64,000 bases of DNA from Serratia sp. FDAARGOS_506 (GTDB lineage Bacteria > Pseudomonadota > Gammaproteobacteria > Enterobacterales > Enterobacteriaceae). A program made the position numbers and the translations under genes. The DNA is taken from the NCBI RefSeq assembly GCF_003812745.1, contig NZ_CP033831.1, forward strand, positions 4,154,001 to 4,218,000, read 5' to 3'. A model generated the notes under the pieces. That model was not told the DNA's origin. It worked only from the letters and a program-made list of their open reading frames with translations, and ran no database searches. This document shows positions 1-64,000 of the stretch, in pieces (positions within the stretch are counted from its first letter, which is position 1; every line of letters starts with the position of its first letter).

Positions 1-355
1 CTTCACGCAGGCGATTGAGATCGGTCAGCGGTTTCAGCAGCACATCCTGCACGCCCAACCGCAGCACCTTGGCGATGTCAGCCATCTTGTCGGTGGCCGA
101 GATCACCAGCACCGGGATCTGCACCCCTTGCAAACGCAGATGTTCAACGAATTCGATACCGCCCATTTCCGGCATCGCGAGGTCACATAGAATCAGATCC
201 GGTTTGAAGTCATCGACGGCACTCAGCGCCTGTAAACCGTTGGTTGCCTCGCTGGTTTCAGCGCCCAGCGAGGTCAAATAACCGACCAGCACGGTACGAA
301 AAACCTGTTCGTCCTCAACGATCAAGATGCGCTTGTGAGTGAGTGGTAATGCCAT
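1..355 (-). CDS. rssB: RssB, RpoS-degradation adaptor / response regulator (C-terminus cut by window edge)
   Basis: Reads leftward from an ATG at 355 and runs off the window, so only the N-terminal ~118 residues are present. They form a CheY-like receiver: the acidic pair E-D near residues 14-15, a phospho-acceptor Asp in LILCDLAMPEMGG, the conserved Ser/Thr (VISATDK) and Lys (LLKPLTD). Sequence and position beside rssA match enterobacterial RssB, which delivers the stationary-phase sigma factor RpoS to the ClpXP protease. In E. coli rssA and rssB are adjacent and co-oriented, as here. The C-terminal pseudo-phosphatase domain lies outside the window. Identification is firm from the receiver plus context. 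Confidence 0.9.
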   Translation of the reverse strand, partial: MALPLTHKRILIVEDEQVFRTVLVGYLTSLGAETSEATNGLQALSAVDDFKPDLILCDLAMPEMGGIEFVEHLRLQGVQIPVLVISATDKMADIAKVLRLGVQDVLLKPLTDLNRLRE

Positions 356-458
356 CAGCCGAGCCTCGTCCCTTTCCATAGTGTAATAGTGGCTCAAAAA
401 GGTCACTTATGCTCGTCTGAAACAGACCGACCGCGCATTACCAACCGAGAACCGAGAA

Positions 459-1361
459 TTATCTATTTTTTATCAACGGCAACAACCGATCCAGTTGTTT
501 TTCCACCGCCAGTAATCCCGCCTCGATCGCTTCCTCGGCGCGGTGGAAATCCAGCGTCGAGATTTGTGGGCAAAAAGGTTGGATCAACACGTCCGGCGGG
601 TCGCTCGCCATTCGGTTGCGCTTCAGGCGATTTTCCAGCATTTGAATCGAGGTGCCCATAATCTCCATCGCCGTCGGCGCCGTCGTCGGTTTACGCTGTC
701 GCATCCTGCCGACGCGCTCTCTCAGACGCCCGCGCCAGGTGTCTGCAGGCGCATCGCCCGGGCTTTCTTCCTCGCCACGTACCGAGAACAGATCTTGCTG
801 CATCAGGTGGGCGTCGTGCTGCAAATCGACTGCGATGACAATATCGGCCCCCATCGCCCGGCAAAGCGACACCGGCACCGGATTGACTACCGCGCCGTCC
901 ACCAGCCAATAGCCATCGGCCCACACCGGTGCCAAAAGGCCGGGCATGCTGCAAGACGCGCGCACCGCCTGATGAATATCGCCCTCGGTCAGCCACAGTT
1001 CGCGCCCGGTGCTGAGATTGGTCGTCACGGCGCCGAACTTCAACGCACATTCCGCAATGTCATTGATCTTCAACAACTGTCCGACGGCGTTAAACACCCG
1101 CTCACCGCGCAACAAGCCACCGCGCTGCCAGGAAAAATCCATCAGACGAATCACGTCCCAATAGCTGAACGACCGCACCCACTGCTCCATCGCCGGCAGG
1201 CGATGGCTGGCGAACGCCGCACCCACCAACGCACCGACAGAACAGCCGGCAACGATATCGGCCTCAATTCCCAGTTTCTTTAACGCATTGATCACGCCGA
1301 TATGCGCCCAGCCTTTGGCCGAGCCTGCTCCCAGCGCCAGTCCGATCTTGATTTGCCGCAT
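459..1361 (-). CDS. rssA: RssA, patatin-like phospholipase family protein
   Basis: A 300-residue protein of usual family length. It begins with the glycine-rich oxyanion loop (GAGSAKGWAH, residues 11-20), followed by the nucleophile elbow GCSVG (Ser41) and the dyad Asp in DGAVVNP; together these define a bacterial patatin-like serine hydrolase. No signal peptide is seen, so it is probably cytoplasmic. It lies 100 bp upstream of rssB on the same strand, the arrangement known from E. coli, where the two share transcription. The lipid substrate is not known from sequence. The role in RpoS control is inferred from the neighbour rather than shown. Confidence 0.92.
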   Translation of the reverse strand: MRQIKIGLALGAGSAKGWAHIGVINALKKLGIEADIVAGCSVGALVGAAFASHRLPAMEQWVRSFSYWDVIRLMDFSWQRGGLLRGERVFNAVGQLLKINDIAECALKFGAVTTNLSTGRELWLTEGDIHQAVRASCSMPGLLAPVWADGYWLVDGAVVNPVPVSLCRAMGADIVIAVDLQHDAHLMQQDLFSVRGEEESPGDAPADTWRGRLRERVGRMRQRKPTTAPTAMEIMGTSIQMLENRLKRNRMASDPPDVLIQPFCPQISTLDFHRAEEAIEAGLLAVEKQLDRLLPLIKNR

Positions 1362-1479
1362 CGCACCATCCTCTCAGTGAAAGGTGTTCTCCGCTTTCAG
1401 GGTAGATTGTCACTAACGAATATTGTTAGGTAACATATGCGCTAAATTCATTTTCTGCCTCGTCTACTCAGGAGTTATT

Positions 1480-1944
1480 TTGCCCGAATCATGCCCATGC
1501 GGCAGCGGACTGGCGTATAACGCGTGCTGCGCCCCTTTTATCAACGGCAATCAGCCGGCACCGACGCCCGGTCAGCTGATGCGTTCACGCTTCACCGCCT
1601 ACGTTAATCATAACGTCGACTATCTGATCGCCACCTGGCACCCCGACTGCGGCGCCGAAGCGTGGCGCAATGCGATCGTCGACAGCTTTAAAAATACCGA
1701 ATGGCTGGGCCTGACGATCGTGGAAGAGAAAGCCGGTCATGAGCCGGACGAAGGCTTCGTCGAATTCGTCGCCCGTTTTACCGATGGCGAGAGCGGCGAA
1801 CCGCAGGCGATGCATGAGCGCTCGCGCTTCCTTCGTTGCAATCAACGTTGGTATTATATCGACGGCACCAAACCCCAGCCGGGCAGAAATGCAATTTGTC
1901 CCTGTGGCTCAGGGAAAAAATATAAGAAGTGCTGCGGGCGTTAG
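1480..1944 (+). CDS. ychJ: YchJ-family protein with two SEC-C zinc motifs
   Basis: A 154-residue protein with a Cys-rich SEC-C motif at each end (ESCPCGSGLAYNACC at the N-terminus, CPCGSGKKYKKCCGR at the C-terminus) around a YchJ/NTF2-like middle domain. The start is taken at a TTG at 1480. It has an AGGAG at 1470-1474, five bases upstream, and yields a protein aligning with E. coli YchJ from its first residues. The ATG at 1423 would add 19 residues unlike the family and lacks a good ribosome site. SEC-C motifs bind zinc and are found on SecA. The cellular role of YchJ is unknown. It is divergent from rssA, and purU follows 68 bp downstream. Confidence 0.85.
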   Translation: MPESCPCGSGLAYNACCAPFINGNQPAPTPGQLMRSRFTAYVNHNVDYLIATWHPDCGAEAWRNAIVDSFKNTEWLGLTIVEEKAGHEPDEGFVEFVARFTDGESGEPQAMHERSRFLRCNQRWYYIDGTKPQPGRNAICPCGSGKKYKKCCGR

Positions 1945-2012
1945 CCGGCCGGTTCTTCACGTTTACGCCTGCGCAGACAGGCCGTTCAGTATCAGACAGG
2001 ATCCTCAAACCC

Positions 2013-2861
2013 ATGCCACACCAAAATGTACAACGGAAAGTGTTACGCACCATCTGCCCGGACGCCAAAGGGCTGATCGCCAAGATCACCAACATCTGTT
2101 ACAAGCACGAACTCAATATCGTCCAGAATAATGAGTTCGTCGACCACCGTACCGGGCGTTTCTTCATGCGCACCGAACTGGAAGGCATTTTTAACGACAA
2201 CACGCTGCTGGCCGATCTTGACAGTGCACTGCCGGAAGGTTCGCTGCGCGAGCTGCACAGTACCGGGCGTCGGCGCATCGTGGTGCTGGTCACCAAAGAG
2301 GCCCACTGCCTGGGCGATCTGTTGATGAAAAGCGCCTATGGCGGCCTCGACGTGGAGATCGCCGCCGTGATCGGCAACCACGACACGCTGCAATCACTGG
2401 TGGAGCGTTTCGATATTCCTTTCCATCTGGTAAGTCACGAAGGCTTGACGCGTGAACAACACGACCGCGAAATGACGACCAAGATCGATCAATATCAGCC
2501 GGATTATGTAGTGCTGGCCAAATATATGCGCGTGCTGACCCCAGCCTTCGTGCAGCACTATCCAAATCAGGTGATCAACATTCACCATTCGTTCCTGCCG
2601 GCGTTTATCGGCGCGCGCCCTTATCACCAAGCCTACGAGCGCGGGGTAAAAATCATCGGCGCCACCGCCCACTACGTTAACGATAACCTCGACGAAGGCC
2701 CAATCATCATGCAGGACGTGATCCATGTCGATCACACCTATTCCGCCGAGGATATGATGCGCGCCGGCCGCGACGTGGAGAAAAACGTGCTCAGCCGCGC
2801 GCTGTATCAGGTGCTGGCCCAGCGCGTCTTCGTCTATGGCAACCGCACCGTTATTCTGTAA
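2013..2861 (+). CDS. purU: Formyltetrahydrofolate deformylase
   Basis: A 282-residue enzyme that hydrolyses 10-formyl-THF to formate and THF, supplying formate for PurT and balancing one-carbon pools. It has an N-terminal ACT regulatory domain (residues ~8-85, starting RTICPDAKGLIAKI) and a C-terminal formyltransferase fold with the catalytic Asn-His-Asp set (INIHHSFLPAF, then an Asp-rich DNLDEGPI). The start at 2013 matches E. coli PurU, whereas an upstream in-frame start at 1929 would overlap the end of ychJ. The neighbour order ychJ-purU-tRNA-Tyr is the same as in E. coli. ACT-domain control by Met/Gly is known for the family. Confidence 0.95.
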   Translation: MPHQNVQRKVLRTICPDAKGLIAKITNICYKHELNIVQNNEFVDHRTGRFFMRTELEGIFNDNTLLADLDSALPEGSLRELHSTGRRRIVVLVTKEAHCLGDLLMKSAYGGLDVEIAAVIGNHDTLQSLVERFDIPFHLVSHEGLTREQHDREMTTKIDQYQPDYVVLAKYMRVLTPAFVQHYPNQVINIHHSFLPAFIGARPYHQAYERGVKIIGATAHYVNDNLDEGPIIMQDVIHVDHTYSAEDMMRAGRDVEKNVLSRALYQVLAQRVFVYGNRTVIL

Positions 2862-2948
2862 TCGCTCAATAAATCGGTGCATTTCGTTCAGGGATGCACC
2901 GCCAAGAATAAAAAAACGTCAAACGATTCATTTTCTGCATTTCAATGC

Positions 2949-2984
2949 TTTACACATCCGCTTCATTTGATATGATGCGCCCCG
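2949..2984 (+). promoter_or_regulatory. tyrT-type stable-RNA promoter with GC-rich discriminator
   Basis: TTTACA at 2949-2954 and TATGAT at 2971-2976 are separated by 16 bp and followed by the discriminator GCGCCCCGC. This layout is nearly identical to the E. coli tyrT promoter, where the GC discriminator confers stringent (ppGpp) and growth-rate control. The first tRNA starts about 54 bp after the predicted +1 near 2984. Confidence 0.85.
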
Positions 2985-3037
2985 CTTACCGAGACAGCGC
3001 TCTCGCAAGCAAGGCCAGTTAAATAGCCATGTAATAT

Positions 3038-3122
<85 letters not shown>

Positions 3123-3311
3123 TCTTCTCTTTGTTGATGAATTTGAAGCGAAAGCTGAAATCTCATTAAACGCCGAGGGGGAGGATGAGAAGCTTCGACA
3201 AGGTTCGAGCCGAGCGTAGCGAGACAACGCGCTTTAGCGCGGTAATCCTTAGAAGCACACAACAGGAATTTAGCCCATTCCTTAAAAAATCAGTAAATCC
3301 ATGAATACCAT
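3123..3311 (+). repeat. Spacer between tRNA-Tyr genes: diverged copy of the downstream tRNA-tail repeat
   Basis: The 189-nt spacer contains GGATGAGAAGCTTCGAC, AAGGTTCGAG and GAGACAACGCGCTT followed by AGCGCGG. These blocks recur in the 175-bp repeats after the second tRNA. The CGCGC/GCGCG hairpin is kept although the flanks have drifted, so this looks like an older copy of the same unit. Confidence 0.65.
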
Positions 3312-3380
<69 letters not shown>

Positions 3381-3396
<16 letters not shown>

Positions 3397-3805
3397 TCCA
3401 TCTATAGAAAATCCCAAACAAACTTAAAACACATCGCATCCATAATGCTCCTCATCGGGGAAGGATGAGAAGCTTCGACCAAGGTTCGAGTCTCACGCAG
3501 TGAGACAACGCGCTTCAGCGCGGCCCGCAGGGTGAGGCGCGCAGCGACGAATCATCCTTCCCCCACCACCATCCCTTTATAGAAAATCCCAAACAAACTT
3601 AAAACACATCGCATCCATAATTCTCCGCACCGGGGAAGGATGAGAAGCTTCGACCAAGGTTCGAGTCTCACGCAGTGAGACAACGCGCTTCAGCACGGCC
3701 CGCAGGGTGAGGCGCGCAGCGACGAATCATCCTTCCCCCACCACCATCTCTTGCAAAAACTCCCTAAACCGACTTAAAGCACATCACATCCAATGCTCTC
3801 GCATC
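3381..3805 (+). repeat. 175-bp tandem repeats, each starting with the tRNA-Tyr 3' end (rtT-like)
   Basis: The 16-nt tRNA tail (CCTTCCCCCACCACCA) occurs at 3381-3396 (in the real tRNA), 3556-3571 and 3731-3746, an exact 175-bp period. Units at 3381-3555 and 3556-3730 are nearly identical, including the hairpins TCTCACGCAGTGAGA and CGCGCTTCAGCGCG. A partial third copy fades out near 3805. E. coli tyrT is known to be followed by about three 178-bp repeats with the same organisation, giving rtT RNA and the small Tpr ORF. Processing of the tails as tRNA 3' ends, or release of a small RNA per unit, is inferred. Confidence 0.85.
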
Positions 3806-3940
3806 AATAAAACTCAATTTATCTCCCTTATTCCCCACTTTCACCTTGATGTTTTATTTCCACCCGCCCAGCCGTAGCTTGAACTCCGGCCGACAATTCG
3901 CTATACCACTGGCTTCTTTAGTGCAGTAAGGAACAGGTGG

Positions 3941-4513
3941 ATGCGAAACAATATTTGCGTTTTTTGTGGCGCCAGCGAAGGCGTCAATCCTGCTTATGCC
4001 GAGCATGCTCGTCAACTGGGGCAGTTGCTGGCCGCACAGGGGCGCCGTTTGATCTACGGCGGCGGCAAAAAAGGGTTGATGGGGATCGTGGCGGACGCCG
4101 TGTTAGCCTCGGGTGGTGAAGCTGTCGGCATTATCCCCGAGCGTCTGGTTGAAGCGGAAACCGCGCATCGCGGCCTGACCGAACTGGAAGTGGTGCCTGA
4201 TATGCATACGCGCAAAGCCCGTATGGCCGCGCTGGCAGACAGCTTTATCGCCCTGCCCGGTGGCATCGGCACGCTGGAAGAGCTGTTTGAAATCTGGACC
4301 TGGGGGCAAATCGGCTATCATAACAAGCCGGTCGGCCTGTTGAACGTTAACGGGTTCTACCGCCCGTTGAGCCAATTCCTCGAACACGTCGCCGATCAGG
4401 GGTTTATGCGCCACGACTACCTCGGCACCCTGCACATCAGCGAATCATCGCAAACGCTGCTGCAACAATTTGACGACTATCAACCCAAAAATTACGACCG
4501 CTGGGCGAAATAA
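3941..4513 (+). CDS. LOG-family (TIGR00730) nucleoside-monophosphate phosphoribohydrolase-like protein
   Basis: A 190-residue Rossmann-fold protein with the glycine-rich stretch GGGKKGLMG (residues 40-48) and the family signature PGGIGTLEE (106-114), which carries the catalytic Glu of LOG enzymes. Plant and bacterial LOG proteins cleave the ribose-5-phosphate from cytokinin nucleotides or other NMPs. The native substrate in enterobacteria is not settled. AAGGA at 3929-3933 lies upstream of the ATG at 3941. It stands alone between the tRNA repeats and xthA, with no operon partner visible. Confidence 0.85.
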
Positions 4514-4614
4514 ACCTGCTGCGCAGTCAGCGGTCCCGCCGCTGTCTGCGTTACATTTCCCGCCGAACTCTGCTACTATCACAACACATTTTTCTCGTGA
4601 AAACGGCACCGCTC

Positions 4615-5421
4615 ATGAAGTTTGTCTCTTTTAATATCAATGGACTGCGCGCGCGTCCGCATCAGCTGGCGGCAATTATCGAACAGCACCAGCCCGACGT
4701 GATCGGTCTGCAGGAAACCAAAGTTCACGACGACATGTTCCCGCTGGAAGAAGTCAGCCAGCATGGCTATCACGTGTTCTATCACGGGCAAAAAGGCCAT
4801 TACGGCGTGGCACTGCTGACCAAAGCGGAGCCTCTGGCCGTGCGCCGCGGCTTCCCGACCGATGAAGAAGACGCTCAGCGTCGCATCATCATGGCCGATC
4901 TGGCAACGCCACAGGGCACGCTGACGGTGATCAACGGCTACTTCCCACAAGGTGAAAGCCGCGACCACCCGATCAAATTCCCAGCTAAAACACGCTTTTA
5001 TCAGGATCTGCAAAACTACCTGGAGCAGCAGCTGTCGGCGGAATCCCCGGTGTTGATCATGGGTGACATGAACATCAGCCCGAGTGATTATGACATCGGC
5101 ATCGGCGAAGACAGCCGTAAACGCTGGTTGCGCACCGGCAAGTGTTCCTTCTTGCCGGAAGAGCGCGAATGGATGGACCGCCTGCTGAACTGGGGCCTGG
5201 TGGACACCTACCGCCACACCAACCCGGGGCGCAACGACGAATTCTCGTGGTTCGACTACCGCTCCAAAGGGTTCGACGACAACCGCGGCCTACGTATCGA
5301 TCTGCTGCTGGCCAGCACCCCGCTGGCTTCACGCTGCATCGCCACCGGCATCGATTACCAAACCCGCGGTATGGAGAAACCTTCCGACCACGCGCCTGTC
5401 TGGGCAGAATTTACGCTGTAA
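4615..5421 (+). CDS. xthA: Exodeoxyribonuclease III (AP endonuclease)
   Basis: A 268-residue enzyme, the same length as E. coli XthA. It cuts DNA at abasic sites and degrades 3' ends in base-excision repair. Active-site residues are in place: Asn7, Glu34 in LQETK, the GDMN motif, and the C-terminal SDHAPVW His259. The start at 4615 gives [10 protein letters not shown] as in E. coli; an in-frame start at 4597 would only add six residues. A strong terminator follows at 5430, so it is probably a single-gene unit despite nudG starting 45 bp on. Confidence 0.97.
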
Positions 5422-5429
5422 TCCCATCA

Positions 5430-5451
5430 CCCCGGCGCTCGCCGGGGTTTT
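5430..5451 (+). terminator. Rho-independent terminator after xthA
   Basis: Perfect stem CCCCGGCG/CGCCGGGG followed by TTTT. It overlaps the leader of nudG, whose ATG is only 15 bp further, so nudG may be read through or start from an internal promoter. Confidence 0.8.
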
Positions 5452-5465
5452 ACTCTGTGAAGCCA

Positions 5466-5867
5466 ATGAAAATTATCGACGTGGTAGCCGCTATTCTGGA
5501 ACAGAACGGCCGCATTTTGCTGGCTCAGCGCGACGCAGGCAGCGATCAGGCCGGTCTGTGGGAGTTTCCCGGCGGCAAGGTTGAAGCCGGCGAGAGCCAA
5601 CCAGAGGCGCTGAAGCGCGAACTGGATGAAGAATTGGGGATTTGCGCCCGTATCGACGACTATGTGAGCAGTAATCAGTGGCAGCAAGGCGAACGCATCA
5701 TTCGGCTGCATGCCTGGCGCGTCGCGGATTTCACCGGTGAGTTGCAACAGCGCTGCCACTCGGCGCTGGTCTGGGTTACGCCGCAACAGGCGCAGAAATA
5801 CGCCCTCGCGCCCGCCGACGTTCCACTGCTGGCAGACTATATCGCCGCGCAAGGCGATGCACGCTGA
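5466..5867 (+). CDS. nudG: NudG, CTP pyrophosphohydrolase / oxidised-nucleotide Nudix hydrolase
   Basis: A 133-residue Nudix protein. The Nudix box is complete: G-G-K-V-E-A-G-E-S followed by R-E-L-D-E-E-L-G (residues ~37-58). NudG hydrolyses CTP, 5-methyl-dCTP and oxidised dCTP/dGTP derivatives, a pool-sanitising role that suits its place next to xthA. The ATG at 5466 gives an N-terminus matching E. coli NudG. The longer open frame beginning at 5142 runs inside xthA in another phase and is not the gene. The E. coli order xthA...nudG-ynjH is conserved. Confidence 0.9.
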   Translation: MKIIDVVAAILEQNGRILLAQRDAGSDQAGLWEFPGGKVEAGESQPEALKRELDEELGICARIDDYVSSNQWQQGERIIRLHAWRVADFTGELQQRCHSALVWVTPQQAQKYALAPADVPLLADYIAAQGDAR

Positions 5868-5888
5868 GCACGGCAATAGGTTACATCG

Positions 5889-6185
5889 TCACTTCTTCAA
5901 GCGCACCCAAACCAAGGGGTTGGTGCCGATAGTGTTAGGCTCACGCACGCACTGCAGCACTTCCCCTTCCACTTTAAGCACCGCGCCTTCGGAATAGTTT
6001 TGGTTCTGGTAGACGCAACAGCGGTTGCAGGGCTGTGCCGGCGGCGGGTTGACGCCGCTTTTGGCCGTGCCCCAAATCTCCGGCGAAACCGGTAACACCA
6101 CGTCCACATCGCCGCGGTTGGCGGCGGCCAGGCCGGAAAACATCAGGGCAGCGGCAGCCAATACTCCACTGAATCCACGCTTCAT
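5889..6185 (-). CDS. ynjH: YnjH-family secreted protein (DUF1496)
   Basis: A 98-residue protein with an N-terminal signal peptide (K-R then a hydrophobic stretch ending near SGLAAA) and a short Cys-rich segment [10 protein letters not shown] typical of DUF1496. It is probably periplasmic. Its ATG overlaps the stop of topB by four bases (ATGA, 6182-6185), so it is translationally coupled as the last gene of the selD-selU-topB run. It is convergent with nudG. Function is unknown. Confidence 0.85.
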
Positions 6186-8107
6186 TCACTCTTCTCCTGC
6201 GCCTTACCGGCGCTTTTCCTGCGTTTTTTGCCTCCGCTGGAGGGCGGCGGCGGCAATCCACGAAACGCCATGCTCGCCCGGCTCTGCTTGGCCTGATAAA
6301 TCAGCTCCTGCAGCGTGCCGACCAACGGCTGCATAAAGTCCTGATAGCGGCAGGATTTCTCGCTGATTTGCGTCAGCGTGGCTTCCCAGTTGGCCGTCAT
6401 ATCAGGACGCGCAGCAAGATCAGGCAGCGAATGAATCAACGCGCGCCCGGTTTCGCTGGAGTGAATATAGCGTCCCTTCTTGTACAGAAACGCCCGCTTG
6501 AACAGCAATTCGATGATCCCCGCTCGCGTCGCTTCCGTTCCTAAACCATCGGTCGCCCGCAGGATTTTCTTTAACGCTTTATCTTGTACGAATCGCGCGA
6601 TGCCGGTCATAGCCGACAGCAGACTGGCATCGGTAAACGGCCGCGGCGGCTGCGTCTGGCGCTCCACCACTTCACCGCGTTCGCACAATAGCTCATCATC
6701 TTTGGCCACTACCGGCAGCGGCGCGCCTTCGTTTTCCTCGTCGCGCTCCTTGCTGCCCAGCAGCGTGCGCCAGCCGGCTTCCGCCAGGAAACGCGCCTTA
6801 GCGACAAATTTGCCGCCGGCGATATCCAGCTCGATCACGCATTTGCGGAACACCGCATCCGGACAAAACTGCATCAGATACTGGCGCGCCACCAGCCCAT
6901 ACACGTTCCGTTCATCCTGCGTCAGATTCACCTTGCCGGCACGGGCGGTGGGGATGATGGCATGGTGCGCATCGACCTTTTTATCGTCCCAGCAGCGGTT
7001 GCGGCGATCGCTGTCGATCACCGGCTGCGGATACAGCTCGGGTTGGTGCACGCTGATGGCGTTCAGCACCGCGTGGCGGCCGGCAAAATGCTCTTCCGGC
7101 AGATAGCGGCAGTCGGAACGCGGATAGGTGATCAATTTGTGGGTTTCGTACAGCCGCTGGCAAACGTCCAGCACCTGTTGCGCGCTGAGGTTGTAGCGCC
7201 GGGCCGCCTCGATTTGCAGCGTGGAGAGCGAGAATGGCAACGGTGCGGTATCTGATTCCCGTTTATCATTATAGGCCGTGACCAGGGCCGGCTGGCCCTC
7301 GATGCGCTTGACCACGTGCTCAGCCAACGGCCGGTGCAGCAAACGCCCCTCTTCATCCTGATAAGGTTCGCAGGAGTCGCTGGGTTGCCACAGCGCCACG
7401 AAGCGTTCTTCTTTCGGCGTGACGATGTGCGCTTTGACCTCAAAGAAGTCTTTTGGCACGAAGTTTTCAATCTCTTCGTCGCGGCGCACCACCAATCCGA
7501 GCACTGGCGTCTGCACTCTGCCCACCGACAGCACGCCGTCGTAACCGGCGTTGCGGCCCAGCAGCGTATAAGCGCGGGTCATATTGATGCCGTACAGCCA
7601 GTCGGCGCGCGAACGCGCCAACGCAGACACACACAGCGGAATGAAATCACGGTTGTCGCGCAGGCGTTCGACCGCACGTTCTACCGCCTGCGGGTTGAGA
7701 TCGTTGATCAAACAGCGGCGCACCTTCTGACGCTTCTCCGCCGTCAAATCCAGGTAGTCCAGCACCTCATCCACCAGCAGTTGCCCTTCGCGATCCGGGT
7801 CACCGGCGTGAACCACTTCATCGGCTTCGAGCAGCAACTTTTTAATGGCGTTGAGCTGTTTGCTGACCGAAGGCCGCGGCTGCAAGCGCCATTTTTCGGG
7901 AATAATCGGCAGATCCGCCAACGACCAGCGCGCATAGCGGCTGTCATAGGCGTCAGGCTGGGCCTGTTCCAACAGGTGACCGACGCACCAGGTCACCACG
8001 TCGTTGTTGCCGCAGGCGATATAGCCGTCGCCACGGCGGTGCGGCTTGGGCAAGACGTCGGCAATGGCGCGCGCCAAACTCGGTTTCTCGGCTATGAACA
8101 GTCGCAT
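6182..8107 (-). CDS. topB: DNA topoisomerase III
   Basis: A 641-residue type IA topoisomerase that decatenates DNA and acts with RecQ on recombination and replication intermediates. It has an N-terminal Toprim domain ([15 protein letters not shown], acidic triad in DPDREGQLL), the catalytic Tyr in LITYPRSD, and the topoisomerase core after it. A basic, Gly/Ser/Lys-rich tail replaces zinc fingers, as in other TopB proteins. The ATG at 8107 overlaps the TAA stop of selU by one base. E. coli TopB is ~653 residues, so it is full length. Confidence 0.97.
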
Positions 8108-9225
8108 TAATCACCGTTTTTCTGGCTGAACGTCATCAAGAATTCTCTTACTTCTGCATAGTTCCCACGGAAAACAATCCGCTGGGCTTTCTTTTCCAAC
8201 TGATAGCAATACATCGGATCGTAGTACTGCTGCAACAGGGGCGCCAACCATTCGCGGTGCGCGTCGCCCTGGCCGCTGAGGTGCTGCACCCGCAGCGCCG
8301 CCTCCAGCCGCTGCGTCAGCTGCTGGAAGCGCTCCAGGCCCAAACGGCGGCGGATGGCGAACAGACCGTGATGCAAATAGTCGTCGTACTGCCGCCAGCC
8401 TTCTTCCACGCCATAGGCCTGTTCAAACTGTTCGCGCATGCCGTCAATGTATTCGGCCTGCAGGCGCGCCAGGCGAATGTCGAACGGATCGTCGATCACC
8501 GCCACCGGCGCCTGCTGCATGCCGTTGAACAACGGCAGCGGCAGATTGTTGCTGCCGATGATCCGCCCTTCGTCCTCCAGCACCCAACGGCGGCTGCCAC
8601 CATGCTGTTTTTTCAGCAATAACACAGCCAGACGATTCTCAAAATCTATCTGCGAGCTCTGGCCCGCCAGCGTTCGGCCAAAAGATGAACCGCGATGGCG
8701 CGCCGCGCCTTCCAGATCGACGCCGTCGGCCAATTCGTTGACCAGCAGCGTCTTGCCGCTGCCGGTATTGCCGCCCACCAGGACCATCGGTAATGCTGCG
8801 CTTTGCGTCAGTACACCGAGCAGATAATTACGCAGTGCCTTATAACCGCCAGTGATACGCGGGTAATCCACGCCGGCCTCATGCAGCCATTGCTGCACCA
8901 GCTGCGAGCGCAGCCCGCCGCGGAAGCAATAAATGTAGCCTTCGGGCCGCTCTGCGCAGGCTGCCAGCCAGGCGGCGGTGCGCTGCTCGCGCAGTTTGCC
9001 GTTCACCAGACTATGGCCGAGCGCGATCGCCGCTTGTTGACCATGCTGTTTATAGCAGGTACCGACCGCCTGCCGCTCGCTGTCGACCATCAGCGGCAAA
9101 TTCACCGCCTGTGCGAAGGCGCCCTGCTGAAACTCGATCGGCGCGCGCACGTCAATCAGCGGCACGTCCTGCAAAAAAATGCGTTGATAATCGGCGCAGT
9201 CCGGTCTTCCTGGCATGCTGGACAC
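8107..9225 (-). CDS. selU: tRNA 2-selenouridine synthase
   Basis: A 372-residue enzyme (MnmH/YbbB) that geranylates and then selenates 2-thiouridine at the wobble position of tRNA-Lys/Glu/Gln, using selenophosphate. It has an N-terminal rhodanese domain with the catalytic Cys in YCFRGG (Cys100) and a C-terminal P-loop GGNTGSGKT (residues 151-159). The GTG at 9225 overlaps the TAG stop of selD by one base; an ATG three codons in (9216) is the alternative start. Coupling to selD, which makes its substrate, fits the biochemistry. In E. coli selU lies elsewhere. Confidence 0.93.
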
Positions 9226-10268
9226 TACACGACCTCGATTAGCGGCTTACCGGCTGATGCCACATGCAGCTCACCGATGGCCTCAAGCGTGATACCGTGC
9301 TGCGCGGCAATCGCCAGCACCTGCGCTTCCGACTCAGGCAATACTGCCAACAGCAAGCCACCGGAAGTTTGCGGATCGCACAGCAGTTGGCGCTGCAAAT
9401 CGCTCATCTCGCCCACCAGATGGCCATAGCTGTCGAAGTTACGCCCGGTGCCGCCTGGCACGCAGCCTTCGGCAATATACGCCTCGACATCCGGCAGTTT
9501 CGGCACCCGATCAAACCAGACCGTCGCCTGCAGACCTGAGCCCTGGCATACTTCGCTCAGATGGCCCAGCAGGCCAAAGCCGGTGATATCGGTCATCGCC
9601 GTGACGCCCGCTACCTCGGCAAAGTCGGCGCCCGGCTTGTTCAGGCGGCACATCACTTCCGTCGCCAGGCCCTGATGCTCAGGGCGCAGCTTGCTTTGCT
9701 TCTCGGCGGTCGTCAGCACACCGATGCCCAGCGGTTTGGTCAGATAGAGTTTCGCCCCGGCCTGTGCGGCACTGTTTTTCTTCACCCGTTCGGTATTGAC
9801 TATGCCGGTGACCGCCAGGCCGAAAATAGGCTCCGGCGCATCGATGGAATGGCCACCTGCCAGCGCGATTCCCGCCTGCTGGCAGGCGAAACGCCCACCG
9901 TCGATCACCTGCTGTGCCACCTCTGGCGGCAGTTTGGCGATCGGCCAGCCGAGAATGGCGATCGCCATGACCGGTTTGCCGCCCATGGCGTACACGTCGC
10001 TGATGGCGTTGGCGGCCGCAATGCGGCCGAAATCGAACGGATCGTCGACGATCGGCATGAAGAAGTCGGTGGTGCTGATGATGCCGACGCCGTTGCCGAT
10101 GTCGTACACCGCTGCGTCGTCACGGGTTTCATTACCGACCAGCAGGCGCGGATCGACGAACTTTTCCCGCTCGCTGTGCAAGATGGTTTCGAGAACTTTC
10201 GGTGAGATTTTGCAGCCGCAGCCAGCGCCATGGCTGTACTGGGTTAAACGGATCGCTGGCGATGTCAT
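9225..10268 (-). CDS. selD: Selenide, water dikinase (selenophosphate synthetase)
   Basis: A 347-residue enzyme making selenophosphate from selenide and ATP. The N-terminal catalytic loop GAGCGCKI has Cys17, Cys19 and Lys20. Cys rather than selenocysteine is used, so no in-frame UGA recoding is needed. The PurM-like ATP-binding fold follows, with Asp-rich motifs such as [13 protein letters not shown]. It is first in a coupled run selD-selU-topB-ynjH. Together with selU this predicts at least 2-selenouridine tRNA; selA/selB are not in the window. Confidence 0.97.
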
Positions 10269-10425
10269 AGTCCACTCCCTTCGGTAACGGCACTCAAGAT
10301 AACATAGGGTAGCGCTTGCCGAGGGGATTGATAAGAGCGCGCCGCCGATAAGCGAACGGCCTGCTCAGAAACCATGCGATTTTGCGGGGTTTGGCGCATT
10401 TTCGCCGCGCCCCGTTGGAGCAAAC

Positions 10426-10977
10426 TCAGAAATAGCTGACGAAAGGCGTGCTGTCCGGCGGTGTCACCTTGGTGGCGGCCTTCAACTGCGGCGTGCCCAG
10501 ATAGAGGAAGCCGACGATCTCGTCCTGCTCGCGGCAGCCGAAGGCTTCGCGCACCAACGCATGTTCGGTCCAGGCGCCGGTGCGCCAGATGCCGTTAAAG
10601 CCCTGCGCCAGCGCCGCCATCTGCATCGCCTGCACCGCGCAACCGGCGGAAACCACCTGCTCCCAGCGCGGCACCTTGGTCTCTTCAGTACAATGGGCGA
10701 TGACGGTGATGATCAGCGGTGCGCGGAACGGTGCCTTGGTGGCCTTTTCGATCGCCGCTTCGTCCAGTTGATCCTGCTTCGCCGCCGCCTGCAGCAGCTG
10801 GCTGAAGCGCTCCAGGCCCTGATTTTCGATCATCACGAAACGCCACGGCTGCAGCGCACCGTGATCGGGCGCACGCAGACCCGCGTTGATGATATTTTGG
10901 CGCACTTCCCCCGCCGGCGCCGGTTCCGCCAGGCGCGAAGCCGAGCGGCGATTCAATAAAAGATCCAGAGCATCCAT
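10426..10977 (-). CDS. ydjA: YdjA-type FMN nitroreductase
   Basis: A 183-residue minimal nitroreductase-fold protein, the same length as E. coli YdjA. It begins with the FMN-phosphate-binding run [10 protein letters not shown] and contains [12 protein letters not shown] and GFNGIWRTG, both typical of the family. Such proteins act as dimers with NAD(P)H and FMN; the physiological substrate is unknown. It lies 157 bp upstream of selD on the same strand, the order seen in E. coli, with no terminator between them. Confidence 0.93.
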
Positions 10978-11137
10978 CGTAAACTCCTGATAACAATTTT
11001 CATTCCGGCCACGTTAACATAGCTAAACGACGAGTTACAGCCTCGGCGATAGCGTCTGCGTGCCACGATTTAAAGCTGACATTTACCCGGCCGCTCATTA
11101 GGATAGCGGAACATTCTCGACTCTTGTTGGAGAGCAC

Positions 11138-12994
11138 ATGCGCACATTGTGGCAAATTATTGCCGGCATTTTCCGGTGGACATGGCGTCTGCTGAATTTT
11201 ATCAGGGAACTGATCCTTAACCTGTTCCTGGTATTGCTGATCCTGGTTGGGGTCGGCATCTATCTGTCCTTCCAAAGTTCCTCCACCTCGACGGCCCCGG
11301 CACGCGGCGCGCTGCTGGTCGACTTAAGCGGCGTGGTGGTCGATCAGCCTTCGGTAAACAACCGGGTACGGCAATGGGGCCGCGAGCTGTTGGGTGCCTC
11401 CAGCAGCCGCCTGCAGGAAAACTCGCTGTTCGACGTGGTGGACAGCATCCGCAAAGCCAAAGACGACAAAAACATTACCGGCATGGTGTTGCAGCTGAAT
11501 GACTTCGCCGGTGCCGATCAGCCGTCGCTGCGTTATATCGGCAAGGCGCTGCGCGAATTCCGCGACAGCGGCAAGCCAATCTTCGCCATCGGCGACAGCT
11601 ACAATCAGACGCAATATTTCCTGGCCAGCTACGCCAACAAAATCTACCTGTCGCCTCAGGGCGCGGTCGATCTGCACGGTTTCGCCACCAACAATCTTTA
11701 CTACAAATCGTTGTTGGACATGCTTAAGGTCACTACCAATATCTTCCGTGTCGGCACCTATAAATCGGCGGTCGAGCCGCTGATCCGCGATGATATGTCC
11801 CCAGCGGCGCGCGAAGCGGACAGCCGCTGGATCGGCGGTCTGTGGCAGAACTATCTGGAGACCGTGGCGGCCAACCGTCAGCTGACGCCGCAGCAGCTGT
11901 TCCCGGGCGCCGCCGGCGTGCTGAGCGGCCTGCAGGCGGCCGGTGGCGACACCGCCCGCTATGCGCTGGACAATAAGCTGGTAGATGAGCTGGCGTCGCG
12001 CACCGCGATCGAGAATCAGCTGGTCAAGGCCTTCGGCTGGGATAAGCAGGCGAACGATTTCAACGCCACCAGCATCTACGACTACCAACCGAAGCCCGAT
12101 GCCAACCAAGGCGGCAAGATCGCCGTGGTGTTCGCCAACGGCGCCATCATGGACGGCCCGCAGACGCCGGGCAACGTCGGTGGCGATACCACCGCCGCCG
12201 AGCTGCGTCAGGCACGTCTGGATCCGGCCATCAAGGCCGTGGTGTTCCGCGTCAACAGCCCGGGCGGCAGCGTCAGCGCGTCCGAAGTGATCCGCTCCGA
12301 ACTGGCCGCCGTGCGCGCCGCCGGCAAACCGGTGGTCGTGTCGATGGGCGGCATGGCCGCATCAGGCGGCTACTGGGTTTCGACGCCGGCCGACTACATC
12401 ATCGCCAGCCCGAGCACCCTGACCGGTTCCATCGGCATTTTCGGCATAATCAACACCTATGAGAAAACCCTGGATACGCTGGGCGTGCACACCGACGGCG
12501 TGGCGACCTCACCGCTGGCCGACATTGCGGTCACCAAGGCGTTGCCGCAGGAGTTCTCGCAGATGATGCAGTTGAACATCGAAAACGGGTATAAGAACTT
12601 CCTCGAGTTGGTCGCCAAATCACGCAAGATGACCCCGCAACAGGTCGATCAAATCGCCCAAGGCCACGTCTGGCTCGGCAGTGACGCCAAGGCTAACGGC
12701 CTGGTCGATCAGTTGGGCGATTTCGACGACGCGGTGAAGAAAGCCGCCGAGCTGGCCAAGCTGCAGCAGTGGCAGCTCGACTGGTTCGTCGATACCCCAA
12801 GCCTGAGCGATATGGTGCTCAGCCAGTTCGGCGTTTCCATTCACGCCCTGCTGCCGGCGGCGATTCAGGCCATGTTGCCCGCTCCACTGGTCTCGGTCGC
12901 CAATGCGGTGAAAGAACAGCCGGGCTTGTTCAATAACCTGAACGATCCGCAGAACCGTTATGCGATCTGCCTCACCTGCGGAGAAGTCCGCTAA
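11138..12994 (+). CDS. sppA: Signal peptide peptidase SppA (protease IV)
   Basis: A 618-residue inner-membrane serine protease that degrades cleaved signal peptides. One N-terminal transmembrane helix (residues ~24-46) is followed by two S49 domains. The split catalytic dyad is visible: Lys209 in GTYKSAVEP of the N-terminal half and Ser409 in GMAASGGYW of the C-terminal half, both at the E. coli positions. The [10 protein letters not shown] strand supports this. It diverges from ydjA and a strong terminator at 13008 ends the unit. Confidence 0.97.
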
Positions 12995-13007
12995 CAAATA
13001 ATTCTGC

Positions 13008-13033
13008 AGCCCGGCCTCCGCCGGGCTTTTTTT
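13008..13033 (+). terminator. Terminator after sppA
   Basis: Stem AGCCCGGC/GCCGGGCT with a CTCC loop and seven Ts. It separates sppA from ansA. Confidence 0.9.
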
Positions 13034-13081
13034 CTGCCGCCATACCCCTATAATTCAGCCCATCTTATCTTTGTTAAAATC

Positions 13082-14104
13082 ATGACCATGCAAAAGAAAT
13101 CCATTTACGTCGCCTACACCGGCGGCACCATCGGCATGCAGCGCTCCGATCACGGCTACATCCCGGTTTCCGGTCACCTGCAGCGCCAGCTGGCGCTGAT
13201 GCCTGAATTCCATCGCCCGGAGATGCCCGATTTCACCATTCATGAATACGCACCACTGATCGACTCTTCGGACATGACGCCGGAAGACTGGCAGCACATC
13301 GCCGACGACATCAAGCAGAACTACGATCGCTACGACGGCTTCGTAATCCTGCACGGCACCGACACTATGGCGTTCACCGCGTCGGCGCTCTCCTTCATGC
13401 TGGAAAACCTGGCTAAACCGGTGATCGTCACCGGCTCGCAAATTCCGCTGGCGGAGCTGCGTTCCGATGGCCAGACTAACCTGCTCAACGCGCTGTATTT
13501 GGCGGCCAACCATCCGGTGAACGAAGTCAGCCTGTTCTTCAACAACAAGCTGTTCCGCGGCAACCGCACCACCAAAGCGCACGCCGACGGCTTCGACGCT
13601 TTCGCCTCTCCGAATCTGCCGCCGCTGCTGGAAGCCGGTATTCACATTCGTCGCCAGCACGGCATCGACAGCCCGGCTTGCAACGGCGCACTGCGGGTGC
13701 ACGACATCACGCCACAGCCGATCGGCGTAGTCACCATCTACCCGGGCATTTCCGGCGCGGTAGTGCGTAATTTCCTGCTGCAGCCGGTCAAAGCGCTGAT
13801 TCTACGCTCCTACGGCGTCGGCAACGCACCGCAAAAGGCCGAGTTGATCGACGAGTTGCGTGCGGCCTCCGAACGCGGCATCGTGGTGGTCAACCTGACG
13901 CAATGTATCTCCGGGCGCGTCAATATGGAAGGCTACGCCACCGGCAACGCGCTGGCGCACGCCGGGGTGATCAGCGGTTTCGACATGACGGTGGAAGCCG
14001 CCCTGACCAAATTGCACTATCTGTTGAGCCAGCCGCTGACGCCGGAACAAATCCGCGCCCTGATGCAGCAGGACCTGCGCGGTGAACTGAGTATCAACGG
14101 TTAA
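13082..14104 (+). CDS. ansA: L-asparaginase I (cytoplasmic)
   Basis: A 340-residue type I asparaginase. The first active-site threonine lies in YTGGTIG near the N-terminus and the second in HGTDTMAFTASAL. No signal peptide is present, unlike the periplasmic high-affinity AnsB. Two starts are possible: ATG at 13082, or ATG at 13088, which gives MQKKSIYVAYTGG exactly as in E. coli. Neither has a strong ribosome site. pncA follows 22 bp downstream, so the two form an operon as in E. coli. Confidence 0.95.
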   Translation: MTMQKKSIYVAYTGGTIGMQRSDHGYIPVSGHLQRQLALMPEFHRPEMPDFTIHEYAPLIDSSDMTPEDWQHIADDIKQNYDRYDGFVILHGTDTMAFTASALSFMLENLAKPVIVTGSQIPLAELRSDGQTNLLNALYLAANHPVNEVSLFFNNKLFRGNRTTKAHADGFDAFASPNLPPLLEAGIHIRRQHGIDSPACNGALRVHDITPQPIGVVTIYPGISGAVVRNFLLQPVKALILRSYGVGNAPQKAELIDELRAASERGIVVVNLTQCISGRVNMEGYATGNALAHAGVISGFDMTVEAALTKLHYLLSQPLTPEQIRALMQQDLRGELSING

Positions 14105-14126
14105 CCTACTGACCTCTGGAGTAGCG

Positions 14127-14759
14127 ATGAAAACGGCCCTGTTGTTGATCGATCTGCAAAATGATTTCTGCCCCGGCGGCGCGCTGGCGGTCACGGCAGG
14201 CGACGCCGTCATCCCGGTCGCCAATCAGGCGATCGCCGCCAGTCTGGCGCGGGGCGAGCCGGTAGTCGCCAGCCAGGACTGGCACCCCGCCAATCATCGC
14301 AGCTTTGCGGTGAACTCCCATACGCAGGTCGGTACCCTCGGCGAGCTGGAAGGTCTACCGCAGGTGTGGTGGCCGGTGCACTGCGTGCAAGAGAGCCACG
14401 GCGCCGATTTTCACCCTCAGCTGCAACGGCAACACATCAATGCCGTCTTTCGCAAAGGCCAGGATACGGATATCGACAGCTACAGCGCGTTTTTCGATAA
14501 CGGCCACCGGGCTCAGACCGAGCTGCACAACTGGCTGCAATCACAAGGCGTCCAGCGGCTGGCAATCATGGGCCTGGCGACCGACTACTGCGTGAAGTTC
14601 AGCGTGCTGGATGCGCTGGCTGCCGGCTATCCAACGCAAGTGATCGTCGACGGCTGCCGCGGCGTTAATCTGCAGCCGGACGACAGCGAGCGGGCGCTGC
14701 AGGGCATGGCGCGCGCAGGCGCACAACTGGTTACCCTGTCACAATTTCTCGCCAACTAA
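14127..14759 (+). CDS. pncA: Nicotinamidase / pyrazinamidase
   Basis: A 210-residue isochorismatase-fold amidase converting nicotinamide to nicotinate in NAD salvage. The catalytic triad is readable as Asp9 (LLIDLQNDFCPGG), Lys110 (FRKGQD) and Cys155 (TDYCVKF). The metal site comprises Asp51, His53 (DWHPANH) and His85. A ribosome site (CTCTGGAG) precedes the ATG. It is the second gene of the ansA-pncA unit. Its activity would also make a strain sensitive to pyrazinamide-type prodrugs, which is known for the family. Confidence 0.96.
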   Translation: MKTALLLIDLQNDFCPGGALAVTAGDAVIPVANQAIAASLARGEPVVASQDWHPANHRSFAVNSHTQVGTLGELEGLPQVWWPVHCVQESHGADFHPQLQRQHINAVFRKGQDTDIDSYSAFFDNGHRAQTELHNWLQSQGVQRLAIMGLATDYCVKFSVLDALAAGYPTQVIVDGCRGVNLQPDDSERALQGMARAGAQLVTLSQFLAN

Positions 14760-14991
14760 ATCCTCTCGGGTGCCACCGGCGCCCTCTCTGCGCGGCGGCG
14801 AAAATATCGACGCCGCTCACAATACCGCCCTTCTTCTTCCCCAACGGCTTGTGACCGACAGGCGCTTTTGCTGTTATGGCTGCGACGCTTTTGGCGTCAA
14901 CCGGTTATACGCATCCGGGGCCCGCTGAGCCCGGCTTTATTGTAACCGCCTCTGGCGGTGCGGTCGGCCTTGCCGGCCCAAGGAGACAGAC

Positions 14992-16269
14992 ATGAAAATA
15001 ACCCGAAAACTGCTGCCTTTGCTGGCGGCGGTGCAGTTGGCTATGGCCGGCGCAAGCACGGCCCAGGCGGCGTATCTCTCCGTCGGTTACTTCAACGGCG
15101 GCGGCGACGTCACCGCCGGTCCCGGTGGCGACATCGACAAGCTGGACGTCACGCAAATCACCCACCTCAACTATTCTTTTGGCCTGATCTACAACGACGA
15201 GAAAGACGAAATCAATGCGGCGCTGAAAGACCCCGCTCGCCGCCACCAGATCTACCTGTCGCCGAAGGTAATGGCCGATCTGGAACGGCTGCCGACGCTG
15301 CGCAAGCAGAACCCCGAGCTGAAAGTGCTTCTGTCGGTCGGCGGCTGGGGCGCACAGGGCTTCTCCGCCGCTGCGGCAACTGCGGAAAACCGGGCGATAT
15401 TCATCCGCTCCGCGCTGCAGGTGATCGCACAGTATCAACTGGATGGCATCGATCTGGACTGGGAATATCCGGTGAACGGCGCCTGGGGGCTGGTGGAAAG
15501 CCAACCGGCAGACCGCGACAACTTCACCCTGCTGCTGAAAGAGCTTCACCAGGCGCTGGGTAAAGGCAAGCTGTTAACTATCGCCGTCGGGGCCAACGTC
15601 AAAAGCCCGCAGGAATGGGTCGATGTGAAAAGCATTGCCCCTTACCTCGACTACATCAATCTGATGACCTACGACATGGCTTACGGCACGCAGTATTTCA
15701 ATGCCAACCTGTACGATTCAAAGCGTTGGCCAACCGTGGCGGCCGCCGACCGTTACAGCGCCGATTTCGTGGTAAAGAATTATCTGGCTGCCGGACTGAA
15801 ACCGGCGCAAATGAATCTGGGCATCGGTTTCTACGGTCGGGTGCCGAAGCGGGCGACCGAGGCGGGCATCGACTGGGACAAGCCGGACGCCGCCAAACAT
15901 CCGGTGACGCAGCCTTATTTCAGTGCGCGCGAAATCGCCCAGTTCAACGCGCTGGGGCTGGATCTCGGCAAAGACACCTACTTCAAATACCACGATATCG
16001 TCAGCAAATTGCTCAACGATCCGCAGCATCGTTTTCACGAACACTGGGATGACGACGCCAAGGTACCTTACCTGACGCTGCAATCCGCCGAAGGCAAACC
16101 CCTGTTCGCCATCTCCTACGAGAACCCGCGTTCGGTGGCCATCAAAGCCGAGTACATCAAAAGCCAGGGATTGGGCGGTGCGATGTTCTGGGAATACGGC
16201 GCGGACGACAACAACCGGCTGGCGCAGCAGCTGGCAGAATCGCTAGGGATTAAGGGCGAGAAACGGTAA
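14992..16269 (+). CDS. chiD: Secreted GH18 chitinase, ChiD-like
   Basis: A 425-residue glycoside hydrolase family 18 enzyme. A signal peptide (residues 1-26, ending STAQA) directs export. The strand-3 motif LLSVGGWG and the catalytic motif DGIDLDWEYP follow, with acid/base Glu158 and Asp154/Asp156 intact. MTYDMAYG and FWEYGAD come later. No chitin-binding or FnIII module is present, so it is a single-domain enzyme. Right after the catalytic motif there is an insertion (NGAWGLVESQPADR) that I associate with Serratia chitinase D. It has its own 232-bp upstream region and sits between pncA and yeaC, an insertion relative to E. coli. Confidence 0.88.
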   Translation: MKITRKLLPLLAAVQLAMAGASTAQAAYLSVGYFNGGGDVTAGPGGDIDKLDVTQITHLNYSFGLIYNDEKDEINAALKDPARRHQIYLSPKVMADLERLPTLRKQNPELKVLLSVGGWGAQGFSAAAATAENRAIFIRSALQVIAQYQLDGIDLDWEYPVNGAWGLVESQPADRDNFTLLLKELHQALGKGKLLTIAVGANVKSPQEWVDVKSIAPYLDYINLMTYDMAYGTQYFNANLYDSKRWPTVAAADRYSADFVVKNYLAAGLKPAQMNLGIGFYGRVPKRATEAGIDWDKPDAAKHPVTQPYFSAREIAQFNALGLDLGKDTYFKYHDIVSKLLNDPQHRFHEHWDDDAKVPYLTLQSAEGKPLFAISYENPRSVAIKAEYIKSQGLGGAMFWEYGADDNNRLAQQLAESLGIKGEKR

Positions 16270-16311
16270 ATCGAGGGGGCGATGGCGATATCGCCCCGCT
16301 TTAAGGCAGCC

Positions 16312-16584
16312 TTACTGCGGCTTGAGTTTCACCAACGGCTCGGCGACGAACTGCTGCTTCAGCTCTTGCTTGCTCTTCATCACGATCTGCCCGTCGGTGC
16401 CGATGCTCATATGCTGCGGATCGACGTTGTTCATCGACTGCCACAGCATCACTGCCTGCAGGCTGTTTTCTTTCTGCTCCGGCGTCAGCGCCACGCCGTC
16501 CGGCCATTTGCCCAGCTCAACCGCCTGCACCAGGCGCTGGTATATCTCGGGCGTCATCGCCGCAATCAGATCTTTCACGTCCAT
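16312..16584 (-). CDS. yeaC: YeaC-family protein (DUF1315)
   Basis: A 90-residue protein that aligns end to end with E. coli YeaC (LIAAMTPEIYQRL, AVELGKWPDGVALT, VMLWQ). It has no signal peptide or recognisable catalytic motif and its function is unknown. It lies 63 bp downstream of msrB on the same strand, the conserved enterobacterial pairing msrB-yeaC. Confidence 0.92.
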   Translation of the reverse strand: MDVKDLIAAMTPEIYQRLVQAVELGKWPDGVALTPEQKENSLQAVMLWQSMNNVDPQHMSIGTDGQIVMKSKQELKQQFVAEPLVKLKPQ

Positions 16585-16647
16585 CAGAGCCCTTCTCGCT
16601 TACGGATGAATAATTAGCTGAATCGATTTTGTCGGTTAAATTACCAC

Positions 16648-17061
16648 TTAACCGGCCGTTTGGTCGCCATTTTCGCCATCGGTGAAACTCAGTGAGGCGG
16701 AGTTGACACAATAGCGGTCGCCGGTCGGTTGCGGGCCATCGGGGAAAACGTGCCCCAGGTGCGCATCACAGTGGCCGCAGCGGATTTCAACACGATGCAT
16801 ATTATGTGAATTATCATCGAGATAACGGATTGCATCGGCGGAAACCGGCTCATAAAAGCTCGGCCAGCCGCAGCCAGAATCATACTTGGTTTCGGAATAG
16901 AACAGCGGCTGGTTACAGCACAGACAATGGTACACGCCCTCGCGCTTGTTGTGCAGCAATTTGCCGCTGAACGGCGCTTCGGTGCCACGCTGTTGTGTCA
17001 CATAACGTTGGATTTCATTCAGTTCCGTGACCGGATGACCGGGGGTTGTCTCTTTAGCCAT
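16648..17061 (-). CDS. msrB: Peptide-methionine (R)-S-oxide reductase
   Basis: A 137-residue MsrB repairing oxidised methionine. Two CxxC pairs (CLCC at ~46-49 and CGHC at ~95-98) form the structural zinc site. The catalytic Cys lies in RYCVNSASL near the C-terminus, and the substrate loop [10 protein letters not shown] is present. It diverges from gapA with a 348-bp shared control region, as in E. coli. Confidence 0.96.
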
Positions 17062-17185
17062 TTGTGCTTATCTCTGAATATGGATAATGTCAACGAAAAC
17101 AATGATTAATAATAACAAAAAATTAACACCACTGCAGGGGTTTTTGGCCTAAACTGTAGCCCATAAAGGCCACGTCACGATGATA

Positions 17186-17201
17186 TGTGATAGCGATCAC
17201 A
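17186..17201. promoter_or_regulatory. CRP-cAMP binding site
   Basis: TGTGATAGCGATCACA is a perfect TGTGA-N6-TCACA palindrome, centred about 216 bp before the gapA start and 132 bp before the msrB start. Confidence 0.85.
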
Positions 17202-17358
17202 CATCTTGCGTATGCTGACTTTATACTTGGCGGCTTGTCCCCATATAACGGATGAGGCCGAGCGCAAATGGACTGTGCAATAAGCGTGCAAAACCACCCT
17301 TCCGGTTTGACTTGCCGCAAGAATTGACACGATTCCGCTTGACGCTGGGTAAGGTTTT

Positions 17359-17373
17359 TGTAATTTTACAACC
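17359..17373 (-). promoter_or_regulatory. HexR-like operator at gapA
   Basis: On the minus strand this reads GGTTGTAAAATTACA. It matches 14 of 15 positions of the box before pykA and fits the published HexR consensus TGTARTWWWAYTACA at 13 of 15. It overlaps the likely proximal -10 of gapA, which would suit repression. Confidence 0.65.
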
Positions 17374-17397
17374 AACCTTTTATTCACTAACAAATAG

Positions 17398-18405
<1,008 letters not shown>

Positions 18406-18430
18406 TGGCATGATGTTAAGCTGATAATGA

Positions 18431-18456
18431 GGGCGACATTTTTGTCGCCCTTTTTT
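18431..18456 (+). terminator. Terminator after gapA
   Basis: Stem GGGCGACA/TGTCGCCC with six Ts. It sits just before the yeaD start. Confidence 0.92.
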
Positions 18457-18488
18457 ATTTGTATCTCCGGCAAACAATAGGTCATGAA

Positions 18489-19364
18489 ATGAACGAGAAA
18501 ATTTTCACCCTGCCCGTTTCCGAACAGATTTCGCCTTACATCAGCCAGCGTCAACTCGATGAGCTGGGCGTGGTTGTGGTCTCGCACCCTAAAGTGCGTG
18601 CGGCCGTCGCGCTGCAAGGCGCCCATTTGCTGGCCTGGCAGCCAAGCGGTGAGCAGCCGGTGATTTGGCTCAGCAATAACACCCCATTCGCCAAAGGCAA
18701 GGCCATCCGCGGCGGCGTGCCGATCTGCTGGCCGTGGTTCGGCCCGGTAGCGCAACCGTCTCACGGTTTTGCCCGCAACCAGCCCTGGAGCCTGACAGCG
18801 CACGATGAAGATGACAACGGCGTCATCCTGACCTTCACGCTGAAAGACAATGAGCAGACCCGCAAACTGTGGCCGCACGCCTTCACATTGATTGCCCGTT
18901 TCAAGCTGGGTGAAGAGTGCGAGATCGAACTGGAATCGCACGGCGAGTATCAAGCCACAGCAGCGCTGCACAGCTACTTCCAGGTGGGCGACATCGACCG
19001 GGTTAGCGTGGCGGGCCTGGGCGAGCCTTATATCGACAAGGTAGCGGGTGGCGCAGAGGCGCGCCAGACAGGCGAAGTGACCTTCGTCGGCCAAACCGAC
19101 CGCGTCTACACTCGCCCCGAGGCATTCAGCCTGATCCGCGATCCGGCGCTCGCACGCACCATCGAGGTTCATCACCATCATATGAGTGACGTTATCGCCT
19201 GGAACCCGGGTGTAGAACTCTCATGCAGCATGGGGGATATGCCGAACGACGGCTACAAAACCATGGTCTGCGTTGAGACCGGGCGCGTCAGCAAACCGCT
19301 GGTCGCCGCCGGCGAACAGCCTGCTCGTTTGGGTGTTACCTTCCGCAGCCGTAAGCAGGCTTGA
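18489..19364 (+). CDS. yeaD: D-hexose-6-phosphate mutarotase YeaD
   Basis: A 291-residue aldose-1-epimerase-like protein that interconverts alpha and beta anomers of hexose 6-phosphates. Family landmarks include LQGAHLL, the RGGVPICWPWFG segment, the catalytic-region LHSYFQVGD and the C-terminal SMGDMPNDGYKTMVCVE. The start at 18489 agrees with the E. coli protein; the upstream in-frame ATG at 18459 lies over the gapA terminator. It follows gapA as in E. coli. Confidence 0.94.
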   Translation: MNEKIFTLPVSEQISPYISQRQLDELGVVVVSHPKVRAAVALQGAHLLAWQPSGEQPVIWLSNNTPFAKGKAIRGGVPICWPWFGPVAQPSHGFARNQPWSLTAHDEDDNGVILTFTLKDNEQTRKLWPHAFTLIARFKLGEECEIELESHGEYQATAALHSYFQVGDIDRVSVAGLGEPYIDKVAGGAEARQTGEVTFVGQTDRVYTRPEAFSLIRDPALARTIEVHHHHMSDVIAWNPGVELSCSMGDMPNDGYKTMVCVETGRVSKPLVAAGEQPARLGVTFRSRKQA

Positions 19365-19401
19365 AAAATCATGCGCGGCAGCGCACCACAGATGTGCAAA
19401 A

Positions 19402-19423
19402 AGGGGCGCTAGCGCCCCTTTTT
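19402..19423. terminator. Bidirectional terminator between yeaD and mipA
   Basis: Perfect palindrome AGGGGCGCTAGCGCCCCT flanked by A-run on the left and T-run on the right. It serves the convergent genes yeaD (+) and mipA (-). Confidence 0.9.
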
Positions 19424-19459
19424 GATGCCCACCATGCACGATGTTCGTGCAATGCGTGA

Positions 19460-20224
19460 TTAGAAGGTGTAGCTCACACCCGTCATCAACAAACCGGTGT
19501 AGGATTTATCCACCATCGGGCTGTCTTTCACTTCATCAGACAACTTCACATAGCGACCGACGAAGAAGGCGTTCCAGCTTTTGTTGATCTGGTAATTGGC
19601 GCTCAGTTCAAGATACGGCGCCCAGCTATCGCCTGGGGTGTAGCTGTCCAGGCCGCTGCGGCGAGATTCATTGGCGCTGACGCCATAGTAATATTTGTTC
19701 TGGTTTTTGCTGTTCCACATCACGCCCACGCCTGGGACCAGCGTCAGTGCGTCCAGATCAAACTTGTACAGGTAAGCCACATCGCCCACCAGACCATTGC
19801 TGTTGTTCAGCGTGTCACCGGTGAAGGTAGTGCGGAGGGTGCCCCACTCTGCGTTGTGCGAATAGGCCAGGCCGGCCATCAGCGTGCCACGGCGTTTGTC
19901 GAGACGCTTCATGCGATCGTCGTCGCTGTCGCCAGGACGGTAGCCCCATGGCGTGTAGTAACCCATGATGCTCAGCTGATTTTCTTGATCTTTCCACAGG
20001 TAGTAACCCGCGGTCAGAGTACGGAAGTAGAAATCGTCACCTTCATAGTTGATGACGGGCACCGGATAAACGCGGTCCTGATAACCGCGATACGCGTCCG
20101 GGCTAACCAGCGCGGCAGCGCCGAGTGACCAGGTTCCCGCCTGAGCACTTTGCGCACAAACCATTGCGGAAGCGATAATTGCTAGCGTTTTAAGTTTTGA
20201 AATCTTCACTGGTTCTTTTTCCAT
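19460..20224 (-). CDS. mipA: MipA/OmpV-family outer-membrane protein
   Basis: A 254-residue beta-barrel protein of the MltA-interacting family, which in E. coli scaffolds MltA and PBP1B. A signal peptide ends AQSAQA, followed by GTWSLGAAAL. Alternating aromatic strands run to a C-terminal SYTF, the terminal-Phe signature of outer-membrane barrels. The start is ambiguous: ATG at 20224, or GTG at 20209 (V-K-I-S-K) giving a more usual signal peptide length. It sits in the E. coli position between yeaD and yeaG and diverges from yeaG. Confidence 0.9.
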   Translation of the reverse strand: MEKEPVKISKLKTLAIIASAMVCAQSAQAGTWSLGAAALVSPDAYRGYQDRVYPVPVINYEGDDFYFRTLTAGYYLWKDQENQLSIMGYYTPWGYRPGDSDDDRMKRLDKRRGTLMAGLAYSHNAEWGTLRTTFTGDTLNNSNGLVGDVAYLYKFDLDALTLVPGVGVMWNSKNQNKYYYGVSANESRRSGLDSYTPGDSWAPYLELSANYQINKSWNAFFVGRYVKLSDEVKDSPMVDKSYTGLLMTGVSYTF

Positions 20225-20650
20225 AAATTACAGGGTTAATAGCCGCAATAGTTTATGTGAAAATTTAGTTACGTGCCTAATCTTTACAATAGAAAACGAC
20301 CAAGATCGAATAACTTATAGCGGAATTATGAATTAATCATTGCGGAACGATGACGTTTCATCCCGCAGGCCGCGCCAGACAAGGCATTTGGCTCCCACGG
20401 TAATAACTGAGTCATTGATATGACTTAAAAAAAGCTTTTTCTGCGGCAGGAAATTTTCCGGCAAGCAAACTAAGCTTAAATCAGAAGGTGAATTTATCCT
20501 GGGCCCAGTGGCATACAGCGCAACTCGCGATAATAAGCGCACCAAGTTGGCATACGGGTTGCTGTACTCAGGCGTATTCTCATCTTTCGGGAGCCAGAAC
20601 ACTATCACACGCTCTCTTTAACCTGTGCTAATAACGAAAGGACGGGCATC
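20225..20650. other. mipA-yeaG divergent control region
   Basis: 426 bp with no convincing gene. A 91-codon minus-strand frame at 20333-20608 has no family resemblance or ribosome site. The region contains the sigma-54 promoter described separately, and the half nearest mipA is AT-rich. Confidence 0.6.
20548..20563 (+). promoter_or_regulatory. Sigma-54 promoter of yeaGH
   Basis: TGGCATACGGGTTGCT matches the sigma-54 -24/-12 consensus, with GG and GC exactly ten bases apart and TTGCT at -12. It predicts a start near 20575, 76 bp before yeaG. In E. coli yeaGH is known to be nitrogen-stress/NtrC controlled. Confidence 0.8.
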
Positions 20651-22585
20651 ATGAACATATTTGACCACTATCGCCAGCGCTACGAAGCTGCCAAGGACGA
20701 AGAGTTCACACTGCAGGAATTTCTTACCATTTGCCGGCAAGATCGCAGTGCCTATGCCAACGCGGCCGAACGTCTGCTGATGGCTATCGGTGAACCTGTG
20801 ATGGTCGACACTGCGCTAGAATCACGCCTGTCGCGCCTGTTCTCCAACCGCGTGATCGCACGCTATCCGGCCTTCGAAGAATTCTACGGCATGGAAGAGG
20901 CCATCGAGCAGATCGTCTCTTACCTGAAACACGCCGCCCAGGGCCTGGAAGAGAAGAAACAGATCCTGTACCTGCTCGGCCCGGTGGGTGGTGGTAAATC
21001 CTCGCTGGCGGAGCGCCTGAAGGCGCTGATGCAGCGCGTGCCCATCTACACCCTCAGCGCCAACGGCGAACGCAGCCCGGTCAACGATCATCCGCTGTGC
21101 CTGTTCAATCCGCAGGAAGATGCCTCGATCCTGGAGAAAGAGTTCAACATCCCGAGTCGCTATCTCGGCACCATCATGTCGCCGTGGGCGGCCAAGCGCC
21201 TGCATGAGTTCGGCGGCGACATCACCAAGTTTAAAGTCGTGAAAGTACGCCCTTCCATTCTGGAACAGATCGCCATCGCCAAAACCGAACCGGGCGATGA
21301 GAATAACCAGGATATCTCGGCGCTGGTCGGTAAAGTGGATATCCGTAAACTGGAGAACCACGCGCAGAACGATCCGGACGCCTACGGCTACTCCGGCGCA
21401 TTGTGCCGCGCCAACCAAGGGATTATGGAGTTTGTCGAGATGTTCAAAGCGCCGATCAAGGTGCTGCATCCGCTGCTGACGGCGACCCAGGAAGGCAACT
21501 ACAACGGCACCGAAGGCATCTCCGCCCTGCCGTTCAACGGCATTATTCTGGCGCACTCCAACGAGTCCGAGTGGGTGACCTTCCGCAACAACAAGAATAA
21601 TGAAGCGTTCCTCGACCGCGTATATATCGTCAAGGTGCCTTACTGCCTGCGCGTGTCGGAAGAAATCAAGATTTACGACAAGCTGCTGGATCACAGCGAG
21701 TTGACCCACGCGCCTTGCGCGCCGGGCACCCTGGAGACGCTGGCGCGGTTTAGCGTGCTGTCGCGGCTGAAAGAGCCGGAAAACTCGAGCATTTACTCGA
21801 AAATGCGCGTGTATGACGGCGAAAGCCTCAAGGATACCGATCCGAAAGCCAAGTCCTATCAGGAGTACCGCGACTACGCCGGGGTTGATGAAGGCATGAA
21901 CGGTCTCTCTACCCGTTTCGCCTTTAAAATCCTGTCTCGGGTGTTTAACTTCGATCACGCCGAGGTGGCGGCTAACCCGGTGCACCTGTTCTATGTACTG
22001 GAGCAGCAGATCGAACGCGAACAGTTCCCGCAGGATTTGGCCGAGAAATATCTGGAGCACCTGAAAGGCTATCTGATCCCGAAATACGCCGAGTTTATCG
22101 GCAAAGAGATCCAGACCGCCTACCTGGAATCCTACTCGGAATACGGGCAGAACATTTTTGACCGCTACGTGACCTACGCAGACTTCTGGATCCAGGATCA
22201 GGAGTATCGCGATCCCGACACCGGTCAGCTGTTCGACCGTGAGTCCCTGAACGCCGAACTGGAGAAAATTGAAAAACCGGCCGGTATCAGCAACCCGAAA
22301 GATTTCCGCAACGAAATCGTGAACTTCGTACTGCGCGCCCGTGCCAACAACAACGGCCGTAACCCGAACTGGACCAGCTACGAGAAGCTGCGCACCGTGA
22401 TCGAGAAGAAAATGTTCTCCAATACCGAAGAGCTGTTGCCGGTGATTTCGTTCAATGCCAAAACCTCGACGGACGAGCAGAAAAAACACGACGACTTCGT
22501 CGACCGCATGATGGAGAAAGGCTATACCCGTAAGCAGGTACGCCTGCTGTGTGAATGGTACCTGCGGGTCAGAAAATCCTCATAA
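20651..22585 (+). CDS. yeaG: PrkA-type serine protein kinase YeaG
   Basis: A 644-residue AAA+-like protein kinase. It has an N-terminal AAA_PrkA region with the P-loop [10 protein letters not shown] (residues 109-118) and a C-terminal PrkA kinase-like domain. Length equals E. coli YeaG, which acts in nitrogen-starvation and stationary-phase survival. The ATG follows GAAAGGACGGGC. yeaH follows 131 bp downstream on the same strand. PrkA, YeaH and SpoVR are co-conserved across bacteria; the SpoVR homologue is ycgB at 33.4 kb. Confidence 0.97.
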
Positions 22586-22716
22586 CGCCTCAGGTAAGCG
22601 GCATTATCAGGGCCATGTCCACAGTCATGGTCGTTGCAGCGCAGCCCACGGAGGGGCTGCACATTGCGCTACAGCGGCCGGGACATGAAGAGTTGGCAAC
22701 GTCGTTTGGGGGAAGT

Positions 22717-23985
22717 ATGGCCTATTTCATTGACCGACGGCTAAACGGCAAAAACAAGAGCATGGTGAACCGCCAGCGCTTCTTGCGTCGTTACAAGTCG
22801 CAAATCAAACAGTCGATTGCCGAAGCCATCAACAAGCGTTCGGTCACCGACGTAGACAGCGGGGAGTCCGTCTCCATCCCCACTGACGACATCAACGAAC
22901 CGATGTTTCATCAGGGGCGCGGCGGTACGCGCCATCGCGTTCACCCGGGCAACGACCACTTTGTGCAGAACGATCGCGTTGAGCGGCCTCAGGGCGGATC
23001 AGGCGGTGGCGGCGGCCAGGGCAATGCCAGCCAGGATGGCGAAGGTCAGGATGAGTTTGTCTTCCAGATCTCCAAAGACGAGTACCTCGATCTTTTGTTC
23101 GAAGATCTCGCCCTGCCCAATCTGAAAAAGAATCAGTACAAGCAGCTGACCGAGTTCAAAACCCACCGCGCCGGTTATACCGCCAACGGCGTGCCGGCCA
23201 ATATCAGCGTCGTGCGTTCGTTGCAAAACTCGCTGGCGCGACGTACCGCCATGACTGCCGGTAAAAGACGCGCGTTGCACGAACTGGAAGACGAGCTGAA
23301 CCAGTTGGAAAACACCGAACCGGTGCAATTGCTGGAAGAGGAGCGGTTACGCAAAGAGATTGCCGAATTGCGCAAGAAAATCGAAAGCGTGCCGTTTATC
23401 GACACCTTCGACCTGCGCTACAAAAACTATGAGCGCCGGCCGGAACCCTCCAGCCAGGCGGTAATGTTCTGCCTGATGGACGTATCCGGTTCGATGGATC
23501 AAGCTACCAAAGATATGGCCAAACGTTTTTACATTCTGCTTTATCTGTTCCTGAGCCGAACCTACAAAAACGTCGAGGTGGTCTATATCCGCCATCATAC
23601 CCAGGCAAAAGAGGTGGATGAACAGGAGTTCTTCTATTCGCAGGAAACCGGCGGCACCATCGTCTCCAGTGCGTTGAAGCTGATGAACGACGTGGTCGAA
23701 GAACGTTACGACCCGGCGCAATGGAATATCTACGCCGCGCAAGCGTCGGACGGTGACAACTGGGCGGACGATTCACCGTTGTGCCATGAACTGTTGGCGA
23801 AGAAAATCCTGCCGATGGTGCGTTACTACAGCTACATAGAAATCACTCGCCGCGCTCATCAAACGCTGTGGCGCGAATATGAGGATCTGCAGGCGAAATT
23901 CGACAACTTCGCCATGCAACATATCCGCGAACCGGACGATATCTATCCGGTATTCCGCGAACTGTTTCGCAAGCAGACCGTGTGA
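22717..23985 (+). CDS. yeaH: YeaH, von Willebrand factor A-like protein (UPF0229)
   Basis: A 422-residue protein. It has a basic N-terminus ([12 protein letters not shown]), a Gly-rich linker at ~91-105, a charged coiled-coil-like stretch at ~185-222, then a VWA-like domain with the MIDAS motif DVSGSMD (Asp255, Ser257, Ser259). The start at 22717 has GGGGGAA just upstream and reproduces the E. coli N-terminus. The open frame reaches back to 22555 but that part is unlike the family. It is the partner of YeaG, and its molecular role is unknown. Confidence 0.95.
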
Positions 23986-24322
23986 ATAACGTTGCGTGAG
24001 CATCACCCTAGCCGGAAAACGTCGTTTTCCGGCTGTTTCTTTTTCGCCATTATATATTTACCTATCCATGTTTAATTTTTGAACACCGCCAGCATCAATA
24101 ATAAGTCGCGCTACCCAGAACGCCCCTAACTATTATTGGTTCTTCTGAGGTTATTCCTAAACATTCACGTCTACGCCCACGCGCCTTGATAGGAATATTC
24201 CCATTCAGTTATCGTTAACTCATCGCTTAAGGCCTTTCCTAAGCGAAATTTGCCTCACTTTATTTCTCTATGGCTTCTCAGCCCGCTACGGCGGGCGTTT
24301 ACCGGTCAGCAGGTTACACATC
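23986..24322. other. Gene-poor interval after yeaH
   Basis: 337 bp. It holds the yeaH terminator and, at about 24278-24296, a hairpin GCCCGC-TAC-GGCGGGC just before the small ORF at 24323. No other feature is visible. Confidence 0.5.
24010..24042 (+). terminator. Terminator after yeaH
   Basis: Eleven-base-pair stem AGCCGGAAAAC/GTTTTCCGGCT with a GTC loop and a T-rich tail. Confidence 0.9.
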
Positions 24323-24553
24323 ATGATCGACTACACCCTCTATGGCCTCAACAAGCACGATGTTGAGGAATACCATAAGCAAATATGCTGCCTGCTTGGC
24401 AAAAACGTGCTGTTGGTGTTAACCGCCAACAAGCAGATAACCAAACAGAACCTGCTTGCCAGCCTTATCCAGGAGGTAGAAAAACAGCCCGATGATTATT
24501 TTCAGAGGCTGCATCGTGCGGCGATCGAAATGATTGGCGTTAACGGGCGCTGA
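24323..24553 (+). CDS. Small protein, possibly YmgB/AriR/YcgZ-like connector family
   Basis: A 76-residue soluble-looking protein. The central segment TKQNLLASLIQEVEK followed by a helix ending AAIEMIG resembles the pattern NKNIILSLIHSLE in E. coli AriR/YmgB, a small acid-resistance and biofilm regulator. The resemblance is short and I hold it loosely. A tiny membrane-protein ORF starts six bases after its stop, suggesting a two-gene unit. A hairpin just upstream (near 24287) could attenuate transcription. Confidence 0.5.
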   Translation: MIDYTLYGLNKHDVEEYHKQICCLLGKNVLLVLTANKQITKQNLLASLIQEVEKQPDDYFQRLHRAAIEMIGVNGR

Positions 24554-24559
24554 GGGAAT

Positions 24560-24658
24560 ATGCGCAAGGCGGAAATCTACGCCATTATTGCCGCCCTCGT
24601 GGTATTGGTGATGCTGTTGATCATTAACATCGATAGCGATATCAACGCTTATCCCTGA
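24560..24658 (+). CDS. Predicted 32-residue membrane protein
   Basis: ATG at 24560 with a GAGGG at 24552-24556 at good spacing. The product has a short charged start (MRKAE), one hydrophobic helix (residues ~6-23, IYAIIAALVVLVMLLII), then a polar tail NIDSDINAYP. The one-helix, N-in layout is typical of enterobacterial small membrane proteins. It is coupled to the gene ending at 24553. Function is unknown and no homologue is recognised. Confidence 0.5.
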   Translation: MRKAEIYAIIAALVVLVMLLIINIDSDINAYP

Positions 24659-24900
24659 TGAGCTCCTATTACGCCGGCTTTTTAGCCAGGCGTAATAGAC
24701 AGCGGAGGGATAATCTGTCGCAGGGTGTCTTCTGCGCGTCCTGATAATTCTCCTATCCCCGCTTTATTTCGAACCGACCGTTTCGTCAATCCATCCCGCC
24801 CTCCATCGGCATGGGAAACCATGCGAAACATCGCTGACATTGGGCGCCATCACTTTTTTAGCCTGCAGCCGCTGCACCCCGCGCCGTTGATTTTCCGACG

Positions 24901-25213
24901 CTACGCCATCACCCACGCCTCATCGGCGGTAAGATCCTGGCAAAAGCGTTCGTGAAACTTGTCGGTTTTGATCCACAGATAACCGTCGCTGTCTGGGGCC
25001 AGATTCGTGCCAGCCTTAAAGGGATGCGTCTTGCTGCCGACGACGTCGCACGCTCCCCATTTTTTATCGTCAGCCGCGCAGCGGCCGGCTAATAGTGACT
25101 ACGGATGACGTGCCCGATTTTCAGCATCACCGTGGTCTGTCGAAGCGGCATGCGGCGCAAGGCCAGAGAAAAAAACGGGATAAAAACTAGGATTTTTACC
25201 CATACCGATCTAG
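24901..25213 (-). pseudogene. Possible frameshifted remnant of a small exported protein
   Basis: On the minus strand a start-less open frame covers 25098-24901 and reads like real protein (KKWGACDVVGSKTHPF, then DGYLWIKTDKF, ending EAWVMA). Just upstream another frame holds a hydrophobic run (ILVFIPFF) and then QTTVMLKIGHVIRSHY before a stop at 25089-25091. One or more frameshifts in an original secreted protein would explain this. No family is recognised and chance cannot be excluded. The rest of the 24659-25271 interval shows no other gene. Confidence 0.25.
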
Positions 25214-25271
25214 AATCCTTCGCAAAAACAAAGAGAAGTAAATTTGAATCACCGGGAAAAGGAATGAAGTT

Positions 25272-25361
25272 GTGAAGGAAATGATCTCCATTGTCTTAAT
25301 GACATGCCTGCTGGCGCTGCTGTTTTCGTGGCTGTTCGTCTATGGTCTTAACATTCATTAA
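25272..25361 (+). CDS. Predicted 29-residue membrane protein
   Basis: GTG start at 25272 with AAAAGGAA seven bases upstream. The product is one hydrophobic helix (ISIVLMTCLLALLFSWLFVYG) with two charged residues in front and LNIH at the end. It is the second tiny membrane ORF in this stretch. An ATG nine bases in (25281) is an alternative. No homologue is recognised. Confidence 0.4.
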   Translation: MKEMISIVLMTCLLALLFSWLFVYGLNIH

Positions 25362-25793
25362 ACCTGCTGCGGCCACAAACGCTCCTTCCTGACTGACTAG
25401 CAGCGCATCGGCACGATGCGCTAAAAGCGGCCCACAAATCGCTCACTAATCACCAATCCCGACGCCCTCTTGCCTTAGACTTCACGCCTACAAATATATC
25501 AATAACTTTTATGAATCTCTCCCTATCGCATTTCTGCCTGCCTCACCGGCTCTTTTCTTACTGAGCGGGATCCCCTTCAGAGAGATGGCTTGCCTGACGC
25601 AAATGTTACCGGTAACTATGTTGTTGATTTCTTTTCGTAATAAACATTGAACCGTTAATAACCCTACGTTCTTTATAGAAATAAATTATGTATTCTTATG
25701 GATAAAGGTTCGTGTAAACGGCCTTTGGCCATTGATTATCACCCGCCAAGCTCCTAGAATTCCCGCGTAAAAATACAACTGGGATCGGGTTTC
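25362..25793. other. Gene-free interval upstream of the OrtT-like toxin
   Basis: 432 bp, AT-rich, with stops in all frames at short distance. There is no GhoS-like antitoxin ORF. The only ordered element is the GntR-like palindrome near 25603. Confidence 0.55.
25603..25618. promoter_or_regulatory. GntR/LacI-family type operator
   Basis: ATGTTACCGGTAACTA contains the perfect palindrome GTTACCGGTAAC, close to the gluconate-repressor operator (ATGTTACC-S-GTAACAT). No gluconate gene adjoins; the nearest ORF downstream is the toxin-like gene at 25794. Confidence 0.4.
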
Positions 25794-25970
25794 ATGTCGT
25801 CGCTGTGGGTTGCAACGCAATACTGTTATTTTATTGGTCTGTTCGTTTCTATGGTTTTCACCTACCTGGTTAGCCGGGACACCGTCAAAATTCGCTGTAT
25901 CAGTGCGCTAACCATCGGGTTAACCTGGCCGCTGAGCCTGCCTGTCGTGTTGCTGTTCTCGCTGTTCTAA
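25794..25970 (+). CDS. GhoT/OrtT-family membrane toxin
   Basis: A 58-residue protein with two hydrophobic helices. The C-terminal half ALTIGLTWPLSLPVVLLF closely matches the GhoT/OrtT signature (FLVGITWPMSLPVALLFSLF in GhoT, as I recall it), and the first helix is followed by a charged SRDTVK turn as in that family. Members insert in the inner membrane and collapse the proton motive force. GhoT is paired with the endoribonuclease antitoxin GhoS, while OrtT is an orphan. No ghoS-like ORF is seen on either side, so this is an OrtT-like orphan. Confidence 0.8.
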   Translation: MSSLWVATQYCYFIGLFVSMVFTYLVSRDTVKIRCISALTIGLTWPLSLPVVLLFSLF

Positions 25971-26507
25971 CGCCCCAACGGACCTCGCGTTAAACTGTCA
26001 TGCTAATGAAAAAGAGCTGACCGCCGACGTCGCGGTTTTTGGCGTGGGATTAAAAGAAGCCAGCGCAAGGCTGGCATGAAAACTGGAAGCAATGTGAGCA
26101 ATGTCGTGCCGGTTCGGGGGGCACAGAAGGAGACAACCCTTTTCCCCTTACCGGTGAAAAAATGATAATACGTCTCATTACCAAATGTAAAGTCATTTCC
26201 CTGTGCAACTTTTACCCTTGGGGAGGATATCAGCCGTGAGCCGTTCTCCAGCGTTGATACAGCCGCCCTGTCCCCCACCAATAGCCATAGAAAAATATTC
26301 AGCCCCGCCCACAACATCCTATTATGGTGCAAAGACCGCCGAGCGTTCGCTCGCCAACCGACCCCGCGAGAGAAAAGGAGTTCCAGGCTAACGCGGAAAT
26401 AAAGCCGTTCTTGTGTTTAATTCTCATTTAGCGATCGGGTGATATATACCCAGTGGATTTTAAATTACGATGCCGCCGCGTTTGCCCGGCATCATCAGGA
26501 GGCATTA
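25971..26507. other. Gene-poor interval after the OrtT-like gene
   Basis: 537 bp. A 109-codon minus-strand frame at 26003-26332 has unconvincing composition, no ribosome site and no family match. No repeat or terminator stands out. Confidence 0.45.
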
Positions 26508-26990
26508 ATGAAACCGGACGCACTCTCTCTGCCGCCGAACCCGAAAAAACTCAAAGTGATCTACGGCTGGTATATTTACGTGATCTATATCCTGCTGGTT
26601 TTCAATATTTACATGGCGGTCTACAACGTCTGCGTTCGGCATCCGATCGAAGCCCCACTGCTGTCGCTGTTTCACAGCCTGTTCCTCGCGTTGATGCTGC
26701 AACAGGTGCTCAAGAAAAATGTCGTTTTCGCTTGGATTGTGCTGAGCTACTTTATTTTGATGCGCCTGTATTACGCCAATGTGCTACATGTCGAGTTCAC
26801 GTTAGTGAGCCGCGGCCTGGTTCTACTGATTCTGACGCTGCTGCTTACCGGCGCCGTGGCCGTCGGGCAACTGGCAACGCCCCCGCTGCGGCATGACTGG
26901 CTGGCGCGGCTGGGTTGGCGGCAATGGGGTGCTCTCACGGCGCTGGCGGCCATCCTGACCCCGTTGATTACCACTGACTATCTGGGGTAA
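26508..26990 (+). CDS. Predicted four-helix integral membrane protein, unknown function
   Basis: A 160-residue protein. The ATG at 26508 has a full AGGAGG at 26499-26504, so it is preferred over the upstream ATG at 26439. Hydrophobic segments occur at about residues 22-42, 50-70, 76-96 and 100-121, with a further short one near the C-terminus. The polar N-terminus is rich in Pro and Lys. I do not recognise the family. It stands alone between the small-ORF stretch and a convergent small membrane ORF. Confidence 0.7.
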   Translation: MKPDALSLPPNPKKLKVIYGWYIYVIYILLVFNIYMAVYNVCVRHPIEAPLLSLFHSLFLALMLQQVLKKNVVFAWIVLSYFILMRLYYANVLHVEFTLVSRGLVLLILTLLLTGAVAVGQLATPPLRHDWLARLGWRQWGALTALAAILTPLITTDYLG

Positions 26991-26998
26991 GAATGGCG

Positions 26999-27193
26999 TT
27001 ATTTGGGGATATGGGGCTCGGAAATGTCTACGATGCGGCATATTTTGGTGTAGTTGCCCGCCTTCTCACAGATCTTGTCCGTGACGAACACGCTAAGGTA
27101 GCCCAGCAACAGCAAGTAGCCAACCATGCACAGAATAAAGATAAGCGTTCTCACCGATAGCGACCAACCTGACAAGAGTATCCCGAGCATCAT
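26999..27193 (-). CDS. Possible 64-residue membrane protein
   Basis: Taken from the ATG pair at 27193/27190. It has two adjacent hydrophobic helices (MLGILLSGW and TLIFILCMVGYLLLLGYLSV) and a polar tail with two Cys. The open frame continues back to 27304 but would then overlap the start of the next gene on the other strand. The ribosome site is weak. It is convergent with the four-helix protein. It may be real but is not proven. Confidence 0.35.
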   Translation of the reverse strand: MMLGILLSGWSLSVRTLIFILCMVGYLLLLGYLSVFVTDKICEKAGNYTKICRIVDISEPHIPK

Positions 27194-27295
27194 AACCTGA
27201 ACGAGGCGCTTTAAAAGGATTTCATGTGCGCACCGGCCGCATTGGCGCACGTTCTGTAGTAACATTAAGACAACACGCCCCCACCGGAAACGCCG

Positions 27296-27856
27296 ATGCA
27301 CCATCTGATGTTAGATATTGAAACCCTGGATATAAAACCCAGCGCCGTCATTCTGGTGGTAGCAGCGGTGTTTTTCGATCCCCGAACCGGGGAGTTGGGT
27401 GCCGAATTCGAAGCCGCCGTCAGCAGCCAGAAAGACCAACCGGGCCGAACCATCAGCCTGGACACGGTCGCCTGGTGGGCAAAACAGTCCGACGAAGCAC
27501 GCAAATTGGCTTTCGGCGGCACCGAGAGCCTGAAACGCGTGCTGAGCAGCCTCAGCCGCTTTATCCATATGAACAGCACCGATACGGTGAAAGTCTGGGG
27601 CAACGGCAAAGAATTCGACTGCGCGATCCTCGAGCACGCCTTCCAGCAGCTGGAAATGCCCTGCCCGTGGAAATTCTGGGATACACAGGATGTGCGCACG
27701 GTGATCACGCTGGCGGAACTGCACGGCTTTAACCCGAAAAAGACTCGCCCGTTCGAAGGCATGCCGCATCGTGCGTTGGATGACGCCCGCCACCAGGCCC
27801 GCTATGTGGCCGATACCGTCTCGGCGCTCTATTACCGCCAGGGGGCGCAGCGCTGA
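27296..27856 (+). CDS. DEDD-family 3'-5' exonuclease / exoribonuclease (RNase AS-like)
   Basis: A 186-residue protein. It opens with the ExoI motif LDIET (Asp7, Glu9), has WGNGKEFDCAIL in the ExoII region and ends with HRALDDARHQA, the ExoIII H-x4-D. The WWAKQSDEAR segment near residue 60 is typical of the phage DexA/RNase AS group that attacks RNA 3' ends rather than DnaQ proofreaders. Substrate and role here are inferred. It is probably a single gene; the MFS gene begins 76 bp later. Confidence 0.8.
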   Translation: MHHLMLDIETLDIKPSAVILVVAAVFFDPRTGELGAEFEAAVSSQKDQPGRTISLDTVAWWAKQSDEARKLAFGGTESLKRVLSSLSRFIHMNSTDTVKVWGNGKEFDCAILEHAFQQLEMPCPWKFWDTQDVRTVITLAELHGFNPKKTRPFEGMPHRALDDARHQARYVADTVSALYYRQGAQR

Positions 27857-27932
27857 CCCGCTTGCCCCTTTTCATTTATCGCCAAAATCTCTACTCTAGC
27901 CCTCTTTGTCACTCGGACGTGCCTTTCCTGTT

Positions 27933-29126
27933 ATGCAAAAGTTTCTGTTTATGCTTCTCAGCCTGGTGCTGCTCGGCCCATTAGGCATCGATCTTTACCT
28001 GCCGACCATTCCCGCCATTGCCGTCGGCCTGGGCAGCAGTGAAGCGCTAATCCAATCCACCATTTCGCTGTTTATCCTGGTGCTCGGCCTCGGCCAGATC
28101 ATTGCCGGCCCACTGGTGGATAACTATGGCCGCAAGCCAGTGGCACTGGCCGGCATTATCCTCTATATGATCGGAGCCGCGATGGCTGCGCTGGCCACCA
28201 GTCCGACGGTATTCATCGCTTCGCGTCTGCTGCAAGGGGTAGCGGTTTGCTGCACCGCCGTCGTCGCTTTCAGCGGCGTGCGCGATCGCCTGAATGGCGA
28301 CGATGCCGCCCGCGCTTTCGGCTTTCTCAACGGCACGCTGAACATTATCCCGGCGCTGGCACCGCTGCTCGGTGGCCTGCTCGCCGAAGCCTTCGGTTGG
28401 CGCGCGCCCTTCTGGTTCCTGGTCGGCTATGCGCTGCTGGTGTTGGTGCTCATCGCGCTACGTTTGCCGGAAACCCGCCCCGCCGATACCGTGCCGGTCA
28501 AAGGGCTACCGGTGCGCCAATACGCACGCATCCTCAGCGAAAGGCGTTTCCTCTCCTTTGCGGTGGTGAACTCCGGAGCGATGGGCATGGCGCTGACTTA
28601 CGTTTCTCTGGCACCGAATGTGCTGATGGGCACCGCCGGCTTGACCCCGCTGCAATTCTCTTTGGTGTTCGGCGCCAATGGTTTCTGGATCATGCTGGTC
28701 AGTTTCTTCGCCAACCGCATCATTCACAAGGTCGGCCGGCCGGTTTGTCTGGCGACCGGCGGTATTTTGATGGGGCTGGGCTGTCTGGGCCTGCTGCTGG
28801 GCGTCATGCTGCTGCCCGAGACGACGCAAGCGCACTGGCTGGCGTATATGCTACCGGTCGCCAGCGCCTGCGCCGGGTTGGCGTTCGTGATGGGCCCGGC
28901 CACCAGCTACGCGCTGGAGCCGTATTTCAATGAGGCCGGCGTCGCGTCCGCCCTGGTTGGTTTCGTGCAGATGGCGGGCGGCGCCGCGCTGGGTCTGGTG
29001 GCGATGGCGTTGCCGCTGCAGCCTAAGCTGTCGCTGGCACTGGTGATGCTGGCAGGCTGCCTGCTGGCGCTGCATGCGCGGCGGCTCAGCAGGCAGATTA
29101 AAGGGCAAATTAGAAAAGTCGCCTGA
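27933..29126 (+). CDS. MFS drug exporter, Bcr/CflA family
   Basis: A 397-residue protein with about 12 membrane helices. The motif A loop GPLVDNYGRKPVALAG follows helix 2, and DLYLPTIPAI in helix 1 is diagnostic of the Bcr/CflA (DHA1) exporters. Start ATG at 27933; an upstream in-frame TTG is less likely. The substrate cannot be told from sequence; relatives export bicyclomycin, chloramphenicol or purine analogues. It is convergent with dadX, with eight bases between the stops. Confidence 0.88.
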   Translation: MQKFLFMLLSLVLLGPLGIDLYLPTIPAIAVGLGSSEALIQSTISLFILVLGLGQIIAGPLVDNYGRKPVALAGIILYMIGAAMAALATSPTVFIASRLLQGVAVCCTAVVAFSGVRDRLNGDDAARAFGFLNGTLNIIPALAPLLGGLLAEAFGWRAPFWFLVGYALLVLVLIALRLPETRPADTVPVKGLPVRQYARILSERRFLSFAVVNSGAMGMALTYVSLAPNVLMGTAGLTPLQFSLVFGANGFWIMLVSFFANRIIHKVGRPVCLATGGILMGLGCLGLLLGVMLLPETTQAHWLAYMLPVASACAGLAFVMGPATSYALEPYFNEAGVASALVGFVQMAGGAALGLVAMALPLQPKLSLALVMLAGCLLALHARRLSRQIKGQIRKVA

Positions 29127-29134
29127 GCGGCAGC

Positions 29135-30208
29135 TCAGGCTTCGGTGACGACCGGCACCCGCGCCGCTAACGCCGACAGCAGCTCATAGCCTAACGTCCC
29201 TGCCGCCGTGGCCACCTCGTCCACCGGCAGGCGTTTCCCCCACAGCTCAACTTCGGCGCCCAGTTCGACTTGCGGACAGGGCGTCAGGTCCACCGCCAGC
29301 ATATCCATCGATACCGTTCCCAACGTGCGCGTCAGCAAGCCATCCACCCATACCGGCGTACCAGTCGGCGCATGGCGCGGATAGCCGTCGGCATAGCCGC
29401 AGGCCACCACGCCGATACGCTGCGCGCCGGCGGCGCTGTAACGGCCGCCGTACCCCACGCGATCGCCAGACTTCAGCTGTTGAATGCCGATGATCTCGCT
29501 GCTCAGCGTCATCGCCGGCTGCAGCCCCGTCGCCGCAACATCATTCCAGCAACCGCTCGGCGAAGCGCCATACAGAATGATCCCAGGGCGGACCCAGCTG
29601 CCATGGGTCGAAGGGTGCCACAGCGTGGCGGCCGAGTTGGCCAGGCAGCGCGGCAGCGGTATATCGGTAGCCGCCGCCTCGATGGTGGCCATCTGCTGGG
29701 TTACGCCTTCCGGGCCGTCAGCGGTAGCGAAATGGCTCATCAGCGTAAGCTCGCCGATGTTGGCAACCGCCTGCGCCCTTTGCCACACCTCGCGCAGCCG
29801 TTCGGGTGCAAACCCCAACCGATTCATGCCGCTGTTCACTTTCAGATAAACATTGAGCGGTGCGCTCAGCGTGGCGTCAGCGATCGCCGCCAACTGCCAG
29901 TCGCTGTGCACCGCCGTCGTCAGACGATAACGATCGAGCAACGCCAGATCCTGCGGCTGGAAGAAACCTTCCAACAGTAGAATCGGCCCTTGCCAACCCG
30001 ACTCGCGCAACAGCACCGCTTCGGCCAGATCCAGCATGGCGAAGCCATCGGTTTGTGCCATGCTGCGCCAAACGTGTTTGATGCCGTGGCCATAGGCGTT
30101 GGCCTTGACCACCGCCCAGATTTTGGCGCCGGGGGCAAAGCGGCGCACCACCTGCAGGTTATTTTCAATCGCGCCGAGATGCATCGTGGCGGTTATGGGA
30201 CGGGGCAT
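29135..30208 (-). CDS. dadX: Catabolic alanine racemase
   Basis: A 357-residue PLP enzyme interconverting L- and D-alanine. The PLP-Schiff-base Lys35 lies in [10 protein letters not shown], and the C-terminal domain carries the second catalytic Tyr in the GYGGRY region. It lies 75 bp downstream of dadA on the same strand, forming the classic dadAX operon, so it is called DadX (catabolic) rather than Alr (biosynthetic). It would provide D-alanine for DadA. Confidence 0.95.
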
Positions 30209-30283
30209 CGGTTCTCCTTGGGGCAGCGTACAGCGGCCACGCGCGCCTGCGCGTGGCCGGTTAAGTCTATGACAGAGTGACGA

Positions 30284-31588
30284 TTAACGTGCGGGATGCA
30301 CGTCGTTCAGCGGAACCGAGTGTTGCTGGCGAAACCCGGCGCTGTAACGCGCCACCGCCAGATCATCGGAAGGGATCGCCGGCGTAATGCCGGACATCAG
30401 ATCGGACAGCAACTGCCCGGAACCGCAGGCCATCGTCCAGCCCAGCGTGCCATGCCCGGTATTGAGGTACAGGTTCTTCAACGAAGTGCGGCCGACGATA
30501 GGGGTGCCGTCCGGCGTCATCGGGCGCAGACCGGTCCAGAACGTCGCGTCTTCCACTCTGCCACCGTTCGGGTAGAGATCGCGCACCACCATCTCCAGCG
30601 TTTCGCGCCGTTTTTGCTCCAGCTGCGTATTGAAACCGACGATCTCCGCCATGCCGCCAACGCGAATACGCTGGTCGAAGCGCGTGATGGCGATTTTGTA
30701 TGTCTCGTCCAGCACCGTTGAGAACGGCGCAGCCGCTTCGTCTGTGATAGGGATAGTCAGCGAATACCCCTTCAGCGGGTAAACCGGTATCGACACCAAG
30801 CCGCGCAGCAGTGCCGTGGAGTACGAACCAAACGCCACCACGTAACTATCGGCCTTAAACACTTCTGCACCGCACTGCACGCCGGCGATCTTGTCGCCCT
30901 CCACCAGCAGGCGATCGACGCTACGGTTGAACAGGAAGGTCACACCCGCCTGCTCTGCCATCTTCGCCAGCTGTTGCGTAAACAGCTGGCAATCGCCGGT
31001 CTCGTCGTTCGGCAGCTGCAGGCCGCCGGTCAGCTTGTGCGCTACCTGGGCCAGCGCCGGCTCAACGCTGGCGAGCTGGCTAGCCTCCAGCAGTTTGTAA
31101 GGCACCCCGGCATCTTCCAATACCGCAATGTCTTTCGCCGCGTTTTCAAACTGTTGTTGGGTGCGGAACAGCTGCAGCGTGCCGCCCTGGCGGCCTTCGT
31201 ACTGGATACCGGTTTCCTGCCGCAACGCCTTGATGCAGTCGCGGCTGTATTCAGCCAGGCGCACCATACGGCCTTTGTTGGTCATGTAGTGTTCGGTGTT
31301 GCAGTTTTTCAGCATCTGCCACATCCAGTTAAGCTGGAAGCTGCTGCCGTCAAGACGGATCGCCAACGGCGCATGGCGTTGGAACATCCACTTGATGGCC
31401 TTCAGCGGCACACCCGGCGCCGCCCAGGGAGCGGCATAGCCCGGCGAAATCTGCCCGGCGTTCGCCGCACTGGTTTCCAATGCAGGACCAGGCTGACGAT
31501 CGATCACCGTCACCTCATGCCCCGCCTTCGCCAAATACCAGGCACTGGCTACGCCCACCACTCCACTACCTAAAATTACCACTCGCAT
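30284..31588 (-). CDS. dadA: D-amino acid dehydrogenase, small subunit
   Basis: A 434-residue FAD-dependent, membrane-associated dehydrogenase that oxidises D-alanine to pyruvate and passes electrons to quinone. The N-terminal dinucleotide fold is [19 protein letters not shown] with the Asp/Arg end EVTVIDR. SGMNTGHGT-type features near the C-terminus are replaced by [18 protein letters not shown], normal for the family. It is first gene of dadAX, and Lrp/CRP control is known in E. coli. Confidence 0.96.
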
Positions 31589-32130
31589 CGCTGACTCCAG
31601 CCCAAGGCTTCATAAAGCATAATCTTCTGCTTACAGGAAATTAACTCAGTGAAAAAATCCGTCCAACAACTTCGTCATCAAACGTGACAATATTCACAAT
31701 TAATTTATCGTCGATGGGCCCTGCATTTGCAATAGCCGCGCGTAAATAGCGATAAGATGCGGTTTAAGGAGGAATATGGCGCCAAACCGTCACTGAATTG
31801 ATAGCAATGCTATCAATGACAGCAAAGAAAAAAGGCATGGCCAGCAACAATGATTTAACAGAATATAAAAATACCGCCAAACACATAATCAGAATAAAAA
31901 ACTAATAAAACAAAAAATACCAACACAACAGACAAAGAGAGCGCCCTCTCCCCGCAGCAGAAAAATCGCGTAAAATTTCGGCAAAAAATTAACCTTATAT
32001 TTGATGCTGGAATAAAACGGCCGATCACCTTAGCCGCACCCATTTATTTTGAACGCTGAAGCACGATATGAACGTTAAAACCCAAAGCAGATCCTAAAGT
32101 TCACACTGTCGTTCTTCTGGGGAGTTCCTT
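31589..32130. other. dadA upstream region
   Basis: 542 bp, AT-rich between 31840 and 32000. It should hold the dadAX promoter. A 62-codon Phe-rich minus-strand frame at 31855-32043 is rejected as a by-product of poly-A composition. An imperfect repeat GATAGCAATGCTATC lies near 31799-31813. Confidence 0.4.
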
Positions 32131-32448
32131 ATGTTTATCGCTATCTACCAGTTCTCAGTCAAAACCGGACACGAACAAATCTTTCGCCAGGCCTGGCTTG
32201 AGTTGACCCAAGGCATCTATCTGCAGCGCGGCAGCCTCGGATCGCGCCTGCATAAGGATGTGGGCGGGCAGTTTATCGGCTATGCGCAGTGGCCAAACCG
32301 CGCCGCATGGGAAAACGCCGGTGATATTCAGCTGGATGAGCGCTACCGGCAAGCCCGGGAGCGAATGCGCGCGACTTTGTTGGCGGATGAAACGTTATTT
32401 GAAATGGAAGTAACGGACGATTACCTGCAAGTCAGGCCGTTTAACTGA
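32131..32448 (+). CDS. Antibiotic-biosynthesis-monooxygenase (ABM) domain protein
   Basis: A 105-residue single-domain protein of the dimeric alpha-beta barrel fold. The start FIAIYQFSVKTGHEQIFRQAW and the GSLGSRLH...YAQWPNRAAWENA pattern are typical of ABM quinol/heme-type monooxygenase-like proteins. The ATG has GGGGAG at 32119-32124. Its substrate is unknown, and it is not part of a biosynthetic cluster here. It is convergent with zinT, 45 bp between the stops. Confidence 0.78.
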   Translation: MFIAIYQFSVKTGHEQIFRQAWLELTQGIYLQRGSLGSRLHKDVGGQFIGYAQWPNRAAWENAGDIQLDERYRQARERMRATLLADETLFEMEVTDDYLQVRPFN

Positions 32449-32493
32449 CTATAAGCCCACGTGAGTGGGCTTATACCTGCGTGAGCGATGGCA

Positions 32494-33144
32494 TCAATGG
32501 TGCAGCATCTCGTCCACAACTTCCTTGGTCTGCAGCTGGAACGGGTAATAGGTCGGCCAATTGTCCATCTCTTTCAGCAGCGCCTCCTGCGATGTGTTGC
32601 CCATAAAGATATGGAAATGCGCCGATTTGCGCGGGCCGATAATGTGATCGCTGAACTGCACGAATTTCGGCGCCAGGCTGCCGGCATCCTGGCATTCGAA
32701 CAGATAACGTACGCCCTTTTTACCTGAGACATACGTCAGGATCTTATGCCCGGCGTACTTATACTGGCAGGCGCTGGATTGGTCGCCGCGGTGAAATTCC
32801 ATGACGCCATTCTCAATGCCGATGGTATCCACGTCGGTGGCGTACCCTTTGCGGTAATACGCCTTCACTTCTGCGAAGGTCTTGCTCTTATCCTGTGCCG
32901 CCTTCTTCTTGAACACCGGATCGAGATCCCCATTGAGCAGATAAGGGTACACGGATTGCCACACGCCCTCCCAATCCGCCAGGTCGCGATCTTTGACGTC
33001 TTTATCGTCGAACACGCCCGCCTCCGCCTTTTTTTCAACTTCCGTCAGCGGTTTGCCATGTGAATGATGCCCGTGGGCAAGCGCCTGCCCGCCGATGAAC
33101 AACGCGGCCAGCGCCACCGCCAATTTGCCAAAATGCCTCGCCAA
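32494..33144 (-). CDS. zinT: ZinT, periplasmic zinc/cadmium-binding protein
   Basis: A 216-residue protein with a signal peptide (ends FIGGQALA) and a His-rich N-terminus (HGHHSHG). A calycin-like ZinT domain follows, with conserved VMEFHR, FHIFMGN and terminal HH ligands. ZinT hands zinc to the ZnuABC transporter under starvation. A Zur-type box lies directly upstream, matching the one before znuA/znuC at 62.5 kb, so both loci should be induced together. Confidence 0.95.
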
Positions 33145-33177
33145 AAGATGCTCCTTGTCCGTTATTGAGAAAATTAA

Positions 33178-33200
33178 AAGTTACAATATAACATAACATT
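33178..33200. promoter_or_regulatory. Zur box upstream of zinT
   Basis: GTTACAATATAACATAAC (from 33180) fits the enterobacterial Zur dyad GTTATAATATAAC. It lies about 35 bp before the zinT start, over the probable promoter. Confidence 0.75.
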
Positions 33201-33446
33201 TTTCAATCCCTGTCGCGCAGCAGGCAATGTGTTGCGCCCCCCGGCCGCAGGGCTATACTCGGAGAAGAAGCGCGGTGCTGCGCCGCCTTCTGCCGGGATG
33301 GACGCGACGCCGAATTGGCCGTCGTTCGCTCCTTTGCGTACCAGAATTTTTATTTCACTGATTTGCAACGGTTAATTATGACTTGAACTATGCTTGTTAC
33401 AGGGCCTGCCGTTTGAGCAAGACCCGTGAATAATGAGGGTGCGCTG

Positions 33447-34982
33447 ATGACTACTTCAACACATGAAAAGGTTAAGGATGATAAACGTCTGAGCGATGGA
33501 CCGGACTGGACGTTCGAACTGCTGCAGGTGTATTTGGAGCAGATCGACCGCGTCGCCAAGCATTACCGGCTCGACACCTACCCCCATCAGATCGAGGTGA
33601 TCACCTCTGAGCAGATGATGGACGCCTATTCGAGCGTCGGCATGCCGATCAACTATACCCATTGGTCCTTCGGCAAGAAGTTCATCGAAACCGAACAGCG
33701 CTACAAGCAGGGCCAGCAAGGGTTGGCGTATGAGATCGTCATCAACTCCAATCCCTGCATCGCCTACCTGATGGAAGAGAACACCATCACCATGCAGGCG
33801 CTGGTGATGGCGCACGCCTGCTATGGCCACAACTCGTTCTTCAAGAATAACTATCTGTTCCGCAGCTGGACCGACGCCAGCTCCATCGTCGATTATCTGC
33901 TGTTCGCCCGCCACTACATCAGCCAGTGCGAAGAGCGCTACGGCGTCGATGAGGTGGAGCGGTTGCTGGACTCCTGCCACGCGCTGATGAACTACGGCGT
34001 CGACAGGTACAAACGCCCGCAGAAAATCTCCCTGGTAGAAGAGAAAGCGCGCCAGAAAAGCCGCGAAGAGTATCTGCAAAGCCAGGTGAACACGCTGTGG
34101 AAGACCTTGCCGCGCGTCGAACGCGAAGAGTCGCCGGAGCAGGCGCGCCGCTATCCGAGCGAACCGCAGGAAAATATCCTCTATTTTATCGAGAAGAATG
34201 CGCCGCTGCTGGAACCCTGGCAGCGTGAAGTGCTGCGCATCGTGCGCAAAGTCAGCCAGTATTTTTACCCGCAAAAGCAGACTCAGGTGATGAACGAGGG
34301 TTGGGCCACCTTCTGGCACTACACCATCCTCAACCATCTGTACGATGAAGGTCGGGTAACCGAGCGGTTTATGCTGGAGTTTTTGCACAGCCACACCAAC
34401 GTGGTCTATCAGCCGCCGTATAACAGCCCGTACTATAACGGCATCAACCCCTATGCGCTGGGCTTCGCCATGTTCCAGGACATCAAGCGCATCTGTCAAT
34501 CGCCGACCGAAGAAGACCGCTATTGGTTCCCGGACATCGCCGGCAAAGACTGGTTGGAAACCTTGCACTTCGCCATGCGCGACTTCAAGGACGAGAGCTT
34601 TATCAGCCAGTTCCTGTCGCCCAAAGTGATGCGCGACTTCCGGTTGTTCACCGTGCTGGACGACGATCGCAATAACTATCTGGAAATTGCCGCGATCCAC
34701 AACGAGGCCGGTTACCGTGCGATCCGTCAGGAGCTGTCGGCGCAATACAACCTGAGCAATCACGAACCGAACATTCAGATCTGGAATGTGGACCTGCGCG
34801 GCGACCGCTCGCTGACGCTGCGTTATATCCCGCAAGAGCGCGCGCCGCTGGATAAAAGCCGCCGTGAAGTGTTGAAACACCTGCATCGCCTGTGGGGTTT
34901 CGACGTGATCCTCGAGCAGCAAAACGAAGACGGCAGCGTGGAGTTGCTCGATCGTTGTCCGCCGCGGCCGACGCCGCTGTAA
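33447..34982 (+). CDS. ycgB: YcgB, SpoVR-family protein
   Basis: A 511-residue SpoVR homologue almost collinear with E. coli YcgB (DGPDWTFELL near the start, MAHACYGHNSFFKNN, NEGWATFWHYTILNHL). The His-rich stretches suggest a metal-site role, but activity is unknown. The start at 33447 has GAGGG upstream; an ATG at 33426 would add seven residues. SpoVR is co-conserved with PrkA (YeaG) and YeaH. Here that pair is at 20.6-24.0 kb. It is convergent with fadR, sharing a terminator. Confidence 0.95.
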   Translation: MTTSTHEKVKDDKRLSDGPDWTFELLQVYLEQIDRVAKHYRLDTYPHQIEVITSEQMMDAYSSVGMPINYTHWSFGKKFIETEQRYKQGQQGLAYEIVINSNPCIAYLMEENTITMQALVMAHACYGHNSFFKNNYLFRSWTDASSIVDYLLFARHYISQCEERYGVDEVERLLDSCHALMNYGVDRYKRPQKISLVEEKARQKSREEYLQSQVNTLWKTLPRVEREESPEQARRYPSEPQENILYFIEKNAPLLEPWQREVLRIVRKVSQYFYPQKQTQVMNEGWATFWHYTILNHLYDEGRVTERFMLEFLHSHTNVVYQPPYNSPYYNGINPYALGFAMFQDIKRICQSPTEEDRYWFPDIAGKDWLETLHFAMRDFKDESFISQFLSPKVMRDFRLFTVLDDDRNNYLEIAAIHNEAGYRAIRQELSAQYNLSNHEPNIQIWNVDLRGDRSLTLRYIPQERAPLDKSRREVLKHLHRLWGFDVILEQQNEDGSVELLDRCPPRPTPL

Positions 34983-34996
34983 CCGCTATAACGACA

Positions 34997-35020
34997 AAGG
35001 GCGCCAAATGGCGCCCTTTA
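34997..35020. terminator. Bidirectional terminator between ycgB and fadR
   Basis: Perfect stem AAAGGGCGCC/GGCGCCCTTT with an AAAT loop, placed between convergent genes. Confidence 0.85.
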
Positions 35021-35039
35021 CTATTTCGCTCGCACACTA

Positions 35040-35759
35040 TCAGCGGCGCGCCTCGGTCAGATCGCTCGGCATAGTGCCCTGCATACTCTGCCAAATCGCC
35101 CCGCTGTCTTTACCGTAGTTGCGCACGGTATCCATCACCTGGTCGTACAGCTTCTCATGACACAGCGTGGACAGCTTGCTGTAGAAGGTCAGCGCCAGCT
35201 TGCGCGCTTCCGGGTTAGAGAAATAGTAACGGCCCACGCGGGTATACAGCCCTTTCAGCCCGTTGAAAATCAGACCGTAGATCGGGTTGCCGGAGGCGAA
35301 CGCCAGGCCGCGGAAGATCTCGTAATCGAGCAGATTGAAAGCGTCCGCCTGATCTTCTACCTCGGCAGCCTTCGCCAGTACTTCCTGAGCCTGCTCCGGA
35401 TGATTGCGCACGGCGGCGCGAATAAAGATCGACGCGATATTGGTGCGCACGGACAACAGGTTATCGATCAGCTGCGGGACACTCTTGTGATCGAGACGGG
35501 CCACGGTCTCAAGGATATTGAGGCCGGACGTTTCCCAGAAATTGTTCACTTTGGTCGGTTTGCCATGCTGAATGGTCAACCAGCCATCGCGAGCCAGACG
35601 TTGCAACACTTCACGTAACGTGGTGCGCGTGACGCCAATCAACTCCGAAAGCTCACGCTCCGCGGGCAAAATAGAGCCAGGGGGGAAGCGATTATTCCAA
35701 ATACTCTCAATAATGTACTCTTCCGCGAAACCGGCAGGACTCTGCGCCTTTATGACCAT
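35040..35759 (-). CDS. fadR: FadR, fatty-acid-responsive transcription regulator
   Basis: A 239-residue GntR-superfamily regulator, same length as in E. coli. The winged helix-turn-helix covers residues ~10-75, with recognition segment [20 protein letters not shown]. An all-helical acyl-CoA-binding domain follows. FadR represses fatty-acid degradation genes and activates fabA/fabB; acyl-CoA releases it. A FadR-type box is present before fadD at 47.5 kb. It diverges from nhaB as in E. coli. Confidence 0.97.
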
Positions 35760-36002
35760 GTGTTTGACGTTCCGTTGCGACGATAAAATCAGTAAAAGTA
35801 ATCAGCTCATCATACCAGATCGCACCGACATGACATAGCGTGAGCGAAAAACAATAAACGAAAGTGTGCATAAAGTGGCAAAAAACGCGCAAAAACACCG
35901 GTCGGCAGAAATTTGCCGCCGTAAAACAAGCTCCGGTTGCGCCCGCCCCCACCGCATTGTTAGGGTACGTGCTACGACTGATTTAAGGATGCATAAAGGA
36001 CA

Positions 36003-37568
36003 ATGGAAACAACCCTGCGCAGCGCCCTGCTCAAAAATTTTCTGGGGCAATCTCCCGACTGGTACAAACTGACCATTCTCATTTTCCTGGCGATCAACCC
36101 CTTGGTGTTCTTTTTCGCCAGCCCGTTTATCGCAGGTTGGCTGCTGGTAGTCGAGTTCATCTTTACCCTGGCGATGGCATTGAAATGCTACCCGCTGCTG
36201 CCGGGCGGCCTGCTGGCGCTGGAGGCGGTGGCCATCGGCATGACCAGCCCGGCGCAGGTCTCGCAGGAAATCGAACATAACCTGGAAGTCTTGCTGCTGC
36301 TGGTCTTTATGGTCGCCGGCATCTACTTTATGAAGCAGCTGCTGCTGTTCGTGTTCACCAAGCTGCTGCTAAACATCCGTTCGAAAACGCTGCTGTCGCT
36401 GGCGTTCTGCCTGGCCGCAGCCTTCCTTTCCGCGTTCCTCGATGCGCTGACGGTCGTGGCGGTAGTGATCAGCGTGGCCACCGGTTTTTATTCCATCTAT
36501 CACAACGTGACGTCGAATCGCTCCGATGGCGACATCGGCGATGACAGCGATTTCACCGGCGAAGAGCGCAAACAGACGCTGGAGCAATTCCGCGCCTTTC
36601 TGCGCAGCCTGCTGATGCATGCCGGCGTCGGCACCGCGCTAGGCGGGGTCATGACCATGGTGGGCGAACCGCAGAACCTGATCATCGCCAAAAGCGCGGG
36701 CTGGGGCTTTATCGACTTCTTCCTGCGTATGGCGCCGGTCACGCTGCCGGTGTTGGTGTGCGGCCTGCTGGTTTGTTGGCTGGTAGAGCGTTTTCGCCTG
36801 TTTGGCTACGGCGCGCAGTTACCGGAAGCAGTACGTGACGTACTGAAAGAGTATGATCGCAAAGCCACCGCCGGCCGCAGCAAGCAAGAACGCCTCAAGC
36901 TGGTGATGCAGGCGCTGATCGGCGTTTGGCTGGTGCTGGCGCTGGCCTTCCATCTGGCGGAGGTCGGGCTGATCGGCCTGTCGGTGATCATCCTCGCCAC
37001 TTCCCTGTGCGGCGTGAACGACGAACACGCCATCGGCAAAGCGTTCCAGGAAGCGCTGCCGTTCACAGCCCTGCTGACGGTGTTTTTCACCGTGGTCGCG
37101 GTGATCATCGAACAGCACCTGTTTAGCCCGGTGATCCAGTTTGTGCTGCGCGCCGATCCCGCCTCTCAGCTTTCGCTGTTCTACCTGTTCAACGGCCTGC
37201 TGTCGTCGGTTTCCGACAACGTGTTCGTCGGCACGGTTTACATCAACGAGGCGCGCACCGCGCTTGAGAGCGGCACCATCTCGCTGAAGCAGTTCGAACT
37301 GCTGGCGGTCGCCATCAATACCGGCACCAACCTGCCTTCGGTCGCTACCCCTAACGGCCAGGCCGCTTTCCTGTTCCTGCTGACGTCGGCACTGGCGCCG
37401 CTGGTATGTCTGTCGTATGGCCGCATGGTGTGGATGGCCCTGCCTTATACGGTGGTGCTGACGGTGGTCGGCCTGCTGTGCGTCCAGTCCACGCTGGAGC
37501 CGGCGACCGAGTTGTTGACGCAGTGGCATTGGCTGACGCTGCCGCCCATCGACGCCATCGGCCACTGA
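36003..37568 (+). CDS. nhaB: Na+/H+ antiporter NhaB
   Basis: A 521-residue integral membrane antiporter with about 12 helices. Landmarks include [23 protein letters not shown] and [20 protein letters not shown], typical of the ArsB/NhaB superfamily. It exports sodium at neutral to alkaline pH. The ATG at 36003 follows AAAGGAC. E. coli has the same fadR-nhaB-dsbB order. Confidence 0.97.
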
Positions 37569-37688
37569 GGCGGTGCAGGCAGGGTGAACCGACTATTTTT
37601 GCGCTGAATCCAGCCCAGGTGGCTGGCAGCGAGGAGGAATTGGTTTACACTGCCGGTTCAATTGCTTACTGCATGGAAGAATCTAGAT

Positions 37689-38219
37689 ATGTTGCAATTC
37701 TTTAACCGCTGTTCACAAGGACGCGGTGCTTGGCTGCTGATGGCCCTGACAGCGTTGGTGTTGGAACTGGTCGCGCTCTATTTCCAGCACGTTATGCTGC
37801 TGCAGCCCTGCGTCATGTGCATTTACGAGCGTTGCGCCCTGTTCGGCATCCTCGGCGCTTCACTGGTGGGCGCCATCGCGCCGAAAACCCCGCTGCGCTA
37901 CGCGGCGATCTTGCTGTGGATTTACAGCGCCTGGGAAGGCGTACAGCTGGCATGGAAGCACACCATGATCCAGTTGCACCCTTCTCCGTTCAATACCTGC
38001 GACTTTTTCGTCAGCTTCCCTTCGTGGCTGCCGCTGGATAAATGGCTGCCGGCGGTATTCCACGCCTCCGGCGACTGCTCCGTGCGCCAATGGCAATTCC
38101 TGACGTTGGAAATGCCACAGTGGCTGGTCGGCATCTTCGGCGCCTACCTGCTGGTGGCGCTGATTGTGCTGATCGCACAATTTGTTCGCCCACGTCGCCG
38201 CGACCTGTTCGGCCGCTGA
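37689..38219 (+). CDS. dsbB: DsbB, disulfide-bond oxidoreductase of the inner membrane
   Basis: A 176-residue four-helix membrane protein that reoxidises DsbA and passes electrons to quinone. Both cysteine pairs sit at the E. coli positions: Cys41/Cys44 (CVMC) and Cys104/Cys130 (NTCDF, GDCS). The start at 37689 gives the E. coli-like [18 protein letters not shown]; the open frame extends to 37662 without support. A strong terminator follows. Confidence 0.97.
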
Positions 38220-38232
38220 TAGGTAAACAAAC

Positions 38233-38264
38233 AAAAAACGGCGCCGGAAGGCGCCGTTTTTTTA
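38233..38264 (+). terminator. Terminator after dsbB
   Basis: Stem AAAAAACGGCGCC/GGCGCCGTTTTTTT with a GGAA loop. The A-run on the left lets it also serve the minus-strand small ORF ending at 38299. Confidence 0.92.
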
Positions 38265-38298
38265 GGGTATTGCGGTCAAATTCAGAGGTAACCCCACT

Positions 38299-38370
38299 TC
38301 ATGTGTGTGTAAGGAAATAAACGAGCACAATCAGCACTCCAGCCACGGCAAACAGACGGATCATTTTCAT
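38299..38370 (-). CDS. Possible 23-residue membrane peptide
   Basis: ATG at 38370 on the minus strand encodes MKMIRLFAVAGVLIVLVYFL plus THT, a basic start followed by one hydrophobic helix. This layout resembles small stress or type I toxin-like peptides, and the dsbB terminator lies just beyond its stop. The ribosome site is weak (GAGAG about 9 bases upstream). No homologue is recognised. Confidence 0.35.
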   Translation of the reverse strand: MKMIRLFAVAGVLIVLVYFLTHT

Positions 38371-38595
38371 TGTTATACTCTCGAGCATGCGGGAGAGTGG
38401 CCAAATTACCCAACTTATCGTTTAAAAAGAAGCATTCCGGTTCGGTTAAGCGCGTAATTTACATAACATTAAACTTCTGCGATATCGTCGGGCAAAAACA
38501 GGCGGCGCCAGCGCTTTCCTTACGGCCTTCGGGCAGCAATAAATTACCGTTACTTATGAACCGCTGCGTCTTTGTCACATTCAGAGCACAATATT
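38371..38595. other. Interval upstream of the sRNA candidate
   Basis: 225 bp, part of a 522-bp gene-free gap. The 81-codon plus-strand frame at 38370-38615 lacks a ribosome site and family resemblance and is not called. Confidence 0.4.
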
Positions 38596-38619
38596 TTGGT
38601 GAAGTTTGCCTATAAAATC

Positions 38620-38702
38620 CTTATAGTATCGGCAAAGTGAGTATTACCGATTTCCCTGGTGTTGTTGTGTGTCTTGCCCCTCATCTTTGCAGGGGCTTTT
38701 TT
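38620..38702 (+). ncRNA. Candidate small regulatory RNA with an ArcZ-like seed
   Basis: GATTTCCCTGGTGTTG at 38649-38664 is identical, as I recall the E. coli sequence, to the conserved seed at the 5' end of processed ArcZ. It is followed by a GU-rich single-stranded stretch and a strong terminator GCCCCT/AGGGGC (38676-38696) with a T-tract to 38702. The GTTGTGTGTCTTGCCC stretch also recalls the 3' part of RprA. Possible -10 elements are TATAAA at 38611 and TATAGT at 38622, giving an RNA of about 70-85 nt. No ORF overlaps. The true arcZ normally lies beside arcB, which is not here, so this would be a second ArcZ-type RNA. Confidence 0.6.
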
Positions 38703-38892
38703 CCTTCCCCCCTCACTGACGAACACGCCTGTTTATCCAGAAATCCCGCTCACCGTTCGCGCACTAATGATTAAAATCATTCGCGATTCTTTCCTTATCC
38801 TAATGACGTTTTGATTTTCACTCTTTCCTTTAGTGAGCCAGGCCCTGTCTTTGGCTGACTACAGCACGTCAATGATATCAAGGACACGACCT

Positions 38893-39654
38893 ATGCCGGA
38901 TACCGCATTGCCCCCTGCATCTCAGCGCCCCCTTCTGCGCCGCCTGCTGCTTAAAGCCGGGAAAAGATTCCTGCGCTGGAACGGCGAGTTTCAGACCCGC
39001 CATTCGCTAATCTCCACCACACCGCAGATTGGTAATCATGAATTTAACTGGGTCACGACGCTGGAAGCCCATTGGCCTGCGATTCGGGAGGAGTTGGATC
39101 GGCTGTTGGAGCATCCGGAGGATATTCCCGCGTTCCACCAAATATCACCGGATCAGAAACGCATCTCTAAAGGGGATAACTGGAAAACTTTCGGGCTGTT
39201 TGTCTACGGGCAGCGGGTTGATGAGAACTGCGCCATTTGCCCGCGCACCGCACAGGCGGTCAGCGCGATCCCCGGCATGCGTACCGCGATGTTTTCGATC
39301 CTCAAACCGCACTACCACATCGTGCCCCACAAAGGCCCGACCCGTGCCGTGGTGCGAGCGCATCTGGGATTGATCGTGCCAAAAGATCGGGAAAAGCTTT
39401 GGATCCGCGTTGACGATCAGATCCTGCACTGGGATGAAGGCAAGGTAATTCTGTTTGATGATTCCTACGAGCACGAGGTCCGCAACGACACCGACGAGCT
39501 GCGTGCGGTGCTGTTTCTCGATATCGACCGGCCGATGGACAAGGTGGGCACGGTGGTGAACAAACTGCTGTTCAGCCTGATCAAAGCCAGCCCTTATGTG
39601 AAGCAACCGTTGAAAAACCTGGCTAACTGGCACCGCCGCAACAAACAGGCGTGA
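38893..39654 (+). CDS. Aspartyl/asparaginyl beta-hydroxylase-family dioxygenase (LpxO-like)
   Basis: A 253-residue Fe(II)/2-oxoglutarate dioxygenase. The metal and co-substrate site is seen in LKPHYHIVPHKGPTR, RAHLGLIVP and DDSYEHEVRN. The family includes LpxO, which hydroxylates lipid A secondary acyl chains. Unlike LpxO no membrane helix is obvious at the N-terminus, so substrate is left open. The ATG at 38893 with AAGGAC upstream is preferred over a GTG at 38833 or ATG at 38872. It stands alone after the sRNA candidate. Confidence 0.82.
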   Translation: MPDTALPPASQRPLLRRLLLKAGKRFLRWNGEFQTRHSLISTTPQIGNHEFNWVTTLEAHWPAIREELDRLLEHPEDIPAFHQISPDQKRISKGDNWKTFGLFVYGQRVDENCAICPRTAQAVSAIPGMRTAMFSILKPHYHIVPHKGPTRAVVRAHLGLIVPKDREKLWIRVDDQILHWDEGKVILFDDSYEHEVRNDTDELRAVLFLDIDRPMDKVGTVVNKLLFSLIKASPYVKQPLKNLANWHRRNKQA

Positions 39655-39775
39655 AGTGACGGCTTATGTCATGAGCGCCACGCCCGTGGGTAACGCTATA
39701 AATAGCGCAGAGGGCGGCATGTCTGCACACGCCGCCCTCTTACATGAGACCTATCTTGCTGCGCAAGGGGCAACT

Positions 39776-40222
39776 TTATCTGGCCCAGTCCGGTTTGTTG
39801 AGGATATGGTCCTGCCAGTCCACCACTTCGCTCTCGCGCACCGCAATATGCCGCACCGTGATGCGCTCGCCGTGCATTGCCGCCTTGGAACCGCTCAGCA
39901 GCGGGTGCCAAGGGAACAACGGCTTGCCTTCACCGATCAGGCGATAAGCACAGGTCGGCGGCAACCAATCGAAGGTGGTGAGGTTTTCGCGCGTCAGTTT
40001 GATGCAGTCTTCTTCCAGCTCGAAGCGCCGCTCATAGTTACGGCATTGGCAGGATTTGATGTTGAGCTGGTTGCAGGCTACGTTGGTAAAATAAATCTCG
40101 TCGGTATCTTCGTCGATCAGCTTATTCAAACAGCATTGCCCGCACCCGTCGCACAGCGATTCCCACTCTTGTTCTGACATTTCCGCCAGCGTTTTCTGTT
40201 GCCAAAAAGCGAGTTGTGACAT
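39776..40222 (-). CDS. ycgN: YcgN, Cys-rich UPF0260 protein
   Basis: A 148-residue protein with [11 protein letters not shown] near residue 25 and further conserved cysteines ([16 protein letters not shown]). This is the zinc/iron-sulfur-cluster-type (YkgJ/YcgN) pattern. The sequence matches E. coli YcgN throughout. Function is unknown. It lies downstream of ycgM on the same strand, in the conserved ycgL-ycgM-ycgN neighbourhood beside minC. Confidence 0.93.
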
Positions 40223-40343
40223 GTTAGCGTCCGGTTTCGGTAAATGGATAAGTCACCTGCGCACAGGTTCGAGGGGGGACTATATAGACATTTTAGCCAC
40301 AAGATGCAAGCTTTGCCGCCGACGGCGCCGGCGGCAAGAGAAA

Positions 40344-41000
40344 TCAAATCACGCGGGTGCTGAGCGTTTTGCCGTTCAGGCTGATTTTCAGCATGTCGCC
40401 GGAGGCCATCGGGCCCACGCCTTGCGGCGTGCCGGTCAGGATAATGTCACCGGCGCGCAACGTGAAGAAACGGCTCATGTAGCTGATTAGCGGCAGGATC
40501 GGCGTGATCATGTCTCGCGTATTGCCCTGCTGGCGCAGTTGATCGTTGACGGTCAATGACAGCTCGGCGTTTTGCGGATCGCCGAATTCCGCCACCGGGA
40601 TAAACCCCGACATCGGGCAGGAACCGTCGAAGGCCTTGGCCTTTTCCCACGGTTGACCGGCTTTTTTAAAGCCCGCCTGCAGATCGCGCAGCGTCAGATC
40701 GAGCGCCACGCCATAACCGGCGATCGCCCGCGCAACGCGGTCTTCGTTGGCCTGTTTCAACGGCGTGCCGATCAGCACCGCCAACTCCACCTCATGGTGC
40801 ACCGAGCCGAACTCTTTGGGGATGGCCACCGGCTGGCGAATATCGCACAGCGCCGTTTCCGGTTTGATGAACACGACTGGCTCGACGGAAACCGCACTGC
40901 CCATTTCCTTGATGTGATCGGCGTAGTTGCTGCCGACGCAGACCACCTTGTTCACCGGGAAATCGAGCAGCGAACCCTGCCAGTCTCTATGTTGATACAT
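40344..41000 (-). CDS. ycgM: YcgM, fumarylacetoacetate-hydrolase-family protein
   Basis: A 218-residue single-domain FAH protein. The Mg-binding carboxylates are in SVHHEVELAVLIG and LDLTLRDLQ, and the C-terminal LTGTPQGVGPM loop is present. Relatives act as acylpyruvate hydrolases or oxaloacetate tautomerases/decarboxylases. It is the same length as E. coli YcgM. It sits in a leftward row with the transglycosylase upstream and ycgN downstream. Confidence 0.93.
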   Translation of the reverse strand: MYQHRDWQGSLLDFPVNKVVCVGSNYADHIKEMGSAVSVEPVVFIKPETALCDIRQPVAIPKEFGSVHHEVELAVLIGTPLKQANEDRVARAIAGYGVALDLTLRDLQAGFKKAGQPWEKAKAFDGSCPMSGFIPVAEFGDPQNAELSLTVNDQLRQQGNTRDMITPILPLISYMSRFFTLRAGDIILTGTPQGVGPMASGDMLKISLNGKTLSTRVI

Positions 41001-41058
41001 ACCGCTTCTCCCAAACTGTAGAGGCTTGGCGCGCCAAGCCGATTATTGGTGTGCCGGA

Positions 41059-42081
41059 TCAATGCCCGATCGCGTCCGCCATCATACCCACGGCGATGGC
41101 GAAATAGTAAGAGCGATTCCAGTGCATGAGGGTACGGAAATTATCATAGACCAGGAACGTCCGCCCTTGCAGATCATCCGGCGCGATGATCCAACCGCGC
41201 TGAACGGCATGCGGCAACGCACTGCCATCCGCGCGACGCACCCCGCGCTGCTGCCAAGCGTTGACGCTGCGCGCCTGCGCGTCTTTCAATCCCAGCTCGG
41301 CCCGATTGAAACCGGCGGGCAGTTTGACCTCGCGCCCCCAGCCGATGCCGGGCTGCCAGCCCTCTTTGGACAAATAGCTGGCCGTAGAGGCAAAGACATC
41401 ATCAATGTTATTCCAGATATCGATGCGCCCGTCACCGTCGCCGTCCGCCGCATAGCGCAAGAAGGAGCTCGGCATAAACTGACATTGCCCCATCGCGCCG
41501 GCCCAGGAGCCTTTCAACGGCGTATCGCCAACGTGTCCCTGTTCAACTATCTGCAACGCCGCCATCAGTTCCTGGCTGAAAAAGGCCTCGCGGCGCCCTT
41601 CAAACGCCAGCGTCGCCAGTGCAGACACCACGTCTTCACGCCCCTGAATTTTTCCGTAGGCGCTCTCCATGCCCCACAAGGCGATGATATAGCGCCCCGG
41701 TACTCGATAGCGATCGCTCGCGCGCGTCCATTGCGCCTGGCGCTGCCGGTACAGTTCACGCCCCTGGCGCACCTTGGCGGGCGACATCACACGCCGCAGG
41801 TAGTCGTCCAGAGTGATCTTCTGCTCCGGCTGATTGCGGTCGGCTTTGATCACCCGGTCGACAAAATGTATTTGCGCGAAAGCGCGGTCAAGGGTGGCCT
41901 GACTGATGCCCTGCTCCCGCGCCCGGCGCTTGAGTTGCTCAACATACGCCGGGAACTGCGCCGGATCCCGGCCGCTCACCGCCAGGGTCGTCTCCTGCGC
42001 CGCCGGCGATACGCCCGGCATCAGCACACTGCCCAGCGCCAGCCAGGCGGCCAATACGGTTTTTCTCACCGAACGTGTCAT
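41059..42081 (-). CDS. Lytic murein transglycosylase (MltB family)
   Basis: A 340-residue exported enzyme cleaving the MurNAc-GlcNAc bond of peptidoglycan. The signal peptide (residues 1-28, ends PGVSPAA) has no lipobox, so it is soluble rather than a lipoprotein. The catalytic Glu139 lies in LWGMESAYGK, followed by GAMGQCQFMPSSF and RYAADGDGDGRIDIW. The start at 42081 has AGGGGAGG upstream; the open frame reaches 42153 but would overlap ycgL. E. coli has no gene here between ycgM and ycgL. Confidence 0.9.
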   Translation of the reverse strand: MTRSVRKTVLAAWLALGSVLMPGVSPAAQETTLAVSGRDPAQFPAYVEQLKRRAREQGISQATLDRAFAQIHFVDRVIKADRNQPEQKITLDDYLRRVMSPAKVRQGRELYRQRQAQWTRASDRYRVPGRYIIALWGMESAYGKIQGREDVVSALATLAFEGRREAFFSQELMAALQIVEQGHVGDTPLKGSWAGAMGQCQFMPSSFLRYAADGDGDGRIDIWNNIDDVFASTASYLSKEGWQPGIGWGREVKLPAGFNRAELGLKDAQARSVNAWQQRGVRRADGSALPHAVQRGWIIAPDDLQGRTFLVYDNFRTLMHWNRSYYFAIAVGMMADAIGH

Positions 42082-42109
42082 CGCGCCTCCCCTGGCCGTG
42101 TCCACCGTC

Positions 42110-42382
42110 TCAGGCCTTGTCGCCCGCCAGATGCTGATTGAGCAGATTTTCAACCGGCGGCGGGAACTGCAGGTAATAGCCTTCGTCTTTCAACGCTTGC
42201 TTCACCTTCTCAATATCCGCCGAAGCCAATTTCTTGCGTTCATCGAGCGAAAGCATCATGGCGAATTGTGGCACGCCGAAACTTTTCATCAGCTCTTCCG
42301 GCACACGAGAGAAATCGTCTTTTTTTTCGACATAAAGATAAGTTTGATCGCGTTTCGGGCTTCTATAGATCACACAAAGCAT
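42110..42382 (-). CDS. ycgL: YcgL-domain protein
   Basis: A 90-residue protein collinear with E. coli YcgL ([24 protein letters not shown], then [10 protein letters not shown]). It has the compact alpha/beta YcgL fold of unknown function. It diverges from minC as in E. coli. The stop is 28 bp from the transglycosylase start, so the two are likely co-transcribed. Confidence 0.95.
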
Positions 42383-42518
42383 TTTTTTAACTCTATTTAA
42401 TTGAGGGAGCGTCTTGCCTGGATATAACTCTGACTATAACATGCTTATAGTACATCGGAATATCGCACCCCGAGTGGTATTCCGGGGATTTAAAGTTGCT
42501 GAGACTGAGTCAGGATAG

Positions 42519-43220
42519 ATGTCACAATCGCCAATTGAGCTAAAAGGCAGCAGTTTTACCCTATCGGTTGTTCATTTGCATAATTCGCAGCCTGAGGTAA
42601 TACGTCAGGCGTTACAGGAAAAAGTTGAGCAAGCGCCCGCTTTTCTGAAAAACGCCCCTGTTGTTATCAACGTCGCAACGCTGGATGGCGATGCGAACTG
42701 GAAAGAACTTCAACAGGCTGTCGCGGCAGCAGGTCTGCGCGTTGTGGGTATCAGCGGTTGCAGAGATGAGCGTCAAAAGCGCGCGATAGCCCGTGCCGGG
42801 CTGCCGCTGCTGAGCGAAGGCAAAGGCCAGAAAATGGCGGCGCCAGAGCCCGCACCAGCGCCTGTGCCCGCGGTGGCGGATAACGCCCCCGCCAAAACAC
42901 GCATCATCAGTACACCTGTCCGTTCCGGCCAACAGATTTACGCCCGCAACTGCGATCTTATCGTGACCAACAGCGTCAGCGCCGGCGCCGAATTGATTGC
43001 CGACGGCAACATTCATGTCTACGGCATGATGCGCGGTCGCGCGCTGGCAGGCGCGTCAGGCGACACGCAATGTCAGATTTTTTGCACCCACCTGGCGGCT
43101 GAGCTAGTCTCTATCGCAGGGCAGTACTGGTTGAGCGACCAAATCCCGTCCGATTACGTCGGGCAGGCCGTACGACTCAGCCTGTTGGATAACGCTTTAA
43201 CCATACAACCTTTAAATTAA
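42519..43220 (+). CDS. minC: MinC, septum-site inhibitor
   Basis: A 233-residue FtsZ-assembly inhibitor. The N-terminal FtsZ-binding domain (residues ~1-105) is joined by a Pro/Ala-rich linker to the C-terminal beta-helix domain. The latter includes [15 protein letters not shown] and the MinD-interaction loop near [11 protein letters not shown]. It is the first gene of minCDE, which places the division septum at midcell. Confidence 0.97.
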
Positions 43221-43245
43221 GCCCTTTTGACAAGGAATCCATTTC

Positions 43246-44058
43246 ATGGCACGCATTATTGTTGTTACATCGGGTAAAGGGGGCGTTGGCAAGACCACTT
43301 CGAGCGCGGCCATCGCTACCGGCCTGGCCCAGAAAGGCAAGAAAACCGTCGTAATCGATTTCGATATCGGCCTGCGTAATCTTGACCTGATCATGGGCTG
43401 CGAACGTCGGGTAGTGTATGATTTCGTGAACGTGATTCAGGGCGATGCCACGCTGAATCAGGCGTTGATCAAAGACAAACGCACTGAAAACCTCTATATC
43501 CTGCCTGCTTCGCAGACGCGCGACAAAGACGCGTTGACCCGCGAAGGCGTTGAAAAAATTCTCAACGATCTCGGCGAGATGGATTTTGACTTCGTGGTGT
43601 GCGATTCACCGGCCGGTATCGAAACCGGTGCGCTGATGGCACTGTACTTCGCCGACGAAGCGATCATCACCACCAACCCGGAAGTGTCTTCGGTACGCGA
43701 CTCTGACCGTATCCTGGGCATCCTCTCTTCCAAGTCACGCCGTGCCGAGAAAGGCGAATCGCCAATCAAGGAACACCTGCTGTTGACCCGTTACAACCCG
43801 GGCCGCGTCAGCCGTGGCGATATGCTGAGCATGGAAGACGTGCTGGAAATTCTGCGCATTCCGCTGGTGGGTGTAATTCCGGAAGACCAGTCTGTACTGC
43901 GCGCTTCCAACCAGGGTGAGCCTGTCATTCTGGATGCCGAGTCAGACGCCGGTAAGGCGTACGACGATACCGTTTGCCGCTTGTTGGGGGAAGAACGCCC
44001 ATTCCGCTTCATTGAAGAAGAGAAGAAGGGTTTCCTGAAACGCCTTTTTGGGGGATAA
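43246..44058 (+). CDS. minD: MinD, septum-site ATPase
   Basis: A 270-residue ParA/Mrp ATPase. The deviant Walker A is GKGGVGKTT (residues 10-18), and the C-terminal amphipathic membrane-targeting helix KGFLKRLFGG is intact. It recruits MinC to the membrane and oscillates with MinE. It is separated by 25 bp from minC and by 3 bp from minE, with a ribosome site in each gap. Confidence 0.99.
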   Translation: MARIIVVTSGKGGVGKTTSSAAIATGLAQKGKKTVVIDFDIGLRNLDLIMGCERRVVYDFVNVIQGDATLNQALIKDKRTENLYILPASQTRDKDALTREGVEKILNDLGEMDFDFVVCDSPAGIETGALMALYFADEAIITTNPEVSSVRDSDRILGILSSKSRRAEKGESPIKEHLLLTRYNPGRVSRGDMLSMEDVLEILRIPLVGVIPEDQSVLRASNQGEPVILDAESDAGKAYDDTVCRLLGEERPFRFIEEEKKGFLKRLFGG

Positions 44059-44061
44059 ACC

Positions 44062-44343
44062 ATGGCCTTATTAGACTTCTTTCTGTCCCGCAAAAAACAG
44101 ACAGCCAATATAGCCAAGGAACGGCTGCAGATTATCGTCGCAGAGCGTCGTCGCGGGGACAGTGAGCCCCCGTATCTGCCTGATCTGAAACGCGATATTC
44201 TGGCGGTTATTTGCAAATATATTCAGATCGATCCAGAAATGCTGCACGTGCAGTTCGAGCAGAAAGGGGACGATATTTCGGTACTTGAACTTAACGTGAC
44301 ATTACCGGAATCGGAAGAAGCAGCTAAAGAAGCAGCTAAATGA
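44062..44343 (+). CDS. minE: MinE, topological specificity factor
   Basis: A 93-residue protein. The N-terminal anti-MinCD segment starts [15 protein letters not shown] and the dimerisation domain follows. The C-terminus is a few residues longer than E. coli MinE (88), ending in an Ala/Glu/Lys repeat EEAAKEAAK. Confidence 0.97.
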
Positions 44344-44357
44344 TTGCGACGCATTAA

Positions 44358-44388
44358 TTACCCCCTGTGTATTTTATGCAGGGGGTAA
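44358..44388. terminator. Strong hairpin after minE
   Basis: Perfect ten-base-pair stem TTACCCCCTG/CAGGGGGTAA with an 11-nt loop. It lacks a T-tract, so it may end transcription weakly or protect the mRNA 3' end. Confidence 0.5.
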
Positions 44389-44580
44389 CTGTATGTGCAT
44401 CCAGTTATTAAGCTTTATCGGCAACAAAAAAGCGAATTTTTCCTTTGGGACTATTCCCAATTAACTTTGCCGCCATCTCGTTTAAAGTAAATTCTGGCCA
44501 GATTTACCTTCAACGCATTATTTCCTGCCTATATTCACCCGAGCAGAGTTTCCAGACCCTGCCCTGGTGATCGCCAGTGA

Positions 44581-45702
44581 TTAATAATCTTTCAGGATGT
44601 CCTGCAGCGGTGCCATTAATAGATCGCCGCGCCAACCCGTGATTAATTCAGGGTGATTTTCACCGTCCTTCAGTTTCCAATGCCAGTTCAGCAATTGGTT
44701 AATTTGGCGACGGGATGCCAGCAGCTCGCTGCTCAACCCGCTTTGCTCACTGACGGTAGCGATCGCCGCCTTGATGTCTTTAAACACCTTCTTATAACCC
44801 GGCTGATCGATAAGGTTAGCCAACGGCGCCGGCAGCTCGGATTCCTCCAGCGCTTCGGCCTCTGCCACCAGGGCCAGCAACGTTTTACCGTGATAACGGA
44901 TCTCCGGCCCACTTAGCCCCAGAGAATCCAGTTCTCCCAGCGAAGACGGCATATAGCGCGCCACCTGCCATAGGTTCTCCTCTCGCACCACGAAGTTCAC
45001 CGCCAGATCGCGTTCACGCGCCTGGCGCAGCCGCCATTCCGCCAACTTCTGCAGACAACCCAGTTGACGCGGGCGCAGCTGCCAGGCGTTGCTGATTTCA
45101 CGGTAGGCCAATTCCGGCGCCAGCGCCTCGCTACGGCGTTGGCACAACAGCAGGCACTCGTTATTGGCCGCTGCAGTCCAACCGGCCTCTTCGGTTTCTT
45201 GCACCAGCTGTTTGGCCATCGGTAACAGATAGAACACGTCAGCGGCCGCGTACACGCACTGCCTTTCAGTCAGCGGACGCGCCAGCCAATCGGTGCGCGA
45301 CTCGCTCTTGTCCAGCTCAACCTTCATGTACTCCGCCACCAGCGTCGCGAAGCCACAGGAGAGCGGCCGGCCGGTAAAGGCCGCCAGGATCTGGGTATCG
45401 ACCATCGGCGTCGGCAGCATTTTAAATGCGTTGAGAAACACTTCGAGATCTTCACTGCCGGCATGCAGGAACTTCACCACAGCGGTATCGGCCAGCAGGT
45501 CGACAAACGGCTGCCATTGCTTGATCGGCAGAGGATCGATAAGGGAGAGTTGTTCACCGTCGTAAAGCTGGATCAGGCCCAGCTGCGGATAGTAGGTGCG
45601 TGTTCTGACAAACTCGGTGTCCAGCGCAACCTGGGCATGCTTTCTCGCCTGCTCGCAGACCTGCTGCAATCCGGCATCGGTAGTGATCAACTGATAATTC
45701 AA
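44581..45702 (-). CDS. rnd: Ribonuclease D
   Basis: A 373-residue 3'-5' exoribonuclease for tRNA maturation. The DEDDy catalytic domain starts with VALDTEFVR and includes FLHAGSEDLEVF. The C-terminal half has an HRDC domain (YREISNAWQLRPRQ, then the LGELDSLG region). It lies 81 bp downstream of fadD on the same strand, separated by a hairpin, the order known from E. coli. Confidence 0.96.
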   Translation of the reverse strand: MNYQLITTDAGLQQVCEQARKHAQVALDTEFVRTRTYYPQLGLIQLYDGEQLSLIDPLPIKQWQPFVDLLADTAVVKFLHAGSEDLEVFLNAFKMLPTPMVDTQILAAFTGRPLSCGFATLVAEYMKVELDKSESRTDWLARPLTERQCVYAAADVFYLLPMAKQLVQETEEAGWTAAANNECLLLCQRRSEALAPELAYREISNAWQLRPRQLGCLQKLAEWRLRQARERDLAVNFVVREENLWQVARYMPSSLGELDSLGLSGPEIRYHGKTLLALVAEAEALEESELPAPLANLIDQPGYKKVFKDIKAAIATVSEQSGLSSELLASRRQINQLLNWHWKLKDGENHPELITGWRGDLLMAPLQDILKDY

Positions 45703-45731
45703 AACATCATTCTCTTGTAGGATTCAAACAC

Positions 45732-45759
45732 AACAACGCCGGCATTCACCGGCGTTGTT
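45732..45759 (-). terminator. Hairpin between fadD and rnd
   Basis: Perfect eleven-base stem AACAACGCCGG/CCGGCGTTGTT. The minus-strand 3' side has few Ts, so it could be a partial terminator allowing some read-through into rnd. Confidence 0.55.
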
Positions 45760-45783
45760 GATAGTCAGGCGCAAGAGCGAAAC

Positions 45784-47472
45784 CTAGGCGGCATCGGCCG
45801 ACTTCGGCGTTTTTTGCTCATCGCGCAGTTCTCGCCGCAAAATCTTGCCGACGTTCGACTTCGGCAGTTCATCGCGGAACTCAACAATTTTAGGCACTTT
45901 ATACCCGGTGAGGTGGCGGCGGCAATGGGTCAACAGCTCTTCCTTGCTTAGCGAGGCGTCTTTCTTCACCACGCAGATCTTCACCGTTTCGCCGGAGGCT
46001 TCGCTGGGCACGCCGATCGCGGCACATTCCAGCACTTTCGGATGCTGGCTCACCACATCCTCGATCTCGTTCGGGTAGACGTTGAAACCAGAGACCAGGA
46101 TCATGTCTTTCTTACGATCAACGATGCGCACAAATCCCTGTTCGTCCACGGTCACCACATCACCGGTCGCCAACCAGCCGTCTTTCAGCACGTCGTCGGT
46201 GGCCTCCGGGCGCTGCCAATAGCCTAACATAACTTGCGGCCCTTTGACCCACAGTTCGCCCGGTTCGCCCGGTGGCACATCGTGACCGTTGTCATCCACC
46301 AGTCGAATGTCCGTCGAAGGCACCGGCAGACCGATGCTGCCGCTGTAGTGTTTCAGGTCGTAAGGGTTGCCGGCCACCAGCGGCGCGCACTCCGTCAGGC
46401 CGTAACCTTCCAGCAGGTGTTTGCCGGTGGTTTTCTCCCACTTCTCGGCCACCGCTTTTTGCACCGACATGCCGCCACCGACCGAAAAACGTAGCGTGGA
46501 AAAATCAAGCTTGTGGAAATCTTCGTTGTTCAGCAACGCATTGAACAAGGTATTCACCCCACTCATGGCGGTGAATGGATACTTGCCGAGTTCCTTCACC
46601 AGCCCCGGAATATCGCGCGGGTTGGTGATCAGCAAATTGCGCCCGCCCAGATCGATAAACAGCAGGCAGTTCACCGTCAGGGCGAAAATGTGGTACAGCG
46701 GCAACGCCGTTACCACCAGCTCCTGCCCTTCACGGAACAGCGGCGAATAAGCGGCTTTGGCCTGCTCGAGGTTTGCCTGCATGTTGCGGTGCGTCAGCAT
46801 CGCGCCCTTCGCCACCCCAGTGGTGCCGCCGGTGTATTGCAGGAAGGCCAGATCGGCATTAATGATGTCCGGTTTCACATATTGCATGCGGCGGCCACGT
46901 TGCAGCGCGCTGCGGAATGAAATGGCGTCCGGCAGGTTATATTTCGGCACCAGGCGCTTGACGTATTTGACCACGAAGTTGACCAACGTGCCCTTGGCGG
47001 CCGAAAGCTGATCGCCCATGCGCGTGAGGATCACATGCTTGACTTGGGTGTTGAACACCACTTTTTCCAGCGTATGGGCAAAGTTGGAGACGATAACGAT
47101 GGCGCTGGCACCGCTGTCGTTCAACTGGTGCTCCAGCTCGCGCGGGGTATACAGCGGGTTGACGTTGACCACCACCATACCGGCGCGCAGAATGCCGAAC
47201 AGGGCGATGGGGTATTGCAACAGGTTAGGCATCATCAGCGCGACGCGGTCGCCCTTCTTCAGGCCCAGTTCATTTTGCAGATAAGCTGCGAAAGCCCGGC
47301 TGCGCTCTTCCAGTTTGCGGAAGGTCATCACTTCGCCCATGTTGATAAAGGCGGGCTGATCGGCATAGCGCTGCACGGCATGCTCAAACATTTCGATCAA
47401 CGACGAATAGCGATCGGCATCAATCTCTGCGGGCACATCTGCCGGATACCGTTTTAACCAGACCTTATCCAA
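45784..47472 (-). CDS. fadD: Long-chain fatty-acid-CoA ligase
   Basis: A 562-residue adenylate-forming enzyme that activates imported fatty acids for beta-oxidation. The AMP-binding P-loop is [12 protein letters not shown], with GYGLTECAP and the C-terminal catalytic-Lys region [11 protein letters not shown]. The start is a TTG at 47472, preceded by CAGGAG seven bases upstream, giving a protein one residue longer than E. coli FadD. The upstream in-frame ATG at 47517 is unlikely. A FadR-type box lies about 75 bp upstream. Confidence 0.96.
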
Positions 47473-47545
47473 GGTATTACTCCTGAAATCATTACTAATT
47501 ATCATCGCAGCCCTCAAACTCGCAGCCTAACCATAACAATATTTT

Positions 47546-47562
47546 AACTCAGCAGACCAGTT
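47546..47562 (-). promoter_or_regulatory. FadR operator before fadD
   Basis: Minus-strand AACTGGTCTGCTGAGTT matches the FadR consensus (A-N-C-T-G-G-T-C ... G-T-T) and resembles the E. coli fadD operator. It lies 74-90 bp before the TTG start. Confidence 0.75.
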
Positions 47563-47631
47563 CGAGTTTTAAACATTATTCAGGTTGCGATGTACGTCAC
47601 TAATTGTCGGATATTCCTTATCCCAAAAAGC

Positions 47632-47655
47632 AAAAAGGGCGGCCTGAGCCGCCCT
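47632..47655 (-). terminator. Terminator after yeaY
   Basis: On the minus strand the stem GGGCGGC/GCCGCCC is followed by TTTTTG. It ends the yeaY transcript before fadD. Confidence 0.8.
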
Positions 47656-47682
47656 GTCAAATTTGTTCACATCAAGCGTATG

Positions 47683-48273
47683 CTACTCGGTTACGATGGT
47701 TTGCACCTGTGCCGGGCCAGGGTTGTACCAGCCATAGCCAGCTCCCCAACCGGGTCCCCACGGACCACCGCGCCAGCCCCAGGGGCCCATCGGCGCCGGC
47801 GGCATCACCACCTGCTGTACCAGATGCCAGCGTTTGAAACCGGTCACGTTCATCGTCACAAAGCGATACGGCGTCATGCCGATCCGCCCCTCTTTCAGCC
47901 CGGTAATCGGGCCGACGACGGTCACCAGTTGGCCTTTGAAATCGACCGGTTCAAGGAAGCCGTTTACCGTGGCCAGCAAGCGCCCGCGCGAAGGTTCACC
48001 CAGTATCGGCCGCGCACCGCTGTCGAGCGGCACCGCCGCGATCTCCAGCACCGTGCGCCCTTGTTCGTTGGCGACGTTCACCACGGTGCCGCCGAAGCGG
48101 GCTTCCGCGCCGGTAAACAGGTTCGGTGCATTTTGTACCGAGGAAAGCTGTGTCACCGGAGAAGGGCTGGAGCCTTTGATCGCATCCGGTACGGTGACGC
48201 ACCCGGTCAGAACCAGCGCGCCGCAGGCTACGGCCAGCAGCGACAGCTTTTTACTTGCAGTGCGGATTAACAT
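47683..48273 (-). CDS. yeaY: Slp-family outer-membrane lipoprotein YeaY
   Basis: A 196-residue lipoprotein. The signal peptide carries basic residues (RTASKK) and the lipobox LTGC, with Val after the lipidated Cys, consistent with outer-membrane sorting. The Slp-like domain follows, and the C-terminal part is rich in Gly/Pro/Trp. The ATG at 48273 has AGGAG upstream and is preferred over an ATG at 48342. E. coli YeaY is a relative of the carbon-starvation lipoprotein Slp. It lies between tsaB and fadD as in E. coli. Confidence 0.9.
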
Positions 48274-48373
48274 GGTCGCAATCTCCTGAAATGCCTGTAA
48301 CTTTGACCGCGTTTCATCGTTCAAGTTGCAGGCTTTCATCACCCGGTCTCAACAACAGCACAATACGCCGCGC

Positions 48374-49075
48374 TTACTCGCGACCCGGCAGTTTTTTCCA
48401 GGTGACTTCATTGCGTAGATAGGTCGGTTCGGCGTTTTCCACCGCCACCGCCAACCCCTGTTGCCAGGCGTGCAGCGCCAGCGGCAGCATGTCTTGCGCC
48501 TGCGGCAACAGCATTTTTCCGTCGCGTACGCTCAGCGCGGAACCATTGACCAGATCGGGATAGGTTTGCCAGCCGGTGCCGACGTGGGCCCACTCGCCCT
48601 GCAGGCGCTGCGCACGCTCCAGCGCCTGTGCCGGCGACAGCACCGCCTCGCCTTCGCTTTCCAACCAGTTGCCGTCCGCCTGACGTTCGAACTGCCCCCA
48701 ATAGACTTCACCCATACGCGCATCGATAGCCGCCAGCACGCGCTCCGCGCCGCTGACGCGCCAGGCGCCCTGCGCCATGGTTTGCAGCGTGGAAACGCCA
48801 ATCATCGGCAGATCGGCGCCCAGCGCCAGGCCCTGAGCGATACCGATGCCGATACGTACCCCGGTAAAGCTGCCGGGGCCGCGCCCGAAGGCCAGCACAT
48901 CGAGCTGGTTCAGCGACAGGCCGGATTCCGCCAGCACCTGCTGCACCATAGGTAAAATACGTTGCGTATGCTCGCGTGGGCACAGCTCAAACAGGGCGTG
49001 GGTTTCGCCTTGATTCCAGACGGCGACGGAACAGGCTTCCGTCGCGGTATCGATCGCTAAAATTCGCGTGGACAT
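48374..49075 (-). CDS. tsaB: TsaB, tRNA t6A-modification factor
   Basis: A 233-residue ASKHA-fold protein that dimerises with TsaD to make N6-threonylcarbamoyladenosine at tRNA position 37. The start [14 protein letters not shown] and the [14 protein letters not shown] loop are hallmarks. The ATG at 49075 has AGAGG upstream and matches the E. coli start; the frame extends to 49132 without support. It lies between yoaA and yeaY. Confidence 0.96.
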
Positions 49076-49154
49076 GCCAACCTCTGGCGGGAATAAAACT
49101 GGGTTTTTCATACAGGGCGCGCATTGTAGCACAGCCCCGTAAGTCCTTCATCTT

Positions 49155-51071
49155 TCACGTGGCCGACGCATCGGCGGCCTGCAGGAAGGCGATAGCCTGC
49201 TTCAAATCGCGGGTGCGCGGCGTGGGCGGCAGGCTATTGAGAAACACCTCGCCGTAAGGGCGCATGACCAAACGGTTATCGCAAATCACCAGCACGCCCC
49301 GATCGTCGGTGTCGCGGATCAAGCGGCCAACGCCCTGTTTCAGCGTGATGACCGCATCCGGCAACTGCACGTCATTGAACGGGTCACCGCCGCGCAGGCG
49401 GCAATCTTCAATGCGCGCCTTCAGCAACGGATCGTCCGGTGAAGTGAACGGCAGTTTATCGATGATCACGCAGGACAGCGCATCGCCGCGCACGTCCACC
49501 CCTTCCCAGAAGCTGCTGGTCGCCACCAGCAGCGCGTTACCGGCGGCGACGAACTGCGCGAGCAGTTGCCCTTTGCTGGTTTCCCCTTGCAACAGCACCG
49601 GCAGCGTCATCGTGGCACGGAACTCTTCCGCCAGCTCACGCATCATCTGGTGCGAGGTGCATAAGAAGAAGCAGCGGCCGTTGTTGGCTTCAATTAATGG
49701 CCGCAGCATGCGCGCCAGCTGGCGCGCCCCGCCGGGCTGATTTGGCGAAGGCAAAAAGCGCGGCACGCACAGCAATGCCTGTTTGGCATAGTCGAACGGG
49801 CTTGGCAGAAGCAGCGTTTTGGCCTTGGTCAGCCCCAGCCGTTCGGTGAAGTGGCCCAACTGATCGTTGACCGACAGCGTGGCCGAGGTAAAGATCCAAC
49901 TGCCCGGCTTCTCGTCCAGCATTTCGCGGAACCGATCGGCCACCGTCAGCGGCGTCAGTGCCAGCACGAAATGGCGCGAGTTGCACTCATACCAATAGCT
50001 GTAGCCCGGTTCCGTCACCGCCTTCAGCCGCTTGAGGCGCGCGCGGTACAATGTGGCGCGCTCAAAGGCGGCGTCCAGCAGCGCCGAACGCCCGAGCGAC
50101 AGCTTCATGACGTCATAACACAGCTCCAGCGCGTCATCGAGCAGCAACAGAGCACGCTGTACGTTCGGTTCGCCGAGTACGTCACGCAAGTTGCCGCGAA
50201 AACCCGGCTCTCCCAGATTCAGGCGAAAATCTTGCGTACTCAGGCTGAGGCGGTCGGCACTTTTTTGCAGTTGAGCGGAATCGCGCACCTCGGTGCGATA
50301 GGCGATGGTGATATCTTTCGCCAGATCCAACAGTTGGCGGCTGGTGAGCTGCTGGCCGAAATACTGGCTGGCGATGTCGGGGATTTGGTGTGCTTCGTCG
50401 AAAATCATCACCTCGGCTTCTGGGATCAGCTCGGCGAAACCGCCCTCTTTCACCACCATATCCGCCAGGAACAGGTGATGGTTCACCACCACCACATCCG
50501 CATCCATCGCGCGGCGGCGCGCCTTGACCACGAAGCAATCCTGATACAGCGGGCAATCGCTGCCCAGGCAGTTGTCATTGGTGCTGGTGACCAATGGCCA
50601 GACGAAGCTGTCTTCCGCCACTTCGCTGCAGGTACTGATGTCGCCCTCTTTGGTCTGCGACGACCATTTGCGCAGCTGCACCAGGTCGATCAGGGTCTGC
50701 CCCGCCAGCTCACCGCCGGCCATCGACTGCTGTTCCAGCCGCTCCAGACACAGGTAGTTAGATCGCCCCTTCAACAGCGCCAGCTTGCCTTTGTACTTCA
50801 AGGCCTTGGCGACGGTAGGCAGATCGCGCGCATACAGCTGATCCTGCAACGCTTTCGAACCGGTAGAGATGATCACTTTGCGATCGGCGCGCAGCGCCGG
50901 CGCCAGATAAGCGAAGGTCTTGCCGGTGCCGGTGCCTGCTTCCACCACCAGCTCCTGCTTGAAATTGATCGCCTCGGTAACGGCTTGCGCCATCTGCCGC
51001 TGCGGCTCACGCGGTTTGAATCCCTTGATAGCCTGCGCCAATGCGCCGTCTGTTGCAAAATCGTCTGTCAC
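49155..51071 (-). CDS. yoaA: YoaA, DinG/XPD-type Fe-S DNA helicase
   Basis: A 638-residue superfamily 2 helicase. Walker A EAGTGTGKTFAYL (residues ~43-55) and the DEAH box MIFDEAHQIPD are present. Between them lies the four-Cys iron-sulfur segment (CSEVAEDSF, then CLGSDCPLYQDC). Motif VI reads QGVGRLIRD. In E. coli YoaA pairs with the HolC (chi) subunit and helps repair stalled replication forks. tsaB starts 79 bp downstream. Confidence 0.95.
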   Translation of the reverse strand: MTDDFATDGALAQAIKGFKPREPQRQMAQAVTEAINFKQELVVEAGTGTGKTFAYLAPALRADRKVIISTGSKALQDQLYARDLPTVAKALKYKGKLALLKGRSNYLCLERLEQQSMAGGELAGQTLIDLVQLRKWSSQTKEGDISTCSEVAEDSFVWPLVTSTNDNCLGSDCPLYQDCFVVKARRRAMDADVVVVNHHLFLADMVVKEGGFAELIPEAEVMIFDEAHQIPDIASQYFGQQLTSRQLLDLAKDITIAYRTEVRDSAQLQKSADRLSLSTQDFRLNLGEPGFRGNLRDVLGEPNVQRALLLLDDALELCYDVMKLSLGRSALLDAAFERATLYRARLKRLKAVTEPGYSYWYECNSRHFVLALTPLTVADRFREMLDEKPGSWIFTSATLSVNDQLGHFTERLGLTKAKTLLLPSPFDYAKQALLCVPRFLPSPNQPGGARQLARMLRPLIEANNGRCFFLCTSHQMMRELAEEFRATMTLPVLLQGETSKGQLLAQFVAAGNALLVATSSFWEGVDVRGDALSCVIIDKLPFTSPDDPLLKARIEDCRLRGGDPFNDVQLPDAVITLKQGVGRLIRDTDDRGVLVICDNRLVMRPYGEVFLNSLPPTPRTRDLKQAIAFLQAADASAT

Positions 51072-51204
51072 GCTGTCTCTCTGCCGGTGTCATTCAGCGG
51101 TGATTATGCCAAGCCTGCCGCCCGGCTACCACCCACTTTATCGCCGCGCATTTTCATGACCGGCTGTGCTACCCTTAGCACGACTATGATATGGAGATAA
51201 GCAA

Positions 51205-51549
51205 ATGAATATCGAAAGAATTGATCCCGATCAGCGCTGGTCCGAAGCCGTGGTGCACAACGAGACCGTTTACTACACCAGCGTGCCGGAGAACCTGGAC
51301 GACGACGCGACCGCGCAGACCGCCAACGCCCTCGCCGCCATCGACGTGCTGCTGGCGCGCGTCGGTTCGGACAAAAGCCGCATTCTGGATGCCACCATCT
51401 TCCTGGCCAACACCGCCGACTTCGCCGCGATGAACGCCGCCTGGGACGCCTGGGTGGTCGCCGGCAGCGCACCGGTGCGCTGCACCGTGCAGGCGCAGCT
51501 GATGAATCCGAAGTACAAGGTCGAAATCAAAATCATCGCCGCACTGTAA
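51205..51549 (+). CDS. yoaB: RidA-family protein YoaB
   Basis: A 114-residue Rid/YER057c-family protein. It has the trimer-interface GSDKSRILDATIFLAN and the C-terminal VRCTVQAQL, where Arg is the residue used by RidA to hydrolyse reactive enamines/imines. The YoaB subgroup's activity is not well established. The ATG follows GGAGATAAGCAA. It diverges from yoaA as in E. coli. Confidence 0.93.
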   Translation: MNIERIDPDQRWSEAVVHNETVYYTSVPENLDDDATAQTANALAAIDVLLARVGSDKSRILDATIFLANTADFAAMNAAWDAWVVAGSAPVRCTVQAQLMNPKYKVEIKIIAAL

Positions 51550-51570
51550 GCCTGAGCGCTGACGAAAAAA

Positions 51571-51602
51571 AAACCGCAGACGGCAACGCCTGCGGTTTTT
51601 TA
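51571..51602. terminator. Bidirectional terminator between yoaB and mdtI
   Basis: Stem AAACCGCAG/CTGCGGTTT inside a long A-run on the left and T-run on the right; serves both convergent transcripts. Confidence 0.88.
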
Positions 51603-51612
51603 TTGCCCGCTA

Positions 51613-51942
51613 TCAGGACAATTTGAGGATCACCATCCCCGTCAGCAGCAGCGCCAGGCCAATCCAGCCTTTGGCATTCAACCGTTGGCCGAACATGATC
51701 CAGCCTGCGGCGATGGTGGCGGCGATACCGAAACCGCCCCACAGCGCATAAGCGATCGACAGATCGATGCCCTTCACCGCCTGTGCCAGGGCGCTGAACG
51801 CGCCGAGTACCGACAGCAGCGACAGCAGCCCCAGCCAAATTTTACGGAAGCCGTCCGACATCTTCAGGAAGATGTTGGCGATGATTTCCAGCACGATCGC
51901 CAGTCCCAGGAACCCAATGTGGTACAACTCAAACTGTTGCAT
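51613..51942 (-). CDS. mdtI: MdtI, SMR spermidine exporter subunit
   Basis: A 109-residue four-helix small multidrug resistance protein. The helix-1 glutamate of the transport site is in [13 protein letters not shown], and [19 protein letters not shown] is the family core. The ATG at 51942 gives MQQFEL and overlaps the end of mdtJ by 14 bases; another ATG lies at 51951. MdtI and MdtJ act as a heterodimer that excretes spermidine in E. coli. Confidence 0.95.
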
Positions 51943-52297
51943 GGTTGTCACCTCGCGGGCTGACCTGTTTTCGCTCTTTGCGGGTACCGGATTTCACCAG
52001 CATGATGCCGGCGATCAGCGTAGCCAGGCCCAGTACCTTCAGCGCCGAGATCGGCTCGTCGAACCACAGCACGCTGAACAAGGTAATGAACAGAATGCCG
52101 ATGCCCTCCCACAGCGCATAGGCTACGCCCAGCGCCACGCGTTTTACCGCCACCGACAGCAACACATAGGACGCAGTGATCATTACGTACATCACGATGT
52201 GCCCGATCATGCCGCCGTTAACGCTGGCGTATTTCATCGACAAAGTGCCGATGATTTCGGTCATGATGGCCAAACCTAAAAAGATCCAATAAATCAT
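51929..52297 (-). CDS. mdtJ: MdtJ, SMR spermidine exporter subunit
   Basis: A 122-residue partner of MdtI with four helices. The conserved glutamate is in [16 protein letters not shown], and [14 protein letters not shown] follows. The polar tail [10 protein letters not shown] matches MdtJ. It is the first structural gene of the operon. Its 200-nt upstream leader carries a small ORF. Confidence 0.95.
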
Positions 52298-52497
52298 AAT
52301 TTTTCTCCCAAACGGCGAATAACGCGCGCCAAGGCATATTTATCCCGATTTATCTCGTCGAACGGCCGTATTTCGGCGCGCAAGACGCAGAGATCCCTGG
52401 GGATAAACTGACCCAAACGCAAAAAGATTGTTTGCCCGGCGGAACGGTAGCGCGAAGGCCTAAGCCCGCCACCCGCACCGGTTAAGGGAGAAAGACG

Positions 52498-52596
52498 CTA
52501 TAGCTCGCTGCACCAGTGATGCTCACTGGCAAGGATCGCAGACAGGAAGAGTTGGCAAGTAGAGGTTCTGAGGGTAGTTCCGTTAATAGTCATCAT
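52498..52596 (-). CDS. Candidate leader peptide ORF upstream of mdtJI
   Basis: Minus-strand ATG-ATG at 52596/52593 opens a 32-residue ORF (starts MMTINGTTLRTSTCQLF, ends HHWCSEL). It stops 200 bases before mdtJ. E. coli has a small leader protein, MdtU, upstream of mdtJI that takes part in spermidine-responsive expression. Position and size fit, but I cannot confirm homology from memory. AGAG lies about eight bases upstream. Confidence 0.4.
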   Translation of the reverse strand: MMTINGTTLRTSTCQLFLSAILASEHHWCSEL

Positions 52597-52849
52597 AATA
52601 GTTCTCTATTATCAGCCGCACACCGTGCGATTTGCCCAATATCCTCATAAAAGTAAAATTTTCAACTGAGATATTTTTACCACAGCCAAAATAAGAAAGC
52701 AAACTGCCGTTTTCATAAAAAGCGGAAAAAAACGGGTTAAAAATAAGAAAGTTAATCACGATAAAAATTTAAAAAGGCCCAACGAAGCGTTGAGCCTTGC
52801 GATAATCGTGGGTGCGCAAATAAGCACCAACCTCAGGCGTGGCGCGGGT
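52597..52849. other. AT-rich interval between the mdtJI leader and eda
   Basis: 253 bp, notably AT-rich from 52650 to 52780, probably holding the mdtJI promoter. No gene is seen. Together with the leader region it forms a 552-bp stretch without a large gene. Confidence 0.4.
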
Positions 52850-53491
52850 TTACAACGCGGCGCCGCTGACGGCGCTGCGCGCCAGTTCAGTGATGCGCGC
52901 GTAGTCGCCGTTTTCAAGCGCATCCGCCGGCACCAGCCAGGAACCGCCGATGCAAAGCACGCTTTTCAGCGCCAGATAATCGCGATAGTTGTTCGGCGTA
53001 ATGCCGCCGGTCGGGCAAAAACGTACCTGCGGGAACGGGCCGCCGATCGCCTGCAGTGCCTTCACGCCGCCGTTGGCCTCCGCCGGGAAGAATTTGAATT
53101 CGCGCAGGCCGTGATCCATGCCCTGCATCAGCTCGGAAACGGTGCTGATGCCCGGGATCAGCGGGATCGGCCCCGCCGTCGCCGCCTGCAGCAAGGCTTC
53201 GGTCAGCCCCGGGCTGATCGCGAATTGCGCTCCCGCCTCGGTCACTTCCCGCAGCTGCTGCGGATTGATCACCGTACCGGCGCCGATAATGGCCTCCGGC
53301 ACCTCTTTGGCAATAGCGCGGATAGCCTCCAACGCGCAGGCAGTGCGCAGCGTCACCTCCAGCACCCGCACGCCGCCGGCAACCAGCGCTTTCGCCAGCG
53401 GCACCGCCTGTTCCAGCTTGTTGATCACGATAACAGGCACCACCGGCCCCGCCGTCAGGACCTGCTCGGCGCTGGTTTTCCAGTTTTTCAT
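52850..53491 (-). CDS. eda: KHG/KDPG aldolase
   Basis: A 213-residue class I aldolase cleaving KDPG to pyruvate and glyceraldehyde 3-phosphate. Schiff-base Lys133 lies in [11 protein letters not shown], the same position as in E. coli, and the catalytic Glu in VLEVTLRT. The ATG at 53491 reproduces the E. coli start. edd, which adjoins eda in E. coli, is absent here; zwf is directly upstream but ended by a terminator, so eda has its own promoter. Confidence 0.97.
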
Positions 53492-53608
53492 CGTTATTTC
53501 TCCATTACTCGCGGTTAATAATGGCACGCCCCTGCCACAGGGCTCCGCACAAATGCGCGGACGTCCGGCCGTACCGTAAGTGATGTGGCCCACGCGCAGA
53601 TCGCAGGC

Positions 53609-53637
53609 AAAAAAAAGCCGGCAGACAGGCTGCCGGC
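53609..53637 (-). terminator. Terminator after zwf
   Basis: Minus-strand stem GCCGGCAG/CTGCCGGC followed by eight Ts (A-run 53609-53616 on the plus strand). It separates zwf from eda. Confidence 0.9.
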
Positions 53638-53645
53638 ATTGCGCG

Positions 53646-55121
53646 TTACTCGAACTCGTTCCAGGAACGGCCGTCGCGGGTGATCATCGCCACCGAGGCC
53701 ACCGGCCCCCAGGTGCCCGCCTGATAAGGCTTCGGCGCCTCGTTGTCGGCTTTCCATGCATCCATGATGGAGTCGACCCACTTCCAGGCTTCTTCCACCT
53801 CATCACGGCGCACGAACAGCGCCTGAATACCGCGCATGGTCTCCAGCAGCAGGCGCTCGTAGGCATCCGCCACGTGCTCCTGATTGAAGGTTTCCGAGAA
53901 GCTCAAGTCCAGCTTGGTGGTCTGCAGACGGTGCTTGTGATCCAGCCCAGGCACCTTGTTCAGCACCTGAATTTCGATGCCTTCGTCCGGCTGCAGGCGG
54001 ATGGTCAGCTTGTTCTGCGGCAGCTGCTGGTAAGAATCGCTGAACAGGTTAAGCGGTGGGTTCTTGAAGTACACCACGACTTCCGAGCATTTGGTCGGCA
54101 GACGTTTACCGGTACGCAGGTAGAACGGCACCCCGGCCCACTGCCAGTTATCGATATCCACGCGGATGGAGACGAAGGTTTCGGTGCTGCTGCTCTTGTT
54201 AGCCCCTTCCTCTTCCAGATAACCCGGCACTTTCTTGCCCTGGACGAAACCGGCGGTGTACTGACCGCGCACGGTGGTTTCCCGTACATTGGTCTGATCG
54301 ATGCGGCGCAGCGAGCGCAGTACCTTCACCTTCTCGTCGCGGATGCGGTCGGTGGTCAAATCCGCCGGCGGCGACATAGCGATCATGGTCAGGATCTGCA
54401 GCAGGTGGTTCTGGATCATGTCACGCATCTGGCCGGCCTGGTCGAAGTAACCCCAACGCCCTTCGATGCCCACCTCTTCCGCCACGGTGATCTGCACCGA
54501 ATCGATGGTGCGGTTATCCCAGTTGGATGCGAACAGCGAGTTGGCGAAACGCAGCGCCAACAGGTTCAGCACCGTCTCTTTGCCGAGATAGTGGTCGATA
54601 CGGTAAACCTGGGATTCGTTGAAGTATTCCGCAACCTGATCGTTGATCACGCGGGAAGACGCCAGATCGGTGCCCAACGGTTTCTCCATCACCACGCGGG
54701 CCGGCTCATGGTTCAGCTTGGCTTCGCCCAACCCTTTGCAGATGGCGCCAAAAGTGCTTGGCGGCATGGCGAAGTAGTTGATGGTGGTGCGGTGTTTCTG
54801 ATCCAGCATTTTACCCAGTTTGGTAAAGTTCTTGCTGTCATTGACGTCCAGATTGCAGAAGTCCAGGCGTGCGCTCAGCGTGGCCCAGAGTTCGTCATCC
54901 AGTTTTTCTTTCATGAAGGTGCCAAGCGCTTCCTTGACCACTTCGGTATAAGCTTGTTTATCCCACTCCGCGCGGCCGACGCCGATGATCCGCGTATCCG
55001 GGTGGATGTGTCCGGCTTTCTCTAACTGGTACAGGGAAGGCAGCAGCTTACGGCGCGCCAAATCACCTTTCGCGCCGAAAATAACCAGGTCACACGCCTG
55101 GGCTGTAGAGGTTACCGCCAT
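53646..55121 (-). CDS. zwf: Glucose-6-phosphate 1-dehydrogenase
   Basis: A 491-residue enzyme oxidising glucose 6-phosphate with NADP, the entry to the oxidative pentose and Entner-Doudoroff pathways. The NADP fold [16 protein letters not shown] and the catalytic RIDHYLGKE motif are intact. The ATG at 55121 follows GAGGAG and matches E. coli; the open frame extends to 55226 through the control region. It diverges from hexR. Confidence 0.99.
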
Positions 55122-55550
55122 GTTCATCTCCTCGTTGCAGGATATTTGTAATTTTCTTACATTACTAATGTACTCTGTTTGACTACGGCCAGCAAACCCG
55201 GTGCAAAAGCGGGAAAAAGACCACAAGATTCCAGTGGTAGCGCCAATGCGCGCCAGAGCCCGAACAGGCGGGCAAAACTGTAATTTTTCGTCTTTTTTGA
55301 CGCTCTGTTACCATTATGAAAGTTAGACACAGGTCATATTCTGGTGAAAAAAGCCTGCATACGCCCTGTCGAGACTGCCAACGGTTACCAGCACGTAGTA
55401 TATTTTCACTAAACCGGCATTGATTTCTCCTTTGTTTGAAATCGACATACCCTATCGATTCCAGGTTACAGCCGCTCGTTTGGCGTCTGCTTGCACGGCG
55501 AACACGGGCGAAATTCGACGCTGTTGCTTGAAAGCCACAGGGATAAAACC
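55122..55550. other. zwf-hexR divergent control region
   Basis: 429 bp without a gene; open frames that enter it are extensions of zwf. It contains a HexR box close to zwf. Confidence 0.6.
55147..55161. promoter_or_regulatory. HexR operator upstream of zwf
   Basis: TGTAATTTTCTTACA is a dyad (TGTAA/TTACA) fitting the HexR consensus TGTARTWWWAYTACA at 14 of 15 positions. It lies 26 bp before the zwf start. Confidence 0.8.
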
Positions 55551-56441
55551 ATGAGTGACTCTCGTTATATGAATACGCTGGACAAAATCCAGAGCCATCT
55601 GGAACTCCTGAGCAAATCTGAAAGGAAAGTCGCCGAGGTGATCCTGGCCGCCCCACAGACCGCCATTCACTCCAGCATTGCCACGTTGGCGCGCATGGCC
55701 GACGTCAGCGAACCCACCGTCAACCGTTTTTGCCGCCGCCTTGATACCAAAGGTTTTCCCGATTTCAAACTGCATCTCGCCCAGAGCCTGGCTAACGGCA
55801 CGCCCTACGTAAACCGTAACGTAGAGGAAGACGACAGCGTCGATTCCTATACCAGCAAGATCTTCGAATCGGTCATGGCCAGCCTGGATACAGTAAAGGC
55901 AAATTTGGATATTGCCGCAATCAATCGTGCGGTTGACCTGCTCACCCAGGCAAAAAAAATCTCTTTCTTCGGCCTGGGCGCCTCCGCAGCGGTGGCGCAC
56001 GATGCGATGAACAAATTTTTCCGCTTCAATATCCCGGTGGTCTACTTCGATGACATCGTCATGCAGCGCATGAGCTGCATGAACTCCAGCGAAGGCGACG
56101 TGGTGGTGCTGATTTCACATACCGGCCGTACCAAGAATCTGGTGGAGATGGCGCACCTGGCGCGAGAAAATGACGCGACGGTACTGGCTATCACCTCGCG
56201 CGACACCCCGCTCGCCCAGGCGGCAACCCTCGCTTTACTGCTCGATGTGCCCGAAGACACCGACGTTTACATGCCAATGGTGTCGCGGATCGCGCAATTA
56301 ACGCTCATTGACGTGCTCGCCACCGGATTTACCTTGCGCAGAGGGGCTAAATTCAGAGATAACTTGAAGCGGGTCAAAGAAGCGCTCAAAGAATCGCGCT
56401 TTGATAAAGGCGTGGTCATTCCCAACAGTTTTGACTCGTGA
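55551..56441 (+). CDS. hexR: HexR, RpiR-family regulator of hexose metabolism
   Basis: A 296-residue regulator with an N-terminal RpiR helix-turn-helix domain (residues ~1-85, including SSIATLARMADVSEPTVNRFCRRL). A SIS sugar-phosphate-binding domain follows (FFGLGASAAVAHDA, VVVLISHTGRTKN). KDPG is the known inducer. The ATG at 55551 with CAGGGAT upstream is preferred; an ATG at 55569 gives the E. coli-like MNTLDKIQ start. Boxes are seen before zwf, pykA and gapA. It precedes pykA as in E. coli. Confidence 0.95.
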   Translation: MSDSRYMNTLDKIQSHLELLSKSERKVAEVILAAPQTAIHSSIATLARMADVSEPTVNRFCRRLDTKGFPDFKLHLAQSLANGTPYVNRNVEEDDSVDSYTSKIFESVMASLDTVKANLDIAAINRAVDLLTQAKKISFFGLGASAAVAHDAMNKFFRFNIPVVYFDDIVMQRMSCMNSSEGDVVVLISHTGRTKNLVEMAHLARENDATVLAITSRDTPLAQAATLALLLDVPEDTDVYMPMVSRIAQLTLIDVLATGFTLRRGAKFRDNLKRVKEALKESRFDKGVVIPNSFDS

Positions 56442-56543
56442 CCTGACGAAGAAAAAATCGCCGTTCAACAGACATTTGAATGACGGCATCAGAGGCTGTA
56501 CCCTGTTAACATGCTCATGCGGGTAACCCGGGTGAAATATCAG

Positions 56544-56558
56544 TGTTGTAAAATTACA
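56544..56558. promoter_or_regulatory. HexR operator upstream of pykA
   Basis: TGTTGTAAAATTACA fits the HexR consensus at 14 of 15 positions and lies 74 bp before pykA. Confidence 0.75.
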
Positions 56559-56631
56559 TTTCACGCCTGGTTTCGTTATCCGACGTTTATCGCAACACCA
56601 ATATTTGCTTCACCAGTCAACGGAGTAATAC

Positions 56632-58074
56632 ATGTCCAGACGGCTCAGAAGAACCAAAATCGTTACCACCCTGGGTCCGGCTACAGACCGCGACAATAAT
56701 CTGGAAAAGATCATTGCTGCCGGCGCCAACGTAGTTCGGCTTAACTTCTCCCACGGCAGCCCGGAAGACCACCAGGCGCGCGCCGACAAAGTGCGCGAAA
56801 TCGCCGCTAAACTGGGACGTCACGTCGCTATCCTCGGCGATCTGCAAGGGCCGAAAATCCGCGTATCCACCTTCAAAGAAGGCAAAATCTTCCTCAACGT
56901 AGGCGATAAATTCCTGCTGGACGCCAACCTGTCAAAAGGCGAAGGCGACAAAGAAAAAGTCGGCATCGACTATAAAGGCCTGCCTGCCGACGTGGTGCCG
57001 GGCGATGTCTTGCTGCTCGACGACGGCCGCGTTCAGCTGAAAGTGCTCGAAGTTCAGGGCATGAAAGTGTTTACCGAAGTGACCGTCGGTGGCCCGCTGT
57101 CCAACAACAAGGGCATCAACAAACTTGGCGGTGGCCTGTCGGCCGAAGCGCTGACCGAAAAAGACAAGGCAGACATCGTGACCGCCGCCAAGATTGGCGT
57201 CGATTACCTGGCCGTCTCCTTCCCGCGTACCGGTGAAGACCTGAACTATGCTCGCCGCCTGGCGCGCGACGCCGGCTGCAACGCCAAAATCGTGTCCAAG
57301 GTTGAGCGCGCCGAAGCGGTCTGCAGCGACGAAGCGATGGACGACATTATTTTGGCCTCCGACGTGGTCATGGTTGCCCGTGGCGACCTGGGCGTCGAAA
57401 TCGGCGATCCGGAACTGGTCGGTATTCAGAAGAAACTGATCCGCCGCGCCCGTACCCTGAACCGCGCGGTGATCACCGCGACCCAGATGATGGAGTCGAT
57501 GATCACCAATCCGATGCCGACCCGCGCCGAAGTTATGGACGTGGCCAACGCCGTGCTGGACGGCACTGACGCCGTCATGCTGTCGGCGGAAACCGCCGCT
57601 GGCCAATACCCGGCTGAAACCGTGGCGGCGATGGCGCGCGTTTGTCTGGGCGCCGAGAAGATCCCGAGCATCAACGTTTCCAAACACCGCCTGGACGTAC
57701 AGTTCGACAACATCGAAGAAGCGATTGCCATGTCTTCGATGTATGCCGCCAACCACCTGAAAGGCGTCACCGCGCTGATCGCCATGACAGAGTCCGGCCG
57801 CACCGCACTGATGATGTCGCGTATCAGCTCCGGTCTGCCGATCTTCGCCATGTCGCGCCATGAGCATACGCTGAACCTGACCGCGCTATATCGCGGCGTG
57901 ACGCCGGTGTATTTCGACAGCCACAAAGACGGCGTGATCGCCGCCAATGAAGCCGTCAATCGCCTGCGCGACAAAGGCTTCCTGGTCTCCGGCGATCTGG
58001 TGATCGTCACTCAGGGCGACGTGATGGAAACCGTTGGCACCACCAACACCAGCCGAATCCTGCGCGTCGAGTAA
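56632..58074 (+). CDS. pykA: Pyruvate kinase II
   Basis: A 480-residue enzyme making pyruvate and ATP from phosphoenolpyruvate. The start [18 protein letters not shown] is the active-site Arg-Lys segment. The signature [20 protein letters not shown] is intact. The length equals E. coli PykA, the AMP/sugar-phosphate-activated isoform, rather than PykF. The C-terminal domain reads as a normal effector site. A strong terminator follows. Confidence 0.98.
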
Positions 58075-58090
58075 TTCACGCCGCAGACGG

Positions 58091-58126
58091 AATGCCGGCC
58101 GGCTTAAGCGGGCCGGCATTTTTTTT
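58091..58126 (+). terminator. Terminator after pykA
   Basis: Ten-base stem AATGCCGGCC/GGCCGGCATT and eight Ts. Confidence 0.93.
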
Positions 58127-58159
58127 GCCCTGATACAGCCATTAATGATGGAGAACGCC

Positions 58160-59041
58160 ATGCTCCACCAACACAATCCCGCAACGAGCGGTGATGAGCT
58201 CGATCTCGACGGCCACAACCTGACGCAGCTCGACGAGTCGCAGTTAGCCGGCCACGCGCTGCGCAAGATTAGCCTGTACGACAATCAGCTGACGGCCTTC
58301 CCCGCCCCGATCTTCCGGCACCGAAATCTGCGGGTGCTGAATATCTCCTGCAATCAGCTCGACCGTCTTCCGCCGGAGATTGGCCAGTTGCAACAGCTCG
58401 AAATGTTCGACTTTGGCCACAATCACGCAAGCGAGCTTCCTGACGAACTGGGGCAGTTGCATCGGTTAAAATATCTCTACCTGAGCGATAACGGCTTTAG
58501 CGATCTGCCGCGCTCGCTGGCGCAGCTGCAGCAATTGACTTACCTCAACGCGACCGACAACCATTTAACCGCTTTGCCACAGGCGATACCGAAGCTTTCG
58601 GCATTACAGGAACTGCGTTTATACAACAATCGCATCGGCAACCTGCCCATTGAAATCGGGCAACTGCGCGCATTGCGCGAACTGCATATCATGAAAAATG
58701 CCCTGGCCACGCTGCCGGCGGAGATGGCCCAGCTCGGTGAGTTGGAGATACTCGACGCGGCTAACAATGCCATCGCCGAGCTGCCGCAGGCCTTCTGTCG
58801 GCTGCCGCGGTTGACCGAGCTGAACCTGCGTTTCAATCGGCTGACACGCCTGCCGGATAATATCGGTGAGCTCACGGCGCTGAGAAGTCTGGATTTGCGC
58901 GCCAACCGTCTGAGCGACCTGCCGGAAAGCCTCGGCGAACTGAGCCGCTTGCGCAGGCTGGATCTGCGCTGGAATGATTTCACCCGCACGCCTAAAGTCG
59001 TCGACATCCTGCGGGCTCGCGGCTGTATGGTGCACATCTGA
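58160..59041 (+). CDS. Leucine-rich-repeat protein
   Basis: A 293-residue protein made almost wholly of about ten 23-residue leucine-rich repeats (pattern L-x-x-L-x-L-x-x-N-x-L-x-x-L-P). Examples are LRVLNISCNQLDRLP at the start of the array and LRRLDLRWNDFTRTP at its end. No signal peptide, membrane helix or catalytic domain is seen, so it is a bare LRR solenoid and probably binds a partner protein. The ATG at 58160 with GGAG at 58150-58153 is preferred; ATGs at 58145/58148 are alternatives. It stands between pykA and lpxM, an addition relative to E. coli. Confidence 0.85.
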   Translation: MLHQHNPATSGDELDLDGHNLTQLDESQLAGHALRKISLYDNQLTAFPAPIFRHRNLRVLNISCNQLDRLPPEIGQLQQLEMFDFGHNHASELPDELGQLHRLKYLYLSDNGFSDLPRSLAQLQQLTYLNATDNHLTALPQAIPKLSALQELRLYNNRIGNLPIEIGQLRALRELHIMKNALATLPAEMAQLGELEILDAANNAIAELPQAFCRLPRLTELNLRFNRLTRLPDNIGELTALRSLDLRANRLSDLPESLGELSRLRRLDLRWNDFTRTPKVVDILRARGCMVHI

Positions 59042-59044
59042 AGA

Positions 59045-59075
59045 AACGCCGGACGGGTTATACCCGGCCGGCGTT
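59045..59075. terminator. Hairpin between the LRR gene and lpxM
   Basis: AACGCCGG-A-CGGG paired with CCCG-G-CCGGCGTT around TTATA, between convergent genes. The T-tract is weak. Confidence 0.6.
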
Positions 59076-59089
59076 AGCGGTAAAAAGGA

Positions 59090-60058
59090 TTAACGATACA
59101 GATCGTCGCGCGAATAAGGTTCAATTTCCCCTTCTTTGCGCGTCTTCAGCAGTTTGAGGATCCAGGTGTATTGTTCAGGGTTCGGCCCCACCAAATTTTC
59201 CACCTCTTCGTTCATGCGGCGGGCAATGCGCGGATCGTCGGCTTCGGCCAGGTCATCCATCGGCTCGCGAATATAGATATCCAGCATGCTGGTTTTGCCG
59301 TCGTAAACCGGGAACAAAGGCACGATCGCCGCACGACACACCTTCATCAATCGCCCCACCGCCGGCAGCGTCGCCTTATAGGTCGCGAAGAAATCGACGA
59401 ACTCGCTGTGCTCCGCGCCGTGGTCCTGATCGGGCAGATAGTAGCCCCAATATCCCTGGCGAACCGAACTGATAAACGGTTTGATGCCGTCGTTGCGCGC
59501 GTGCATGCGGCCGCCAAATTTGCGACGCACGGCATTCCACAGGTAGTCGATCAGCTGATTACGCTGATTGTGGAACATCGCCGCCATCGGTTGGCCGCGC
59601 GCGGCCATCAGCATCGCCGGCACATCCACCGCCCAGCCGTGAGGCACCAGGAAGATCACGTTGCGCCCTTCCGCCCGGATCTTGTCCAAAACCTCTTCAC
59701 CGTGCCAACGCACGCGTTTGAGCACTTTCTCCGGCTTGGTGCAAGCCAGTTCCGCCATCAACACCATCGATTGCGGCGCGCAGGCGAACATCTGGTCGAT
59801 GATGTGCTCGCGTTCATTTTCCGGCAGATCCGGCAGGCAATAAAGCAAGTTGATACGGGCACGACGGCGCGCGCCCTTCGCCAGCTTGCCGGCCAGTTTG
59901 CCGACCGCACCCAGCACCGGATCGCGCAGGCGCGCAGGCACCAGCGAAATGCCGGCCATCAGGCCGGTTCCCAGCCATACGCCCCAGTAGCGCGGATATA
60001 AAAAGGCTTTCTGAAACTGCGGGATGAACTCTACGTTCGATTTCTTCTCGTTTTGCAT
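59090..60058 (-). CDS. lpxM: Lipid A myristoyltransferase LpxM (MsbB)
   Basis: A 322-residue inner-membrane acyltransferase adding the last secondary acyl chain to lipid A. The catalytic H-x4-D is HGWAVD, with NDGIKPFISSVRQGYWGYYLPDQDHG downstream. One N-terminal hydrophobic segment (WLGTGLMAGISLV) anchors it. ATG at 60058 or two codons earlier at 60064. E. coli has lpxM next to mepM, as here. Confidence 0.96.
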   Translation of the reverse strand: MQNEKKSNVEFIPQFQKAFLYPRYWGVWLGTGLMAGISLVPARLRDPVLGAVGKLAGKLAKGARRRARINLLYCLPDLPENEREHIIDQMFACAPQSMVLMAELACTKPEKVLKRVRWHGEEVLDKIRAEGRNVIFLVPHGWAVDVPAMLMAARGQPMAAMFHNQRNQLIDYLWNAVRRKFGGRMHARNDGIKPFISSVRQGYWGYYLPDQDHGAEHSEFVDFFATYKATLPAVGRLMKVCRAAIVPLFPVYDGKTSMLDIYIREPMDDLAEADDPRIARRMNEEVENLVGPNPEQYTWILKLLKTRKEGEIEPYSRDDLYR

Positions 60059-60140
60059 GCACATGCTCTTAACTTAGCGATTCGGCTAATCATAATTGCC
60101 ATCACCGATTTTGCAATTAACAACCGCGAACCGCCCAGAT

Positions 60141-60171
60141 AAAACAGCATCGGCCCGTAATCAGGCCGATG
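60141..60171 (-). terminator. Terminator after mepM
   Basis: Minus-strand stem CATCGGCC/GGCCGATG followed by CTGTTTT, 37 bp past the mepM stop. Confidence 0.65.
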
Positions 60172-60207
60172 AAATTAACGGCGCCGGAGCGCCGGAAAAA
60201 GGGGGTA

Positions 60208-61530
60208 TTAATCCAGCTGCAGCTGAGGAACCACTTCCTTCACCTGCGCCAGATAATCGCTGCGGTCTTTGCCGCTCAGCCCTTCGGAACGCGGCAGCTT
60301 GGCCGTCAGCGGGTTCACCGCCTGTTGACCGGTCCACAGTTCAAAGTGCAGATGCGGCCCGGTGGAGCGGCCGGTGTTGCCGGAAAGCGCTATGCGATCG
60401 CCGCGTTTCACCTTCTGGCCCGGTTTCACCAGCAGTTTTTTCAGGTGCATATAGCGCGTGGTGTACTGGCGACCGTGGCGGATCGCCACATAGTTGCCCG
60501 CAGCGCCGCTGCGTTTGGCGATCACCACCTCACCGTCGCCGACCGCCAGCACCGGCGTGCCGACCGGCATGGCGAAATCGACGCCTTTATGTGGCGCGAC
60601 GCGGCCGGTCACCGGGTTCACGCGACGCGGGTTGAAGTTGGAGGAGATGCGGAACTGTTTCATGGTCGGGAAACGCATGAAGCCACGGGCCAGGCCTGAG
60701 CCCTGGCGATCGTAGAATTTGCCGTCTTCGGCGCGGATCGCATAGTAATCTTTGCCGCCGGTGCGCAGACGCACGCCCAACAGCTGGCTTTGCGATTTCT
60801 TACCGTCGAAATGCTCGCGCGACATCAGCACAGAGAACTGGTCGCCTTTGCGCAGCTTGCGGAAATCGAGCTGCCACTGCAGCGCCTTGATCACCGCATT
60901 GATTTCGTTACGGCTCAACCCGGCGTCGCCGGCACTGCTGACGAAGCTGCCGTTGACCCGGCCGCTGATCACGTTGTTGCGCCATTCGCCCTGCTGCGCC
61001 TCTTTCGACTCTTTGAAGCTATTGCCGACGCGGTCATAGGTGCGGGTTTCGCGGCGGGAAACTTCCCAGGTCAACTGTTGCAGATCGCCCGCATCGTTTA
61101 CGGTCCACGACAGCTGTTGACCGATCTTCAGATTACGCAGATCGCGGTTTTGCGAAGCCAGCAAGGTGACATCCGACATATCGATGCCGTATTGCGTCAG
61201 AATGCTGCCGAGGGTGTCGCCGGTGGAAACCACATATTCATGCACGCCATCATCGCCGGCATCTTTCTGATCCAGCTCATCCTGCGGGATTTCGTCATCG
61301 GGGGTGGGTTGGTCGGCATCTATCGGTTCACTGGCTTCGGGGAGCAATGACCGCATCTGGCTGGATTCTAACTCGACGCTCTTGGCAATGGGATTGTGTT
61401 CTGGATGATAAACAAAAGGCCGCCAAACAGCGACGGCCAATGTGACGACTGTCAGCGACCCCAGCATGACGCGGTGGGGCCGTGGCAGGTTGTTATACGC
61501 CAGAGCGATAGTTCGGACTATCTGCTGCAC
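60208..61530 (-). CDS. mepM: Murein DD-endopeptidase MepM
   Basis: A 440-residue enzyme cutting D-Ala-mDAP crosslinks to allow wall growth. It has an N-terminal hydrophobic anchor (VMLGSLTVVTLAVAV), a LysM/OapA-like region (EYVVSTGDTLGSILTQYG) and a C-terminal LytM (M23) domain. The zinc ligands are in HKGVDFAMPVGTP and HLHFELW. It starts 22 bp after znuA ends on the same strand, so part of its expression may follow zinc starvation, apt for a zinc metallopeptidase. Confidence 0.96.
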   Translation of the reverse strand: MQQIVRTIALAYNNLPRPHRVMLGSLTVVTLAVAVWRPFVYHPEHNPIAKSVELESSQMRSLLPEASEPIDADQPTPDDEIPQDELDQKDAGDDGVHEYVVSTGDTLGSILTQYGIDMSDVTLLASQNRDLRNLKIGQQLSWTVNDAGDLQQLTWEVSRRETRTYDRVGNSFKESKEAQQGEWRNNVISGRVNGSFVSSAGDAGLSRNEINAVIKALQWQLDFRKLRKGDQFSVLMSREHFDGKKSQSQLLGVRLRTGGKDYYAIRAEDGKFYDRQGSGLARGFMRFPTMKQFRISSNFNPRRVNPVTGRVAPHKGVDFAMPVGTPVLAVGDGEVVIAKRSGAAGNYVAIRHGRQYTTRYMHLKKLLVKPGQKVKRGDRIALSGNTGRSTGPHLHFELWTGQQAVNPLTAKLPRSEGLSGKDRSDYLAQVKEVVPQLQLD

Positions 61531-61551
61531 TCGATATTATCCTCATAAGCT

Positions 61552-62496
61552 TTACTTCAGGCAGCTCACGTACTGGTTTGACAGCTGACTCAGGAATTTC
61601 CCGTAGCTGTCCTTCCCCAGCGCGATGCCGATGCCCAGCGGGTCCAGCGTTCCGGAACGCACTTTGGTACCCTTGGCGACGGCATTGATTACGGCCGGCC
61701 TGAATTGTGGCTCAGCAAAAACGCATACCGCTTTCTGCTCAACCAACTGTGTTCGAATTTGGTGTAGGCGCTGTGCTCCAGGTTGAATTTCGGGATTGAC
61801 GGTGAAATGGCCCAGCGGACTCAAACCGTAGTGTTTCTCAAAGTAGCCGTAAGCATCATGAAAAACAAAATAACCCTTACCTTGCACAGGCGTAAGCATG
61901 TTACCAACATTTTTGTCAGTTTGCGTCAGCAGATTCTCGAACTGGCGCAGGTTTGCGTCTAATTTGTCCTTATTTTGCGGCATAAGTTCCAACAATCTGT
62001 CGTGAATCGCGATCGCGGTCACTTTTGCTATCTCCGGCGACAGCCAAACGTGCATATTGTACTCGCCATGATGATGCCCATGATCGTCATCCGCATGGTT
62101 ATGCGCTTCGTCTGCATGATCATGATCGTCATCATCTTCGCCTTTCATCAGCAGCGGTTTCACCGCCGGCAGTTCGCTGATAGCCAGCTTTCGGTTTGCC
62201 GAGATCGGCACCAGCGCCTTGTTCAGAAACGCTTCCATGTCCGGCCCGACCCACAGCACCAGGTCAGCGGAGCGCAAACGCTGAATATCGGAAGGACGCA
62301 GCGCAAAATCATGCGGCGAAGCGCCATCCGGCAACAACACCTCGGTCGGCGTCACGCCGTCGGCGATCGCCGAAGCGATAAAGCCCAGCGGGCGAATCGA
62401 AGTCACCACCGCAGCGGAAGCGCTGCTCAGCGGGCCGGCCATCAACAGTGCGCTGGCCAGCAGCGTGCGCTGCAGCCACTTATTTTTCTGTGCCAT
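61552..62496 (-). CDS. znuA: ZnuA, zinc-binding protein of the zinc ABC importer
   Basis: A 314-residue periplasmic cluster A-I binding protein. The signal peptide ends SSASA, followed by [16 protein letters not shown]. Zinc ligands are His in [10 protein letters not shown], the NMHVWLSPE region and GHFTVNPE. A His/Asp-rich loop (about 30 residues, [11 protein letters not shown] onward) lies before NMH. Several in-frame ATGs exist; 62496/62499 give a normal signal peptide, while 62520 or 62511 remain possible. It diverges from znuC over a Zur box. Confidence 0.95.
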
Positions 62497-62529
62497 CATC
62501 AGTAATCCCATCGTTTTCATCCACAAGGC

Positions 62530-62545
62530 GTGATATTATAACATC
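62530..62545. promoter_or_regulatory. Zur box between znuA and znuC
   Basis: GTGATATTATAACATC is nearly identical to the E. coli znuA/znuC Zur operator core and sits midway in the divergent promoter. Confidence 0.88.
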
Positions 62546-62574
62546 CGCTTCGTTCTGCAACCTGTAATCTCGAG

Positions 62575-63333
62575 ATGTCCACACTGATAACGCTAAAAAA
62601 TATCTCCGTCGCCTTCGGCAGCCGCAAGGTGCTGTCGAACATTTCCCTTAGCCTGCAGCCCGGCCGTATTCTCACGCTGCTGGGCCCTAACGGCGCGGGT
62701 AAGTCCACGCTGGTGCGCGTAGTGCTGGGATTGGTCAAACCGACCGCCGGCACGCTGGAGCGTGAGCCCGATCTGCGCATTGGCTACGTGCCGCAAAAGC
62801 TGCACCTCGACGCCACCCTGCCGCTGACCGTCAGCCGCTTTATGCGTCTCAAACCCGGCGTAAAGAAAGCCGACATTCTGCCGGCCCTCAAGCGCGTGCA
62901 CGCCGCTCACCTGCTCGACCAGCCGATGCAAAAACTCTCCGGCGGCGAAAACCAACGCGTGCTGCTGGCGCGAGCACTGCTGAACAAACCGCAGCTGCTG
63001 GTGCTGGACGAGCCCACGCAGGGGGTGGACGTCAACGGCCAGCTGGCGCTGTACGATCTGATCGATCAGCTGCGTAAAGAACTGGGCTGTGCCGTACTGA
63101 TGGTCTCGCACGATCTGCATCTGGTGATGGCGAAAACCGACGAGGTACTGTGCCTCAATCAGCACATTTGCTGCTCCGGGGCGCCGGAGGTGGTTTCGAT
63201 GCATCCCGAATTCATCGCCATGTTCGGCAACCGCGGCGCAGAACAACTGGCTGTGTATCGCCACCATCACAACCACCGTCACGACCTGCAGGGAAGAATT
63301 GTCTTGAAGAAAACCGGGAGCCGCGAAGCATGA
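62575..63333 (+). CDS. znuC: ZnuC, zinc ABC importer ATPase
   Basis: A 252-residue ABC ATPase. Walker [10 protein letters not shown], signature LSGGENQRV and Walker [13 protein letters not shown] are complete. The C-terminus is His-rich ([10 protein letters not shown]), as in E. coli ZnuC. Its TGA overlaps the ATG of znuB (ATGA, 63330-63333), so the two are translationally coupled. Confidence 0.97.
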
Positions 63334-64000
63334 TCGAACTGTTACTTCCCGGCTGGCTGGCCGGCGTGTTGTTGGCTAGCGCCGCCGGGCCGCTGGGCTC
63401 CTTCGTGGTCTGGCGCCGCATGTCCTACTTCGGCGACACCCTGGCGCACGCCTCGCTGCTCGGGGTCGCCTTTGGTCTACTGCTGGACATTAATCCCTTC
63501 TATGCGGTCATCGCCATTACGTTGCTGTTGGCTCTGGCCCTGGTGTGGCTGGAACGCCGCCCACAGCTTTCGGTGGATACCCTGCTCGGCATTCTGGCTC
63601 ACAGCGCCCTGTCATTGGGTCTGGTGGTGGTAGCGTTGATGTCCAACGTGCGGGTCGATCTGATGGCCTACCTGTTCGGTGATTTGCTGTCGGTCACGCT
63701 GAGCGACATCGTGATGATTGCCGGTGGCGTCGCCGTGGTGCTGTTGGTCCTGTGGTGGCAGTGGCGCGATTTGCTGTCGATGACCATCAGCCCGGAGCTG
63801 GCGCACGTCGACGGCGTCAACCTGGTTAGAGCGCGCACCGTGCTGATGCTGGTTACCGCGTTGACCATCGGCCTGGCGATGAAATTCGTCGGTGCGTTGA
63901 TCATCACCTCGCTGCTGATCATTCCGGCAGCCACCGCACGCCGTTTCGCACGCACGCCGGAACAAATGGCCGGCGTCGCGGTGCTGCTCGGCATGGTGGC
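63330..64000 (+). CDS. znuB: ZnuB, zinc ABC importer permease (C-terminus cut by window edge)
   Basis: The first ~223 residues of an ABC-3 family permease, starting [20 protein letters not shown]. At least six hydrophobic helices are visible, along with the conserved [18 protein letters not shown] loop that contacts ZnuC. It runs off the right edge; E. coli ZnuB has 261 residues, so about 40 are missing. Confidence 0.95.

Follow-up and report, generated by a model that had tools for sequence, protein, structure and literature searches.

The region between dsbB and a β-hydroxylase gene in Serratia sp. FDAARGOS_506 contains a short segment that reads like the seed of the small RNA ArcZ, and it raises the question of which RNA, if any, this segment belongs to. 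ArcZ is an oxygen-responsive RNA, and its gene adjoins arcB. There is no arcB at this site, as the initial annotation of the 64,000-nucleotide stretch (to be referred to as the window) had pointed out, and the segment was proposed there to belong to a paralogue of ArcZ or to a new small RNA with an RprA-like 3′ part.

The analysis reported here indicates with good confidence that the segment is part of a real small RNA gene, located at 38635-38702 on the + strand (RNA A). On the comparisons made here, this gene is separate from both arcZ and rprA, and its product is one of several sibling RNAs, not a 'second' ArcZ. RNA A is probably a trans-acting, Hfq-type small RNA that has its own promoter and uses the ArcZ seed to act on rpoS and other targets.

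Anatomy of RNA A and its surroundings

An exact copy of GATTTCCCTGGTGTTG is found at the site, and it is the sole match in the window at up to two mismatches. The mean number of matches of this type expected from shuffled windows is 0.05, and 5 of 100 shuffles had one. The seed is the same as that of the genome's own ArcZ over 15 nt. It is followed by TTGTGTGTCTT and then by a GCCCCT/AGGGGC hairpin with six T residues. The seed, the short linker and the terminator ending at 38702 are therefore all present as initially annotated, and the two flanking genes are confirmed by Pfam and NCBIfam (Table 1). The fold of the entire RNA A has an energy of -15.4 kcal/mol, and a weak hairpin takes up part of the seed when RNA A is folded alone. 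The terminator hairpin is absent from the list of a simple terminator scan, because its stem leaves a 9-base loop and the maximum in the scan is 8. The U-rich linker and the U6 tail would fit an Hfq-dependent small RNA.

Table 1. Features of RNA A, its neighbors in the window, and its siblings on contig C2 of the same genome
Feature	Position	Strand	Basis and remarks
RNA A	38635..38702	+	About 68 nt; putative 5′ end, 3′ end at the T run; conservation block
ArcZ-type seed GAUUUCCCUGGUGUUG	38649..38664	+	16/16 columns invariant over 12 loci
U/G-rich linker UUGUGUGUCUU, RprA-like	38665..38675	+	Comparison with RprA
Terminator hairpin and six U	38676..38702	+	Fold -12.9 kcal/mol
-10 box TATAGT	38622..38627	+	14/14 columns (-30 to -17 of the seed) invariant over 12 loci; putative start site
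Conserved block CACAATATTTTGGTGAAG over the -35 region	38588..38605		Alignment; 26/30 columns (-60 to -31) invariant over 12 loci
dsbB, upstream neighbor	37689..38219	+	Pfam DsbB 156.2 bits; NCBIfam DsbB equivalog 304.9 bits (cut-off 157)
Inverted repeat and T run behind dsbB	38233..38264		Sequence; in the scan, hairpin reported for the minus strand only
β-Hydroxylase gene, downstream	38893..39654	+	Pfam PF05118
ycgN, next downstream neighbor	39776..40222	-	NCBIfam YcgN 307.6 bits (cut-off 256); synteny
Sibling B	C2:784650		Linker nearly that of RNA A, different terminator
Sibling E	C2:1549234-1549290	-	Own terminator
Sibling F	C2:1995706-1995762	-	Own terminator

The promoter scan finds no sigma-70 hexamer pair upstream of RNA A, where there is a -10-like TATAGT and no recognisable -35 hexamer. 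The counterpart of the block CACAATATTTTGGTGAAG in many other Serratia is CATCAATATTTTGATG in the alignment, with TGATGCATTATTGCATCA before it, and the upstream region formed by TGATGCATTATTGCATCA and CATCAATATTTTGATG is a likely candidate for a regulator site. Conserved dyads are located upstream of the -10 box (38570-38605 in the window), with TGATGCA..TGCATCA in many Serratia and an altered form in the window's group. Judging from the conserved -10 box, the primary RNA would be short rather than a long precursor. This transcript would start just ahead of the seed, and RNA A would be similar to ArcZ after RNase E processing, with no need for cleavage. The processed form of ArcZ has 56 nt (PMC11331407), which is similar to the length of RNA A.

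The inverted repeat behind dsbB is probably the dsbB terminator and would set dsbB apart from the RNA A gene. The β-hydroxylase protein has scores of 238.6 for OlsC and 117.9 for LpxO, both under the NCBIfam cut-offs (450 and 500, respectively), and is therefore left without a specific name. Three other features of the window are found with Rfam: two tRNA genes with RtT RNA repeats (3038-3746), RyhB (26051-26113, - strand, 64.3 bits), and a KDPG-aldolase RNA motif (53499-53575, - strand, 72.3 bits).

Predicted pairing of the seed and possible sponge function

In the mechanism proposed for RNA A, the seed UUUCCCUGGUGUUG would pair with ArcZ-type sites, most likely the one in the rpoS leader, where it would open the inhibitory hairpin, and also with further mRNAs. 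The RprA-like linker and the terminator would serve Hfq binding and stability. DsrA has a similar seed that pairs with rpoS, with one C fewer in this seed and a different architecture.

The ArcZ site AAGGGGAAAUCCG is retained in the rpoS leader of this genome, which contains ACAAGGGGAAAUCCGUAA. With a 60-nt piece of the leader, the duplex energies are -18.7 kcal/mol for RNA A, -18.2 for the common ArcZ, -17.1 for type C (see below), -16.6 for sibling B, -15.9 for the genome's own ArcZ, and -14.4 for both E and F. Shuffled seeds that are as good number, out of 300, 18 for RNA A, 43 for the common ArcZ, 33 for C, 130 for B, 63 for the own ArcZ, 12 for E, and 46 for F. The own ArcZ has an A in place of the common G before AUUUCCC, and as a result RNA A can pair one base further. 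The own ArcZ locus (L064, position 3000) reads CAATTTCCC, and the other enterobacterial ArcZ loci that were fetched read CGATTTCCC.

With the 171-nt rpoS leader, on the other hand, the best RNA A duplex is located off the ArcZ site, and 139 of 200 shuffled leaders are as good. Of the suggested pairing with rpoS, the retained site and the short piece, where RNA A does better than the own ArcZ, speak in its favor, but the longer leader is no better than shuffled ones. For the flhD leader with RNA A, 103 of 200 shuffled leaders are as good. ArcZ, E, and F can pair with flhD at about -90 to -73; the number of shuffled leaders that do as well is 48 of 200 for ArcZ, 19 for F, and 16 for E. The leaders in these comparisons were shuffled by single letters, not as pairs. 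The role suggested for RNA A at rpoS is based on the ArcZ site known from the literature, which is retained here, rather than on the energies.

The segment ACCAGGGAAA is found at 18 places in the genome, compared with 1 for the control. Leaving out the siblings and their neighbors, inspection by eye favors C2:1039919 as the most plausible place; it precedes the ATG of an MFS gene by 62 bases. The other places are in or before frames that were judged by eye to be spurious, and no target is claimed here.

The seed could also function as an Hfq or sponge module, with RNA A competing with ArcZ for Hfq or for RNAs that carry an anti-seed. The invariant 14-mer exceeds the length needed for pairing with rpoS. 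Moreover, CAACACCAGGGAAA, a perfect 14-base complement of the seed, is located in the same genome in the 3′ UTR of a PEP_hydrolase-family gene, 20 bases behind the gene and before a terminator (L144, 1501-1514; also L337-L342 and L345). This anti-seed is a possible sponge or target. Three of the genus genomes, the own one among them, have the exact anti-seed, and four have a changed form at the same locus. However, this locus was detected in no more than these 7 of the 30 genomes of the genus that were searched, and the rpoS site is kept. Conservation of this sort is usually due to the function of a seed. A sponge module is therefore an unlikely explanation of RNA A, and a trans-acting RNA directed at rpoS and other mRNAs is preferred.

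Relation to ArcZ and RprA, and conservation in Serratia

RNA A resembles two known RNAs. As in ArcZ (RF00081), there is a seed of 14-15 nt, UUUCCCUGGUGUUG, with a terminator close behind it. The linker ahead of the terminator, of the form UGUGUGU..CUUUGCCC, is similar to that of RprA (RF00034). The resemblance to RprA is equalled by 3 of 1000 shuffles, and by 70 of 2000 if the seed and the T run are left out. For sibling B, the corresponding numbers are 0 of 1000 and 2 of 2000. The RprA-like 3′ part that had been annotated thus appears to be real, at a modest level in RNA A and more strongly in sibling B.

These features could mean that RNA A is RprA or ArcZ itself, duplicated or relocated. 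However, ArcZ lies beside arcB, has a long 5′ part before the seed, and differs in its linker and terminator, and the 5′ half of RprA has no match to speak of in RNA A. The ArcZ model (cut-off 66 bits) has no match up to an E value of 10 in 38220-38900, and the RprA score at RNA A is 25.2 bits, against a cut-off of 70. The canonical arcZ is found elsewhere in the genome (C2:901939-902044, 83.3 bits), beside arcB (NCBIfam, 1450.4 bits), as is the canonical rprA (C2:3606092-3606201, 71.6 bits), and RNA A is therefore a separate gene. An identity with ArcZ or RprA proper was rejected on the basis of the Rfam scores and these separate genes, and a duplicated or relocated copy is very improbable. 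No Rfam family is above its cut-off at RNA A, which has no name of its own, in agreement with the initial annotation.

Of the 30 genus genomes (119 genomes searched in total), 26 carry the RNA A locus (L003-L028, own genome included), with 83-100% identity, and dsbB is located upstream in all 26. The four genus genomes without the locus have 1.5-3.6 Mb, and one of them (G020) carries other copies. No match to RNA A was found in E. coli genomes by blastn, a method that is weak at 70 nt.

Invariant columns were counted over the 12 closest loci (L003-L014, the own locus and 11 relatives), with gaps scored as variable. Invariance is nearly complete between about -60 and the T run, while the distal flanks are variable. 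In addition to the columns given in Table 1, 11 of 14 are invariant in the 5′ part, 12 of 12 in the linker, and 24 of 26 in the terminator. In the flanks, the numbers are 18 of 60 (-160 to -101), 27 of 40 (-100 to -61), and downstream 1 of 50 and 3 of 48, the downstream figures being partly lowered as 3 of the 12 loci have no β-hydroxylase gene. Conservation of seed and hairpin, which had been put forward as a check on the annotation, is therefore observed in most of the Serratia genomes searched. In the individual folds of 22 A/B-like sequences, the types of terminator pairs change in step at stem positions 4-8 from the base, and these counts lean toward pairing in the terminator. A MAFFT alignment of 19 relatives gives no covariation signal, which we attribute to misaligned terminators.

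The conserved block could in principle be a terminator and a promoter remnant that make no functional RNA, as there is no recognisable -35 hexamer. However, the seed and the linker are invariant over the 12 loci, and the same seed is found with unrelated terminators at other loci, so that there is little to recommend such a remnant. Least probable of all is a function as leader or attenuator for the β-hydroxylase gene, which is on the same strand with its start codon 190 bases behind the terminator, since this gene follows in only 9 of the 26 loci and was not found in the other 17, where the RNA A block is conserved and where ycgN, on the opposite strand, follows in 15. Overall, ycgN is present in 24 of the 26 fetched stretches.

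Sibling RNAs with the same seed in bacteria, prophages, and viral contigs

The 14-mer TTTCCCTGGTGTTG is found at 7 exact places in the genome (G000), compared with 0 for the reversed control and about 0.04 expected at random by our own arithmetic. Five of them, ArcZ, RNA A, B, E, and F, are followed by a terminator, as judged from the sequence and a check of open reading frames. The remaining two are located inside a LacI-family gene and opposite the 3′ UTR of the PEP_hydrolase gene (PF09370). What stands of the 'paralogue or new small RNA' first suggested is a separate gene in which the ArcZ seed is joined to an RprA-like linker behind a conserved promoter region of its own; the description as a 'second' ArcZ does not, as there are three more siblings that end in terminators. 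No Rfam family match claims RNA A, B, E, F or the other sibling loci tested.

The flanks of sibling B vary among the loci L063, L066, and L078: in the own genome, B is near TupA-like and esterase genes, and in L078 it is followed by a gene for a molybdopterin-domain protein. Serratia oryzae (L132) has two different seed RNAs, at 4870-4926 and 6498-6547, 1.6 kb apart.

The presence of one seed at many loci is a more interesting result than RNA A alone. Type C is located directly behind an MFS gene in all 16 type-C loci compared (L111, L125, L085, L101, L084, L050 and ten more; tblastn, and PF07690 for L111), of which at least 13 are Serratia-type and one is from Rouxiella. Its terminator is built around CCAGCGTGC..GCACGCTGG, and it is probably a 3′-UTR RNA.

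For types E, F, and G, a luxR-type gene is located within the fetched 3 kb in 18 of the 21 loci compared, the others being L145 (E, own genome), L205, and L261. Autoinducer-binding regulators are recognized by Pfam in L146 (F, own genome), L164, L172, L176, and L201, and a synthase in L201. Type E is beside a luxR gene in L172, L176, and L211, whereas E of the own genome is without one. The pattern ..GTTGT..T6 occurs in 19 of 392 family genomes and 8 of 154 genera (control 0), one match (G008:C6) being the anti-seed locus. The pattern ..GTTGGYH..T6 occurs in 50 of 392 family genomes and, among the matches listed, in 23 of 154 genera (control 0), and 50 is an upper figure for its type since some short matches and one or more diverged ArcZ genes (G416) are counted in it.

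YenS of Yersinia is described in a review (PMC3493969) as a quorum-sensing small RNA of 165/105 nt that affects motility, with yenI as a target. YenS and a similar RNA of Pantoea stewartii are placed there under the control of LuxR homologues. The Hfq-dependent RNAs pPAR237/238 of P. ananatis have predicted pairing with eanI and eanR, according to PMC6749038. The luxR-linked siblings, which have a seed identical to that of RNA A, are possibly relatives of YenS, as compared by description. RNA A itself is not beside luxR, in contrast to YenS; its neighbors are dsbB and the β-hydroxylase gene or ycgN.

Copies of the seed are also found in prophages. Phage lysozyme genes are located near L086 and L067 (an S. 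liquefaciens MAG) and near L069 and L070 (G020), as identified by tblastn, and by PF00959 for L086 and L069. L069 and L070 represent one prophage seed RNA that is present twice in G020, with no difference over 100 bases. In IMG/VR, the seed is followed by T6 within 14-44 bases in 39 stretches, compared with 4 for the reversed seed. Small-RNA-like matches, defined as those outside 100-codon frames and with a terminal hairpin of -5 kcal/mol or better, make up 27 of 40 IMG/VR matches (33 distinct strings) and 0 of the 4 reversed-seed controls. The terminators of the IMG/VR matches are widely different, which suggests repeated gain of the seed. No relative of L069 was found among annotated phage records by blastn at an E value of 0.01, which speaks against its being widely distributed in sequenced phages. 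StxS of Stx phages, reported in PMC7873438 to bind rpoS at the site used by ArcZ, offers a precedent by description for phage RNAs like the seed siblings. In contrast to RNA A, StxS is processed from a late-promoter transcript.

The ArcZ seed may be a mobile regulatory word that is common to loci across Enterobacterales, a proposal for which we see the balance as even. Several unrelated host loci, with separate promoters, in an MFS 3′ UTR, or linked to luxR genes, as well as many phages or prophages would attach their own promoters and terminators to it, oxygen, quorum, and phage signals would converge on one target set, and the 3′-UTR anti-seed could act as a sponge. Within one cell, the several sibling RNAs would carry different signals to one seed. 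No description of RNA A or of the family of ArcZ-seed siblings was found in the open-access literature searched.

If several RNAs per cell, together with phage RNAs, share the ArcZ seed, they may buffer the effect of knocking out ArcZ. A target map drawn from nothing but the seed would then be ambiguous, and phages with such RNAs would be able to intervene directly in the rpoS response. The set of siblings is small and defined, and is therefore directly testable.
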